A stretch of DNA of 64,000 nucleotides from Methanomassiliicoccaceae archaeon (GTDB lineage Archaea > Thermoplasmatota > Thermoplasmata > Methanomassiliicoccales > Methanomethylophilaceae): contig JAEEJP010000010.1 in assembly GCA_016281925.1 (NCBI GenBank), positions 29,050-93,049 of the forward strand, read 5' to 3'. This document shows, piece by piece, positions 1 to 64,000 of this stretch. Position 1 is the stretch's first letter. Every line of letters begins with the position of its first letter. The notes below the pieces were generated by a model. It was not told where the DNA came from and did not search any database. It saw only the letters and a program-made list of their open reading frames with translations. Both the position numbers and the translations under genes were made by a program.

Positions 1-2
1 GA

Positions 3-893
3 ATGGAATACAGCATCCTGGACAGCGACGACCCGGACGACTTCGAGAAGAGCATCGGAGACGGCGCGGCCGCTGTGCTGATCGAGAGCCCGGCCAATCC
101 GCTCATGTCCGTCGTGGACATACGCGCGTTCTCCGACAGAGCACACAAACACGGCGTACTGGTGATTGTAGACAACACATTCATGACCCCGTACCTCCAA
201 CGCCCTCTCGAACTGGGCGCGGACATCATCGTCCACAGCGCCACTAAATATCTCGGCGGGCACAGCGACCTCGTTGCCGGTCTGGCCGTGGTCAACGACG
301 ACGGAATCGCAGAGAGGCTGGCCTTCCTCCAGAACGCCATAGGCGGAATCCTTCAGCCGTTCGACTCGTTCCTGCTCATCCGCGGGATAAAGACCCTGGC
401 CGTGAGGATGGACCGGCACGTCTCGAACGCCGAGGCCATAGCCAAACATCTCAGGCAGAGCCCCGACGTCGCCGTCGTGCACTACCCCGGGCTGGAATTC
501 GACCCGGGCTATGACATCAACATCAGGCAGGCCAAGAACGGAGGCGCCATGCTGTCGTTCGAACTGACGGAAGGCCATGACATAGGCAGGTTCTTCGAAT
601 CGCTGGAGCTCATAGCCCTGGCCGAGAGCCTCGGAGGAGTGGAGTCACTGATCTGCCATCCTTCGAGCATGACGCATGCCTCGATCCCCGAACAGATCAG
701 GAAATCGGTGGGGATAACCGACGGGCTGATCCGCCTGTCCCCCGGGATAGAGGCCGCAGAAGACATCATAGACGATCTGGACCAGGCTATCAGGAGGTCG
801 AGATTCCGATGGCGCTGTACAGTTCGTACAGGGAGCTCATCGGCAACACCCCCCTCGTCGAGCTCAGGAACATGGGCGTGCCCGAAGGGGTGA
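3..893 (+). CDS. Cys/Met metabolism PLP-dependent transsulfuration enzyme (cystathionine gamma-synthase/lyase type), 5'-truncated by window edge
   Basis: Motifs VDNTFMTPYLQRPLELGADIIVHSATKYLGGHSD (PLP lysine) and SLGGVESLICHPSSMTHASIPEQIR; C-terminus overlaps the next gene. Confidence 0.9.
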   Translation: MEYSILDSDDPDDFEKSIGDGAAAVLIESPANPLMSVVDIRAFSDRAHKHGVLVIVDNTFMTPYLQRPLELGADIIVHSATKYLGGHSDLVAGLAVVNDDGIAERLAFLQNAIGGILQPFDSFLLIRGIKTLAVRMDRHVSNAEAIAKHLRQSPDVAVVHYPGLEFDPGYDINIRQAKNGGAMLSFELTEGHDIGRFFESLELIALAESLGGVESLICHPSSMTHASIPEQIRKSVGITDGLIRLSPGIEAAEDIIDDLDQAIRRSRFRWRCTVRTGSSSATPPSSSSGTWACPKG

Positions 894-1822
894 GGATATT
901 CGCCAAACTGGAGCTCTGCAACCCTGCCGGCAGCGTCAAAGACCGCATCGGGGAGTACATGATCGCCGACGCCGAGAGGAAGGGATTGCTGAGGGAGGGA
1001 TCCGCCATCATAGAAGCTACGGCTGGAAACACGGGCATAGGGATAGCTCTGGCCGCCCTCGGAAGAGGATACAGAGTCATATTCACGGTCCCGACCAAGT
1101 TCTCGGAAGAGAAGCAGACGGTCATGAGGGCTCTGGGAGCAGAAATCGTCAATACTCCCCGCGAAAAAGGCATGCTGGGCGCCGTAGCCGAGGCCGAAAG
1201 GCTGAAAACGGAGATTCCGGGAAGCATTTCCCTCGGCCAGTTCGAGAACATGAGCAATCCCCGCTGCCATTTCGAGACCACCGGCCCCGAAATCTACAGG
1301 GACTTGGAAGGGAAGATAGACTATGCGGTCCTCGGCGCAGGGAGCGGCGGGACATTCACCGGCGTAGTCGGATATCTGAAGAGCAGGGATCCGTCGATAA
1401 AGGGGGTGCTGGCGGATCCTGTGGGGTCAGTCATGGGAGGCGGCGAGAAGTCAGAATACGAGATCGAAGGCATCGGCAACGATTTCATAGCCGGGACGAT
1501 GGACATGTCCCTCGTGGACAAGGTCATCAAAGTGAAGGACGCGGACGCTTTCGCCATGTGCCGCAGGCTGGCCCGCAGCGAGGGCATCATAGCCGGCCAG
1601 TCATCGGGAGCCGCTCTCAAGGCATCGATGGACCTGGCCGAAGAGATCGGACACGGCAGCATAGTGACGGTCTTCCCCGACAGAGGGGACAGATACTTCA
1701 GCAAAGGCCTGTTCGGACGAGGCGGAACCTTCATGGCAAACGTCTTAACAGATGTTCGCCATCCTGCTAGGGACGAATATCGCGCGGACCTGAGAGCAAA
1801 GGCGATGCGAGGTGAAACATGA
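809..1822 (+). CDS. Cysteine synthase family (PLP-dependent beta-replacing enzyme)
   Basis: ELIGNTPLVEL, GSVKDRIGEYMI, EATAGNTGIGIALAA, GAGSGGTFTGVVGYLK motifs. Confidence 0.92.
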   Translation: MALYSSYRELIGNTPLVELRNMGVPEGVRIFAKLELCNPAGSVKDRIGEYMIADAERKGLLREGSAIIEATAGNTGIGIALAALGRGYRVIFTVPTKFSEEKQTVMRALGAEIVNTPREKGMLGAVAEAERLKTEIPGSISLGQFENMSNPRCHFETTGPEIYRDLEGKIDYAVLGAGSGGTFTGVVGYLKSRDPSIKGVLADPVGSVMGGGEKSEYEIEGIGNDFIAGTMDMSLVDKVIKVKDADAFAMCRRLARSEGIIAGQSSGAALKASMDLAEEIGHGSIVTVFPDRGDRYFSKGLFGRGGTFMANVLTDVRHPARDEYRADLRAKAMRGET

Positions 1823-2274
1823 ATTTCTCGAACAAGACAAGATACGCCCTGCGCATGATGGTCGACATCGCCGCCAACCAGGAACGCGGAAAGGTGAAGA
1901 TCAAAGACATCTCGGCACGCCAGGACATCTCCCAGAAGTACCTCGAACAGATAATCACCATACTCACGAAGAACGACCTCGTCAAAGGAGAGAGAGGGCC
2001 TCAGGGAGGCTACACCCTCACGCGTCCGGCCTCCGAGATATCCGTGGCCGAAATCGTGAATGTCATCGAGGGCATTTCAGCGGTGCCTTGCATAAAGGAA
2101 AACGGCGTCGTCTGCGAAAGGAAGGACGTCTGCACCACGATAGGGATGTGGCAGCGCATAAACGAAGCCGTGAACAAAATCATGTCCGAGACCACCATCC
2201 AGGACCTCCTGGACGAGGCCAACGCCAAGGGCATCATCTTCATCGGCGACCCGATGCCGGAGTATATTATCTGA
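1819..2274 (+). CDS. Rrf2 family transcriptional regulator with three-Cys (IscR-like) segment
   Basis: MNFSNKTRYALRMMVDIA, ISQKYLEQI, VKGERGPQGGYTLTRPASEISVAEIV, CIKENGVVCERKDVC. Confidence 0.9.
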   Translation: MNFSNKTRYALRMMVDIAANQERGKVKIKDISARQDISQKYLEQIITILTKNDLVKGERGPQGGYTLTRPASEISVAEIVNVIEGISAVPCIKENGVVCERKDVCTTIGMWQRINEAVNKIMSETTIQDLLDEANAKGIIFIGDPMPEYII

Positions 2275-3778
2275 CTCCGGCCGCGGATCGGCCTCGATGC
2301 ACTCTCTCGATCGTTCCGAAGCACTCTTCTACGGCTCTGTCCAGATCTATGGCCTGATGCATCGACAGCACTTTATCCACTTTCGCCTCGGTGACAGGCC
2401 CTTTGGGCACCGCAGCGCAGCCCGACGTCCTGATTATGGAGATGTCGTACGTCCCGATGCGCTTGGCTATGTCGATGACCTCCAGCTTGTCAAGGCCGAT
2501 AAGCGGGCGGAAGACCGGAAAATCCAGCCCGTACTGCTCCGCCCTTATGTTGAGAAGGGTCTGCGACGCGACCTGGCCGAGGGAATCCCCCATGACTATC
2601 CCCTCGGCGCCTATGCTCTGTGCCAGTTTCTTGGCCACCCTGTGCATCGTGCGCTTGCATAGCACGCACTGGTAATGGCTGTCGCAGCCTTCCTGGATTA
2701 TCTTCTGGTTCCGGCCATGGTCGGCGACATATACCGGAAATTCACGCCTTGTATAGCTCTCGAGACGTTCCGCTATTCTGATGACCTTCTCCAGATCCTT
2801 GGGATCGCCGTATTCGCCGTTGCTCATATGCAGAAGGACCACGTCTGCCCCCGCCCTTGACATGAGATAGGAAGCGACCGGGGAATCGATCCCGCCTGAA
2901 ATCAATGACACTGCTTTCATGATGACACCTCGCTCCGCGGCTATCTGCCTGATCATGCTGTCGACAGCCGAATCTGTGAGCCCGATGGAGGGATAGAACA
3001 CCGGCATCCCGAGCATGCTCCCGTCCGACGGCGAGACGTTCCTCAGCCTGGCGCCGACCACATATCCGAGGAAGCTGTCATCGAATCTGTCGGAGACCTC
3101 CAGATCGGGATCGTACTTGCGGAGGAGATCTATGTTGTAGTTCCCGCCGACTGTCACCTTGCATCCGCGCTTCATCATCAGCCAGGCCGATATCAGGCCG
3201 CGGTCGTCGTCCACCTTGGCGAAGACCTTCCCCTGCGTGCCTATCGGAAACCCGGCATGGCACCTGATGTACGACGTGAAGATGTACGCCTTCCTCTGCC
3301 TTGCCTCTATGAATATGGTCTTTGAAGGATGATCTAGATCGACTTTCACGTCTTTGGCCGAATTCGCTTTCAGCACCGCCTCCCCGGCCTTTCTTTTGAG
3401 GTCAAGGCTGGTGAACGGCTGGGTCTTGCCCGACCTTCTGGCATCGATAGCGAAGGTATCCCTGAAGAAAAGCACATCTTTGGAGATGGAAGACACCGTG
3501 GATATGATCGACTCCATATCCGGAGGGCAGGTAACGGCGACAGACATCGATGCGATGCCGAATACCTTCCTCAGCGAGCCGACCGCCGATTCCGCATCGT
3601 CTGTCTCCACGAATAGCCTGTCATGGGAACGGATGACACGCCCGCCGACGTTGTCGCTGGCCAGCATCGCCTTCATGTTCCTCTCCAAGGCCATCTCGAA
3701 ACGTTTTCTCACGGGAGTGCTCTTCAGCGCTATCTCGCTGTACCTGACGAGTATGGTCTCCATGGCTTTTCCTTCCAA
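2267..3778 (-). CDS. thiI: tRNA 4-thiouridine sulfurtransferase ThiI (THUMP + PP-loop)
   Basis: ILVRYSEIALKS N-terminus; SLISGGIDSPVASYLMSRAGADVVLLHM PP-loop; CVLCKRTMHRVA. Confidence 0.92.
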   Translation of the reverse strand: MEGKAMETILVRYSEIALKSTPVRKRFEMALERNMKAMLASDNVGGRVIRSHDRLFVETDDAESAVGSLRKVFGIASMSVAVTCPPDMESIISTVSSISKDVLFFRDTFAIDARRSGKTQPFTSLDLKRKAGEAVLKANSAKDVKVDLDHPSKTIFIEARQRKAYIFTSYIRCHAGFPIGTQGKVFAKVDDDRGLISAWLMMKRGCKVTVGGNYNIDLLRKYDPDLEVSDRFDDSFLGYVVGARLRNVSPSDGSMLGMPVFYPSIGLTDSAVDSMIRQIAAERGVIMKAVSLISGGIDSPVASYLMSRAGADVVLLHMSNGEYGDPKDLEKVIRIAERLESYTRREFPVYVADHGRNQKIIQEGCDSHYQCVLCKRTMHRVAKKLAQSIGAEGIVMGDSLGQVASQTLLNIRAEQYGLDFPVFRPLIGLDKLEVIDIAKRIGTYDISIIRTSGCAAVPKGPVTEAKVDKVLSMHQAIDLDRAVEECFGTIERVHRGRSAAGVR

Positions 3779-4052
3779 AAACTTTGTATTATTTCCTATA
3801 TGAAATTAGTATAATAATTTTGTCAAAACAATGCGCGAACATGAGACCGCAGGAAAGCAAAAATACGTCCGATTCAAGAAGAATGACGGCCGCCGGAATA
3901 GTTCTGGTGCATGAACCGTCCACAAGACCGGGCCGATATGCCTGCAGGATGGATCGAAAAGGAATACCGACAAATGCTGAAGGATTGGACTCGAGGCCAG
4001 AGCCCAATGAAACTGTATTTTGCGGAACTGATTTTTGATTCTGGGTCCTTGA

Positions 4053-4313
4053 TCAGAATCCGAATTCGAGAAGGCCTTGGACCTCGCCCTCTTTCTGGCC
4101 GGAAAAGATTGAGTTCAGCTCGTCTATCTCGCGCCCGATGCGCTGGTTGCGGCATGAGCTGCATTCCAGTTCTTTTCCCAGGCTCAATTTGAATTCCATC
4201 TCATCCCTGTCCAGAACTGTGATGCGGCCGCAGTTGCAATAGATGCTTTTTCCGCTGTCCATGGATTCCAGCATCTGAATGCACCCATTTGGTTGGCTTT
4301 CCCAGTAGCTCAT
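4053..4313 (-). CDS. Small hypothetical protein with CxC...CxxC potential metal site
   Basis: 86 aa ORF containing IYCNCGRITV...LECSSCRNQRIGREIDELN; no recognised family. Confidence 0.4.
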   Translation of the reverse strand: MSYWESQPNGCIQMLESMDSGKSIYCNCGRITVLDRDEMEFKLSLGKELECSSCRNQRIGREIDELNSIFSGQKEGEVQGLLEFGF

Positions 4314-4714
4314 CCTATCCCCTTGCCTTTGGGTCCCGGACAGTTTTCCCCGTCCATCCGAAGCCCAATATCATGCCGTATTTTCCCCTTCTTACGGCAG
4401 GATTTCGCGCAGAATTACCCTATGCTTACGCCTGATATAAGCCTTGTCTAAATCAGGGCAGATGTCCCTGATCGTGTCTCTGATCGGCAGAAAACCGGGC
4501 CTTAAAGTGTTTGGAAGCATAAGCGACATTTTATATCTTCACTATAAAACCAAGACTTTGTTTTGCTTTTGAGAATGCCCTGACGTCTTTCCCGGACCGA
4601 AATGAATGCCACAGGACATGATTTGCCGTGGCAGCCAGATATTTCGTGACCTCGCAGCCGGATCTTCTCCATGCGGCACGACAAGAATAAAGTGGAGGGC
4701 AAATACCCCCCGTT

Positions 4715-5494
4715 TCACTCTTCCTTGATGGCGGAATTCAGGATCACATGCGGCCTTCCGTTGACTTCTATGACATCCGCATCCACGCCGTACACGATGC
4801 GGATGTTCTCCTTCGTCAGAACCTCGGCGGGAGTGCCCACAGCATAGATGTTGCCTCCGTTCAGCATTATTATCCTGTCGGCATATTTTGCCGTGATGTT
4901 GATGTCATGGCTGATCATCAGGATGATCATGTTCCTCTGCTTGGGAAGCTCGCTCAGTATCCTGGTAACCTCCAGCTGATGGCGGATGTCCAGATTGGAG
5001 GTGGGCTCATCTAAGATGACCATCTCAGGCATCCTCACGATGCCTCTCGCCAGCACGACCTTCTGGTGCTGCCCTGCCGACAGCTCGTTGAAATTGCGCA
5101 TGGCGAGATGCTCTATGCTCATCAGATTCAGGACATCGTAGACTTTCTGGAGATCGTCCTCCGACGTCGTGAACTTTGTGTCGTTCTGAAGCCCGACCAT
5201 GATCGTATCGACGACGGTCAGCGGGAAAGAGTCCTCGGAAGAAGCGGGGACATAGCCCATATGGGATGCCAGCTCCTTCAGCTTCATGTCTCTGTTGTCC
5301 TTGCCGTTCACCAGGACGCATCCGCCGGTGGGCTTCAGGATTTTGTTGATGCAATGGACAAGCGTGGATTTGCCCACTCCGTTCGGGCCCATTATGCAGA
5401 TGAATTCCGGCTTCTCGAACGTGTAGTTGACATCTTTGAGGACGGGTCTGCTGGGATCGTACCCGAAATCCAGATCTTTCAGCTCTACTTTCAT
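4715..5494 (-). CDS. FecE/BtuD-type ABC transporter ATP-binding protein
   Basis: GPNGVGKSTLVHCINKI Walker A, LSAGQHQKVVLARGI signature, VILDEPTSNLD Walker B. Confidence 0.93.
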   Translation of the reverse strand: MKVELKDLDFGYDPSRPVLKDVNYTFEKPEFICIMGPNGVGKSTLVHCINKILKPTGGCVLVNGKDNRDMKLKELASHMGYVPASSEDSFPLTVVDTIMVGLQNDTKFTTSEDDLQKVYDVLNLMSIEHLAMRNFNELSAGQHQKVVLARGIVRMPEMVILDEPTSNLDIRHQLEVTRILSELPKQRNMIILMISHDINITAKYADRIIMLNGGNIYAVGTPAEVLTKENIRIVYGVDADVIEVNGRPHVILNSAIKEE

Positions 5495-5498
5495 AGGA

Positions 5499-6617
5499 TC
5501 ACCATACGCTCTTCCTCTGCTTGATCAGCAGGTACAGGAAAATCGGCCCGCCTATGAATGACGTGATGACACCCACAGGCAGGAACGTCGGCGCTATTAT
5601 CACCCTTGCGATCAGATCCGATACCATCAGAAGGACCGCTCCGAACGCGGCGGACGCCGGTATCAGATAGCGGTTGTCGGATCCCAGGAACATCCTTATG
5701 ATGTGCGGCGACACAAGCCCTATGAAACCTATGATCCCAGTGAAGCAGACGACGGATGCCGCCATCAGGGAGATAAGAACCAGCAGGATGAGCCTCAGCT
5801 TATGGGCATCGAGGCCCAGAGCGGTGGCGTTCTTGTCGCCGGTGATCAGGATATTGAGCTTTTTGGACATCATTATCAGGATCAGAGTCCCAACGACAGT
5901 GAAGCAGGCCATTATCTCGCATCCTGTCCACGTGACCGAGCTCAGATCCCCTGCGGACCATTGGAATACGGCCGAAAGGCTCGAATCCGACAGTCCGAGC
6001 TTGATTAACGTCGTGCATGCGTTGAACAGATACATCACGGCTATTCCGGCCAGGATCATGGTGGCGGCGGACGTGCTTCTCATGGACGAGACGAGTATGA
6101 TGACCGCCGCGGGAACCAGGGAGAATACGAAAGCGAACAGAACCAGCCCGAGGCTCCCGCCTATCCCGGCGAAAGTGATGCCCAGCCCCAAGGCCAATGT
6201 GGCTCCGAAGGATGCTCCGGACGAGATTCCTGTGGTATACGGGTCCGCCAGAGGGTTCTTCATCATGCTCTGCATCGCGGCCCCGGCGACGCCCAGGCTC
6301 ATTCCGGCGATCAGCCCTCCCAAAACCCTGGGCATGCGTATAGTGAATATTGCCCAGTCGTAATCCGGATTGACCGCATCCGGATTGAAGAAATGGTTGA
6401 AAATAGTCTGGTACACCTCGACGAAGCTTATGTTCGAGGAGCCTATGGTCAAAGCGAAACCCATCACCAGGAACATCGATATGGTGCATCCCACGATGAA
6501 TATCAGCTTTCTGACGGTGTATCTGTGGTATTCACCCATCATCGCTTTGCTATGTGTTTCATTCGTATTATCGCCCCGTGCCGCGGAATCTGTAGAATTG
6601 ATGGATGCATGATCCAT
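5499..6617 (-). CDS. FecCD/BtuC-type ABC transporter permease
   Basis: RMPRVLGGLIAGMSLGVAGAAMQSMMKNPLADPYTTGISSGASFGA; IGFIGLVSPHIIRM. Confidence 0.93.
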   Translation of the reverse strand: MDHASINSTDSAARGDNTNETHSKAMMGEYHRYTVRKLIFIVGCTISMFLVMGFALTIGSSNISFVEVYQTIFNHFFNPDAVNPDYDWAIFTIRMPRVLGGLIAGMSLGVAGAAMQSMMKNPLADPYTTGISSGASFGATLALGLGITFAGIGGSLGLVLFAFVFSLVPAAVIILVSSMRSTSAATMILAGIAVMYLFNACTTLIKLGLSDSSLSAVFQWSAGDLSSVTWTGCEIMACFTVVGTLILIMMSKKLNILITGDKNATALGLDAHKLRLILLVLISLMAASVVCFTGIIGFIGLVSPHIIRMFLGSDNRYLIPASAAFGAVLLMVSDLIARVIIAPTFLPVGVITSFIGGPIFLYLLIKQRKSVW

Positions 6618-6657
6618 TAAGGGTCGATGGGGCTGCCCCCATCGATGTTCAAAAGGA

Positions 6658-8060
6658 TCAGCCCATCAATTCGGCGCGCTTCTTCTCCGCGAAAGCAAGA
6701 TCGAAGTACGTGTAGTCGAACCACTGGTCTGCATTGACCCCGGGATGGTATTCCTTCATGTACGTGTCATACAGATTCTTCACATCGAAATTGAAGACGC
6801 CGGGATAGATGTGGTTGGCGATGTAGGCGGTCAGAATGAAGGATGCCGCTCCGAGACGGACTCCCTGGGTGTTCATGATGACCTTTCCGTCCTTGTAGGC
6901 CTGGGTATGGTCGATCGCCTGGATTCCCTTCTTGTCGGTGTTGTAGAGGTTGTTCAGATCCCACTTGAAGGTATCTGTGACGGAATTGTTGTCTGTCTGC
7001 TCCAGAATTCCATGCCAAGGCTGCAGCAGAATCCACTGCGGGTTCATGTCTTTGATCGCTTCGGCGTCCACGTTCCCTTTGGCGTATCCAAGATCGATGG
7101 CCGTAGCCGCTCCAGCAAGGACCACCGGCTCGATGTATCCGTCTCCGTAGCCTACGACGGCCGAGGCATTGTGGCTGGCGAACACGAACGGACGGTCGAC
7201 CATAGGTATGTTCTGGATGTGTTTGGCTATCGGGGCATAGACAGAATCGGCCATCTTCACGTACTTGGCGGCGTTGGCCTCGTTGTCGGTCAGGTATCCG
7301 AGCATCAGCATGCCGGGAATCGCCCATCCGCCCTCGTACGCAGGCAGCCTGATGATGTCCACTCCGCGCTCTCCGAGGACCTCTTCGGCCGTCTTGAGAT
7401 AGTACCTCTTGGTGCCGGTGATAAGGCAGCTGGGGAGATCGCCGTTCATGGATTCATAGTCGGGGGTCGCCCTGTTTCCGAAGCATTTGGCATCATGGAA
7501 CTGCGGGTACCACTGCCTGAGCTCTCCCTTTCCGGGAACGTTGCCCACGGAATCGCAGACCCACTTCACCTCTTTCGAGGTCAGCCCCGCAGCCGCGGCA
7601 AGCTCATAAGTGGTCTTGTATGCGATGCCTATGGATGTCAGAGGGTAAGTGCATTTGGAGAGGACATTGTCTGTGTTCTTGTACGATATGGTGATGCCGT
7701 GCTTGCGGGCCACCATGTCTTTGACCAGCTGAAGATCCTTGCTGTCTACGACGCCGTCAGCGTTCGCGTCTGCCATCGAGATCGTTGCCGGATTCCGGTC
7801 TCATAATTCCTGTCGACGGTCAGAACGGCGGCCGTAGCCTTTCCCGCTATGACGTCCTCGACGAATTTGATGTCGTCAGCATTTATGTAATCGTCATTGT
7901 TGGCGTTGCCGAAGATCGGCAGCCTGCCCTCGAACTGGTAGATATCGGAGTCTTTCTTGTCTTTGTCTCCTTTATCTCCGTTCGTGAGAATCACGGCCGC
8001 AGCTATCGCGATTATAACGGCAGCTATCACCGCGATGATTGCAATCATTTTCTTATCCAT
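6658..8060 (-). pseudogene. Dockerin-bearing metallophore ABC substrate-binding protein, split by an apparent 1-nt frameshift (ORFs 7746..8060 and 6658..7776)
   Basis: Upstream ORF: N-terminal TM helix plus GNANNDDYINADDIKFVEDVIAG. Downstream ORF: ADANADGVVDSKDLQLVKDMVAR plus a periplasmic-binding-like domain. The order matches the intact homolog at 23181..26909. Confidence 0.75.
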
Positions 8061-8356
8061 AATCTCACTTGGATGTATAATCCACTTATAAAAATAAAAT
8101 GCATACTATAAGATAATTGTTAGAGCGTCATTTTTCCTCGCTGCGCCCAAGGCTGGACTGCCGGCTCGATTCATCTTTGCGGATAATATGGCACAAATAC
8201 CGTAGATCGATCGGCATTCGCAATCCAGGTTTGATTATTTTTTAATAATTCAAATATTATTGTTATGTTTTTTACAAAACTTTTGCCAGAAACAGTTTAT
8301 ATTTTCATATTCGAATATATCTCATATTATCAGCGACATCCGGAGGAGAAAAGCAG

Positions 8357-9556
8357 ATGAATGTGCAGAAAAGTCACGCGATCATCATCGCCGTTGCTGC
8401 CGTAGCGATACTGGCGGCATTGGTATTCGCCATGGAAACGGAAAAACATGACGCCGGCGGCGGTCTCCCTGATTTCAAAATCTCCGGCAGCACGGATCTG
8501 GACGGGAATATCTTCGTGTCGTTCGTCTACACCAAGAACATCATGATGCTGGACGGAAAAGGCAATGTTGTCTGGCATAAGCATGAGGATCTCCCCGCCG
8601 ATGTCCATGCGGGATACTGGGATTTCAAGAAGCATACGATCGACGGGAAAACCTTCTACAGCTATCATGATCAGAACATCAGCGCCGACCATTACGGGCT
8701 TCCGGGCTATGCTCCCGGAGAAAGGGTCATCCTGGATTCGGATTTCAGGGAGATCAAGCGCATAACCTTCGGGCAGTCCGGCACCGTCGACAAAGGGCAC
8801 CTTCTGGACGGCCACGACTTCCTCATGATCGACCTCGACCATTACATAATGTCGGGCTACATCAAAGACACCGTGGATAACGTGCCTGGCTACGAGGAAT
8901 CGTCCGTCGTATACTCCTATCTTCAGGAGGTGGATGACGGCGAAGTCGTATGGGATTGGAGAAGCGTGGATTATCCCGAGCTGTACTCCCTGACAGTCAC
9001 CGATGCTGTCGAAACTGCCGGCGATTTCGGCAATCTGCAGACGGATGCCCCCGATTACGTGCACTTCAACGCCATGCGCCTGAACGATGGCGGCGACCTC
9101 GTCTGTTCGTTCCGCCATCTGAACACCATTCTGTGCCTTGACCGCACCAAGGACGCGGACCAGATCAAATGGAAGCTCTCCGGCAATGCCGACGACTTCG
9201 GCCTGGCCGCGGATCAGAAGACCTCAAGCCAGCATTATGTGACCGTGGACGGCGATACCATAATGGCGTTCGACAACCACAACATCTCCGAGAGAACCCG
9301 CCTGGTTTCGTACACGGTAGATATAGACGGCAAAACGCTGAAAGAGTTCAAGGAGAGAGTCGTCCCGGGCAAATTCTCCTCCGCGTGCGGCTCCCAGCAG
9401 CAGATAGAGGGCGAACTGTTCATGATCGGATGGGGCGATGCCGAGAACGACGCCGTATGTTTCTCTGTATACGACTTCGATTCGGGAAAGGAGCTGATGT
9501 CCATGGAGCTGGCGCAGCCAAGCAACTTCACCTACCGCTGCGTATATTACGGTTGA
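8357..9556 (+). CDS. Arylsulfotransferase (ASST)-like secreted/membrane-anchored beta-propeller protein
   Basis: N-terminal TM helix; repeated blades incl. DYVHFNAMRLNDGGDLVCSFRHLNTILCLDRTKDADQIKWKLSG, SSQHYVTVDGDTIMAFDNHN. Confidence 0.75.
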   Translation: MNVQKSHAIIIAVAAVAILAALVFAMETEKHDAGGGLPDFKISGSTDLDGNIFVSFVYTKNIMMLDGKGNVVWHKHEDLPADVHAGYWDFKKHTIDGKTFYSYHDQNISADHYGLPGYAPGERVILDSDFREIKRITFGQSGTVDKGHLLDGHDFLMIDLDHYIMSGYIKDTVDNVPGYEESSVVYSYLQEVDDGEVVWDWRSVDYPELYSLTVTDAVETAGDFGNLQTDAPDYVHFNAMRLNDGGDLVCSFRHLNTILCLDRTKDADQIKWKLSGNADDFGLAADQKTSSQHYVTVDGDTIMAFDNHNISERTRLVSYTVDIDGKTLKEFKERVVPGKFSSACGSQQQIEGELFMIGWGDAENDAVCFSVYDFDSGKELMSMELAQPSNFTYRCVYYG

Positions 9557-9790
9557 GCATCCGGGAGCCCGGATTCCGCTGCCAAATTCCCGGCGGCAGG
9601 GATCCGGTTCCGCATCCCCTCAGCATTCAACGCGCAACGGATCATCACGCAAGAGAATGTCTGCGTTCCCGCGACAGAAATGCCCGCTGCTGAAGCAGAG
9701 ATGATTTCACAGATCGGAGCTGAAGATCGAAGGATAGGCCCGGCATTAAACCGGGCCCCCGGGGAGCCTCCCCCGGGATCAGAAGTTTGT

Positions 9791-11380
9791 TTAAGGATAT
9801 CGGCGGGATCTCTTCCAAATAATAAGGCCGACGATCGCACCCAAAATCGCAAGGGCTATGACGGCGATCGCCCAGAGAGGGAATCCTCCGTCGGATTTGC
9901 CTTCATCTATAAACATATGAGTGGCATCTTCACCGGCAAAGGTGTGGCCTCTGAGATTATCGGCCGTCTGCAGAATCTCTTTTCCGTCCTTGGTGAGGAA
10001 TACATGGGCTATGAACGGATGTTCCCCGGTGATCGTCGTCAGCTCTTTGCCGAAGGAGATCCTCAGCAGGGGCTCCTTCAGGTAGGAGGGGTGGGTGCAG
10101 GCGCCGTCGCTGATGGTGGTGACGGAATCGGGGAAAGTCAGCGACTCCAGGACCGTAAGGTTGGAGAATGCGTTGACGTCGATCTTCTTCACGGTGGAAG
10201 GAACGGTGAAACTGGTCTTTTTGCAGCCGCCGGGGAACTGCATCAGGGTCTCGACCTTCTTGTCGTAGAGAATGCCGTCCACCGTTGCGTAGTGTTCGTT
10301 AGAAGAATCGATGGATATGGTTTCCAATGTGCTGCATGCCGCGAAAACTCTCTCTCCCAAGGATTCGACGCAAGCAGGTATCTCCACGGTCTTGAGCTTT
10401 ATATTGTCCAGGAATGCGCCGTTGCCGATGGACTTCAGGACGGTCGTCCCGGAGAAATCTATGGTTTCGATGTGCTCGCAGGAATTGAATGCGAACTTCC
10501 CTATGCTGGTCACGGTATTGGGTATCTTGATGGAGGTCAGACCTTCGCATTTCTCGAAAGCGTTGTCGCTGATGGCCGTGACCGAATCGGGAATGGTGAC
10601 CGCACCTATCTTAAAGCCCGTGGCGAACGCGGCAGGACCTATGCTGGTCACGGTATTGGGTATCTCATACAAGGAAACTGCTTTTGCAGGAGGGTAATGG
10701 AGGACAGTCTTCATATCGATGTCATAGACCACTCCGTCGACGTCGACATATTTCGGATTGTCAGGATCCACATCGATGGATTGGAGGCTGTAGCACTCTA
10801 CGAATGCGCCTGTGCCCAATGAGGTCACCGTAGCAGGCACGTAGAAGCTTCCGATCGAGCTGGCCACGAAGGCACTTCTGCCGATCGTGGCGAGCGACGT
10901 GGCTCCTCTTGTGTCCACGCTCGCCAGGGATATGCAAAGATCGAATGCGTAATCCCCGATGGTCTCCACTGTGGAAGGTATTACGACGCCCGTGAGTTTT
11001 TTGTTCTCATAGAATGCGCCTTTGCCTATAGTGACCACGTTCTTGAGATCCACGGCAGTGATATCGTTGCCCTGGACCGAGAATTCTCCGATCTCTTCCA
11101 CCGTGCTCGAAAGCGTGATGCTGTTTATTTTGAAGTCGCAAAATGCAACTTTTCCTATGTATGTTACGCCCTCGCCGATGACGACGTTGTTTATGCTCTC
11201 CCATAAGGAAGCGTAACCGGATTCCGTAGGCTGGTCATGATCGTCCATCCTTCCGGTTCCGGTGCCTGTATATGTTATGGACAGAGTATCGCCTTCGAAG
11301 CTCCAGGCGACTCCGTCCCCGCATGATCCGCTGGTTGCCGCGTCGGCTTTTTCCGCAGGGATCGAACCTGCCACCGCCAC
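9791..11380 (-). CDS. BspA-like leucine-rich-repeat (LRR_5) surface protein with C-terminal TM anchor
   Basis: Many repeats such as VTIPDSVTAISDNAFEKCEGLTSIKIPNTVTSIGKFAFNSCEHIETIDF; C-terminal AIAVIALAILGAIVGLIIWKRSRR. Confidence 0.92.
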   Translation of the reverse strand: MAVAGSIPAEKADAATSGSCGDGVAWSFEGDTLSITYTGTGTGRMDDHDQPTESGYASLWESINNVVIGEGVTYIGKVAFCDFKINSITLSSTVEEIGEFSVQGNDITAVDLKNVVTIGKGAFYENKKLTGVVIPSTVETIGDYAFDLCISLASVDTRGATSLATIGRSAFVASSIGSFYVPATVTSLGTGAFVECYSLQSIDVDPDNPKYVDVDGVVYDIDMKTVLHYPPAKAVSLYEIPNTVTSIGPAAFATGFKIGAVTIPDSVTAISDNAFEKCEGLTSIKIPNTVTSIGKFAFNSCEHIETIDFSGTTVLKSIGNGAFLDNIKLKTVEIPACVESLGERVFAACSTLETISIDSSNEHYATVDGILYDKKVETLMQFPGGCKKTSFTVPSTVKKIDVNAFSNLTVLESLTFPDSVTTISDGACTHPSYLKEPLLRISFGKELTTITGEHPFIAHVFLTKDGKEILQTADNLRGHTFAGEDATHMFIDEGKSDGGFPLWAIAVIALAILGAIVGLIIWKRSRRYP

Positions 11381-11717
11381 GAACGCTAAAGCGATCGCGA
11401 ATGCTGGCAGAAACCTTGCATATCTTCCATAACGCTGTGATTCGTTTTTGACATCGTATCACTCCGTCAGACTTTAGATGGACGTATTCATTTAAAATCA
11501 TAATTCATAATTTGACAGTTTATAACAAAACTTGTACTCATCAGATTATTATTCCGTGCCGAAGAGCGAAACTGGCAGGCATATGCTGGGCCATGGCCGC
11601 AATCGAAATCAGAGCCCGATTCCGGCTCATAACTGCGGAATACTTCCACTGCCGCTCAAGAATCGCGGCTGGGAACATGCATGGATGCGCAAAACAGGGA
11701 TGGACCGATGGAGGCGG

Positions 11718-13499
11718 TCAGTCGCAGAACTGGAACTGGCTGTCGTAGAGGCTGCGATAGAAGCCGCCTTTCGACAGCAGCTCCTCGTGGGTTCCGCGCT
11801 CGATTATCTCTCCTTTCCTGATGACGATTATGTGGTCCGCGTTCCTGATCGTCGAAAGGCGGTGCGCTATGATGAAGGACGTACGCCCCTCCATCAGCCT
11901 GTCCATGGCATCCTGGATCGCCCTTTCGGTTCTGGTGTCCACCGAGCTCGTAGCCTCGTCCATTATGAGCATAGGCGCATCCTTGATGACCGCCCTTGCG
12001 ATGGATATCTGCTGTTTCTGCCCTGAAGACAGCGAATCAGGGTTGATGGGCATGTTCAGCCCATCTTTGTGGGACGAGATGAAATGCTCCAGCCCGACCG
12101 CTCTGCAGGCCTCCGCTATCTTCTCGTCGGGAACGCTTTCCGAACCGAATACCAGATTCTGGCGAAGCGTCCCTCTGAACAGCCACACATCCTGAAGAAC
12201 CACTCCGAACTGCTTTCTGACCTCTTCGCGCTTGAGATCGATCAGTTCGGCGCCGTCCAGCGTTATCGAACCGGAATCGGGATCGTAATATCTCAGCAGG
12301 AGATTGGATATCGTGGTCTTTCCGGCGCCCGTAGGGCCGACTATGGCCACCTTCATCCCCGGGGACACGTCCAGATTCAGGTCATGGATGACCTCTGCGC
12401 CCGGCTCGTAAGAGAAGCATACGTTTCTGAAAATCACCTTCCCTTCGACCGGCCAGTCGATGGCTCCCTTATCCGTCTCGTCCTCCATCTCCTGGGTATC
12501 CAGGAACTCGAATATCCTTTCGGAGGCGGCGGCTACCTCCTGGAGGCCTCCGAAGGAATTGGACAGGCTCATCATAGGGCGGTTGCATATCTTCACGTAT
12601 GCCAAAAAAGCGACCAGCGTTCCGAAAGTGGCTGAGCCGTCCAATATCAGAAGCGACGCGGCTATGCAGACCGCCACATAGCCCAGATTATTGACCAGGC
12701 CTGAGATGCTCGGCATGAGCTCCCCCATCATGCGGGAGCGGAACGATACCCGGTACAGGTCCCTGTTCACGCCCATGAACTTGGCCTTCGAGCCGTCCAG
12801 ACCGTTGTAGAGGCTGATCACGCTCAGCCCCCGGTAGGTCTCCTCGACGATGGTGTTCATCCTCCCCAGATTCCTGGACTGGGCGCGGTAATACTTCTGC
12901 GAGACCTTCACCACGGCCCTCATCGCGATGAATCCGAGCAGCACCGGGCACATGGCGGCCAGCATCAGCCTCCAATCCAGGATGGACATCATTATCACGC
13001 ATCCGGCCAGCATTATGGCGGATTCCACGGTCCTCGTTATGCTCTCGACGCTCCTCAGACGGATAGTATCGATGTCGTTCACGAAACGGCTGATGACGTC
13101 TCCTTTGTGCATCCTGTCCAGGGATCCCACCGGTATGCGGGACACCTTGCCGGACTGCTCTTTCCTGAGCATGTTGCCCAGCTTCTCCTCGGTATTCCAT
13201 TCCGCGAGGGTCCGCACCCTCTCCAGGATCATGGACGATGCGTAGATCGCCAGAAGGATGAGCGCGGTCGGCAGTATTTCGCCTGGATCTATCGCCCCGC
13301 CCTGTTCGATGCGGTCCGCGGCGTAATCGGCTATCGATCCCAGAAGGGTCGGGCCTACCATGGCCAGAACGGTAAGGATCAGATTCAGAGCTATGATGAG
13401 CGCGAATATCCGATGGAAAGGCCTGGAATATGCGATGAATCTCCGGAGGAACGGCCATATCCTCTTCTTTTCCGGCTTCCCGGAGTCTTCGGAGCTCAT
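11718..13499 (-). CDS. ABC exporter, fused TM + ATP-binding subunit (multidrug type)
   Basis: IVGPTGAGKTTISNLLLRYY, LSSGQKQQISIARA, LIMDEATSSVD; N-terminal 6-TM domain. Confidence 0.94.
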   Translation of the reverse strand: MSSEDSGKPEKKRIWPFLRRFIAYSRPFHRIFALIIALNLILTVLAMVGPTLLGSIADYAADRIEQGGAIDPGEILPTALILLAIYASSMILERVRTLAEWNTEEKLGNMLRKEQSGKVSRIPVGSLDRMHKGDVISRFVNDIDTIRLRSVESITRTVESAIMLAGCVIMMSILDWRLMLAAMCPVLLGFIAMRAVVKVSQKYYRAQSRNLGRMNTIVEETYRGLSVISLYNGLDGSKAKFMGVNRDLYRVSFRSRMMGELMPSISGLVNNLGYVAVCIAASLLILDGSATFGTLVAFLAYVKICNRPMMSLSNSFGGLQEVAAASERIFEFLDTQEMEDETDKGAIDWPVEGKVIFRNVCFSYEPGAEVIHDLNLDVSPGMKVAIVGPTGAGKTTISNLLLRYYDPDSGSITLDGAELIDLKREEVRKQFGVVLQDVWLFRGTLRQNLVFGSESVPDEKIAEACRAVGLEHFISSHKDGLNMPINPDSLSSGQKQQISIARAVIKDAPMLIMDEATSSVDTRTERAIQDAMDRLMEGRTSFIIAHRLSTIRNADHIIVIRKGEIIERGTHEELLSKGGFYRSLYDSQFQFCD

Positions 13500-15238
13500 C
13501 TCTGCGCCTCCGAAAGCTGGGATTCGGCCGTCTCGCGGTAGAGCCTGCAGCTCTCCATCAGCTCCTCGTGGCTGCCGATGCCTGCTATGCGGCCTCCGTC
13601 CAGCACGATGATCTTATCGGAATCCATCACGGTGCTCACTCTCTGGGCCACGAACACCTTGGTGGGCGCCTCGCGGTACTCCCTGATGGCCGAGCGCAGC
13701 CTGCTGTCCGTTATGAAATCCAGCGCCGAGAACGGGTCGTCCAGGATCCATATGGGAGCGTCCTTGCAGACGGCGCGGGCGATGGATATCCTCTGCCTCT
13801 GCCCTCCGGACAGGTTGCGCCCCTCCTCCGTGAGCTCGAACGATTCGTTCCCTTCCAGATCGTCGATGAATTCGCTGGCCTGGGCTATGGATTCGGCGAC
13901 GTGAATGTCGTCCATGTCCCTTTCCGGCGCGGTCGAGCCGTAGTTGATGTTGAACTCTATTGTCCCGGTGAATATCGTGTTGGCCTGCGGGACATAGCTT
14001 ATCTGCGAGTTCAGAGCCTTGCGGTCGTATTCGCGCACATCCGTCCCGCTGACCAGCACCTCCCCTTCGGTGCATAGGTAAAGACGCATCATGAGGTTCA
14101 CCAGAGTCGTCTTCCCGGCACCCGTGGCGCCCATGATAGCCACGGTCTCCCCGCGTTCTATCCTGAATGAGATGTCATGGAGGACCTCGGCGTCGGTCCC
14201 GGGATAGGTGAAGGACACGTTCCGGAACTCTATCGTCCCGATTTCGCCGCCCTTGCCGTCGTAGGTCCCGTTGGGGATCGCCGGGCCGTAGCCGAGAAGC
14301 TCTTCCACGCGCCCGATGGATGCGAACGCCCTGGAGGAGAACTGTATCATCATCCCCAGCCTCATGAACGCGTTCAGGATCTGGATCGCATAGGCGGAGA
14401 AGACTATCATATCGGAGAACAGGAGCGTCTGATGGCCGTGATCCGCGGTCCCGGACAGGAGGATTATGCCCAGCCAATATATGGCCAGCATGAGGAAGTT
14501 GCTGATGCTGGACGACAGCACAGGCGTGATCGAGCTGGTTTTCCATATCCTGAGGGAGTTCTCCATCATGTCGTCGCTGGATTCCTCGAATTTCTGCTGC
14601 TGGAACTTCTCTGCGTTGTATGCCCTTACCACCCTCAGCCCGGTCAGATGCTCCAGAGCATGGCGGTTGATGCGGTCTGTGAGCACCGGTATGCGCCTGT
14701 ATCCCGGGCGCGTCTTCCACACGACCAGGGCGATGGAGAGGACGGTTACTATGACTCCGATGACGGTGACGGCCGTCCATTCCCACTCCGATCCGGAGAT
14801 CTTCATCAGAGCCCAGACCGTTATCACCGGCACCAGGATCAGCGTCTGCATCGATCTGGTCAGGAACTGCTGTATCTGGCTGACGTCGTTGGTGCTGCGG
14901 GTGATCAGGGAATCGACGGAGAACCTGTCCACATCCCCCGGGGTGAACTCGCTGACCTTGTCGAAAAGCTTCTCCCTCAGAAGATAGCACAGTGACGTGG
15001 CGGCTCTGACGGCCATCATCGTGCCCAGAAGGGATGCGATTATGCTGAGGACGGAGCACAGGATCATCTCCGCCCCGTATCCGGTGATGACCGACGGATC
15101 CTCGTTCCCCATGATCGCATCCGTGATCACGGTCATATACTCCGGGATGCGGAGGTCGAGGTATGCCTGGAGGATGACGAATACGACGCAGAGGGCGGTG
15201 AATCCCCATTCCTTCCATGTGAAATATCTTATGATCAT
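13496..15238 (-). CDS. ABC exporter, fused TM + ATP-binding subunit; partner of 11718..13499
   Basis: IMGATGAGKTTLVNLMMRLY, LSGGQRQRISIARA, WILDDPFSALD; 4-bp overlap with partner gene. Confidence 0.94.
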   Translation of the reverse strand: MIIRYFTWKEWGFTALCVVFVILQAYLDLRIPEYMTVITDAIMGNEDPSVITGYGAEMILCSVLSIIASLLGTMMAVRAATSLCYLLREKLFDKVSEFTPGDVDRFSVDSLITRSTNDVSQIQQFLTRSMQTLILVPVITVWALMKISGSEWEWTAVTVIGVIVTVLSIALVVWKTRPGYRRIPVLTDRINRHALEHLTGLRVVRAYNAEKFQQQKFEESSDDMMENSLRIWKTSSITPVLSSSISNFLMLAIYWLGIILLSGTADHGHQTLLFSDMIVFSAYAIQILNAFMRLGMMIQFSSRAFASIGRVEELLGYGPAIPNGTYDGKGGEIGTIEFRNVSFTYPGTDAEVLHDISFRIERGETVAIMGATGAGKTTLVNLMMRLYLCTEGEVLVSGTDVREYDRKALNSQISYVPQANTIFTGTIEFNINYGSTAPERDMDDIHVAESIAQASEFIDDLEGNESFELTEEGRNLSGGQRQRISIARAVCKDAPIWILDDPFSALDFITDSRLRSAIREYREAPTKVFVAQRVSTVMDSDKIIVLDGGRIAGIGSHEELMESCRLYRETAESQLSEAQR

Positions 15239-15274
15239 GCCACTGCCCCGTCTGATGCCTCTGGCCCCGTTTTT

Positions 15275-16138
15275 TCATCGCACAAGAAGCATCAGCGTGC
15301 CGGCGACTATGCCTGCCAGCCCCGCTGCGCTCTTCTTGGACAGCCTCTCCCTGAACACGATATACGAGAATGCGATTGTCACCAGGATGCTCAGCTTGTC
15401 GATGGGGATGACGATGCTGGCTGGCCCCGTCTGGAGCGCTCCGAAGAAGAACAGCCAGGACAGCCCGGTAGCCAGCCCAGAAAGCACTATGAACATCATG
15501 TCCCTGCGGCCGATGCCGCGGATCTTATCCTGCTTGCGGGACACGAAGACCATTATCCAGGACATCGCCAGCACCACCGCCGTGCGGATGGCCGTCCCCA
15601 GGTTGGAATCGATGTCCGCCATGCCGACCTTGCCCAAAATGGACGTCATCGCTGCGAATACGGCGGACCCTATCGCGAACAGCAGCCAGCTGGATCCTCC
15701 GCCGTCCATCTCCTTGACGTCCTTCTTCTCGATCATCAGCATCGTACCGGCCAGTATGAGGACGACCCCCGCAGCCCCCAGGACGGTCAGGGATTCGCCG
15801 AGGAAGATGACGGCCAGCATTATGCCCAGGACTGTGCTGGACTTGTCCACCGGAACGACTTTGTTCACGTCGCCGATCTGCAGCGCTCTGAAATAGCAGA
15901 GCCAGGAAGCCCCCGTAGCCAATCCGGATAGGACAAGGAACATACAGGTGCCGGAATCTATGGAGCCCATCTGGGCGTATGTTCCGCTGACCATGACGAT
16001 CGCCCATGCGAAGAGCATCGCCACGACCGTGCGGTATGCTGTGGCCACGGTCGAATCCACCTTCTGAAGGCCGCACTTGGCCAGGATGGACGTCGCCCCT
16101 GCGAAAACGGCGGAACAGACCGCGAAAATCAGCCACAT
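15275..16138 (-). CDS. EamA/DMT family transporter (two EamA halves)
   Basis: Internal duplication: MWLIFAVCSAVFAGATSILAKCGL... / SWLLFAIGSAVFAAMTSILGKVGM...; multiple TM helices. Confidence 0.88.
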   Translation of the reverse strand: MWLIFAVCSAVFAGATSILAKCGLQKVDSTVATAYRTVVAMLFAWAIVMVSGTYAQMGSIDSGTCMFLVLSGLATGASWLCYFRALQIGDVNKVVPVDKSSTVLGIMLAVIFLGESLTVLGAAGVVLILAGTMLMIEKKDVKEMDGGGSSWLLFAIGSAVFAAMTSILGKVGMADIDSNLGTAIRTAVVLAMSWIMVFVSRKQDKIRGIGRRDMMFIVLSGLATGLSWLFFFGALQTGPASIVIPIDKLSILVTIAFSYIVFRERLSKKSAAGLAGIVAGTLMLLVR

Positions 16139-16439
16139 CGGAACCCACTCCCATTCGATGACAACCGGATGGAGGTCTTGGATGTATATGCTTGCTTAAG
16201 CCTTATGCCTCAGACATTGCGTCCTCTGCAGGAAGGAATCATGATGCCCCCGTTCTGTTGTTCCCCGCACATGCTGCATGATTTCGTCGTCCGATGCCTG
16301 ATCGCCAGATTATTTGCAAGCAGTTTAAACAGTCGCTTTCATTGCGGACTCCTTTTAAAAAAGCATGCATGACCCGTGCCAATGATGATGCATATAAATT
16401 CAGCTTTCACGGATCGAATGTAATTAAGGATTAACTAAA

Positions 16440-16472
16440 TATAAATATTAAAATTTTAGATATTCCTAAATC
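16440..16472 (+). promoter_or_regulatory. AT-rich promoter/candidate operator of flavodoxin (TTTTAGATATTCCTAAA)
   Basis: TTTAG-ATATTC-CTAAA inverted repeat just upstream of ATG 16473; shares TATTCCTAAA with the 23142 site. Confidence 0.4.
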
Positions 16473-16997
16473 ATGTGCAATTCAGATCCGGCGCAGGAAC
16501 TGTGCTGCGTTGTTTTCTTCTCGGTTCCCGGCGAGACTTATGTCAACGGCAGATACGAGGAACGGGACCCGGGAAACACGAAAGTGGCCGCCACGATTCT
16601 GTCCGAAGCCTTAGGATGCCCTGCCATGGAGATAGTTCCGAAAGATCCGTACCCGAGGAAATACAGAGGCCAGGTCGAAAGGGCCAAAAAAGAATGGGTG
16701 GAATCCAAGCGCCCGGCCCTCAGTTTCTGTCCGGACATATCGGATTATCCTGACGTTTATCTATGCTATCCGAACTGGTGCGGAACCATCCCCATGCCTG
16801 TTGCCACTTTTCTTGACGCCAACATCTGGGAAGGAAAGACGATCCATCCCCTGTGCACCAACGAAGGCAGCGGCATGGGCACGAGCATCGAGATGATAGG
16901 CCGCTGCGCTTCGGGGGCTTTGATCGGCGCGGGGCTTCCGATCCGCGGCACTGATGCGGGATCCTGCCAGGGCCTCATCGAGAAATGGATTGGATGA
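16473..16997 (+). CDS. Flavodoxin
   Basis: YLCYPNWCGTIPMPVATFLDANIWEGKTIHPLCTNEGSGMG typical of flavodoxin_4-like proteins. Confidence 0.82.
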   Translation: MCNSDPAQELCCVVFFSVPGETYVNGRYEERDPGNTKVAATILSEALGCPAMEIVPKDPYPRKYRGQVERAKKEWVESKRPALSFCPDISDYPDVYLCYPNWCGTIPMPVATFLDANIWEGKTIHPLCTNEGSGMGTSIEMIGRCASGALIGAGLPIRGTDAGSCQGLIEKWIG

Positions 16998-17185
16998 AAA
17001 CCATGGATGGATGTATTGTCGCCAGCCTCAAACCTTTTATATTATAACTTTTAAATTATTATTGAAAAATAATAAATTTTCATCAAATCATTCTATTTAA
17101 TTCTTAAATCATATATTTAGTAAGACCTATCAATCATTTATCAAAAAACTACTCCCTAAACGGCCCATCCGGCGCCTAAATTATA

Positions 17186-17216
17186 TTAGGTTAATCTAAA
17201 AAAATTTAGTCTAACC
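17186..17216. promoter_or_regulatory. Candidate metal-regulator operator upstream of the nitrogenase-like operon
   Basis: Inverted repeat GGTTAATCTAAA-AAAA-TTTAGTCTAACC (10/12 arm match); arms resemble DtxR/IdeR-type TTAGGTTA..CTAA. Confidence 0.45.
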
Positions 17217-17252
17217 AAAATTTAAATATCAACTTGGTTTCACGCAGAACAG

Positions 17253-19598
17253 ATGTTGCAAGTCGCAGTATACGGTAAAGGCGGAATCGGAAAATCCACA
17301 ACGTCTTCGAATCTGTCGTTCACGCTTGCTAAAAAAGGGATGAAAGTTCTTCAGATCGGATGCGACCCAAAGCACGATTCGACAAAATATCTGATTAACG
17401 GCAAAGAACAGACGACAGTCCTGGATTACATCAGGAGCACTCCCCCTTCCCAGAGAAAGCTCGGGGACATCATGCTCGAAGGATCCGGCGGAGTCATGTG
17501 CGTCGAAGCCGGAGGGCCTGAGCCCGGTATAGGATGCGCCGGAAGAGGGATCCTCACGACGTTCGACGCCATCGAAAAAATGGGCATAAACGATGTCGGG
17601 AAGGACGTCACCCTGTACGATGTCCTCGGAGATGTCGTCTGCGGCGGATTCGCTGTCCCCATGAGGAACGAATACGCCGATGCGGTCTACATCGTCACTT
17701 CCGGCGAGTTCATGGCCATATATGCGGCCAACAATATTCTCCGCGGGCTCCTCAACTTCGGAACTGCCCGTCCCAGGGTGGCAGGGATTGTCCTGAACAG
17801 GAGGAATGTCGAGAACGAGCGCGAGATAGTGGAGAGATTCTCCGACGGGGTCGGCCTCCCCATCGTCGTGGACATCCCCCGCTCTGGGGAGTTCATCGAG
17901 GCTGAAAGGCTGGGGAAGACCGTTTCCGAAGCATTCCCGGATTCGATCCCCGCTTCCATCTACGGTCAGCTGGCCAACGACGTCATCGCCATAAGCGCGG
18001 GAGTCAGGAGGCTCTATGATCCGCATCCGCTGAGCGATGCGCAGCTCAACGATCTGGCCGCAGGGAAGGCCATAACCGTTCTCGGCAGTTTCAAACGAGA
18101 GGCCTGCCACTGCAGCAAGGTCCGCAGAGGAACGGGTTCCTGCGCCAGCCGCGGAGCGGTCTTCGCCGCAGGAAGGGTCAACGACCTCCCCATCATCATC
18201 CACGGACCTGCCAGCTGTGGCTACGTCATGTCCCACACCCAGGACGTCCATTTCCTTACCGAGATGGGAACCAATCCCAGCACCGCAGGGATGCTCAGGA
18301 ACAACATCCGGTCCACACGCATGAGCAACGACTCATCCATCTTCGGAGGGCACGAGGACCTCATGAACATAATACGCGATGAAGCCGGCAAAGGAAAGAA
18401 GACCGTCATGGTCATCACCACCTGCGTCCCCGGGATGATAGGGGACAACCTCGACCTGATCAAAAAGAGGGCAGAGCAGGAGTTCCCCGGCCTCAATCTG
18501 GTGGTCGTCAAAGCCGACGGAAACCTTGCCGGAGGCTCCGAAGAGGGACGCCTGATGGCCATGCAGGCGATCATTGACTTCATCGATGAGAGCCGCGAAC
18601 CCTCGGACATGGAATGCAACCTCATCGACGACAACTTCATCGTTTATTCTTCGGGAAGGAACAGCGAATGGACGCAGAAGCTGCTGAGGGACCTCGGATT
18701 CTCCAAAGTCCACAAGATCATCGACAACGTGTTCCTGGACGAGGTCGTCGGATGCAGGAAGAACATCCTTAACGTAAAGACCTTCGACGATCCCACGGTC
18801 AACGGAATGGCGGACGCCATGGCCGGAAAGAAGGGAATGAGGATCTTCTCCGAGCCTCTCCCCAAAGGATACTCTGAAACTTTGTCATGGGTGGAAAAAA
18901 TCGGCAGGGAATACGGCGTCGAGGAGCGCGCCCGGGACGTCTCGGCCGAAATCAGGCGGCAGTATGCGGACGCCCTCGAGAAACACAGGCCTTTCTTCGA
19001 AGGGAAGACCGCAGACATCATATCTGGGATCCTGGGGGACGACGACTGGATCATAGAGGTCCTTCTCGACGCAGGCGTCAGGATCGGCAGCTACTATGTC
19101 TTGAGGATGAGGATGGGCGGAGGCAGCGGGCCCAGACCCGTCTTCAGATCACGCTACAGAGACATGCTCAACGTCCGCGAGATGTCGAACCCTATGGAGA
19201 TAAAGATGGCCGTCCAGGAAAGCGGCCCCGACATGGTCATCGGAGGGGTCATGATAGGCTGGCATGGGCAGCAGTTCAAAGAGTTCAGCCGCGACTACCA
19301 GTGCTTCACCCATTACGCTTCGATCGAATATCTGGACTATATGCACAAGATGATGACCAGCGCCCCTACGATGGGATGGAGGAGCTGGGAAGGCGGATCC
19401 GTACCGCAGCCGGATGCGGCCGTATCGGAGTCTGCCGGAATCACCCGGCAGCAGATCGATGCCGTCAGGGCGATGATGGGCGGCCGCATGCCGCCGGAAA
19501 TGGAAGCGGCTCTCGGCCGGATGAAGGAGGGGAAGACGCCCGAAGGAATTCCTCCTGACATGCTGCGGATGATCAGATCCATGGCGGGAGGCCGCTGA
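17253..19598 (+). CDS. Nitrogenase-like fusion: NifH/BchL-type Fe protein + NifD-like component 1 domain
   Basis: [16 protein letters not shown]-loop, [19 protein letters not shown] and [10 protein letters not shown] (4Fe-4S Cys pair); then [44 protein letters not shown]. Confidence 0.93.
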
Positions 19599-19599
19599 T

Positions 19600-20895
19600 A
19601 TGATGGTGAAACCGGACGGATTCTTCGGAGTCACTATGGCCATAGAAGGCATCAGCGACTCTACCGTGCTGATGCACGGGCCGGAGGGATGCAGAAAGAA
19701 CCTATGGGCCCTTACGAACAAGGTCTATCCGCGCGCGGACAGATCCGTCAGCAGGATGACCCCGTACTATATGGGCAGCGCCAGGATCCCATGCACAGAC
19801 CTGGAATCAAGCGACTACATATACGGCGCGTACGACCGCGTATTCGACGCTCTGCGGTACATCAAGGAGCGCGATCCCCAGTTCGTCGCCGTAGTCTGCT
19901 CTCCCGGGGCATCCCTCATCGGAGACGACTGCGGCAAGGCGATAGAGGAGGCCGGCCTATCCGACAGAGCGATCGTGCTGGACGCCGACCTGAGCTCCAA
20001 GCCCATCAACGTCGGGATAGACCTGACTCTGACCGGAGTGCTGGAGAAGCTGGGCCAGCCCAAGGGCAGAACCAGGAAGGGCACCGCCGTGCTTCTGGGG
20101 AACCATGTTCTCCAGAAGGACTGGGAGTCCGTCAACGAGGAGATGTCGCGCATCCTGGGGCTGATGGGCATAGAAGTCATATGCTGCCTGGGAGCGGGCT
20201 CTTCCGTGAAGGAGATAAGGGATTCCGTGGAAGCGGAATTCGCCATCGCGGTATGTCCCGAATACGCTCTGATCACGGCCGACTACTACAGAGAGTCATA
20301 CGGTACGGTCCCGGTCGTCCCCGACTGCTCTCCGGTGGGATTCGAGGCTACGGACGACTGGATCAGGCTAGTGGCGGAGAAGACCGGGCACGATCCGTCC
20401 AAGGCTCTGGGATACGTGGACAGCATACGCAGGAAGGCCTACCGCCGCATGATGGCGGCAAGATTCGACACCGATGCCTTCTCGTTTTCGATAGACGCCG
20501 AGCCCTCGATATGCTATCCCCTGTCCAAATTCTTCTACGACAACCTCCAGATGGTGCCGAAGTGCCTGAAGTACGACGGCATCTCATACGGGCCGTCGGA
20601 AGCCCTGATGGAGAAGTTCCTGGACAGCATAGGGTGGTCCGGCGCCCTGGATGCCGATGTTCCGGATTATACGGAGATCCTGTGCGCCGACGGGAACACC
20701 GCCGATATGTACGCCAGATCCGGCCGCTGCCTCCGCGGGGTGGATCTGAGATTCCCTTCGATGATGAACGTGGAATTCCTGCCGCAGCCCCTGTTCGGAG
20801 CGGCTGGAACCCTGTACATCCTCGAGAGAGTGATCAACCGCTTCCGAGGCAGAACCATGGGATCGCAGACGGACGGAAGGAGCGTGAGAGGTTGA
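19600..20895 (+). CDS. Nitrogenase component 1-like protein (NifK/NifE-like)
   Basis: FFGVTMAIEGISDSTVLMHGPEGCRKN; FVAVVCSPGASLIGDDC; follows the NifHD fusion directly. Confidence 0.85.
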   Translation: MMVKPDGFFGVTMAIEGISDSTVLMHGPEGCRKNLWALTNKVYPRADRSVSRMTPYYMGSARIPCTDLESSDYIYGAYDRVFDALRYIKERDPQFVAVVCSPGASLIGDDCGKAIEEAGLSDRAIVLDADLSSKPINVGIDLTLTGVLEKLGQPKGRTRKGTAVLLGNHVLQKDWESVNEEMSRILGLMGIEVICCLGAGSSVKEIRDSVEAEFAIAVCPEYALITADYYRESYGTVPVVPDCSPVGFEATDDWIRLVAEKTGHDPSKALGYVDSIRRKAYRRMMAARFDTDAFSFSIDAEPSICYPLSKFFYDNLQMVPKCLKYDGISYGPSEALMEKFLDSIGWSGALDADVPDYTEILCADGNTADMYARSGRCLRGVDLRFPSMMNVEFLPQPLFGAAGTLYILERVINRFRGRTMGSQTDGRSVRG

Positions 20896-22064
20896 GCCCG
20901 CTGAAGCATCGGCCCGCGCCCCAACCAGACACCGACGAAGGCTTCCGCGCGGAATACAGAAGCTACATTTGGCGCAAGGTGCTGTTCATAGCATTCCTGG
21001 CGGCCGCCATGTTCATCCTTCTGGGATACTCTGTGACCGTAAGCGGAAGGGACATGACGTTCTGGGACGGAATCATGGCGATCGCCGACCGCATCATGGG
21101 CGTGACCTATGACAGGGCAGAGGAGCCGGTCAAGTTCTGGAACGACTATATCGTATGGAACAGCACCATGCCACGCGTCCTCGGAGCTGTCGTATGCGGA
21201 GCCGGCCTGGCGGTGTGCGGCGCGGCCATGCAGGTGGTTCTGAACAACCCCCTGGCCGAGCCTTACACGCTGGGAGTGTCCTCTGGAGCGGTGTTCGGCG
21301 CATGCCTGGCCATAATACTGGGATTCTCCTTCGGAAGCATCGGCACATACGGCATAATCGGCAACGCTTTCATCTTCGCCCTGGTTCCGTGCGCGGTCGT
21401 CATCGTTCTGGTCGGGGTGATGAAAGGGATATCCCCGGTCACTATGATCCTCGCAGGGACGGCCATATCGTACTTCTTCAGCGGCCTGACCACGCTCATG
21501 ATGGTAAGAACCGACGACGACACCCTTACATCGTCCTTCCGCTGGCAGATCGGCAGCCTTGCGGACATCGGCTGGAACAGCATCTGGGTGATCTTCGCCG
21601 GAACGGCGGTCTGCACGGCCGTGCTCATGATGACGACGAAGTACCTCAACGCGCTGGCCCTCGGAGATAGATCCGCAACGAGCCTGGGTGTCGATGTGAA
21701 CAAAGTACGCTACACGATTCTGATCGTCTCCTCGCTGATGGTCGCCGTCATCCTTTCGTTCACGGGGATCATAGGGTTCATCGGACTGCTGGCCCCTCAT
21801 ATGGTCAGATCCATCCTGGGCGCGGACAACAGGTACGTGATCCCGGCGTCCATGCTCCTGGGACCGGTGATTCTCCTGTTCGCCGATACGATATCGAGAT
21901 TCCTGGCAGAGGTGGATCTGCCCGTGGGGATCGTCATGATGTTCGTCGGTTCGCCGATATTCCTGTACATACTCCTCGGAAGGCGCGGAAGGAGGGTGAT
22001 GTACCGATGCTCAGATATGCCGGATCGGACGGCGGCGTCAAGGCCTGCTACCGCTCATTCCTGA
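20892..22064 (+). CDS. FecCD/BtuC-type ABC transporter permease (TTG start overlapping upstream stop)
   Basis: STMPRVLGAVVCGAGLAVCGAAMQVVLNNPLAEPYTLGVSSGAVFGA; IIGFIGLLAPHMVR. Confidence 0.92.
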   Translation: MSPLKHRPAPQPDTDEGFRAEYRSYIWRKVLFIAFLAAAMFILLGYSVTVSGRDMTFWDGIMAIADRIMGVTYDRAEEPVKFWNDYIVWNSTMPRVLGAVVCGAGLAVCGAAMQVVLNNPLAEPYTLGVSSGAVFGACLAIILGFSFGSIGTYGIIGNAFIFALVPCAVVIVLVGVMKGISPVTMILAGTAISYFFSGLTTLMMVRTDDDTLTSSFRWQIGSLADIGWNSIWVIFAGTAVCTAVLMMTTKYLNALALGDRSATSLGVDVNKVRYTILIVSSLMVAVILSFTGIIGFIGLLAPHMVRSILGADNRYVIPASMLLGPVILLFADTISRFLAEVDLPVGIVMMFVGSPIFLYILLGRRGRRVMYRCSDMPDRTAASRPATAHS

Positions 22065-23083
22065 GAAGGCAGAAGCTTATCTGCATCGGGTTCCTGGTGC
22101 TGGCCGCCCTGTGCGTCATAGTGCTGTACGGTTTCAGCAACAATGCGAGCCAATCATATTGGACATCCTATTCCGTGCTGGGGCACCACCTGTTCGGGAC
22201 GGAGGCGCCTCCGGGGAAGTTCACGGACATGATCTTCTGGGACAGGCTTCTTCCCAGGGCCATCAACGCCGCTTTCGTGGGCGGGGCCCTCGCCATCGGC
22301 GGATGCGTGATGCAGATAGTGTTCCGCAACCCTCTGGCCGACCCTTACACGACTGGGATTTCCTCCGGAGCGGGGTTCGGAGCTACCATAGCCATAGCTA
22401 TGGGGATCTCTCTGGTCCCCGGCCTGACCGGAGACTGGGCCGTCATAGCCAACGCGTTCATTCTGTCCCTGGTGCCGGCGGCCGCCATGGTAGCGGTCAT
22501 GATGTTCAGGAAAACCTCCCCTGCGGAGCTGATCCTGGTCGGAATAGGCATCATGTACTTCTTCGGAGCGGCTTCGACGGTATTCATGCTCTGGGCGAAT
22601 CCTTCGGATCTGTCCGGAGCGTTCAGATGGGGGCTCGGACACCTTGAAAGCGTAGGATGGGACAACATGCCAGCGATCGTGGGGACGACGGTGATAGGCA
22701 GCGCCCTCATCCTGCTTATGTCCGACAGGCTCAGCATAATGAATTCGGGGGACAGGGGAGCGTTCACCATGGGGGAAGACCCCGACAGGGTCCGTTTCGT
22801 CTGCCTTCTGCTAACCTCGATGATGGTGGCCGTGGTGGTCGCCTTCACCGGAACCATCGGATTCGTCGGGATCGTGGCGCCCCATCTGGTGCGCCTCACG
22901 ATGGGGACCAACACCCGCTACATGCTCCTGGGATCGTTCGCGGTCGGAGCCGTCCTTCTGGTGGCTTCGGATGCGCTCGCAAAGGTGCTGGCGCTCCCGG
23001 TCGGAGTGATAATGTCGGTGGTCGGAGGGCCGCTGTTCCTGTTCATACTGGTCAAACAGTACAAACGCGAGCATTTCGTCTGA
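22007..23083 (+). CDS. FecCD/BtuC-type ABC transporter permease, second copy
   Basis: LPRAINAAFVGGALAIGGCVMQIVFRNPLADPYTTGISSGAGFGA; TIGFVGIVAPHLVR. Confidence 0.92.
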   Translation: MLRYAGSDGGVKACYRSFLRRQKLICIGFLVLAALCVIVLYGFSNNASQSYWTSYSVLGHHLFGTEAPPGKFTDMIFWDRLLPRAINAAFVGGALAIGGCVMQIVFRNPLADPYTTGISSGAGFGATIAIAMGISLVPGLTGDWAVIANAFILSLVPAAAMVAVMMFRKTSPAELILVGIGIMYFFGAASTVFMLWANPSDLSGAFRWGLGHLESVGWDNMPAIVGTTVIGSALILLMSDRLSIMNSGDRGAFTMGEDPDRVRFVCLLLTSMMVAVVVAFTGTIGFVGIVAPHLVRLTMGTNTRYMLLGSFAVGAVLLVASDALAKVLALPVGVIMSVVGGPLFLFILVKQYKREHFV

Positions 23084-23141
23084 ACAGATCCCACAGTCTC
23101 TCATGACATCAGCCTGCGCTCTGAGCAAAAACTGATTTCGG

Positions 23142-23162
23142 TATTCCTAAACTTTTTAGAAA
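23142..23162. promoter_or_regulatory. Candidate operator TATTCCTAAACTTTTTAGAAA
   Basis: TTCCTAAA-CTT-TTTAGAAA inverted repeat; 10-mer TATTCCTAAA shared with the flavodoxin promoter (16461-16470). Confidence 0.4.
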
Positions 23163-23180
23163 CCAGAAAGGTGAGATCAA

Positions 23181-26100
23181 ATGAATGCGAAAATAATAGC
23201 GGTCGCTGCGGCCGCCATAATAGCCGTGGCGGCCATAGGAGCGTTCCTGCTCCTTCAGAACAGCGACAGCAAGGAGGCTGCCGAGTCTGCCGATGGACGC
23301 CTCCATATCTTCGGCAACGCGAACAACGACGATTATCTGAACGCGGATGACATGGCCTTCATCAAGGACATCATCAGCAAAAACAGCGACGGCGACAGCT
23401 CCAACGATGTCGGCTGGAAGACAGAATATCCTTATGCTGACGCCAACCACGACGGGAAGCTGGATTCGAGCGATGCCGCCGCGGCACAGGCTCTGGCCGA
23501 CCGCAGAGAAGGCACGACCGTCTACTTCGTCGACGGCAACGACGAGGTCAAGAGCATAGAATATCCCGTAAAGAGCATATGCGTCCTCGGAACCGCGACG
23601 TTCACCGCGGCCCAGTCCCTCGGACTCTCCGACATGGTGCACGGACGCAGCGGCACCTCCCAGACCAACGACGTCATCTACAAGGACATCTGGGCAAAGC
23701 CGGCTGTCAGCTCTACTATGGTGGACTTCGATCTGTCCCTTTTCTCCAACGTCGCGGATAAGGTCCCCGGCGGCATCGACGCCATAATCCAGAACAACGG
23801 CGGTATGGGCGCGCCAATAGACGCCGAGACCGCCGCAGAGCTGGAAAAGCTCGGCACCCGGACCATCACCATGAAATTCGACGTGAAAGGCGAAGAAGAC
23901 AGCTACCTCACCCTCGGATTCCTCTGCGGCGCCGACAGCAGGGCAAAGAAAGTGGTCGGAATCATGGACGACGTCTACTCCAATGTGGGCAAAGCCGTCA
24001 GCAGTGCGGGATCTAAGCCTTCCGTGCTCTGCTGCTGGGTAACCGGAAGCATGGGGACCGGATTCTACGCATCCTCCCAGGCATCAGTGTCCGCTTTCAT
24101 CCCTGCCGCAGGCGGAAATCTTATAGAGATCCCCGACGGAAGCATGGACATCACATCCGGAACCGTAGGAATCCTGGACGACAGATACAACGGCGACTAC
24201 ATCCTCGCTCCTGTGAGAACTTCCGTCAGCTATCTCGACGGCAGGGATGGCTGGAAGTCCGTCTGGGAGAACACCACCGGAAGCGCCAGCACCCTGTCCC
24301 TGATGGACGCCTGCCCCGACAGGACTTTCCTGTTCATGTACGGGATGCCGTTCATCTGCAAGGTCGCGTACGCGCTCGAATCTATGTACGGAAGCTACGT
24401 GGTTTCCGGATACGGCGACAGCGTCAACCAGAAATGGGTCGAGATGTGCTACATCCAGAACCTCGGGAGCGGCTATAAGGTCTCCGAACATGGATTCTGC
24501 ATCGGGAAGAAGGATTTCGGCGGGCAGTCCGGCGATGCCGTGACCGCCGCATCCATATCCATGTATTCCGGCGATGCCGAAATCAGGGTCGGCGACTCCA
24601 AGCTCCTCTCGTATGTGACCTCCCCGGCAGGCTCCAAGGCCGCCGGAAGCACTGTGTGGACATCCAGCGACACCTCGGTGGCCACGGTCGACGCGGGAAC
24701 CGTCACGGGGATATCGGCAGGAACCGCGACAATAACCCTCACCATCGGGAGCCTCAGCACCGAATGCACCGTAACAGTCGTCGGCGACAGCATCAAGGAC
24801 TACTCCAAAACCGTCTGCGATGCCGATGCCGACAAGATCGCATCCGCGTTCGCGAACAGCTACAGAGGCGTCTTCGGAACCTATGCTCTGGATCCGGGAG
24901 CCACCTCCAAGCATGCCAGCGTCTCCGCCGCCAGCGGAACCAGGACTTTCACCATCGTCTTCGACGGCAATGCCGAGGCCGCATCCATGTACAGGGATGC
25001 CGTGGACAGCGGCGCCATAGAAGCTCCCCTGGGGATGCCCGGGGAATCCGTGAGCGAATGCCCCTACAGCGGATTCTTCGACGGATTCTGCGGATACAAG
25101 CATGAAGCATCCTCTATGTCGGCTTTCACCGCCCTCAAATTCGCCGCTTACGTCGGCAACGTATTCATCAACGGTTATGACTCCTGGCAGTACCGCCCCT
25201 CCGCGCTGGCTACCGGCTCCGAGATCGACGAGTTCCTCGGCGCCATATCCAAGGCTGTCGCGGATCCAGAAGGCTCCGGCACCATCTCTCCCGGGAACAG
25301 CGCCAAGGACATCGCTTCCGCTTTCGTTTCCGGGTACGGTTCAGGAGCCTTCGGAACCTATGCCACCGACGAAACATCGACCGATTCCAGAGCCACTGTA
25401 AGCGCTACCGTCGGAAAGAGGATCGTCACCATGGCGTTCAGCATCAATCCCGCGGCCGATGTGCTGTATCGGAAGGCGGTCTCATCCGGCGAGATCGAAG
25501 CCCCTCTGGGAATGCCCGGAGAAGTCTCTTCAGAATTCGCCTACGGCGGCGCTTTCGACGGATTCTGCGGATACAAGCACGAAGCCTCCGCGATGGCCAA
25601 ATTCACTGCGTTCAAATTCGCCGCATATAGAGGCGACGTATTCGTGGACGGATACACAGCATGGCAGTACCGTGCCGGCGGCATCGCATCCGATGCCGAG
25701 ATAGCCGAGCTGCTCGGCTCGGTGGCCAAGGCTGTCGGCGCTGCCGGTTCGGGAGGCGGTTCAGAACCTGCGGCGATCGCAATATCAGACGCGTCCGTGG
25801 ACCTGGTCGCCGGAGATTCCGCAGAAATCACAGCATCGGCCAGCGACGGCTCCGCCATCTCCTGGTCCTCCAGCGACGAAACTGTAGCGACCGTTTCCGG
25901 AGGGATGGTCACTGCTGTCGCATACGGCTCGGCAGTCATCACGGCCTTTTCCGGAAACCTCAAGGCCGAATGCGCCGTGAACGTCATGCCTGACACCGCC
26001 GTCGATGCCGGAGCGGACAAGGTCGCAAAATCCTTCGCGGATTCATACGGGACCGGCCTCTTCGGGACCTACGCAGCCGGATCCGGCTCCGACGGAAAAT

Positions 26101-26909
26101 TCGCCACCGTCACCGATGGATCCCACTATTTCCGCATCCTCGGAGACAGCGATCCGGACGGTCTTTACGAAATCCTCTCTTCGGCCGTCGGCGACAAGCC
26201 GGATACGTACGGAAACGGGCCCAAAACCGATCTCGACCTCTCCGGATACGGGTTCGACAATTCCTGCGCCTGCGTCTACGCAGTCAACATGGGAGGGGCA
26301 ATGACCTGGATGTACTTCGCAGTGACCCAGGGGTGCATAGCTGTCGACGGAACCCTGAAGATCCAGTCGTACCGCGGAGCCCCTTCTGAGGCTCTGTTCG
26401 ACGGATTCTTTACCGCTCTGAAGTCCGCCATGGATTCCCAGACAGCCGCGGACGCAGATGCGGACGGCGCCGCTGCCGCGTTCATCTCCGCATACTCGGC
26501 ATCATCCGCCTTCGGAAAGATGTCGGCGGACAGCAGAAACAACGGCGTGTTCGCGGCGGCCTTGTTCGAGACCGGTTCCAGAGTGGCTCCGACGACCGCA
26601 GTGACTTTCTGCGGATGCACCGACGCTTCCGAACGCTTCGAAAAGGCGAAATCTGCGATAGATTCAATGATCACGGAGATGGGGATGCCGGCTGCCGAAG
26701 TCTCCACGGAAGCCTCCTTCGACGGGTTCTGCGGGAAGGCGGTCAACATGCCTATGGGAACCTCCCCGTTCACCATGCTGTTCTTCGCGGCCTGGGAAGG
26801 GGATCTGTTCGTGGACGGGTACAGCTCCTACCAGCTCCACAGAAATGCCGCGGCTGATTCCGATGAGATAGACGCGATGATATGCGCCTTGGCCTCCGCT
26901 TTGAACTGA
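23181..26909 (+). CDS. Multidomain ABC substrate-binding protein: TM anchor, dockerin-like pair, metallophore-binding domain, Big_2 domains, four copies of an uncharacterised Cys-containing repeat
   Basis: GNANNDDYLNADDMAFIKDII / ADANHDGKLDSSDAAAAQAL; Big_2 STVWTSSDTSVATVDAGTVTGISAGTATITLT and AISWSSSDETVATVSGGMVTAVAYGSAVIT; repeats with FDGFCGYKHEAS.M..FTA.KFAAY. Confidence 0.88.
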   Translation: MNAKIIAVAAAAIIAVAAIGAFLLLQNSDSKEAAESADGRLHIFGNANNDDYLNADDMAFIKDIISKNSDGDSSNDVGWKTEYPYADANHDGKLDSSDAAAAQALADRREGTTVYFVDGNDEVKSIEYPVKSICVLGTATFTAAQSLGLSDMVHGRSGTSQTNDVIYKDIWAKPAVSSTMVDFDLSLFSNVADKVPGGIDAIIQNNGGMGAPIDAETAAELEKLGTRTITMKFDVKGEEDSYLTLGFLCGADSRAKKVVGIMDDVYSNVGKAVSSAGSKPSVLCCWVTGSMGTGFYASSQASVSAFIPAAGGNLIEIPDGSMDITSGTVGILDDRYNGDYILAPVRTSVSYLDGRDGWKSVWENTTGSASTLSLMDACPDRTFLFMYGMPFICKVAYALESMYGSYVVSGYGDSVNQKWVEMCYIQNLGSGYKVSEHGFCIGKKDFGGQSGDAVTAASISMYSGDAEIRVGDSKLLSYVTSPAGSKAAGSTVWTSSDTSVATVDAGTVTGISAGTATITLTIGSLSTECTVTVVGDSIKDYSKTVCDADADKIASAFANSYRGVFGTYALDPGATSKHASVSAASGTRTFTIVFDGNAEAASMYRDAVDSGAIEAPLGMPGESVSECPYSGFFDGFCGYKHEASSMSAFTALKFAAYVGNVFINGYDSWQYRPSALATGSEIDEFLGAISKAVADPEGSGTISPGNSAKDIASAFVSGYGSGAFGTYATDETSTDSRATVSATVGKRIVTMAFSINPAADVLYRKAVSSGEIEAPLGMPGEVSSEFAYGGAFDGFCGYKHEASAMAKFTAFKFAAYRGDVFVDGYTAWQYRAGGIASDAEIAELLGSVAKAVGAAGSGGGSEPAAIAISDASVDLVAGDSAEITASASDGSAISWSSSDETVATVSGGMVTAVAYGSAVITAFSGNLKAECAVNVMPDTAVDAGADKVAKSFADSYGTGLFGTYAAGSGSDGKFATVTDGSHYFRILGDSDPDGLYEILSSAVGDKPDTYGNGPKTDLDLSGYGFDNSCACVYAVNMGGAMTWMYFAVTQGCIAVDGTLKIQSYRGAPSEALFDGFFTALKSAMDSQTAADADADGAAAAFISAYSASSAFGKMSADSRNNGVFAAALFETGSRVAPTTAVTFCGCTDASERFEKAKSAIDSMITEMGMPAAEVSTEASFDGFCGKAVNMPMGTSPFTMLFFAAWEGDLFVDGYSSYQLHRNAAADSDEIDAMICALASALN

Positions 26910-26990
26910 GACTTCCAAAAACCTCTTTATAAACTCTTTACCCGTCTGTTCCGGCGGGAACCACACGCCAGGCAGGCATACGGTGATAAA

Positions 26991-27773
26991 ATGCGCATAA
27001 TGATAAACGGCATAGATTTCGCATACGGAAGCGTCCCGGTTCTGCATAACATAACTGCGGACCTTACAGGGCCCAGATTCGTGTCCATATTGGGCCCCAA
27101 CGGCGTAGGGAAGTCCACTCTGATCCACTGCATCAACAAGATACTCTCCCCGACCGCCGGGACCGTCATGCTGGACGGCAGGGATGTCTCCGGCATAAGC
27201 ATCAAAGAAATGGCTAAACTGGTCGGTTATGTGCCGTATTCTGCCAACGATACATTCCCTCTGAGCGTGGTGGACACCGTTCTGATGGGGAGGCACCCCT
27301 ACAGCAAATGGGGCACTCTGGATAAGGACCTGGACATCGTCCACGATACCCTGAACATGCTGGGGATATCTCATCTGGCTATGCGTTCGTTCAGCGAGCT
27401 CTCCGCCGGGCAGCATCAGAAGGTCATGCTCGCAAGGGGCCTCGTGCAGGAGCCGGAGGTCCTGCTCCTGGACGAGCCCACCTCCAATCTGGATGTGAGG
27501 CACCAGCTGGACGTCACCAAGATGCTCAAGAAGCTCACCGAGGAGAAGAACATCCTTGTGATCATGATAAGCCACGACATAAACATCGCTGCGAAATACT
27601 CCGACGAGATAATCATGCTCCACGGGGGCTCCATCTACGCTGTAGGGACTCCGGAAGAAGTGATCAACGAGGAAAACCTGAGGGTGGTTTATCAGGTGGA
27701 GTCCAAAGTCATCGTGGACGACGGGCGTCCGCATGTCATACTCAGGGACGCCGTCCCGATGTGCGGCGATTGA
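26991..27773 (+). CDS. FecE/BtuD-type ABC transporter ATP-binding protein
   Basis: GPNGVGKSTLIHCINKI, LSAGQHQKVMLARGL, LLLDEPTSNLD; close homolog of 4715..5494. Confidence 0.93.
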   Translation: MRIMINGIDFAYGSVPVLHNITADLTGPRFVSILGPNGVGKSTLIHCINKILSPTAGTVMLDGRDVSGISIKEMAKLVGYVPYSANDTFPLSVVDTVLMGRHPYSKWGTLDKDLDIVHDTLNMLGISHLAMRSFSELSAGQHQKVMLARGLVQEPEVLLLDEPTSNLDVRHQLDVTKMLKKLTEEKNILVIMISHDINIAAKYSDEIIMLHGGSIYAVGTPEEVINEENLRVVYQVESKVIVDDGRPHVILRDAVPMCGD

Positions 27774-27975
27774 AACACGGATGCCGCATGGAAACGCTTT
27801 GCCGATGCCGCTTCTCCGAGACATAGCTGAAGCGGCTGCGGCGCGGCGCGCTTCATAGACATTCCGAGTGCCGCCGGAGACTCCGCGGAACCGATCCCGG
27901 CGAAGACTGCCTGCCTCTTCCGGCGGGAATCTCCGGAAATGGCCGGCGCCGGAAAACCTGGAAGCACCTGCCTGT

Positions 27976-29304
27976 TCAGACAGGGAAAAACCCGCCTCTT
28001 CGGCGGGAAGAATTTTGGCTGCTCCGGACTGATCGGAGGCGGAATTTGGATATGCCGGGGAACACAGCCTTCGAACCGAGATCCTCCTCTATCCTGAGGA
28101 GGCGGTTGTATTTGGCGGTCCTCTCCCCGCGGGCCGGAGCCCCGGTCTTGATCTCTCCCGAGCCCCATCCGACCGAAAGGTCTGCGATGGTGGTGTCTTC
28201 CGATTCCCCGGACCTGTGGGAGACGACGACGTTGTAGCCGTTCCTGAAGCTGAGCTCCGCCGCATCCTGGGATTCGGTGACCGTGCCGATCTGGTTGACC
28301 TTGAGCAGAAGAGCGTTGGCCGCGCCCATTTCGATTCCGCGGGCGAGACGCCTGCTGTTGGTGACGAAAAGATCGTCCCCCACGATCTGGACGTGCTTCC
28401 CGACCTTCTTCGTGAACTCGGCTGTGGTCTCGAAATCGTCCTCCTGGAACGGATCCTCGATGCTGACGAGAGGATGGTCCCCGACAAGGCCCTCGTAATG
28501 GTCGAGAAGCTCCCCGGGGGACAGATCCATCCCGTCCACGGAATAGACGCCGTCATGATGGAACTCGGAGGACGCCGCGTCGATGGCGAGGAAAACCTCC
28601 TTCCCAGGGACATATCCCGCATCTGATACGGCTTCGACTATTGTGGAGAGGGCTTCGTCCACGGTGCCGACCGGCGGGGCGAAGCCTCCCTCGTCCCCGA
28701 CGTTTATGGATCCTGCGCCGTACTTCGACTTCAGGATTGATTTCAGATGCATGTATACCTCGGAGGACATCCTGAGGCATTCGGAGAAGGACTTGGCCCC
28801 GGCGGGGATGATCATGCACTCCTGGATCTTCAGATTCCCTCCGGCGTGCTTACCGCCGTTGATGATGTTGAGCATGGGCACCGGAAGGGTGACGTGGTTG
28901 CCGCCGATGTGCTCGTAGACGGGGATGCCTTCGCAGGCGGCCCCGGCCTTCGCCGCGGCGAGAGAGACCGCGACGGTGGCGTTTCCGCCGAGCCTCGACT
29001 TGTTCTCCGTGCCGTCGAGCTCTATCATGGCTTCGTCTATGGCCCTCTGGTCAGCGGGATCCATCCCTACGATGCGCCTCGCGATCTCGCCGCGGACGTT
29101 CTTGACGGCTTTGGAAACGCCTCTTCCGCCGTATCTGGAACCTCCGTCGCGCAGTTCCAGGGCCTCCCACGAACCTGTGGAAGCGCCCGACGGCGCTATC
29201 GCGGATATTCTGCGGCCAGCGACTGTGATCTCCGCTTCGACGGTAGGGTTTCCCCTGGAATCGAGGACTTCCCTTGCCCATACTTTCTCAATCTGCATAA
29301 TCAA
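27976..29304 (-). CDS. eno: Enolase
   Basis: VWAREVLDSRGNPTVEAE; GGKHAGGNLKIQECMIIP; SIEDPFQEDD; VSHRSGESEDTTIADL. Confidence 0.97.
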   Translation of the reverse strand: MIMQIEKVWAREVLDSRGNPTVEAEITVAGRRISAIAPSGASTGSWEALELRDGGSRYGGRGVSKAVKNVRGEIARRIVGMDPADQRAIDEAMIELDGTENKSRLGGNATVAVSLAAAKAGAACEGIPVYEHIGGNHVTLPVPMLNIINGGKHAGGNLKIQECMIIPAGAKSFSECLRMSSEVYMHLKSILKSKYGAGSINVGDEGGFAPPVGTVDEALSTIVEAVSDAGYVPGKEVFLAIDAASSEFHHDGVYSVDGMDLSPGELLDHYEGLVGDHPLVSIEDPFQEDDFETTAEFTKKVGKHVQIVGDDLFVTNSRRLARGIEMGAANALLLKVNQIGTVTESQDAAELSFRNGYNVVVSHRSGESEDTTIADLSVGWGSGEIKTGAPARGERTAKYNRLLRIEEDLGSKAVFPGISKFRLRSVRSSQNSSRRRGGFFPV

Positions 29305-29313
29305 CCCTCTTAG

Positions 29314-30255
29314 TCAATCCTTATATTCGTTCATGCCGCGCATCAGAACGCGGCGGTCGTTCTTGGAAATGGAATTCTCATCGACGGATATTGCCAGGGT
29401 GCGCTCGATCCCATCGGTCCTCTTCAGAAGAAGGTCGATCATCCTCAGCGTTTTCCCCATGCCGTTGACTTTGACCATCTCGTTGAAGTTGTCAAACACT
29501 ACCACCGGATTGGTGGATTCGCATATGAATCCGTGCAGCTCGCTTATGAGCGTGCCGTATCCCTGGCTGCTGAAGCCGTCTTCCTTCGGCTTCGGCACCA
29601 TGGCCTTCACATCTATCTTCCCGTAGCCCAGCTCGTCCCTGACCGTTTTCGTCTTCCCCGACGTTATTACTAGGACCGAATATGACTCGGGATCGAACAT
29701 CTTAGCGAATTCGTAGATTTTTTCGGGAGCAGTCTCGAATACGATATATGACAGCCCGAAACGGACGCCGTGCTCGGAAGGGTTCTCCCGAATCGGATCC
29801 GGAATTTTCTTTCTTCTGAAAAACGAAAAGCCTCCGCTGGGCTTCGGTTTCTTGGGCTCAGCCTTCTTCTGCTTCCGCCCGGACTGTTCGGCGGCCGCCG
29901 GAGAGCTGGAGGAGACGCTGTAGAGCGCGCTCAGAAGATGCTCGGTGTCGAAGGGCTTGCGAACGCATCCCTTGACCTCCGGTATGTCCGTGGGTATCTC
30001 CTCCGCTATGGATGCAAGAAGGATCACTTTGAGCTTCACGTCAGGATGGGTCTTTCTGACCTGCTCTATGAAACCGAGGCTGCTTTCGCCCTGGAGGACC
30101 GTGTCCAAGAAAACGATGTCCGGGCGGAAATCGACCGCGCTGGAAACCGCTTCCTGCAGGGTGCCGCAGATGCGTATCTCGCATCCCTGCTCCCTGAGGA
30201 TGTTCTCGACGGCTCTTCTCATCCCGCCTTCGTCATCTATGACCAAAGCCCTCAT
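29314..30255 (-). CDS. Response-regulator receiver domain fused to DUF835-like domain
   Basis: ALVIDDEGGMRRAVENIL, PDIVFLDTVLQGE, VRKPFD; C-terminal GYGTLISELHGFICESTNPVVVFDNFNEMVKVNG... Confidence 0.8.
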   Translation of the reverse strand: MRALVIDDEGGMRRAVENILREQGCEIRICGTLQEAVSSAVDFRPDIVFLDTVLQGESSLGFIEQVRKTHPDVKLKVILLASIAEEIPTDIPEVKGCVRKPFDTEHLLSALYSVSSSSPAAAEQSGRKQKKAEPKKPKPSGGFSFFRRKKIPDPIRENPSEHGVRFGLSYIVFETAPEKIYEFAKMFDPESYSVLVITSGKTKTVRDELGYGKIDVKAMVPKPKEDGFSSQGYGTLISELHGFICESTNPVVVFDNFNEMVKVNGMGKTLRMIDLLLKRTDGIERTLAISVDENSISKNDRRVLMRGMNEYKD

Positions 30256-30400
30256 AACTGAACCCAGCCCTCAATACAGATATTTATATTTAATCAAACC
30301 GAGAACCATGGAAGGAACCGCCGGGGAACCCAGCCCCAGCATGATTCTTTCTGATGACCGGCCGCGACGGCCGTAAATAGATGCGGAAGAGGAGGGATCC

Positions 30401-30550
30401 TCACTGCTTCCTGCTTTCCTTTGCTTTGGGCCTGAGGTTGCTGTAGCCGCACTTCCTGCACTTGGTAGCCTTGGGGGCGTTGGTGGCGTAGCAGTTCATG
30501 CAGACAGACTTGTCAAGGAGCCTTTTCTCAGCTTCTTTGAAGCGTGCCAT
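30401..30550 (-). CDS. rpl40e: 50S ribosomal protein L40e
   Basis: [49 protein letters not shown]. Confidence 0.93.
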
Positions 30551-31579
30551 CTTTATTCCTCTGAAGATTCGCATTATGCAGGTCATATAAAAAGGTTCTA
30601 TGGCAGACCGTCCGGACGGATGCCGCGGCCGCGGGTCCGATCGCGGAAGCAGAGACCTCTGCTTGATGAAATCTTCGATGGGCCCGGACTCGGATCCCGG
30701 CATCTCGTGGGTGACGTATTCGGGATCCAGGATGTCCAGCAGCTCCCTGCATGACGGATCCGAGAACGGCATGTGCATGTCGATGTTCTTCACGTGATGA
30801 TATACGCCGGGGATGAAATCCTTCAGCGGGCCGTCGCCGGGAACCACGTCCTCGAAGCTCTCGCGGTAATCGGAGGACGCGCTCCAATGGAAATGGACGG
30901 TCTCCACCTTGTCCGTGATATCGCCGCCGTATCCGGCGAAGATGTCTGCGAGGGCGTCTATCCCGTCCTTCTCCGTGCGTATGCCCGGAAGGCAGCTCAT
31001 GAGATGCCCAGTGTCGATGCAGAGGCCCCAGTTCGAGAATTCCAGCTTCCTGTCCAGAAGCCTGAATCCGGAGCCGTCGACCATCCTGAGCCCGGGCCAC
31101 CAGAGGTTCTCGAAAAGGATCCGGAACGGAGGCTCGCCTCCCATGCCTGCGGCGACGCGGTTCATGACCTCGGCGAATTCGGATATGACATGATCGTCGG
31201 AATGGGGGAAATGGTGCGTGCGTATGCTGGGTATGTGCGCGTTTCCCAGATGGAGGACGCCGTAGGGCGGGCGGACCGCATCCGCGCGTCTGATGGCCAG
31301 CGAGATGTTGGATACCACATCCTCCGGGGAACGGCCGTACATGTAGTAGATAGATGAGAGATCGTCCAGATCGTACGGCTTCCCTTCCCAGGCCGCCAGC
31401 CAATCCGTGGCATAAGGGAGGTGGACCGATGCGCTCAGCGGCATATGGGATGCCGGAACGTCATCGTAAGACGTCAGCATCTCCAGGCCGTCGCAGCCGA
31501 TGGCATCCAGGAGGGCGGGAGGCTTCCTCCCGAAGAATCCCATCTCCTGGTATACCGAATAGCTCAGGTAATGCTTCAT
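30551..31579 (-). CDS. Xylose-isomerase-like TIM barrel protein; frame stays open into L40e
   Basis: [11 protein letters not shown]...[10 protein letters not shown]...VETVHFHWS...[17 protein letters not shown] 30401..31579 has no stop before L40e. Confidence 0.65.
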
Positions 31580-31583
31580 GAAC

Positions 31584-32174
31584 TCAGAACAGCTCCAGAG
31601 CGGCGGAGACGGCGGCCTCCACGGCGTTGCTGATGTTGTCCGCGCCTCCGATGATCAGGACGTCGTTCTGGGTGAGCCCGGTATCGCGGATGCTCTTGGC
31701 CACGGCAGGAGATTTCTCGTCCAGATTCCAATCCGGAGGGACCATCAGCTTGCCGTCCCTTATTAGGATGGTGGTGCATCCCTGGGCGCCCATCTTGACC
31801 CCCACGTCCCTCTGCTCCATGCCGTTCTTGACTTTATCGGCCACTCCGAGGACGATTACGGCCTGCTGGAAGTCCCCCATGACGCTTTCGGGGACTTTGA
31901 TGTCGACAGGCCTTATCGGAATCTGCTTCAGGAACTCGAGGCCGGCGGCGGTGATGGTGATCCCGGTCTGCTTGATGAAGATGAAATCCCACTCCTTCAG
32001 CGTATCGATGATCCTGCGCATGCTGCCCTCGCCGATGCCGACTTCCTGGGCCAGTCTCTTCCTGCCCATGCTTTTGCCGTTGGATAGCACATAGAGCGAC
32101 CAGTATACGTTCGCATCGTTGAATCTGAACATCGGTCCGAATTGAGGCTCATCGATAATCTTCAACCGTACCAC
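31584..32174 (-). CDS. Archaeal DUF4443 protein with N-terminal winged helix
   Basis: [56 protein letters not shown]. Confidence 0.75.
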
Positions 32175-32315
32175 CTGAGTAGGATGATATCTGCCTACTC
32201 ATTATTAATGATGTTGGATGGGATTGAAAGCCATCATGCAACTGTAAGTCACATTTCGTGTATGGCCCAATCCGCATCCGCGATTGAAAGGAGAAAGGGG
32301 TTTCAGGGATTGCCG

Positions 32316-33551
32316 TCAGAATGTTCTGACCTTTCCGTCGATGATCATGTCGGAGACTTTGTCCACGTTGTCGAGCCAGTACTCCGCGACGGATTCCGCA
32401 TCGGATTTCCATGCGGACAGGTGGGGGTCGCTTTCCGCGTTGGGCAGGACGATCTGGACGGAAGCGTTGAGAGGCTCGGAAACGGGCTTCCCGATCTGGG
32501 AAAGGAGCCTGACCCTGATCTCGGCCTCGTTGGTTACTTTCTCGGCGATCTCGTCCGCGATGATCTTCGACATGACGTTGTAGATCTTTCCGATGTGGGT
32601 GATCGGGTTCTTTCCGGAGGTGGCCTCCATGGACATCGGCCTGTAAGGCGTGATGAGCCCGTTGCACCTGTTGCCCCTTCCGACGGATCCGTCGTCTCCC
32701 ATCTCCTGGGAAAGCCCGGTGCAGGTCAGATAATAGTTCCCGCGGGCGTAATCGTCGCCGGTGTTGATCTCGAGCTTGTAATTGATGTCTTCGCCGCCTA
32801 TGATCTTGAGGGCGTTGTCGGTGACGCAGTCATACATCTGCTCGATTGCGGACTTGTAATGGTCAGCATCGGGGATATATTTGTCCACCATGGCGCAGGC
32901 GATGGTCATCGTGACCTCGTTTCCGACCCTGGAGCACATGACTTTGACGTCCTGGCCGGTCTCGGGGAGCTTCTTCTTCATCTTTCCGTTGATGAACTCC
33001 TCGGTCTGGAGGGTCAGCCTGTCGGTGACGGAATAAGGCGCGTACCCGACTCCGAATGATGTGTCGTTGGCGAGGGTCTTTCCCGCGCTGTAGATCCCGG
33101 TAAGGTCGTCGGATCCCATGCCAAGCTTGGCGTCGAGGATCACCTGGGAATCGACGTCGAGGTTGGGGAAAGTCTTCTGGAGATAATCGTGGGCGGCCTT
33201 GAGGGCGGTGGGCTTGCAGGGAAGGTCCTTGCGGCTCGCGCCTTCTCCGGCATAGGTAGTCGCGCGACCCACGAGAAGGATGTAGACGGGGTCGATGATG
33301 TATCCTCCGCCGAACTTGGGGGCCGCCTCTCCCGCGGCGATCTGGGTCTCATCGGTGTTGTGGTGCAGAACGTGCCCGAATTCCTTCCTGTACATCCTGC
33401 AGAGGGCTTTGCTGACCTCTTCTGCCAGGGCATCGGAAACGCTGTCCGGATGCCCGATCCCTTTTCTCTCGACAATCTCGATTTTCTTCATCGGCGTAGG
33501 GATCTCATTGAGCCCTTCTGCGTGGATATTCTTCGAAGTCATTGGAAACAA
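32316..33551 (-). CDS. mat: Archaeal-type S-adenosylmethionine synthetase
   Basis: VERKGIGHPDSVSDALAEEVSKAL; HHNTDETQIAAGEAAPKFGGG; GRGNRCNGLITPYRPMSMEATSGKNPITHIGKIYN. Confidence 0.97.
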   Translation of the reverse strand: MFPMTSKNIHAEGLNEIPTPMKKIEIVERKGIGHPDSVSDALAEEVSKALCRMYRKEFGHVLHHNTDETQIAAGEAAPKFGGGYIIDPVYILLVGRATTYAGEGASRKDLPCKPTALKAAHDYLQKTFPNLDVDSQVILDAKLGMGSDDLTGIYSAGKTLANDTSFGVGYAPYSVTDRLTLQTEEFINGKMKKKLPETGQDVKVMCSRVGNEVTMTIACAMVDKYIPDADHYKSAIEQMYDCVTDNALKIIGGEDINYKLEINTGDDYARGNYYLTCTGLSQEMGDDGSVGRGNRCNGLITPYRPMSMEATSGKNPITHIGKIYNVMSKIIADEIAEKVTNEAEIRVRLLSQIGKPVSEPLNASVQIVLPNAESDPHLSAWKSDAESVAEYWLDNVDKVSDMIIDGKVRTF

Positions 33552-33642
33552 TCCCTTTCTGAGTTTAGGAATAGAAAATAGTCGTCATAGATAAACAATA
33601 CGGAAGACAATATTCAAATAAGAATATAATAATTACATATGC

Positions 33643-34206
33643 ATGAAATTCCCGCCGGCAACGGACATCCGCAGGATCAGGAAAAACTTGGATGTCACAC
33701 AGATGCGCCTTTCAGAGCTGTCAGGCGTGAGCCAAAGCACCATCGCCAAAATAGAGCAGGGCAAAATCTCGGCCAGCTATGCCACCGTGGTGAAGCTGTT
33801 CGAGACGCTGGATGAGATCAGGGAATCCGGGAGGAAGGATCCCACCGCGATCGAGGTGGCATCCAAGGGCGTCATGAGCGTCCAGAGCACTGAAAGCATC
33901 ATGAACGTCTCCGAGATGCTCAAAATGACCGGCTATTCCCAGCTTCCGGTCATGGAGGGGGAGATCCCGGTGGGAAGCATATCCGAAAGGGATATCTTCG
34001 ACGCAATGAGGCAGAGCCATTCCGCGGATCAGATGAAATCAACCAGCATATCGAAGATCATGAAGGAATCCTATCCCATAGTCTCCGACAACGCCCCGAT
34101 GTCGTCCGTGACGATGCTCATGACAGACAGCAACGCTGTCCTCGTAGCCAAAAAGGGGAAGATAGTCGGCATCATAACCAACGCCGACATGCTCAAGCTG
34201 ATCTGA
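33643..34206 (+). CDS. XRE-type HTH transcriptional regulator with paired CBS domains
   Basis: RIRKNLDVTQMRLSELSGVSQSTIAKIEQGKISASYATVVKLFE; CBS motifs QLPVMEGEIPVGSISERDI, AVLVAKKGKIVGIITNADML. Confidence 0.9.
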   Translation: MKFPPATDIRRIRKNLDVTQMRLSELSGVSQSTIAKIEQGKISASYATVVKLFETLDEIRESGRKDPTAIEVASKGVMSVQSTESIMNVSEMLKMTGYSQLPVMEGEIPVGSISERDIFDAMRQSHSADQMKSTSISKIMKESYPIVSDNAPMSSVTMLMTDSNAVLVAKKGKIVGIITNADMLKLI

Positions 34207-35127
34207 TCGCTGGCTTCCGATAGCTCTGACCGAACGGCGGGTTATCTCGTAATAACCGAAGTCCTCGGCCAGAACCGTCTCCGGGAAGGCCGCCTTGGCC
34301 TCCTCCAGAACGGCATCCCTGCAATCGTCGTAGCGGTTGCTGATGTGAGTGAGGAACAGGCAGCGCACGCCCGCTTTCCTGGCGGTCTCCGCGGCCTGAA
34401 GCGCAGTGGAATGCAGATGGCTCTCCGCCAGGGGCTCCTCCGATGACGAATACGTGGATTCGTGTATGAGGGCGTCGGCGCCTTTCACGGCTTCGGCTAT
34501 CGCAGGGACGGATCTCGTGTCGCCGGTGTACGCGACGCGGACGCCTTTCCTGACGGGGCCGACCACCTGCTCGGGACGCACGCCTCCGACGGTCTCGCCT
34601 CTTTTCAGGCGGGCCATGTCAGGGCCGTCCTTTATCCCCAGGGACAGCGCCTTCTCCCTATTCAGCTTCCCCGGGACGTCGGGCTCGGACACGATGAAGC
34701 CGACCGATGGAAGGCCGTGGTCCGTCCCGAAAACCGTTATCCTCATCCTGCAGACCGAGAATTCGCTGCCATGGCCGACCTCGACGACTTCCACAGGATA
34801 TTCCGTCTCGCCTTCGGTGGCGTCCATGATCGCCTTCAGAGGGGCGGCGAACCCTTCCGGGCCGTATACGGCGAGCGGCTCCTTCCTTCCCAGAAGCCCC
34901 ATCGTCTGGAGCAGCCCGGGAAGGCCGAGGATGTGGTCGCCGTGCGCGTGCGTGATGAGGACGGCACGGATCTTCATGAATGAGAACGGCGAGATCATCA
35001 GCTGGCGCTGGGAGCCTTCCCCGCAGTCCATGAGGATGATGTCGGATTCGCTGCGCAGAGCGATGCAGGATGTGGACCTGTGCCTGGAGGGGACGCTGGC
35101 TCCCGTGCCGAGAAACAGAATCTCCAT
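34039..35127 (-). CDS. rnz: Ribonuclease Z; C-terminal ~55 aa read antisense into the CBS regulator
   Basis: MEILFLGTGASVPSRHRSTSCIAL; THAHGDHILGLPGLLQTMGL; AYTGDTR; HESTYSS; LFLTHISNRY. Confidence 0.92.
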   Translation of the reverse strand: MEILFLGTGASVPSRHRSTSCIALRSESDIILMDCGEGSQRQLMISPFSFMKIRAVLITHAHGDHILGLPGLLQTMGLLGRKEPLAVYGPEGFAAPLKAIMDATEGETEYPVEVVEVGHGSEFSVCRMRITVFGTDHGLPSVGFIVSEPDVPGKLNREKALSLGIKDGPDMARLKRGETVGGVRPEQVVGPVRKGVRVAYTGDTRSVPAIAEAVKGADALIHESTYSSSEEPLAESHLHSTALQAAETARKAGVRCLFLTHISNRYDDCRDAVLEEAKAAFPETVLAEDFGYYEITRRSVRAIGSQRSDQLEHVGVGYDADYLPLFGYEDSVAVCHEHRHGRHRGVVGDYGIGFLHDLRYAG

Positions 35128-35145
35128 CCGGGCACCGCCGAGAAA

Positions 35146-35355
35146 TCAGTAGACCTGATCCAGGGATCTGTCGGTCTTGGTCTCTTTCTTGAACTCTTTG
35201 TAATGCTCTTTGCAGAGGTGTATCTGCCTCGCGCCGGGATCCTTGAGAGAAAGGGAGGATTTGGATACCTGCTTGATGTTGAACGATCTCTCCGCAGGAT
35301 TGCTGCATCCGGAGACGTCGCAGATCTCCGTTTCTGTCTCATGCTTAGCCAATGA
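35146..35355 (-). CDS. Small conserved hypothetical, possible zinc-binding protein
   Basis: MSLAKHETETEICDVSGCSNPAERSFNIKQV...RQIHLCKEHYKEFKKE; CxxxxC...CxxH pattern; ORF extends to 35415 but an internal Met is more plausible. Confidence 0.55.
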   Translation of the reverse strand, partial: SLAKHETETEICDVSGCSNPAERSFNIKQVSKSSLSLKDPGARQIHLCKEHYKEFKKETKTDRSLDQVY

Positions 35356-35444
35356 CATGACCCCATAATCGTCGCCATAGCGTATAATCGTAATGGGTTG
35401 GATGAAACGTCCCATTTATATATCAACTAAAAACATTCGTTTTT

Positions 35445-36458
35445 ATGAATACTAAAGACGAGATTTTCGATGCGATGGACGGGAAAAGAGGCGACCATGC
35501 GCCCCCGGCCATATTCACCCAGACCGGCACCGTCGGGCAGATGGACGGCTGCGGCGCCTGCTGGCCGGAAGCGAATTTCGATGCTGAGAAAATGGCCCGG
35601 CTGGCTGTCCAGCCCGCCGAGATGTTCGGGTTCGCCATGGCCAAAGTGCCGTTCTGCGTCACCATCATCCCGGAGGCGATGGGATGCCAGATCAGCGGCG
35701 GGAACAAAGGGTCGCAGCCGGCCGTGGTTGCGTCGCCCTGGAGGAACGACGACATGATGCTCGCCGAGCCTCCGGACGTCATGTCCCCGGACGAATTCCT
35801 CTCGTCAGGAAGATGCCCGATGATCCTGGAGGCGGCAGAAAAGGTGAGATCGCGCAGGGAAGACCTCTTCCTGATCTGCGGGATGGAGGACGCGTTCTCG
35901 ACGGCGTACCAGATGACCGGCCTGGAGACGTTCCTGATGGGGGCGATGATGGACCCTGACCTGTGCAGATCATGGGTTGAAGCGGTGAAACCGTGCCTCA
36001 AAGCCTACGCCGCTGCCCTCTCGGAGGTGTCGGACGACGTCCAGATCATAGTGGAATCCGCGACCGACGTGATGCCTGCCGAGATGTTCCATGATTTCGT
36101 GGAGGAAAGCGCTTCCGACATCGTTAAATGCGTCAGAAAATCGTTTTCCACCGTCCACAGCTGCGGGGAGACGTCGGAGATCCTCGAGGACCTGGCATCC
36201 ATGGGCGAAACAGGCCTCTCCGTGGAGACATACTACGATCCCGCAGGCGTCGCGGAGAGGATTGCGAAGAAAGTCCGCATCATCGGCGGGATTCCTCCTG
36301 TAAACCATCTGATGCAAGGCACCCCGGAAATGATCCGCGGGGATGCCATAAGATGCTCGGACCTCGGATTCTCGGTCATAGCGCCGGAATGCGGCGTCCC
36401 GCCGTACACCCCGAACGAAAATCTGGCTGCTCTGGCCGATTACCGGAGACTTCTGTGA
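35445..36458 (+). CDS. Methylcobamide:CoM methyltransferase family protein (MtaA/MtbA, UroD-like)
   Basis: VHSCGETSEILEDLASMG, IIGGIPPVNHLMQGTPE, APECGVPPYTPNENLAALADY. Confidence 0.85.
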   Translation: MNTKDEIFDAMDGKRGDHAPPAIFTQTGTVGQMDGCGACWPEANFDAEKMARLAVQPAEMFGFAMAKVPFCVTIIPEAMGCQISGGNKGSQPAVVASPWRNDDMMLAEPPDVMSPDEFLSSGRCPMILEAAEKVRSRREDLFLICGMEDAFSTAYQMTGLETFLMGAMMDPDLCRSWVEAVKPCLKAYAAALSEVSDDVQIIVESATDVMPAEMFHDFVEESASDIVKCVRKSFSTVHSCGETSEILEDLASMGETGLSVETYYDPAGVAERIAKKVRIIGGIPPVNHLMQGTPEMIRGDAIRCSDLGFSVIAPECGVPPYTPNENLAALADYRRLL

Positions 36459-36528
36459 GCCGTCCCGGGATCCTTTGCCAGCCGGCGGAGAAAAAAGGAT
36501 AATATCTTCCGTCGCTCATGGCGAAAGC

Positions 36529-37188
36529 ATGACCAAGGTCTCACCCTCGATGCTCTCGGCCGATTTCTCAAGGCTCGGCGAAGAACTCGTCCGCGTTGAG
36601 GCGGCCGGCGCGGACTGGGCCCACCTCGACGTCATGGACGGGATGTTCGTCCCCAACATAACCTTCGGACCTCCCATCATAAAATCCATCCGCAGACTGT
36701 CCAGAATCTTCTTCGACGCCCACCTGATGATCGAAGATCCCGCCAGATACGTGAATGCGTTCGCCGATGCCGGCTGCGACATGATCACCGTGCACTGCGA
36801 AGCTGACGGGGACATATACGAGGCGATAGACAGAATCAAGGGAAGAGGCCTCAAAGCAGGGGTTTCCCTCAACCCGGAGACGCCCGCATCCAAAATCATC
36901 CCATATCTGGACGGCGCGGATCTGGCGCTGGTGATGACGGTCCACCCCGGATTCGGAGGGCAGTCCTTCATCGGGGAATGCGTCCCTAAGATAAGCGAGA
37001 TCAGAGAATGGGCAGACAGAAAAGGGAAGAAGCTGGAGATCTCCGTCGACGGCGGGATAAACGCCGATACCGGGAAGGTCTGCGCGGATGCGGGGGCGAC
37101 TGTCCTCGTGGCGGGATCGTCCCTTTTCAGGCTGAACGACATGTCGCCCGAGATAGCTAAATGGAAGCTGTACGGGCCAACCCTCTGA
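36529..37188 (+). CDS. rpe: Ribulose-phosphate 3-epimerase
   Basis: VSPSMLSADFSRLGEEL; HLDVMDGMFVPNITFGP; MTVHPGFGGQSFI; SVDGGINADT. Confidence 0.96.
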   Translation: MTKVSPSMLSADFSRLGEELVRVEAAGADWAHLDVMDGMFVPNITFGPPIIKSIRRLSRIFFDAHLMIEDPARYVNAFADAGCDMITVHCEADGDIYEAIDRIKGRGLKAGVSLNPETPASKIIPYLDGADLALVMTVHPGFGGQSFIGECVPKISEIREWADRKGKKLEISVDGGINADTGKVCADAGATVLVAGSSLFRLNDMSPEIAKWKLYGPTL

Positions 37189-37197
37189 GGCGCGATC

Positions 37198-38241
37198 ATG
37201 GGAGTTAATCTTTCCCCGATAGTGGAGCCCCGGGAGATAGAGCTCGCAGACCTCCGCGGGAAGACCATCGCCATAGATGCCTACAACACGATCTTCCAGT
37301 TCCTCTCCATCATAAGGCAGCCGGACGGGAAGCCCCTCATGGACCGGGACGGGAACGTCACGTCGCATCTGTCCGGGATACTGTACCGCTCGTCCAACCT
37401 CATCGAAGCCGGCGTCGAGCCTGTGTTCGTATTCGACGGCAAGGCCAATGCCCTCAAGGCGGGGACCATAGAGGAAAGGATAGCCCGCAGGGAGAAGGCA
37501 AAGGAGGAATACGAGCAGGCTCTGGCGGAGGGCGACCTGAAGAAGGCATTCTCCAAAGCGCAGCAGACGTCCAGGATGACCCCCGACATACTCGAGAGCT
37601 CCAAAAGGCTGCTGGATCTCCTGGGGATACCTGTGGTTCAGGCTCCCAGCGACGGGGAGGCCCAGGCGGCTTACATGTGCTCGGCCGGGTCGGTCTACGC
37701 GGCCGCATCCCAGGATTTCGATTCCATCCTTTTCGGCGCGCCTCTGCTTATAAGGAACCTCACCATGTCGGGAAGGCGCAAAATCCCCGGCAAAAACGCC
37801 TACAAAGACGTGAAGACCGAGCTGATAGACACAGAAGCCATGCTTCAGAGCTTAGGAGTCACCAGAGAGCAGCTGGTCGACGTATGCATACTCATCGGAA
37901 CGGATTTCAACCACGGGATAGACGGGATAGGGCCGAAGAAAGGGCTGAAACTCATACAGAAGCACGGGAATCTGGAGGAGGCCCTGCCCGCGATAGGAAA
38001 GGAGATCCCGGAATACCAGGAAGTCCGCGACATATTCCTGAACGGACCGAAATCGGACGACTACAACGTCAGGCACGGGACAGCCCTCATGGAAGGGACC
38101 GTGGACATGATGTCCGGATACGGGTTCTCAGAGGACAGGGTCAGAGCCGTGGTCACCAGGATTGAAGCTGCTAGGAAAACCGAAGACAGCAGGAAGAAGC
38201 AGAGGTCCCTGGACAGCTGGTTCCGATCCTCTCTTCGATAA
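37198..38241 (+). CDS. fen: Flap endonuclease 1 (FEN-1)
   Basis: GKTIAIDAYNTIFQFL; PVFVFDGKAN; APSDGEAQAAYM; ASQDFDSILFGAP; LIGTDFNHGIDGIGPKKGLKLI; C-terminal SLDSWF PIP box. Confidence 0.97.
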   Translation: MGVNLSPIVEPREIELADLRGKTIAIDAYNTIFQFLSIIRQPDGKPLMDRDGNVTSHLSGILYRSSNLIEAGVEPVFVFDGKANALKAGTIEERIARREKAKEEYEQALAEGDLKKAFSKAQQTSRMTPDILESSKRLLDLLGIPVVQAPSDGEAQAAYMCSAGSVYAAASQDFDSILFGAPLLIRNLTMSGRRKIPGKNAYKDVKTELIDTEAMLQSLGVTREQLVDVCILIGTDFNHGIDGIGPKKGLKLIQKHGNLEEALPAIGKEIPEYQEVRDIFLNGPKSDDYNVRHGTALMEGTVDMMSGYGFSEDRVRAVVTRIEAARKTEDSRKKQRSLDSWFRSSLR

Positions 38242-38332
38242 GCCGCCGGCACAGTCTTATGGGACCGAACAGACGATGCGGACCCTATCCTCCCGGATAT
38301 GCTTGGAATGGGGGCGGCCTGTCTGCCGGCCT

Positions 38333-39517
38333 TTAAGATTCCTTGTATTCTATCGTCCTGTTCAATGGCACCACAGTGGTTCCGTTGCTCAGATCCTTGG
38401 CTACAGTGGCTCCGGCGGCTATCTTGCAGTTGTTGCCAACAACGATATTGCCGACCAATACAGCCCCGGCCCCGATGAATACTCCGTCGCCGATTTTAGG
38501 CGCTCCGTAGCGTTTATGGCCCTTCATCTTATTGGATCCGATCGTCACCTGCTGGAATATGGTGCATTTTTTTCCTATCACCGCAGAATTGCTGATGAAA
38601 ATGGAAATGATCCCGTGAGGAAAAATAGGGGTCGCAGATATTACAGAGTTGATGCCGATCCAGCTTCCGCGCCTCTCTAAAACATTGTAGTAGAGGCTGA
38701 GCATCATTTTTTTGTCGGCGGGGAGGAGGGAACCGTTTTTTATAGCCTTCCTCAGCCTGAATATATACTCCACCGACCAAGTTATCCTTTCACCGATAAG
38801 CATCGACTTTTCAAACAATTCATATGATTTGCAAATATCACGGGGAACTACATCGCCGTCATAATAGAATTCCGATAATAAGAAAATACATCTCGGCGAC
38901 TGGATGCTGTTACATAGCATAAAAGATTCACGGCGGTCGTTGATATCCGTGCTTTTGAAAAGAATGTTTGCAAGCGGCGCCACCGCCTCGCTTACTCCTG
39001 ATTTGACTGCGGCCCTCAGCAAGATCGCTGCTTTGCCGGCATCCTTCTTGATCACTTTGCCTTCCGCATACATCGTGCCGAGCCTGTATTGGATCCCATT
39101 GTTTCCGGCAGCCTCCAAAGACCTGCATATTTCAAAGGCGCGTATCTTCTCGTTTTGATTTCTGCTTGAATACAGCTCATCGATCAACAGAATCGACGCA
39201 TCTTCGTTCCCGGCTTCCGACGCCTTGACCAGAAGGTCGATGGCTTTCTTTCTGTTGCGAGGGACCATTGAACCGTCCAAATACCATCCAGCGAGAACGA
39301 ACTGAAAAGCAGGCTTACCTTCCTGTGCTAATTCGGTGCACAATTCGACCGCTTTCGATCTGCTTTCCTCGTCCCCTGATGCATAAGCATTGATCAGAGA
39401 TAACAAAGATGCCTCGTTACCACAGATACTGTTCTCTAAAAACAATAAACTACTATCCATTCTCGACATACCTCTTGGCTTTTTCGATCCAATCGATTGA
39501 TAGCACTTCGTCTCCAA
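38333..39517 (-). CDS. Sel1-like repeat protein fused to a serine-acetyltransferase-like left-handed beta-helix
   Basis: N-terminal Sel1/TPR-like repeats (FQFVLAGWYLDGSMVPRNRKKAIDLLVKAS); C-terminal KIGDGVFIGAGAVLVGNIVVGNNCKIAAGATVAKDLSNGTTVVPLN. Confidence 0.75.
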   Translation of the reverse strand: METKCYQSIGSKKPRGMSRMDSSLLFLENSICGNEASLLSLINAYASGDEESRSKAVELCTELAQEGKPAFQFVLAGWYLDGSMVPRNRKKAIDLLVKASEAGNEDASILLIDELYSSRNQNEKIRAFEICRSLEAAGNNGIQYRLGTMYAEGKVIKKDAGKAAILLRAAVKSGVSEAVAPLANILFKSTDINDRRESFMLCNSIQSPRCIFLLSEFYYDGDVVPRDICKSYELFEKSMLIGERITWSVEYIFRLRKAIKNGSLLPADKKMMLSLYYNVLERRGSWIGINSVISATPIFPHGIISIFISNSAVIGKKCTIFQQVTIGSNKMKGHKRYGAPKIGDGVFIGAGAVLVGNIVVGNNCKIAAGATVAKDLSNGTTVVPLNRTIEYKES

Positions 39518-39599
39518 TAATAATTGTTTTCCATTATTGTTTTAATGAGATTTAGTTAATTCAGAAAACATTAATATCTGTACCCAAAATTATCTGGTC

Positions 39600-40994
39600 A
39601 TGTCCAAAGGGACGCTGACGATAAGCTCTGCAAGAGTGCATGACGAAGGAGACAGGACTGTCCAGGAAGCCGATATAACAATATCCTTGAAGAATAAAGA
39701 AGGCGGGAAGGACATCGAAACCCACACGCTGATCTACAGCGTCCCGATCAAGTACGGATACGGCCTGTGCACGGACCTTTCGGATGCGTACGTAATAGCA
39801 TTCCTGAACCACTGCATGAGAAAAGATCTGGACATCGTAGCCGAATCCCCAATCAGCAGCCACCTTTACCACAACATAACGGAATACATCATTCCCGCTC
39901 TTGTCCATGAGGATAGACACTTCAAGACGATAAAAATCAACGCTCCCATAATGGAAGACAGCCAGATACGCTCTGGAGAGCACGTAGGCACCGGGATGTC
40001 CTGCGGAGTGGACTCGCTGCATTCCCTCTGGCATTATCTCAATTACGAAGACAGCAGCCGCAGGCTGACCCACCTGTGCATAACCGACGTCGGAGCCTTC
40101 AATGCATGCTACGGGAGCGAGAAAAGAATTGAACTGGTCAAAAAGACTGCGTATGACCGTGCGAGAGCGGCGTCGGAGAGCGTGAATCTCCCTCTGATTG
40201 AAATCGAATGCAACATTACCCATGTGATCCCCCAGAACCATAAGTTTACGCATACCTTCACGGACATGTTCTCCGTGATGATGATGAGATACTTCTGGAG
40301 AATTTATTACTACGGATCGGCGGGCAACGGAAGATTGGCTCTCGAGCTGGAAGGCAGCAGCACGCAATACTCCGGGCACTACGACATGTTCACCCTTCCC
40401 CTGATATCCGACGGCAAGCTGGACATCTATTCCGAAGGATTCCTTTCCAACCGCTACCAGAAATTGAAGGACATTTAGAATACCCCTTATGCTCAGAAAT
40501 ACCTTTATTCATGCACGAAGAAGAAGAACAACTGCGGATGCTGCAACAAATGCCTCAGGAACCTCTGGAATCTGGATGCACTCGGATGCCTCGATTCCTT
40601 CCGCGGATCATTCGACATCGACGCGTACAGGAAAGAGCGCAGAGGATATATGGTCAAACTGGTCAGCACGGTCGGATCCAGGAAGCTGTTCCTCGAAGAT
40701 GCGTCCAGAATCTTCTCTGAAAATAAGGATCCCGATTATCTGTATGCCTTGGACGAAGTAAAAAAAATCGATGCTGCCGTATCCGACTACCAGGAAGGCA
40801 GGAACCTGAAGGACTGCTACAAGATATTCGAAAAGAACAGGCACTACAGCATCCTGGCCAGGATATACTACGCCAAAGCCAAGATTGAAGGCAAAGGGAC
40901 CGACGCAGACGAAGAGCTCGGCAACAGGATCCTGAGAACCACAGAGGTCAGATCGTTCCTGAGAGAGAATCGTTCCGAATTAAAGTCAGTATGA
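39600..40994 (+). CDS. PP-loop (QueC-like/adenine-nucleotide alpha-hydrolase-like) protein, copy A, with in-frame TAG at 40476-40478
   Basis: GMSCGVDSLHSLWHYL PP-loop-like motif; C-terminal CTKKKNNCGCCNKC. ORFs 39600..40478 and 40650..40994 share one frame and align end-to-end with 41426..42832. Confidence 0.75.
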
Positions 40995-41425
40995 GATCCC
41001 ATAAGGCCGCCATGCGGCAAACCCCCCATGAACGGAACATCCGCATGCCAAACTTCACTGGAACGGACGCCAAGCCCGTATCCATGTTCGACGGCAAAGC
41101 CGGAACCTGATCATAGAGGGAAAACAGCCCGCAGGAAGAAAGCGGTAGGAAACATCATCCGGAGCGCAGCATACATTACAGACTGCCGGGAACACCAGCG
41201 ATTCAAACTTCTGCGAACATCGCAGATTTCATTTTTATAGCGTCCCAAAGACATCATACATCGTCTTCGGACACATAATTAAGTAGATTGAACAGAAACA
41301 CACTTACCGAATACAATCGCCCCTGCAAAAGAAAATTAGTTTTTTACACAACATTAAATCAGAATTGATATAATTATAATCAATTTTCAAAAAACTTTAT
41401 TAGATTCATCCAAAATTATCTGATC

Positions 41426-42832
41426 ATGTCCAAAGGGACGCTGACGATAAGCTCCGCAAGAGTTCATGACGAAGGAGACAGGACTGTCCAGGAAGCCGAC
41501 ATAACCATATTTTTGAAAAAGAAAAATGGCGGAGAGGATACCGAAACCCACACGCTGATCTACAGCGTCCCGATTAAGTACGGATACGGCCTGTGCACGG
41601 ACCTTTCGGATGCGTACGTAATAGCATTCCTGAACCACTGCATGAGAAAAGATCTGGACATCGTAGCCGAATCCCCAATCAGCAGCCACCTTTACCACAA
41701 CATAACAGAATACATCATTCCCGCTCTTGTCCATGAGGATAGACACTTCAAGACGATAAAAATCAACGCTCCCATAATGGAAGACAGCCAGATACGCTCC
41801 GGGGAACATGTGGGTACAGGCATGTCCTGCGGAGTGGACTCGCTGCATTCCCTCTGGCATTATCTCAATTACGAAGACAGCAGCCGCAGGCTGACCCACC
41901 TGTGCATAACCGATGTGGGAGCGTTCAATGCATGCTATGGAAGCGAAAAAAGGATCGAAATAGTCAAACAAACGGCATACGAACGCGCGAGAACAGCTTC
42001 AAAAAGCGTCGGTCTCCCCCTCATTGAGATCGAATGCAACATTACTCATGTGCTCCCCCAGAACCACAAGTTTACTCATACTTTCACAGATCTGTTCTCC
42101 ATTATGATGATGAGATACTTCTGGAAGATCTATTATTATGGTTCTGCAGGCAACGGAAGATTGGCGCTCGAACTGGAAGGCAGCTGCACACAGTATTCCG
42201 GCCATTACGACATGTTCACCCTGCCTCTGGTATCCGACGGTAAACTGGACATTTTCTCCGAAGGATTCCTATCCAACCGCTACCAGAAACTGAAAGACAT
42301 AAAAGACGCCCCGTTCGCCCATAAATACCTGTATTCATGCACAAAAAGTAAGAACAACTGCGGGTGCTGCAATAAATGCCTCAGGAACCTCTGGAATCTG
42401 GATGCTCTTGGATGCCTTGATTCATTCCGCGAATCGTTTGACATCGATGCCTACAGGAAAAAACGCAAAGAGTATATGGTCAAACTGGTCAGCACGGTCG
42501 GATCCAGGAAGCTGTTCCTCGAAGATGCGTCCAGAATCTTCTCCGACAACAAAGATCCGGACTACCTGTATGCCTTGAACGAAGTGAAAGAGATCAATTC
42601 CGCGGTATCCGACTACCAGAAAGACAAGAACCTGAAGAATTGTTTCAAGATATTCGAAAAGAATATGAATTACAGCACTCTGGCCTTAATCTATTACGCC
42701 AAAGCCAAGATTGAAGGCAAAGGGACCGACGCAGACGAAGAGCTCGGATCAAAGATCATGAGAACCGCCGAAGTCAGATCATATCTCAGAGACAGCTGTT
42801 CCGACGAAGGTTCGGAACGAAGCTATACATAA
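41426..42832 (+). CDS. PP-loop (QueC-like) protein, copy B, intact paralog
   Basis: GMSCGVDSLHSLWHYL; CTKSKNNCGCCNKC metal-binding cluster; near-identical to copy A over long stretches. Confidence 0.8.
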   Translation: MSKGTLTISSARVHDEGDRTVQEADITIFLKKKNGGEDTETHTLIYSVPIKYGYGLCTDLSDAYVIAFLNHCMRKDLDIVAESPISSHLYHNITEYIIPALVHEDRHFKTIKINAPIMEDSQIRSGEHVGTGMSCGVDSLHSLWHYLNYEDSSRRLTHLCITDVGAFNACYGSEKRIEIVKQTAYERARTASKSVGLPLIEIECNITHVLPQNHKFTHTFTDLFSIMMMRYFWKIYYYGSAGNGRLALELEGSCTQYSGHYDMFTLPLVSDGKLDIFSEGFLSNRYQKLKDIKDAPFAHKYLYSCTKSKNNCGCCNKCLRNLWNLDALGCLDSFRESFDIDAYRKKRKEYMVKLVSTVGSRKLFLEDASRIFSDNKDPDYLYALNEVKEINSAVSDYQKDKNLKNCFKIFEKNMNYSTLALIYYAKAKIEGKGTDADEELGSKIMRTAEVRSYLRDSCSDEGSERSYT

Positions 42833-43446
42833 TGAGAATAAGTGCGAGCAATCTGGCTTCGGCGGGGAAGAACCTCGTCCAGAAATGCCAGCCCTGCTTT
42901 CAGACGCTCCGGGATGCGCTGGAAATGCGTCCCGGGGCCTATCGAAACCCTGGTTTCGCATCCTTTAGACTCGAGAATCCTCGCTGTCTCTTCCGTGCAG
43001 GCCCTGACAGAACGCAGAACGGGATTTTTGGAGCATTCTTCCCTGTCTCCCAGGGAAAGGAAAGCTTTCTTCCCGCTGCCGCAGAAATCCAGCCCTCTCA
43101 GATACTCATTCCAGCCTTCATACCATAAGGATCCGGACATGGACGAGGCCGCGGAAAACTTGCCGCAGCGGGCGAGCGCATACAGAGAGAACAGGCCCCC
43201 GAGGGAATATCCGGCTATCCCGTAAGCTGACGGGGACAGGCCGAGCCTTTCCGTCTCCTCCGGAATTATCTCCCCGACCAACCTCCTCAGGGTCTCTCCG
43301 GCATGTCCGCCGAATTCCGGGTCGCCGTCGCGCAGGCCGGCGGCCTTCCAAGGGGTCAGAGCACCGTCCCAATCGCCGAATCTGACGGCGAGGACGTCCG
43401 AATTCCGGGGCGCGGCGGACGCGGCATCGAAAGGATGGCCGGCCAT
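42823..43446 (-). CDS. Putative esterase (alpha/beta hydrolase); true N-terminus unclear; ends at TAG
   Basis: YGIAGYSLGGLFSLYALARCGKFSAASSMSGSLWYEGW; frame open upstream (ALFFDKSGERGTAEDTEFIPCGKEGAPCIIFAD) without an ATG. Confidence 0.7.
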   Translation of the reverse strand: MAGHPFDAASAAPRNSDVLAVRFGDWDGALTPWKAAGLRDGDPEFGGHAGETLRRLVGEIIPEETERLGLSPSAYGIAGYSLGGLFSLYALARCGKFSAASSMSGSLWYEGWNEYLRGLDFCGSGKKAFLSLGDREECSKNPVLRSVRACTEETARILESKGCETRVSIGPGTHFQRIPERLKAGLAFLDEVLPRRSQIARTYSHYV

Positions 43447-43567
43447 ATCCGCGAAGATTATGCAGGGCGCCCCCTCTTTCCCGCATGGGATGAATTCTGT
43501 GTCCTCCGCAGTGCCACGCTCCCCAGATTTATCGAAGAAAAGCGCCGGTCTCCCGGCGAAAGAAGTT

Positions 43568-44743
43568 TCAGAAAGCGCATTCCTTGAAGAGCGCCGTGAA
43601 TCTGTCCTTCTCCCCGTCGCTCAGGATGAGCGGAGGAATCAGGCGGACGGTATTGCCGTGGCACACGTTGACCAGGACGCCGTTGTCGCGGCAGTATTTC
43701 TGGACATGGGACGCCGATTCGTTGGAATCCATCTCTATCCCGATGATGAGGCCGTATCCGCGGACTTCCTTCGCTCTGGGCGAGCCGACGGCGCGGATGT
43801 CCTCTCTCCATCTGGCTCCCAGATCTTTGGCATGGGCCACTATCCCGTCGCGCTTCATGACGTCGATGACGGCGCATCCTGCGGCGCAGACCATCGGGTT
43901 GCCTCCGAAAGTGGTCCCGTGCGTTCCGGGAGTGACGACCGAGGATATCTCCTCCGTGGTGGTGACCGCCCCTATGGGCAGGCCGCCTCCGAGGGCTTTG
44001 GCCATGGTGATTATGTCCGGGACCACGCCGAAGTTCTCGATTCCGTACCACTCCCCGGTGCGCCCGATGCCGGTCTGGACCTCGTCGCAGATCATCAGCG
44101 CGCCCTTCTCGTCGCATATGTCGCGGACGGTCTTGAAGAAATCCCGGGGTACGGTGCGGACTCCGCCCTCGCCCTGGACAGGCTCCACGATGACGGCGGC
44201 CGTGTCCGAATCCACCATGCCTTTGATCTGCTCGCAGTTCCCGAACTCGAAATATCCGAACGCACCGCTGATCAGAGGCTCGAAAGTCTTCCGGTATTTC
44301 TCCTGGCCGGTGGCCCCGAGCGAGGCGGAAGTTCTCCCATGGAAACCGTTCAGAGCGGACAGTATCTTCCCGCGGCCCGTATAGCGCACAGCCGTCTTGA
44401 AGGCGCCCTCGTTGGCTTCGGCTCCGCTGTTGCAGAACAGCGTGCGGTCCAGATTCCCGGGGGTTATGGAAGCTATTCTCTCCGCCAGCTCCGCCTGCTC
44501 TTCGACATAGTACAGATTGGAGACGTGGCACATGCGCGAGGCCTGCTCCTGGATGGCCGCGGTGACGTCCGGATGGGCGTATCCCAGCGAATTCACGGCT
44601 ATTCCGGACACCAAATCGAGATATTCCTTCCCTTCCGTATCATACAGCATGCATCCTTTCCCGTGTGTGAAAGCCAGATCTATCCGGCCGTAATTCTGGA
44701 AAAGGAATTCCGACGATTTCTCTTTGATCTCTTTGAATTTCAT
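43568..44743 (-). CDS. argD: Acetylornithine aminotransferase
   Basis: DLVSGIAVNSLGYAHPDV; LFCNSGAEANEGAFKTAV; LMICDEVQTGIGRTG; HGTTFGGNPMVCAAG; within the argCJBD cluster. Confidence 0.95.
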   Translation of the reverse strand: MKFKEIKEKSSEFLFQNYGRIDLAFTHGKGCMLYDTEGKEYLDLVSGIAVNSLGYAHPDVTAAIQEQASRMCHVSNLYYVEEQAELAERIASITPGNLDRTLFCNSGAEANEGAFKTAVRYTGRGKILSALNGFHGRTSASLGATGQEKYRKTFEPLISGAFGYFEFGNCEQIKGMVDSDTAAVIVEPVQGEGGVRTVPRDFFKTVRDICDEKGALMICDEVQTGIGRTGEWYGIENFGVVPDIITMAKALGGGLPIGAVTTTEEISSVVTPGTHGTTFGGNPMVCAAGCAVIDVMKRDGIVAHAKDLGARWREDIRAVGSPRAKEVRGYGLIIGIEMDSNESASHVQKYCRDNGVLVNVCHGNTVRLIPPLILSDGEKDRFTALFKECAF

Positions 44744-44747
44744 GTTT

Positions 44748-45548
44748 TCATCCCGTGATGATCGTTCCGCGGCCTTCTGACATTATGCCGCTCTCATTCT
44801 TTCCGTTTACCATGCGGACTTCTGGGACCCCGGCTTCCAGCGCTTTGATGCAGGATTCCACCTTCGGGATCATCCCGCCCGAAATCGTCCCGTCCTCCAT
44901 GAGGGCGCGGGCCTCCGCGATGGTCAGCGAATCTATCTTGGAAGACGGATCGGAGACGTCCCTCAGTATGCCGGGGACATCGGTTATGGCTATCATCCCG
45001 GAGCATCCTATCCCCACGGCGATCCCTGCCGCCATGGTGTCCGCGTTGACGTTCAGCATGTTCCCGGCCGCGTCCTTCCCGATGGGATACACGACAGGCA
45101 CGATGCCCTGGCCTATCAGGTCGAACAGAGGCTGAGGATCCACATCGGCCACTTCGCCTACCAGGCCCAGATCGACTTCCCTCTCCTCTCCGCCTTCCGA
45201 TGCCTTGATAGGAGCTTTCTTCTCGCACAGGGTGCAGAAATAGCCCGGGATGCCGATCGCATCCGCGCCTGATTCCCTCAGGCATCCGACCATGTCCGCG
45301 TTGATTCTGCGGAGCACCGTCTCGGCGACCTCCAGGGCATCCCTGTCGGTTACTCTGACGCCGCACACCTTGACCGGATTCAGGCCCCTCCTCTCCATCT
45401 CCTCGGAGATCTCGGGTCCCCCTCCGTGGACAAGTATCAGCTTCTTGCCTTCCTTCATCATGGCCGCCATCTCCGCCGAAAGACGCATCATATCGCCTTT
45501 CCCGCGGATGGCGCTCCCTCCGAACTTCAGCAGGTACAGGTTGTCCAT
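44748..45548 (-). CDS. argB: Acetylglutamate kinase
   Basis: LLKFGGSAIRGKG; LILVHGGGPEISEEMERRG; NMLNVNADTMAAGIAVGIGC; GGMIPKVESCIKALEAGV. Confidence 0.95.
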   Translation of the reverse strand: MDNLYLLKFGGSAIRGKGDMMRLSAEMAAMMKEGKKLILVHGGGPEISEEMERRGLNPVKVCGVRVTDRDALEVAETVLRRINADMVGCLRESGADAIGIPGYFCTLCEKKAPIKASEGGEEREVDLGLVGEVADVDPQPLFDLIGQGIVPVVYPIGKDAAGNMLNVNADTMAAGIAVGIGCSGMIAITDVPGILRDVSDPSSKIDSLTIAEARALMEDGTISGGMIPKVESCIKALEAGVPEVRMVNGKNESGIMSEGRGTIITG

Positions 45549-45557
45549 GCGAACATC

Positions 45558-46790
45558 TCACGTGGCATATTCCGCGTTGATGCGGACGTAATCGTAGGTG
45601 AGGTCGCAGCCCCAGCCTATGGCTTCCCCATCTCCGACGCCCAGATCGACCAGGATGGTGACTTCCTTGTTGTCCATGGCCATGCGGACTACCTCTACGG
45701 CGCGCTCGTCCTGGAACACCGGGGATCCGGCATCCAGGATGGGAACCTCCATGTCCCCGCCCTTGATGATCAGGCGCATCTCCTCCAGGTTGAATTTTGC
45801 CCCGCTGTTCCCTACGGCCATCATTATGCGCCCGTAATTGGGGTCCGAACCGAATATGGCCGATTTGACCAGAGGCGAATCGATGATCGTCTTGACGACT
45901 TTGCGGGCCTCTTCCTTCGATTCCGCTCCGGTGACCTGGACCTCTATGAGCTTGGTGGCTCCCTCCCCGTCCATGGCTATGGTACGGGCGATCTTGGTCA
46001 TCACGGTGCGGAGGGCATCCTCGAATTCTGGGTCCTCGTCGGCGCATCTTCCGTTGGACATTCCGTTGGCCAGGAGTATGCAGGTGTCGTTGGTGGACTG
46101 GTCGCCGTCGACGGAGACCATGTTCATGCTGTCGTCGAGAATGGACTGCCACTTCTCGCGGAAAGCCGGGGACAGATTGGCGTCGGTAGTGACCAGGGAC
46201 AGCGTTGTCCCGTGCAGGACTTTCATGTGTGGCGAGATCATCCCGCTCCCCTTGGATATGGCTCCGATGTAGACCAGGGTCCCGTCGCTCAGGCGCACGC
46301 GGGCCGCGCATTCCTTTTTGATGGTGTCTGTGGTCATTATCGCCTCGGCGATCAGGCCGTCTGCCTCTCTGCCGGAGCTCAGCTCTTTGGCGGCGCGGGA
46401 GATTCCGTAGCGGATCTTGTGCATGTCCATGAAGCGCCCTATGAGCCCGGTGGACATGACCCCGACCTGGATCGGATCCAGACCCAGCTCCGTCGCCACC
46501 GACTGCTTCATGGATATGGCATCCTCTATCCCGCGGCGGCCGGTGAGAGCATTGGCGTTGCCGCTGTTCACCACGACCGCGGAAAGCGTCGGGGAGTTCT
46601 CTTTCATCATGACCTGCACCGGGGCTGCCTTCACGTTGTTGCTAGTGTATCCCACAAACGCGGCCGCCGGAACCTCGGAATACAGCAGTCCGAGGTCGAG
46701 AGAGCGATATTTCACTCCGCTGTGCACTCCTGCGGCTTTGAAACCCTGCGGGGTAGTCACGCCGCCGTCTATTATCTCCGTCATCTTCAA
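45558..46790 (-). CDS. argJ: Bifunctional glutamate N-acetyltransferase/ornithine acetyltransferase
   Basis: GVTTPQGFKAAGVHSGVK; VVVNSGNANALTGRRG; STGLIGRFMD; VSVDGDQSTNDTCILLANG; DPNYGRIMMAVGNSG. Confidence 0.96.
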   Translation of the reverse strand: MKMTEIIDGGVTTPQGFKAAGVHSGVKYRSLDLGLLYSEVPAAAFVGYTSNNVKAAPVQVMMKENSPTLSAVVVNSGNANALTGRRGIEDAISMKQSVATELGLDPIQVGVMSTGLIGRFMDMHKIRYGISRAAKELSSGREADGLIAEAIMTTDTIKKECAARVRLSDGTLVYIGAISKGSGMISPHMKVLHGTTLSLVTTDANLSPAFREKWQSILDDSMNMVSVDGDQSTNDTCILLANGMSNGRCADEDPEFEDALRTVMTKIARTIAMDGEGATKLIEVQVTGAESKEEARKVVKTIIDSPLVKSAIFGSDPNYGRIMMAVGNSGAKFNLEEMRLIIKGGDMEVPILDAGSPVFQDERAVEVVRMAMDNKEVTILVDLGVGDGEAIGWGCDLTYDYVRINAEYAT

Positions 46791-47803
46791 ACCCCCAATC
46801 CCGGGAAATCCAGCCCGGCTTTCTCATCGAGCCCGAGCATCAGGTTCATGCATTGGACCGCCTGCCCGGATGCCCCTTTGACTAAATTGTCCACAACTCC
46901 GAAAGCGACGGCCTTGCTTCCCAGAACGCGGGATGACACCTGCGCATGGTTCGAAGCGACGACCGCGCGTATGGACGGGTCCGGGACGTAGTGGACGAAC
47001 GTCTCGTTCCCGTACTGCTTCTCATAGATCGAATCGATCTCTTCCTGGGAGACATCCTTCTCCAGGCCGAAATAGCATGACGAGATTATGCCGCGGACTA
47101 TGGGGACCAGATTGGGGACGAAAGTCACCTTTGAATGGGATCCCGCGAAGCGGTCCACGGCCATCTCTATCTCCGGCGTATGGCGGTGCTTGCCGATGCT
47201 GTACGGTATCACGGATTCGCCGCACGTCGAGTGGTGGGTGCGCTCGGTGGGCACCATCCCGGCCCCGGAAGTGCCGGATTTGGCGTCGACGATCACGTCG
47301 TCCCCTGCAAGCCCCGATTTGAGGATTGGACCGCAGGCCAGAATGATGGATGTCGCATAGCAGCCCGGGTTGGCGACCAAGTCCGCGCCTTTTATCTCGC
47401 CGCGGAAGAACTCCGGCAATCCGTAGACGGCTTTTTGGAGGTTCTCCACGTCGGTATGCTCATGGCCGTACCATTTCTGGTATGTAGCCACGTCATGCAG
47501 GCGGTAATCCCCGGAGAGATCTATGGCCTTGATCCCGCGTTCCAGCAGAGCCGGGACCTCCTTCATTGCCACGCCGTGGGGCGTAGCGACGAACACGAGA
47601 TCGAGGTCGGGAGCCTCGGATATGTTCGATATGAACTCCAGATCCACGTATCCCTTGAGATACGAATGTGACTCCTGAACTTTCTTCCCCGCATTCTGGC
47701 GGGACGTCATCGCGGCTATCTCGACGTCCGGATGGACGGAAAGGATGCGGGCGAGCTCTCCGCCTGCGTATCCGGTTCCCCCTATGATACCTACTTTTGT
47801 CAT
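46787..47803 (-). CDS. argC: N-acetyl-gamma-glutamyl-phosphate reductase
   Basis: KVGIIGGTGYAGGELARIL; LVANPGCYATSIILACGP; DAKSGTSGAGMVPTERTHHSTCGESVIPYSIGKHRHTPEI. Confidence 0.96.
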   Translation of the reverse strand: MTKVGIIGGTGYAGGELARILSVHPDVEIAAMTSRQNAGKKVQESHSYLKGYVDLEFISNISEAPDLDLVFVATPHGVAMKEVPALLERGIKAIDLSGDYRLHDVATYQKWYGHEHTDVENLQKAVYGLPEFFRGEIKGADLVANPGCYATSIILACGPILKSGLAGDDVIVDAKSGTSGAGMVPTERTHHSTCGESVIPYSIGKHRHTPEIEMAVDRFAGSHSKVTFVPNLVPIVRGIISSCYFGLEKDVSQEEIDSIYEKQYGNETFVHYVPDPSIRAVVASNHAQVSSRVLGSKAVAFGVVDNLVKGASGQAVQCMNLMLGLDEKAGLDFPGLGV

Positions 47804-48053
47804 GTCGAAACGTCCGGGTTATAATGGGTCAGAGCGACTGCCGTTAAGCCTATAAAACTATTGTTTCAAGGAAGACATTAATTGTCCAATCTGTTGGCGC
47901 GGTGACGCTCTGACACTTTGCATACCCCATTGTGGACATGGGAACACAGCCCGGCGATCATCCTGATGAATCACGATCCGCGCCGGATACCCGGCAGGCA
48001 ACTCAGGAAATATGCGGAACGGCATAGGCCGCACATCGAGGGGGCGGTAGGCA

Positions 48054-49394
48054 ATGGAATCATCAGGCAAGTTCGTCGTCATTGCCGTCTGCATCGCATC
48101 TTTCCTCTCCAGCTGCTGGGTCATGGCAGTTTATGTCGCCCCGCTGGGCGGATGGATGACCGCGGTGCCTGCGGCGGCAGGGCAGATCATAGCCCTGTAC
48201 ATATTGAAAATCCTTCTGGATACCATAAAATTCGATGCCTTCCGCCTCACGTTCGCGGCATTCGATCGCCGCGCATATCTGTTTCTCACCTTAGGGATCG
48301 TCCAGATTTTCATAGAAACCGTCTCCAGCTTCGCGAAAAAGATGGAGGAATGGCAGTTCTACGGAGCCGCGATCGAGCTTCTGCTTCTGCTGCCGTTTCT
48401 CCTGTCGATGGCCGGCCTCGCTCTGATCATGGCCTTCTCCGTAGCATATCTGCTTGCCGCGATGCTGATTTACCTGATGCTGCTGGCTCTTGCCTATCTG
48501 GCAGACACTGCCAGGTATGAGATACGCACCGGGCGCTGCGTATGCCCGAATTGCCTCGCCATATTCAGGCGCCCCATCTATCTGTGCTACTGCGGCCAGG
48601 AATACCCCTCCGGCTCCACCGCCAGCCTGCGCCCTTCCATCCACGGACTGAAGAGGATGAATTGCGGGCATTGCATCTATTCTGTTCCGGTGGACAGAAA
48701 CAGACGCTTCTTGGATGCGATCTGTCCCGAATGCCGCTCCGCGATATCTACCTAGGAAGGGCGCCCCTCCTTAATCACTCTGGCCGGGGCTTCAGGCTCC
48801 GGAAAGACTGCCTTCGCCTTCTCTGCCATGGAAGCCCTGGAAAACAGCGGGAAGACGTGCTACCCTTACGGAAACGCATACAGCCCCGGCACGCCCGAAG
48901 AAAACAGCCGCCCTTATGTCATCAGCGCCGAAATCCGCAGATACGAATTCCATTACCTGGTCATTTTCGACGTGAACGGATCGTATTTCACCGGCAGGGC
49001 CGGCATAGACCGGCAGCCCCAGTACGGCCGGGAGGACGTTATCATCATCACTGTGAACCCTTGCGCGCCGGACGCCGCCATGAAAGATGAGATGGCGATG
49101 AACGGGTTCTGGCAGAAATACCACGCCGTGACGCAGACATCCCTGTCCGAAGACATACGCGTGCCGCTCCATCTGGTGGTAACCCACGGGGACATATTAG
49201 GAAACCGCCCGGACATCAGAGGATATCTCATATCGGAAGGATACGGCCGGATGATATCCTCTCTGGAAAGCAATTTCCGCAGCGTGACCTATCATATGTG
49301 CGACGCCAGAGACCATAGGGAAGCGGCGGCCGTGCTCTCCGAAGCTCTGCGCAGGAAAGACAGAAGCCTAGCGCTCGCGTTCCGGAAAGTCTGA
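48054..49394 (+). CDS. Membrane-anchored double Zn-ribbon + P-loop GTPase-like protein, copy A, with in-frame TAG at 48753-48755
   Basis: TM helices; CVCPNCLAIF..CYCGQEYP...CGHC...CPEC; after TAG the frame continues EGRPSLITLAGASGSGKTAFAFSAMEALENSG into ORF 48828..49394; full-length paralog at 49528..50862. Confidence 0.75.
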
Positions 49395-49527
49395 GGGCCG
49401 CGGACAAACAGGGCCTCCGTCTCTGATATATTATAACTGATGAAGGCATTACGGAAAACGAGGTTTGTTGCTCCATAAACATATAAAGCAGCATACCGCC
49501 GACAAATGCCGTATCGGAGCTGGTCGA

Positions 49528-50862
49528 TTGGAATCGCTCAACAAAAGTGTGATAATACTGGGGCATCTGCTGTCGCTGATCATCAGCGAATTCCTGCTGT
49601 ATTACTGGGGCATCGCCGATAATGACGACGTCTTCATCACCGTCCCGGTGGGCATCAGCATGATCGGCCTCGCGATCGTCATCGGCATGTCGATGTACCA
49701 CATAGATTACAGCGAATTCCACAACACGTTCGCCGTGTTCGACTATCATACGCTGGTCAGCATAATCAAGAAGAGTGCCGAAGGATTCGCGTCGCTGATC
49801 GGCATAGCGGTCGCCTTCGGGATCTACGGGATCATCATCATGCTGTTCCCCCTAATATTGGCCCTCATCGGATTCGCCATCGCCATGGTTGTTTACGTGA
49901 TCTATTACGTCGCGGTCATGCTGATCTTTCTCGCCGTGCTTGCCATCAGCAGGATAAGGGAGAGAGCCGGTTACGCCAAGGACACCCGCCGCTGCGTATG
50001 CCCGGCATGCGGCGCGATATTCGAACGTCCGATCTATGTATGCAGCTGCGGCCAGCGCTATCCGACGGCAAGCGGCCTGGATCTCCGCCCTTCTATCCAT
50101 GGGCTTTACCACACCCATTGCGAAGGATGCGACATGAAGCTGCCTGTGACGGACCGCCAAAAAGACAGGCGCATCCTCGATGCCCTGTGCCCCGAATGCA
50201 ACGGCACGATCAACGCCAAAGAGGCACGCCCTTACCTGCTGACCTTTGCCGGGCCTTCCGGATCGGGGAAGACTTCGCTCGCCTTCTCGGCGATGGATGC
50301 GATAGCGAAAAACAGCGGCCACGCTTATCCGTACGGCTCCTCCTACAGCATGGCCACCCCGAACAGGTACAGCCCGCCTTACGTCATAAGCATGGACGTA
50401 TCCAGAAGGACGGACCGCCATCTCGTGATGTTCGACATCAGCGGGACCTACTTCAACAGCGACGTGGACGACATGGGCCAGCAGCCCCAGTACGGCCAGG
50501 AGGACGCCATATTCATTGCGGTGGACGCCAGCGCTCCGGACGCCGCCGTCAGAGCCGAGCTTGCGGTCAACGAATTCTGGCAGAAATACCATTACGTCTC
50601 CCAGACCTCGCTGTCCGATTCGATACGCGTGCCCCTCCATCTGGTGGTCACCCACAAGGACGCCATCGGGGATCCGGGCGACGTCAGAGGATATCTGATC
50701 TCCAGCGGCTTCAGCCAGCTGATATCCCTGCTGGAGAACAGCTTCTCCTCCGTCTCCTACCATATCTGCGACGCCAGGGACGCGAAGCAGGTCGCGAAAG
50801 TGTTCTTCGACGCGTTCACCAGGCTGGACTCTGACGTGGCGAACGTCTTCCATAAGGCATGA
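49528..50862 (+). CDS. Membrane-anchored double Zn-ribbon + P-loop GTPase-like protein, copy B, intact
   Basis: TM helices; CVCPACGAIF..CSCGQRYP...CEGC...CPEC; AGPSGSGKTSLAFSAM Walker A; VMFDISGTYF; LVVTHKD. Probable TTG start aligned to copy A. Confidence 0.8.
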   Translation: MESLNKSVIILGHLLSLIISEFLLYYWGIADNDDVFITVPVGISMIGLAIVIGMSMYHIDYSEFHNTFAVFDYHTLVSIIKKSAEGFASLIGIAVAFGIYGIIIMLFPLILALIGFAIAMVVYVIYYVAVMLIFLAVLAISRIRERAGYAKDTRRCVCPACGAIFERPIYVCSCGQRYPTASGLDLRPSIHGLYHTHCEGCDMKLPVTDRQKDRRILDALCPECNGTINAKEARPYLLTFAGPSGSGKTSLAFSAMDAIAKNSGHAYPYGSSYSMATPNRYSPPYVISMDVSRRTDRHLVMFDISGTYFNSDVDDMGQQPQYGQEDAIFIAVDASAPDAAVRAELAVNEFWQKYHYVSQTSLSDSIRVPLHLVVTHKDAIGDPGDVRGYLISSGFSQLISLLENSFSSVSYHICDARDAKQVAKVFFDAFTRLDSDVANVFHKA

Positions 50863-50931
50863 GGCAGGCTGCGCGCGGGCAGAGATGCATAAGGATTTGA
50901 CTTCAAAACGCATTATGAACGACAGGATGCC

Positions 50932-52026
50932 GTGGTCCAATTGATCTGCTTTCATTGTTTCCAGGAGATTGACAAAGAGCTGTACATCTGCAACAACATG
51001 AGATGCGCCAGCTGCAACAGCGAGGTTGTCCCCAACATCAGCGGGGGCAAAAGGGTATGCCCCACATGCGGGAAGAAAGTGGGATTCCGCATATGCCCCA
51101 ACTGCAAATGCCAGATCCCCTTCGACCAGGAGAACCAGAAGAACATATTCTATGCGATAGCCGGGGTCAGAGGATGCGGGAAAACCCACTACATGACCGT
51201 CCTGATCGACAGGATGAAGGAGCTGTCCAACGAGTTCGAATGGAACATACAGGGGATAGGCGACACGGAAGAGATCTACAGGAACAACTACTACAATCCC
51301 CTGTTCAAGAACCACACCACCCTGGAAGGGACGGATCCCCTGAGCATCAGAAAAGATTACGACGTCCTCTCCTACAGGCTGAAGCTGAAGAGCGGCAAGA
51401 CGATCTATCTCCATTTCATAGACACGGCCGGGGAGGATGTGCGCGACATCAGAGGGACCTCCGCCATAGGGAACTATCTGTCCTACGCCCAGGGCCTGAT
51501 ATACATCATCGACCCGACTATATGCAACGGCGTCTCCGATATCGTGGGGAGCGGCCACGGGGCGGACACCGACGCCGATTACATCTCCACTTTCAACAGC
51601 ATCTGCCAGACCATCCGCAGCTTCAACAGGATCGGCGACAGGAAGAAGATCCCCATACCTCTGGCGATAGTCATGGCCAAAGTGGACGTCCTTCTCCGCG
51701 AGCCCAGGAACCAGGAGGAGATGAGCGCCCTGCTGGGGCCGGAATCCGCCATCAACAAGCCCAGGGTCAAAGGGAAATTCGACGAGGAGAACAGCTACGC
51801 CATCGACCAGGAGATACGCGGGTACGTCGGGAAATATTCGAGCGGCCAGCTGAACAGGGCGGCGGAACTGGAATTCAGGACTTCCCGCTTCTTCGGGGTG
51901 TCGGCCCTGGGGAAGGACCCGGAAGGGAAGAAGATCGACGAGATCAAGCCGATAAGGGTGGAAGACCCCATCCTGTGGCTGATCTACGGGAAGAGCACAA
52001 AGCCCGACCTGTTCCATCTCTGGTGA
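50932..52026 (+). CDS. Zn-ribbon + TRAFAC-type GTPase domain protein (double-GTPase-like)
   Basis: N-terminal CFHC..C..C, CPTCGKKVGFRICPNCKC; GVRGCGKTHYMTV Walker A; HFIDTAGEDVRDIRG; AIVMAKVDVL. Confidence 0.82.
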   Translation: MVQLICFHCFQEIDKELYICNNMRCASCNSEVVPNISGGKRVCPTCGKKVGFRICPNCKCQIPFDQENQKNIFYAIAGVRGCGKTHYMTVLIDRMKELSNEFEWNIQGIGDTEEIYRNNYYNPLFKNHTTLEGTDPLSIRKDYDVLSYRLKLKSGKTIYLHFIDTAGEDVRDIRGTSAIGNYLSYAQGLIYIIDPTICNGVSDIVGSGHGADTDADYISTFNSICQTIRSFNRIGDRKKIPIPLAIVMAKVDVLLREPRNQEEMSALLGPESAINKPRVKGKFDEENSYAIDQEIRGYVGKYSSGQLNRAAELEFRTSRFFGVSALGKDPEGKKIDEIKPIRVEDPILWLIYGKSTKPDLFHLW

Positions 52027-52030
52027 TGGC

Positions 52031-54433
52031 ATGCCCGAGCAGATCATTTACACGATAAACCGCGCGGTTCCGGGGCATCTCCAGTCGGGATACGGGATAT
52101 ACTCCGAATCCGACGGCATCTCCGAGGGCGACCGCGCCGATGTCCTCGCCAGGTTCTCGTCGTTCAAGCCGCCGATGCCCATCAGCGGCCCGGACGATCC
52201 CAACCTTGAGCTCATACCCAAGGCCCTGGCCTTCGGCACCCTCAGATCGGGGAAGATGTGCATCGCTCAGAAGACCTTCACGGGATACATCTACGGCATG
52301 CCCAGCAGGTACAACAACTACGTGTCGCACTCGTTCATATGCGACAGTCTGGAAGGATATCCCATAGAGTATCTGCAGTCCCCCTCCTTCTGCGGAGGGA
52401 TCGACTTCGACGGCATGGACGTGACGTCCGCACCGCCCAGGCTGGGGCGCTCCCCGCCGGAGCTGGAGGAAGGGCGCGCCATCAGCCTAGAGACCGCCAA
52501 AGAATTCGCGGAATCCAAGGACGGCAGGTTCCTCAGGCTTCTCACATACAGAATCCTGGACGCGTGCGACAGGAAGGACAGAGTGCTCCTCTGCGCGGAT
52601 TGGAAGGAGATCCCGCTCTGGATAGCCGCGGCCACCATGCTTTTCCCGAAGAGCATAGCGGACAGGATAACATTCGTCACCTACATACACCCTGACAACG
52701 CCTCCGCATGCGAGGAAACCGTGATGGGCCTCTATGACAGGCGCAGAGGCCAGATCCGCGAAGGCATCATGACCGCCGAAGACGAAAGCTGCGATCCTTC
52801 CGAAACCTTCGACGGCCCGTTCAACGATTACATCGGCGGGGCTTACGGAGGGCTGAGGGAGGGATTCTTCGGATTCCTGGGGAAAGCGAAAGCGGAGACC
52901 CCCGGAAAGGAGATCATAGACCTGTACGACCTCTACTGCATAGCCGAGAAAGGCATGAAGCTGTCCGGGGACAGCCTAGACCGCGCCTGGGAAGCCCTGA
53001 AGAAATACGGCGCCAACCTTCCGGCCGGATGCGCGGCGGCGGCCGTCGAATGCAGGATCGGAGTGCTGGACGACGCTGACGTCGACTACATCCAGAACGA
53101 TCTCTGCAGCTCGCTGGACGACGCGGAATGCGTGAGAAAGATCAGGATAGCGGTGGCGAAAAGCCGTCTCCAAGGCATGGACAGCCTCGGATCAGCAGAA
53201 ACAATGGAATTCTACAGGAAGAACAAGGGATCGATAGCCGACATGGCGGCATACGGGCTCGGAAGCCATTTCGCTTCGGCCCCCGGCGCCTATCTGGCCG
53301 CCAGATACTGGTCCGACAGCCGCGCCGCGGACGCCTACGAAGCGGCCTCGGAAGCCCTCGGACAGGCGGGCCAGGACGCGGCGGAATTCATCCTCGCCGA
53401 CCGCCCCCTTGCGGAAGCCGTGCTGGGGCAGGGCAGCCCTGCCGGGACGGACCTGAAGCATTCGATCCTCGCCGGGATCCTGTCTTCCAGGACCGGCCTG
53501 GCGGAGGCAGGGCGGCTGGCTGAGACGGTCGGCTACGACCCGGATATGCTGGAGGCTCTGGACGGCGCCATGGCGGAAGGCCCGTACGCCGGAGCATATC
53601 TGAGGGAAAGATGCGGGAGCCTCCTGAAAGAGGGGAAGACCGGGGAAGCCGAGGCAATGTATTCCGCACATTGCGGATCCGCCGGCGCGGACGATCTGAT
53701 GGCGGCATTGGATTTCCTGGGAGCTGACGGGAGACCGATGGAAAAAGCCTGCCTGCCCGCCATAGCGAAGAGATTCGAGAGCATGCCCGCGGACTTCCAA
53801 TCCGATAAAAGGCTTCAGATAGCCCAGAGGCTGACGGATATGGGGGCGGCGCCCGCCGGCAAATGCCCCCGCACCGCCCTCTACCTCGCCGCGAACAGCC
53901 TGCGCCGCGGATCCCCTGCGGAACTGAACGGATACGACGGTCTGAGCCCGGATGAGAAGAGGACATTCTGCCGCAGGGTGTTCCTCGGAGGCTTCAGAAT
54001 AGACGAGGAATGGTTCGAATCCAGGCTCGCCCCGTTCGCCGGCCATGAGAGCGCCGAGCTGTACGAGACCGCGGCCAGTGTCATCCTGCCTACCGTCCGC
54101 GACTCAGCCGACGTCCTTGCGGCATACATAGTGGCGGTGAGGAAAGCCGGGATCGCCGTCTCCGACCTCACATTCAAAAACATGACCTGGCGCGGAAAAC
54201 CGTCGAAGCTCGAGAGAAGCGTCGATAAGGCCGGGGGGAACGAAGGGGACCTGGAGACGTATTACGAACACTCCGAAAGGCCGCCGGAAGATAAGAAAGG
54301 CGGATTCTTCGGCGGAAACGGCGGGAAAGACACCGGGCCGCGGGAGCCCGATGACAGAAAAGCCGACGGCAGAAATGGCGGAGAAGGGAGCGGAAGCCTG
54401 TTCAAGGGCCTGAAAGGCCTCTTCAAAAAATGA
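52031..54433 (+). CDS. GTPase-associated protein 1 (GAP1)-like large protein
   Basis: N-terminal EQIIYTINRAVPGHLQSGYGIYSESDGI...RYNNYVSHSFI...; directly follows the GTPase genes; long helical remainder. Confidence 0.65.
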   Translation: MPEQIIYTINRAVPGHLQSGYGIYSESDGISEGDRADVLARFSSFKPPMPISGPDDPNLELIPKALAFGTLRSGKMCIAQKTFTGYIYGMPSRYNNYVSHSFICDSLEGYPIEYLQSPSFCGGIDFDGMDVTSAPPRLGRSPPELEEGRAISLETAKEFAESKDGRFLRLLTYRILDACDRKDRVLLCADWKEIPLWIAAATMLFPKSIADRITFVTYIHPDNASACEETVMGLYDRRRGQIREGIMTAEDESCDPSETFDGPFNDYIGGAYGGLREGFFGFLGKAKAETPGKEIIDLYDLYCIAEKGMKLSGDSLDRAWEALKKYGANLPAGCAAAAVECRIGVLDDADVDYIQNDLCSSLDDAECVRKIRIAVAKSRLQGMDSLGSAETMEFYRKNKGSIADMAAYGLGSHFASAPGAYLAARYWSDSRAADAYEAASEALGQAGQDAAEFILADRPLAEAVLGQGSPAGTDLKHSILAGILSSRTGLAEAGRLAETVGYDPDMLEALDGAMAEGPYAGAYLRERCGSLLKEGKTGEAEAMYSAHCGSAGADDLMAALDFLGADGRPMEKACLPAIAKRFESMPADFQSDKRLQIAQRLTDMGAAPAGKCPRTALYLAANSLRRGSPAELNGYDGLSPDEKRTFCRRVFLGGFRIDEEWFESRLAPFAGHESAELYETAASVILPTVRDSADVLAAYIVAVRKAGIAVSDLTFKNMTWRGKPSKLERSVDKAGGNEGDLETYYEHSERPPEDKKGGFFGGNGGKDTGPREPDDRKADGRNGGEGSGSLFKGLKGLFKK

Positions 54434-54445
54434 CGGTGAACGGAT

Positions 54446-56488
54446 ATGGCCGGGATAAGAGTTGGGATAGATTTGGGGACCACGTACTCCGCGATCGCTT
54501 ACGTGGACGACAGCGGCTCGCCGAAGATGATCGAGACCGACTGGGGCGAGGACACCACCCCTTCGGTGGTCGCAGTCACTGACGGCGGATTCATAGTCGG
54601 CCACGAGGCCAAGGACCTCCAGGCCAGCGGGTCGGAGAGCGCGTTCTCGGCGTTCAAAAGGTTCATGGGCGGCAGCCACCGCTACTACGCCGGCGACAGG
54701 GAATTCAGCCCCGAGCAGCTGTCCAGCATACTGCTGAAGCACATGAGGGAGGTCGCCGAGAGGATCTCCGGGAAAGAGATAGAGAGCGCGGTCATCACCT
54801 GCCCCGCGTATTTCAACGAATTCCAGAGGAAAGCGACCAAGAAAGCCGGGGAAGATGCCGGCCTCAAGGTTCTGGACCTGGTCAACGAGCCCACCGCGGC
54901 CTCCGTCTATTACGGGTTCAAGAAAGGGGCCAACGGCACCATAATGACTTTCGACCTGGGCGGAGGGACGTTCGACATCACCATATTGGACATCGAGGAC
55001 GGGAACATCGCGGTCAGGGCGACCAAAGGCGATTCCGCCCTGGGAGGGAAGGACTGGGACGCCGAGCTCTGCGGGATAGTCCTGTCCAAGTTCCAGGAAG
55101 AGACCGGGGAAAGCTTCGGGAACGACAGGGAGTTCATGTGCAGGATGATCGTCGACTCGGAGAAGATGAAAAGGGAGCTGTCTTCGAGGAACGACGCCAA
55201 GATGAGGATAAGCTACAACGGCTGCTCCGCCACGGTCGCGGTCACCAGGGACGAGTTCGAGGAGGCCACGTCATATCTCGTGGACAAGACCATGAGCATC
55301 TGCAGGGATCTGCTCTCGGAGATGGGGATGTCCTGGAAGGACATAGACCATGTCCTGCTGGTCGGCGGCTCCACCCGCATGCCTGCGATACGCTCGGCCA
55401 TCAGGGAAGAGAGCAGAACCGACGTCATAATCCACGAGGACACCGATCTGGCGGTGGCGAAGGGCGCCGCGCTCCTGGCCAACGCCCAGGAAGGAAGGAT
55501 CAGGATACGCAGAAAAGACCAGGGCATGGGGATCAAGACCGTCAGCATGAGCTTCAAGGACGTCACCCCCTTCGGCCTGGGGACATTGGTCACCGACCCC
55601 GGTTTCACGAGATACATCAACAGGATAATGATAGCCCGCAACTCCCCGATCCCGGCCAAAGGCCGCCGCACGGTAAAGATACAGCCCGGGAACTACACCG
55701 AGAAGCTCGACATCTACACCATACAGGGAGACAGCGAGAACCCTCTGGATCTGGGGAACAAAGTGCTGAACCTCGCCGTAGCCAAAGACATAGAGAACGA
55801 CGGAGGCGGCGTGGACATCGACATAGACTTCGAATACGACCGCAGCGGCATGGTCAAAGTCACCGCATTCCAGGGGGACCGCGCCCTCAGGATGGAGACC
55901 GGCACCGTCCCGGAGAACTGCGCCTGGATGGGGAAGCCTCCGGTGGCCGAGAAAATCGCCGGCGGCAGGAAGTTCATCATACTGACAGTGGACCTCTCCG
56001 GGAGCATGAGCGGCAGCCCCCTGAAGGAAGCCATACGCGAGATGTGCAGATTCGCCAAGATGATCAAGGACGCCGAATTCGCCCTGGTCGCCTTCGCCGA
56101 TTCCTCCAAAGAGGTGTCTGGCTTCACATCCCCCTCCAATATACTCTCCAAGATAGAATCGCTGAACAGCGTGAACGTCGGCGGAGGGACCAGCTGCAAC
56201 CCCCTCAACAAACAGGTGTACACCCTGGCCAATGAAGCCTCCGGGAAGGGGAAGGTGTTCGTGGTTACCCTGACGGACGGCCAATGGTACGGCGACGACA
56301 CCGTGGAGAGCAGCGTGAAGAGCCTGAAAGACCTGAAGGTCGAATGCATAGGGATCGGATTCGGGGACGTGGACAGATCTTTCATACGCAAGATCTCGTC
56401 GTCAGACAAATCCGCTCTCCAGACCAGATCCGGCGGCCTGGGAAAGACCCTGTCGTCGATAGCTTCCGATATCGGCGGAAGCAAATGA
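54446..56488 (+). CDS. Hsp70/DnaK-like ATPase + substrate-binding beta domain fused to a C-terminal vWA domain
   Basis: VGIDLGTTYSAIAYVDD, VITCPAYFNEFQRKATKKAGEDAGL, VLLVGGSTRMPAI; C-terminal FIILTVDLSGSMSGSPLKEA (MIDAS DxSxS), GGGTSCNPLNKQV, VVTLTDGQWYGDDT. Confidence 0.9.
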   Translation: MAGIRVGIDLGTTYSAIAYVDDSGSPKMIETDWGEDTTPSVVAVTDGGFIVGHEAKDLQASGSESAFSAFKRFMGGSHRYYAGDREFSPEQLSSILLKHMREVAERISGKEIESAVITCPAYFNEFQRKATKKAGEDAGLKVLDLVNEPTAASVYYGFKKGANGTIMTFDLGGGTFDITILDIEDGNIAVRATKGDSALGGKDWDAELCGIVLSKFQEETGESFGNDREFMCRMIVDSEKMKRELSSRNDAKMRISYNGCSATVAVTRDEFEEATSYLVDKTMSICRDLLSEMGMSWKDIDHVLLVGGSTRMPAIRSAIREESRTDVIIHEDTDLAVAKGAALLANAQEGRIRIRRKDQGMGIKTVSMSFKDVTPFGLGTLVTDPGFTRYINRIMIARNSPIPAKGRRTVKIQPGNYTEKLDIYTIQGDSENPLDLGNKVLNLAVAKDIENDGGGVDIDIDFEYDRSGMVKVTAFQGDRALRMETGTVPENCAWMGKPPVAEKIAGGRKFIILTVDLSGSMSGSPLKEAIREMCRFAKMIKDAEFALVAFADSSKEVSGFTSPSNILSKIESLNSVNVGGGTSCNPLNKQVYTLANEASGKGKVFVVTLTDGQWYGDDTVESSVKSLKDLKVECIGIGFGDVDRSFIRKISSSDKSALQTRSGGLGKTLSSIASDIGGSK

Positions 56489-56511
56489 AAAACCGGCGAA
56501 GAGGACATGCG

Positions 56512-59382
56512 ATGACGGACCCGTACAAAGCCTTGGGGCTCAACCCTCTGAACACATACGACAAGCCGCAGGTGCAGCAGAGGATAAACGCGCTGAAAAG
56601 ATCCAACGAAATCAGATACAGCCCGGAGGAACTGGCGAAATTCGAGGCCGAGATCGTATCCGGAAGCGCCGCGGAAGAATCCCTGGCGGCGATGAAAAAG
56701 GACTTCTCCAGGGTCCTCAGGAGCTTCATATTCGTGCGCACCGACGGGAAGCAGGTCCTTCTGGACAAAAGCGCCGATGCCATCTGCAAGAAGATGAAGA
56801 ACAGAGGCTGGAACATCGAGAAGGAGGACATCGACGATCTGACGGACATCCCCATCGAGAAATGCAGGGATTACGCCCTAAACGCTAAGCTCGTGGGGGC
56901 CCTGGGAGCGATGGACTGCAAGCCCTTCATCGAATGGACCAACGACGCGGTGGACACGGCCAACGGCTACGGCGGAAACGTGGATAAGCTGGGCCATAAA
57001 TTCGACGCGGCGGAGGCCAGATCCGTCTACGCGGCTCTGAACAAAATATTCGACGTGCTCATGGAGCAGCGCAAATGCATGGACCTGGTCAAGGCGTTCA
57101 GGAAAGTGAAGCCCTGCGTGGACGACGACAAACTTCTGGAGGACCTGAAGACATGGTCCGTCCTGTGGGAGATCGTCGAGGACGTCAGGGCCTCGTCCTC
57201 GGACCGCATAGAACGCTATGCGATAGAGAACCTCTTCGAGAGCAACGGCCTGGCCCGCTCCGGAGCGGACACCGACAGATCCATGAAAGCCCTGGAGCAG
57301 TACTGCATGGGCATGGGGATAGTCGCCAACCTGTCCAAGGACGACGACTTCGACCTCAGATGCGGGTCCTGCGGCGCGTACATGCCCAAAGACAACGAGA
57401 AGTGCACCGTCTGCGGGTCCGACCTCTATTACCGCTGCAGATGCGGGGCGACCACTCCGTTCTCAGAAGGGAAGTGCAAGCGCTGCGGCATGGAGATAAA
57501 GCTAGTCAGCGACATCAAGGAGACCCAGAAGAAGGTCGGAAGGCTGGCCTCGTCCTACGGGCTGTCCGAGCTCAGACGCCTGCTGAACGATCTCGGGGAA
57601 CACAAAAAAAGCCTGGACCCGGCCGTCCTGGCCAGGGCAGAAGCCGTCATCAGAGAGAACGACGGCATAATCGCGAAGCTGGATTCCCTCATGTCCGCGT
57701 CCAAGATCGGCGAGGCCCTGGAAGCATCGAAGAGATATCTGGCAGGGAAGCCGGAAGTCCCTGACCTGGAACCGGTGAGGATCCGCAGGGACCGCTGCGA
57801 ATCGGTCATGGCCGAAGTGAGGAGGCGCATCAGAGACGCCGGAACCCTTTCGGGGAGGGACGCCGCCAAGGAATACGCCGCCATCATGCGCCTGTGCGCG
57901 GACTGCCCCGAAGCCGGCGCCCGCCTGGAAGGCCTGAGGCCGCAGAAGCCCGCCTCCGTGATGCTGTCCGAGAGCATGGACGGCTTCATAAGAATGAGGA
58001 TGTCCCAGCCGGACGGGAAGCCTGCCGGCTACGTCATAGTGAAGAACGCCGGCCGCGCCCCCAGGAACCGCGAGGACGGCGAGACCATCAGGACGGACGC
58101 CTCCGAGTACGTGGACCGCGACATCGTCTTCGGAAAGGGATACTATTACGCCGTATACTCGGAGAGGGACGGCATATCGTCGGCCGAGCCCGCCTATGCC
58201 GGCCCCTTCGCCGTGTTCTCCAACGTCAGGAACCTCCGCGCGTCCTCGGAGACCAAAGGGATCCGCCTGAGCTTCGACGTCCCGAAGGGATGCAGCAGGG
58301 TCTGGATGTGCAGGTCGGAAGGATCCGTCCCGGCGGCCCTCGGCATGGGCCGCGTGGATCTGGGCACGGAGGGCGGATATCTGGACCTGGAATCCTCGGA
58401 CGAGGGCACATCGTACGGCTACCTTCTTGTGGCCGAGTATTCCGACGGGCGCTCGACCCCCGCTTTCTCCAAAGGCGTCTCCGTAGTGTGCACCTACGAG
58501 AAGGTTCCGGAGCCGCCGGGCGGATTCAGGATCGAGCCCAAAGGGAACGGATCGTACGCCGCGTCATGGGACCCCTGCAGGGAGGAATGCAGGCTCTACT
58601 CGTCCCCGAAACGCATAGGAAGCAGGACGGCCGCCGCGGACTTCGTAAGAAGGAACATGTCGCCTCTCGGCTGCGACTCATCAGGCCCCAGCTCGGCTTC
58701 GTTCTCGGTGCCGCCCGGGACCGTCCAGTACGTCTACCCCGTGGTCATATCCGGCTCTACCGCCGCTATCGGCGCCGGAAAGCTGGCGCACAATGCGATC
58801 CCCCCGGACGGCGTGAGATGCGTGTTCAGCGGAGGAAGATACGTCGTCACCCTGGGATGGCCGAAAGGCGCCGACGCCGTCAGGATATGCTATTCGCCGG
58901 ACGGCTTCCCGTCGGATCCGCATGAGGGATACTCGGTCAGGAAGGACAGGGGAGAGTATGACGCACAGAAAAGGATCGAGCTTCCGTCCAAGGATTCGGA
59001 GATCTTCGTCACCGTCTTCTCCGAATACCCAGAAGGCGCGTTCTCAGAGGGGCGCAGCATAAAATGCTCCAAGATGAAGGAGAAAACCGAAATCAGATAC
59101 GAGATCGACGGCGGGATCTTCGGAACGAAAATCGAATTCAGAACCGATCCGGCCCTGAGCAGCCTGCCGGAGATGACCCTCCGCGTATCGGACTACGGAT
59201 TCCCCCGCCCCGACGACGAGAAGATTGCCACGATAAGCCGCGTGGACCTCAGCAAAGGCAGGGGGACGTACACCCTGTCCAAGGAAGCGGCCAAAGCGTA
59301 CAGGAACAGCAAGAGATCCGGGCTGTTCTTCTCGGATTTCGATGATTACGAGATTTACACCCTGGTACACCCAAGGAGCTGA
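56512..59382 (+). CDS. Large protein with J-like N-terminus lacking an HPD motif, central Zn ribbons and C-terminal Fn3-like segments
   Basis: DPYKALGLNPLNTYDKPQVQQRINALKRS; CGSCGAYMPKDNEKCTVCGSDLYYRCRCGATTPFSEGKCKRCGMEI; repeated beta-rich segments. Confidence 0.65.
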   Translation: MTDPYKALGLNPLNTYDKPQVQQRINALKRSNEIRYSPEELAKFEAEIVSGSAAEESLAAMKKDFSRVLRSFIFVRTDGKQVLLDKSADAICKKMKNRGWNIEKEDIDDLTDIPIEKCRDYALNAKLVGALGAMDCKPFIEWTNDAVDTANGYGGNVDKLGHKFDAAEARSVYAALNKIFDVLMEQRKCMDLVKAFRKVKPCVDDDKLLEDLKTWSVLWEIVEDVRASSSDRIERYAIENLFESNGLARSGADTDRSMKALEQYCMGMGIVANLSKDDDFDLRCGSCGAYMPKDNEKCTVCGSDLYYRCRCGATTPFSEGKCKRCGMEIKLVSDIKETQKKVGRLASSYGLSELRRLLNDLGEHKKSLDPAVLARAEAVIRENDGIIAKLDSLMSASKIGEALEASKRYLAGKPEVPDLEPVRIRRDRCESVMAEVRRRIRDAGTLSGRDAAKEYAAIMRLCADCPEAGARLEGLRPQKPASVMLSESMDGFIRMRMSQPDGKPAGYVIVKNAGRAPRNREDGETIRTDASEYVDRDIVFGKGYYYAVYSERDGISSAEPAYAGPFAVFSNVRNLRASSETKGIRLSFDVPKGCSRVWMCRSEGSVPAALGMGRVDLGTEGGYLDLESSDEGTSYGYLLVAEYSDGRSTPAFSKGVSVVCTYEKVPEPPGGFRIEPKGNGSYAASWDPCREECRLYSSPKRIGSRTAAADFVRRNMSPLGCDSSGPSSASFSVPPGTVQYVYPVVISGSTAAIGAGKLAHNAIPPDGVRCVFSGGRYVVTLGWPKGADAVRICYSPDGFPSDPHEGYSVRKDRGEYDAQKRIELPSKDSEIFVTVFSEYPEGAFSEGRSIKCSKMKEKTEIRYEIDGGIFGTKIEFRTDPALSSLPEMTLRVSDYGFPRPDDEKIATISRVDLSKGRGTYTLSKEAAKAYRNSKRSGLFFSDFDDYEIYTLVHPRS

Positions 59383-59386
59383 TCGC

Positions 59387-60070
59387 ATGGAAGAGGAAAC
59401 AGAAAGAAAAGAAGAGATATGCGCGGATGCCGGGGAGCAGATCCCCGAGGAGCCCGCGGAGACAGCCGTACCGGACGGGACCGTCCCCGAAGACGCCGGA
59501 GAGACGCCGTCCGGACCGGAAGAAGCCCCGGAAAGCGCCGGGGAAGAAGGACCTACCATCGGGGAGCGCCTCGACGGCATATCGGCGCAGCTGGCCGAAA
59601 TATGCGGGACCCTTTCAGCGATGGACGGCCTGCTGGAGTCGCGCACGGTGCCCCAGTCCGTGTTCCAGCACTTCAACGGGACCATATCCGGGCAGCTGGA
59701 CAAAGTCAAGCTCAGCCTGACCGCCGACATCCTGAAGGAGATAATCAAATTCAGGGAGGACATGGCAAGATTCCTGGCCAACGCCCGCGAGAGAAAGGAC
59801 GAACTGACCGTGGACACGCTGCTGAGCTCCTTCGACAACTTCGACTGCGGGCTCCTGAACATCCTGGAATGCCGCGGCGTCTCCTGCGGCCGCGCGGAGA
59901 TCGGGACGGCCTTCGACAGCAGGACCCAGAAGATCGTCCCTCCGGTCGTCCCCACCGACGACAGGGGGATGGACAGGACCATCCACTCGATAAAAACCGA
60001 CTGCTATGAGCTGGAGGGCAAAGTCATATACCCCTCTCAGGTCAAGGTATTTAAATTCAACGGAGAATGA
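59387..60070 (+). CDS. GrpE-like nucleotide-exchange-factor candidate
   Basis: Acidic N-terminus, coiled coil LDGISAQLAEICGTLSAMDG.., IIKFREDMARFLA..., C-terminal KTDCYELEGKVIYPSQVKVFKFNGE; sits between two Hsp70 genes. Confidence 0.55.
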   Translation: MEEETERKEEICADAGEQIPEEPAETAVPDGTVPEDAGETPSGPEEAPESAGEEGPTIGERLDGISAQLAEICGTLSAMDGLLESRTVPQSVFQHFNGTISGQLDKVKLSLTADILKEIIKFREDMARFLANARERKDELTVDTLLSSFDNFDCGLLNILECRGVSCGRAEIGTAFDSRTQKIVPPVVPTDDRGMDRTIHSIKTDCYELEGKVIYPSQVKVFKFNGE

Positions 60071-60076
60071 TAAGCT

Positions 60077-61600
60077 ATGTCAGACTTGAAGATAGGAATC
60101 GACCTCGGAACTACGTACTCGTGCATCGCGGTCATCGATCCCGCCACCGGGCTCCCCACGGTAGTGAAGAACTTCGAGGAGGAGGAGACTACCCCCTCCG
60201 TGGTGCTCTACGACACCGACAACGGCGAGATCATCGTCGGGAAAGACGCCAAAGCCAACGCGGCCATCTACCCCAAGACCTGCTTCGACTCCATCAAAAG
60301 GCACATGGGAGAGGCGGGATTCCGCATCTACGTCGGCGACGACGAGTACTACCCCCAGGACCTCTCTGCGGAGATACTCAAGAAGCTCGTCAGGGACTTC
60401 AAGCAGTTCTACCCCGAATACGACATGGACGGCGTGACGATCACCTGCCCCGCTTACTTCGACGAGAACCAGAAGAAAGCCACCAGGCAGGCCGGGGAGA
60501 TCGCCGGTTTCAAGAACATCAACATCGTCGAAGAGCCCATCGCCGCGGCGATATCCTACGGCGCGAAGACCGACAAGAACCAGACGGTGTTCGTGTTCGA
60601 CCTCGGAGGAGGGACCTTCGACATCACCATCATCAAGATCGAGAACGGAAACTACTCCGTGTTCTGCACCGGCGGAGACTCCGCCCTCGGAGGCAAGGAC
60701 TGGGACAAGGAGCTCGAGGAGCACATAATCGAGAAGATCGTGGAGGCCGAGCCCTCCCTAGACGAAGGCGAGATCAAGAGCGGGGAGAACTACCCCGGAA
60801 TCGTCGCCAAAGTCGAGGACATCAAGAAGCAGCTGTCCACCAGGACCTCCGTCAAGAACTACTTCACCGTCGGGGCCAGCAACGTCGCCGTCGAAGTCAC
60901 CCGCGAAGAGTTCGAATCGTGGACCGAGGCTCTGCTGGACAAGACCAGGGGATACATCGACGCCCTGATGTCCGAGAAGAACCTGTCCTTCGACGACATA
61001 GACAAGTTCCTTCTGGTCGGAGGATCCACCAAGATGCCGCAGGTCCCCGCGATGCTTAACAAATATTACCCCCAGCTCGCCGGGAAGATAGAGAGCCACG
61101 ACCCCAACCTGGCCGTCGCCAAGGGCGCCGCGCTATACCAGCAGATGGTCACCGACGTCAGGGGCGGCGGCATCAGGAAGTTCACCAGGGTCATGCCCCA
61201 CACCTACGGGATCATCGCCTTCGACGACGCCAGCCAGAAGGACATGGTCTGCAACATCGTGTTCCGCAACGAGCAGCTCCCGCTGGAAGGGTCCAGGGAA
61301 TTCTCCCCGTCGTACAACGGCCAGGAGCAGGCCCGCATCCAGGTATGCAAAAACGACGCGCTGGCGGAGGACGGCGACCAGGAAGTGGATCTCTGCCCCA
61401 AGATAGGCGAATTCGTCTTCGATCTCGCCAAAGACAGCAAGATGAACGAGGAGATCACAGTCAAGATCCGCGGGAACGAGAAGGCGGAGCTGGAAGCGGA
61501 ATGCACCTTCCGCGGGATCTCCAAGGTCTACTCACTGCAGTTCACCGGCGACCAGATCATGTCCGAGGACGAGATCAACAGGAAGAGGCTCGGAGCCTGA
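60077..61600 (+). CDS. Hsp70/DnaK-like protein, short form apparently without the helical lid
   Basis: IGIDLGTTYSCIAVIDP, VTITCPAYFDENQKKATRQAG, VFVFDLGGGTFDITIIKIENG, FLLVGGSTKMPQV; 507 aa. Confidence 0.93.
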   Translation: MSDLKIGIDLGTTYSCIAVIDPATGLPTVVKNFEEEETTPSVVLYDTDNGEIIVGKDAKANAAIYPKTCFDSIKRHMGEAGFRIYVGDDEYYPQDLSAEILKKLVRDFKQFYPEYDMDGVTITCPAYFDENQKKATRQAGEIAGFKNINIVEEPIAAAISYGAKTDKNQTVFVFDLGGGTFDITIIKIENGNYSVFCTGGDSALGGKDWDKELEEHIIEKIVEAEPSLDEGEIKSGENYPGIVAKVEDIKKQLSTRTSVKNYFTVGASNVAVEVTREEFESWTEALLDKTRGYIDALMSEKNLSFDDIDKFLLVGGSTKMPQVPAMLNKYYPQLAGKIESHDPNLAVAKGAALYQQMVTDVRGGGIRKFTRVMPHTYGIIAFDDASQKDMVCNIVFRNEQLPLEGSREFSPSYNGQEQARIQVCKNDALAEDGDQEVDLCPKIGEFVFDLAKDSKMNEEITVKIRGNEKAELEAECTFRGISKVYSLQFTGDQIMSEDEINRKRLGA

Positions 61601-61758
61601 ACCCATCTGCCGCTCCTGACCCCAGAACGGACGGTCCGGGGCGGCCCACTTTACAATCCGCATACCAAACGCCTTCCTGACTTTTCCTGCCGCCCAGATA
61701 GGAAGCGGCCGCTCCGATGGTCATATATCGAAAGAAACTCTCTCCCAGAGCGATAATC

Positions 61759-62963
61759 ATGGCAGAGAAAACCAGAGACAAAGTGGTCCTCGCGTATTCC
61801 GGGGGCCTCGACACCTCAGTCGCCATCCATTGGCTCCAGGAGCAGTATGACCTCGACGTCATCGCCATAGCCATCAACGTCGGCCAGCCCCCCAGCAAAG
61901 ACGACATCGTCGCCCGCGCCCTCAGGAACGGCGCCATAAAATCGGATTTCATCGACGCCACCGAAGAGTTCGTCTCCGATTACGTCTGGCCTTCGCTCAA
62001 AGCCAACGCCCTCTATCAGAACGTGTATCCCCTGAGCACCTCCATCGCCAGACCCCTCATAGCCAAGAAGCTGGTGGAAGTGGCCAACAGGGAGGGCGCC
62101 AAATACATCGCCCACGGATGCACCGCCAAAGGGAACGACCAGGTCAGATTCGATGTCGGCATCGTTTCCCAGAACCCCGAGCTGAAGATCATCGCCCCCA
62201 TGAGGGAATGGGTCACCACCAGAGAGAAGGAGATCGAATACGCCAAGGAGCACGGGATCGAGATCATCGTCAAGAAAGAGAGCCCCTACTCCAGGGACGA
62301 GAACCTCTGGGGAAGCTCCTGCGAATGCGGCATCCTCGAAGACCCCTGGGCCGAGCCTCCGGCCGATGTCTGGGAGAACACCGTCGACCCCGAGAAAGCG
62401 CCCGACGAACCCCAGTACATCGAAATCGGATTCGAGAAAGGTATTCCCACGCGTCTCAACGGCAAGAAGGTCGAAGGCGTGAAGCTCATCGAGAAGCTCA
62501 ACAAGACCGCCGGAAAGCACGGAGTCGGAAGGATCGACCACGTCGAAGACCGTCTCGTCGGGATCAAGAGCCGCGAGACCTACGAATGCCCCGCCGCCGT
62601 CACTCTCATAACCGCGCACAGAGCCCTCGAAGCCATGACCCTCCCCAGGGACACCATCGAGTACAAGCGCGGCATAGAGCAGAAATACTGCCAGCTGGTC
62701 TACGACGGGCTCTGGTTCGGCGGACTCATCGAGCCGATCCAGGCGTTCATCGACAAGACCCAGGAATTCGTCACCGGAACCGTCAGGGTCAAGCTCTTCA
62801 AAGGAACCGCGACCGTGGTCGGAAGAAAATCCCCGTACTCCATGTACGACACCGGCCTCAGCACCTACGCCGAAGGGGACAGCTTCGACCACAGATCCGC
62901 GACCGGATTCATCTATGTCTGGGGCCTCCCCGGAAGGACCGCCGCGAAAGCCCACGGGAAGAA

Positions 62964-62967
<4 letters not shown>
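61759..62967 (+). CDS. argG: Argininosuccinate synthase
   Basis: VVLAYSGGLDTSVAIHWLQEQYDLDVIAIAINVGQ; AHGCTAKGNDQVRFDVG; PYSRDENLWGSSCECGILEDPW; STYAEGDSFDHRSATGFIYVWGL. Confidence 0.97.

Positions 62968-64000
<1,033 letters not shown>

What the first reader, a model, noticed from the sequence alone, without database searches (positions are those of the whole stretch)
40440..40994. In-frame UAG in the first of two tandem PP-loop paralogs, aligned with Lys in the second
Copy A reads ...RYQKLKDI-TAG-NTPYAQKYLYSCTKKKNNCGCCNKCLRNLWNLDALGC..., and copy B reads ...RYQKLKDI-K-DAPFAHKYLYSCTKSKNNCGCCNKCLRNLWNLDALGC.... The frame is preserved to a TGA at 40992-40994, and the downstream region is still coding-like. 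The amber sits where the paralog has Lys, and it precedes the Cys cluster, so termination would delete a probable metal site. A preserved post-TAG reading frame argues for readthrough rather than a decayed pseudogene.
Basis: partly seen in the sequence, partly recalled or inferred. Interest (0 to 1): 0.85.

Follow-up and report, generated by a model that had tools for sequence, protein, structure and literature searches.

The report
Pyrrolysine codon in archaeal PP-loop paralog
[quoted passage not shown] following it up showed that the same organisms also carry such a codon in an essential RNA polymerase gene.

Summary
Copy A (39600-40994 +) has an in-frame TAG at 40476-40478 (codon 293). Tandem copy B (41426-42832) and both copies in the nearest species have Lys there. 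The frame stays open to a TGA at 40992-40994.

Its genome has PylS, tRNA-Pyl(CUA), PylD, a PylB fragment and two MtmB genes with TAG. It belongs to the Methanomassiliicoccales, in a clade with rumen Methanomethylophilaceae MAGs. TAG is depleted as a terminator, and many sampled genes carry an in-frame TAG followed by coding sequence.

The region after the TAG in copy A is under purifying selection (A/B dN/dS 0.17; 0.09 over the first 100 codons) and holds all four invariant Cys of the family.

Best reading: TAG is translated as pyrrolysine, a near-neutral Lys-to-Pyl replacement at a variable site. Papers on Ca. M. alvus and ISO4-H5 list 16 and about 40 comparable genes, so this is a new member of a known kind.

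The stronger by-product is RNA polymerase subunit A'': TAG at one identical column in all seven species of a subclade, where 17 of 19 other congeners have Lys. Termination there would remove the conserved part of an essential protein.

The parts
39600..40994 (+). Copy A: 464-residue PP-loop-like protein when TAG is read as Pyl
   Evidence: 89% identical to copy B
40476..40478 (+). In-frame TAG (codon 293), predicted pyrrolysine
   Evidence: Lys in copy B and in both copies of G098, Ser/Ala in most distant paralogs
39993..40016 (+). GMSCGVDS motif (residues 132-139), resembling the PP-loop ATP-pyrophosphatase signature
   Evidence: sequence; D138 invariant, G132, G136, V137, S139 nearly so in 26 homologues
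40512..40553 (+). Cys cluster C305-x6-C312-x2-C315-x2-C318, probable metal site, downstream of the TAG
   Evidence: all four Cys invariant in 26 homologues
40479..40994 (+). Post-TAG coding region of copy A, under purifying selection
   Evidence: A/B dN/dS 0.168 overall, 0.091 in the first 100 codons; coding score +37 to +39
41426..42832 (+). Copy B: uninterrupted tandem paralog, AAA (Lys) at 42302-42304
38333..39517 (-). Divergent neighbour: Sel1 repeats plus hexapeptide acyltransferase; in related genomes this module is fused to the C-terminus of PP-loop homologues
   Evidence: Pfam; fused proteins in L040/L041; syntenic in G098

Best explanation
The UAG in copy A is decoded by tRNA-Pyl(CUA), charged by PylS, so the full 464-residue protein is made with pyrrolysine at position 293 in place of Lys. 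The organism is a Pyl-encoding methylotrophic methanogen of the Methanomassiliicoccales in which UAG has largely become a sense codon. An AAG-to-TAG mutation in a paralog is therefore a tolerated Lys-to-Pyl substitution rather than a nonsense mutation. Shown here: the intact frame, purifying selection after the TAG, the Pyl machinery in the same genome, depletion of TAG terminators and many other in-frame TAGs, including one in an essential gene. Inferred: actual incorporation of Pyl at this codon, its efficiency, and that the substitution is nearly neutral (the site is Lys/Ser/Ala in homologues and lies in a loop between two predicted helices).
For: The genome encodes PylS over the curated cut-off, tRNA-Pyl with anticodon CUA, PylD over the cut-off, a PylB-like fragment at a contig end next to pylS, and two MtmB genes with in-frame TAG. 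TAG ends 27 of 270 called ORFs in a 357-kb sample against a 21.5% share among stop triplets, and about half of those 27 are followed by in-frame coding sequence. The PylS-containing relatives G007 and G098 have 1/80 and 2/73; G016, which has no PylS over the cut-off, has 16/72 (22.2%) against 22.1% expected (tests). In-frame TAGs interrupt Pfam families in one frame: TP_methylase, MtmB and others. RpoA2 has TAG at the same column in seven species, with post-TAG dN/dS about 0.05. In copy A itself, post-TAG dN/dS is 0.168, and 0.091 in the first 100 codons; the uninterrupted G098 pair has 0.405 and 0.297 for the same segments. Derived residues A:B after the TAG are 13:7 against 8:2 before it (Fisher p 0.67). 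Copies in the nearest species have Lys (AAG, AAA) at the site.
Against: There is no proteomics or expression data, so Pyl at this codon is inferred. The TAG is known from one MAG (86% complete) and reads could not be inspected. Some genes still seem to end at TAG, for example TruD with only 17 further codons, so UAG termination probably persists and decoding may be partial. A paralog could have lost its function recently, too recently for the A/B dN/dS to show it. No stable RNA structure follows the TAG (z = +1.3), although such an element is reported not to be obligatory (cited in PMC4153887).
Confidence: 0.88

Rival explanations
1. Copy A is a freshly inactivated duplicate: the TAG terminates translation, copy B supplies the function, and the downstream frame has simply not decayed yet.
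For: A functional paralog lies next door, and a third, degenerate copy with three TAGs lies downstream in G098, so copies of this gene may decay. Copy A has somewhat more derived residues than B on both sides of the TAG. A recent event would leave no trace in A/B dN/dS.
Against: The host decodes UAG as Pyl. No frameshift or further stop. Derived changes in the first 100 codons after the TAG are 4 in A and 4 in B. Essential genes in the same genome have in-frame TAG, so a TAG alone does not inactivate a gene here.
Confidence: 0.06
2. Both products are made: a 292-residue form lacking the Cys cluster and a full-length Pyl form, with the ratio set by pyrrolysine supply (methylamine availability), giving a regulatory switch.
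For: Archaeal aRF1 can compete with tRNA-Pyl (general knowledge), and TAG still ends some genes in this genome.
Against: No positive sign of regulation: the TAG position is not conserved in orthologues and paralogs carry TAG elsewhere. The truncated form would lack four invariant Cys. RpoA2 in the same cell needs efficient decoding.
Confidence: 0.04
3. Sequencing or assembly error in the MAG turned AAG into TAG.
For: Single MAG; tandem paralogs are error-prone to assemble; one base separates AAG from TAG.
Against: The flanking codons differ from copy B, so the site is not a copy-B collapse. Many other in-frame TAGs occur in the genome, and the one in RpoA2 recurs at the same column in independent MAGs.
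Confidence: 0.02

Closest known systems
Predicted Pyl-containing proteins outside methylamine methyltransferases in Methanomassiliicoccales (16 in Ca. M. alvus, PMC4153887; 46 amber-containing genes including methyltransferases in ISO4-H5, PMC5011839)
   Same: Same order, same machinery, same pattern: single in-frame TAG in otherwise ordinary genes whose relatives have a sense codon, with few TAG terminators.
   Different: Different gene (a PP-loop-like family absent from the lists seen), and the unusual convenience of an intact tandem paralog with Lys at the same site.
Pyrrolysine in tRNA-His guanylyltransferase by neutral evolution (Heinemann et al. 2009, cited in PMC4153887; not read here)
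   Same: Pyl at a non-catalytic position by chance mutation in a Pyl-decoding archaeon.
   Different: Another lineage and protein; here inferred from sequence only.
Archaeal 'Pyl code', UAG as a full sense codon (Kivenson et al., Science 2025; own knowledge, not in the library, not read here)
   Same: Genome-wide UAG = Pyl with few UAG terminators.
   Different: Here some TAG-terminated genes seem to remain, so completeness of the reassignment is not established.
QueC-type PP-loop enzymes (own knowledge)
   Same: SxGxDS-like loop and a C-terminal CxxC-type four-Cys cluster.
   Different: No Pfam, NCBIfam, PADLOC or significant PDB match, and no PDB fold match with E at or below 0.001.

Membership tests
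Pyl-decoded (amber) gene of a Pyl-encoding archaeon | Host has PylS and a CUA tRNA-Pyl | tested here: met
Pyl-decoded (amber) gene of a Pyl-encoding archaeon | Host can make pyrrolysine (PylB, PylC, PylD) | tested here: inconclusive
   PylD found; PylB-like fragment at a contig end; PylC not searched; MAG is 86% complete
Pyl-decoded (amber) gene of a Pyl-encoding archaeon | Frame continues past TAG with homology to the same family, ending at TGA or TAA | tested here: met
Pyl-decoded (amber) gene of a Pyl-encoding archaeon | Purifying selection after the TAG | tested here: met
   dN/dS 0.168; 0.091 in the first 100 codons; averages over A and B branches
Pyl-decoded (amber) gene of a Pyl-encoding archaeon | TAG depleted as terminator in the genome | tested here: met
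   27/270 TAG-ended ORFs, about half with coding extension, against 21.5% of stop triplets
Pyl-decoded (amber) gene of a Pyl-encoding archaeon | Peptide with the Pyl residue detected | not testable with these tools
   no proteomics
Pseudogene | Frameshifts, further stops or relaxed selection after the TAG | tested here: not met
PP-loop ATPase family (QueC-like) | SGGxDS-type loop | tested here: inconclusive
   SCGVDS, conserved in homologues; no Pfam hit
PP-loop ATPase family (QueC-like) | Structural match to solved PP-loop enzymes | tested here: inconclusive
   confident model (pLDDT 90.5), but NAD synthetase, LarE and Asn synthetase appear only at E 0.2-0.8
PP-loop ATPase family (QueC-like) | Four-Cys metal cluster | tested here: met
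   C305, C312, C315, C318 invariant; metal binding itself not tested

The most novel reading that the evidence does not exclude
In this subclade of gut Methanomassiliicoccales, UAG has become an obligatory sense codon for pyrrolysine: RNA polymerase subunit A'' has carried it since the common ancestor of seven species, and copy A is one of dozens of neutral follow-on cases. Copies A and B would form a natural Pyl/Lys pair at one site. Loss of pyrrolysine supply would then stop transcription itself, not just methylamine use.
Probability: 0.6. Interest if true: 0.6.

Novelty: new member of a known kind. Interest (0 to 1): 0.42.

Why it matters
For the gene itself, it adds one clear case of a non-methyltransferase protein with pyrrolysine, next to a Lys-containing paralog that serves as a built-in control. 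For annotation, standard gene calling would cut this and many other genes of the organism at UAG and call them truncated. For biology, the conserved UAG in RNA polymerase A'' implies that the pyrrolysine system in this clade is essential for all growth, which makes the question of how a stop codon becomes irreversibly a sense codon testable by comparison of close relatives.

Tried and rejected
Phage origin: no phage DNA similarity. Known defence or protein family: no Pfam, NCBIfam or PADLOC match; PDB sequence search gave only an E 0.24 match; PDB fold search no match at E at or below 0.001. A dedicated recoding RNA structure after the TAG: none, folds worse than shuffles. A conserved Pyl site in this protein family: rejected, since orthologues have Lys, paralogs Ser/Ala, and other members have TAG at other positions. 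Naming orthologues of the PP-loop gene by the genome collection: none found. An initial guess that the TAG methyltransferase next to pylS was MttB was corrected to MtmB by Pfam.

Full report
What was claimed and whether it is there. This is exact. The ORF from 39600 reaches TAG at 40476-40478 (codon 293) and, with TAG read as a residue, continues to TGA at 40992-40994, giving 464 residues. Copy B (41426-42832) is uninterrupted and has AAA at that codon. A and B are 89% identical and colinear.

The host. The window lies in a metagenome-assembled genome of 1.96 Mb in 122 contigs. That genome has a PylS over the curated cut-off. Beside it are a tRNA-Pyl with anticodon CUA, a PylB-like fragment running off the contig end and an MtmB gene with TAG inside the Pfam domain; a second such MtmB lies on another contig. 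PylD is on a third contig. By its RNA polymerase gene it belongs to a clade with MAGs from sheep omasum, sheep rumen and buffalo rumen titled Candidatus Methanomethylophilaceae. The literature describes exactly this setting. Ca. Methanomethylophilus alvus has 16 predicted Pyl proteins besides the methylamine methyltransferases and only 1.6% TAG stops (PMC4153887). ISO4-H5 has 46 amber-containing genes (PMC5011839).

TAG use in the genome. In 357 kb of the genome, 27 of 270 called ORFs of at least 100 aa end in TAG, against 21.5% of all stop triplets being TAG. About half of the 27 are followed by an in-frame stretch that scores as coding and overlaps no other gene. G016, a relative without a PylS over the cut-off, has 22.2% TAG ends with mostly short, non-coding extensions; G018, also without one, has 8.3%; the PylS-bearing G007 and G098 have 1.2% and 2.7%. 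Several in-frame TAGs lie inside one Pfam domain, such as a TP_methylase (codon 188, domain 5-220) and MtmB. The picture is not perfectly clean: TruD and a few others appear to end naturally at TAG, so a small share of UAG termination probably remains.

Selection on copy A. Between A and B, dN/dS is 0.061 before and 0.168 after the TAG; over the first 100 codons after it, 0.091. The uninterrupted pair in G098 gives 0.146 and 0.405 for the same segments, so the rise towards the C-terminus is a property of the protein and not of the TAG. Polarised with G098, derived residues A:B are 8:2 before and 13:7 after the TAG (p = 0.67), and 4:4 in the first 100 residues after it. These numbers average over the time since duplication and cannot exclude a very recent TAG, but they show no decay. 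A stretch near codons 60-120 is almost identical between A and B even at silent sites (dS 0.03), suggesting gene conversion; the TAG lies outside it.

The site. Both G098 copies have Lys (AAG, AAA) at the TAG column; more distant paralogs mostly have Ser or Ala. In the predicted structure (mean pLDDT 90.5) residue 293 lies between two helices, 285-292 and 296-301. The four invariant Cys (305, 312, 315, 318) follow it. Other family members in the genus carry TAG at unrelated positions: query position 193 in G094, 222 in G002, and position 40 in both G001 and G094. This pattern fits chance replacement of sense codons under a code in which UAG is sense, not a special role of Pyl in this enzyme. 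No RNA structure follows the TAG.

A stronger case found on the way. The subunit A'' gene of RNA polymerase in the same genome has TAG at codon 100. The same column is TAG in all seven species of one subclade (G000, G098, G094, G001, G002, G006, G099), and AAG or AAA in 17 and ATG in two of the other 19 congeners aligned. The seven group together in a tree of the protein with support 1.0, and named rumen MAGs in a public collection, some of them probably the same genomes, show the same TAG. Post-TAG dN/dS is 0.05 (G000/G098) and 0.06 (G001/G002). Termination at codon 100 would remove the conserved Rpb1 domain 5 part, so UAG must be decoded efficiently in these cells. PylS was found over the cut-off in five of the seven; the two without a hit are MAGs of 61% and 82% completeness. 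I found no paper in the library that mentions this; the 2025 Science paper on an archaeal Pyl code, which I know of but could not read here, may list it.

What the protein is. It is an unassigned family with a PP-loop-like SCGVDS motif and a four-Cys cluster. In G001 and G094 a homologous domain is fused to Sel1 repeats and a hexapeptide acyltransferase, the same module that is encoded divergently at 38333-39517 here, suggesting a joint function. The locus is syntenic but rearranged in G098, between FEN1 and argD.

Verdict. Observation confirmed; interpretation supported and made specific. It is a new member of a known kind. Protein-level proof of Pyl at this codon is missing.

Noticed in passing
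L059:17254-18729 (-), own genome contig C1; L095-L097, L123-L125: RNA polymerase subunit A'' has an in-frame TAG at one identical column in all seven species of a subclade, Lys (17) or Met (2) in 19 other congeners; post-TAG dN/dS about 0.05-0.06.
   Followed up: yes
window 48054-49394 (+): Second in-window gene with in-frame TAG (48753-48755, codon 234); its tandem paralog next to it (contig C29:78580-79905, 45% identical) has none.
   Followed up: partly
L045:14777-16996 (-): Sel1-repeat/DUF6270 protein with TAG at codon 487; a TAG-ended ORF of the same length (486 aa) with a 252-codon coding extension occurs in G098.
   Followed up: partly
L054:12624-13421 (-); L056:3489-4232 (-): TP_methylase-family gene (resembles diphthine synthase) with TAG at codon 188 and an NTP-transferase-like gene with TAG at codon 139.
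   Followed up: no
window 38333-39517 (-); L040, L041: Sel1 plus hexapeptide acyltransferase module is separate here but fused to degenerate PP-loop domains in G001 and G094; those fused proteins share a TAG at the same column.
   Followed up: partly
window 39780-39959 and 41606-41785: Near-identical tract between copies A and B even at silent sites (codons 60-120), suggesting recent gene conversion.
   Followed up: partly
L024:2917-3198: Remnant third copy of the family in G098 with three TAGs in its frame, possibly a decaying copy.
   Followed up: no
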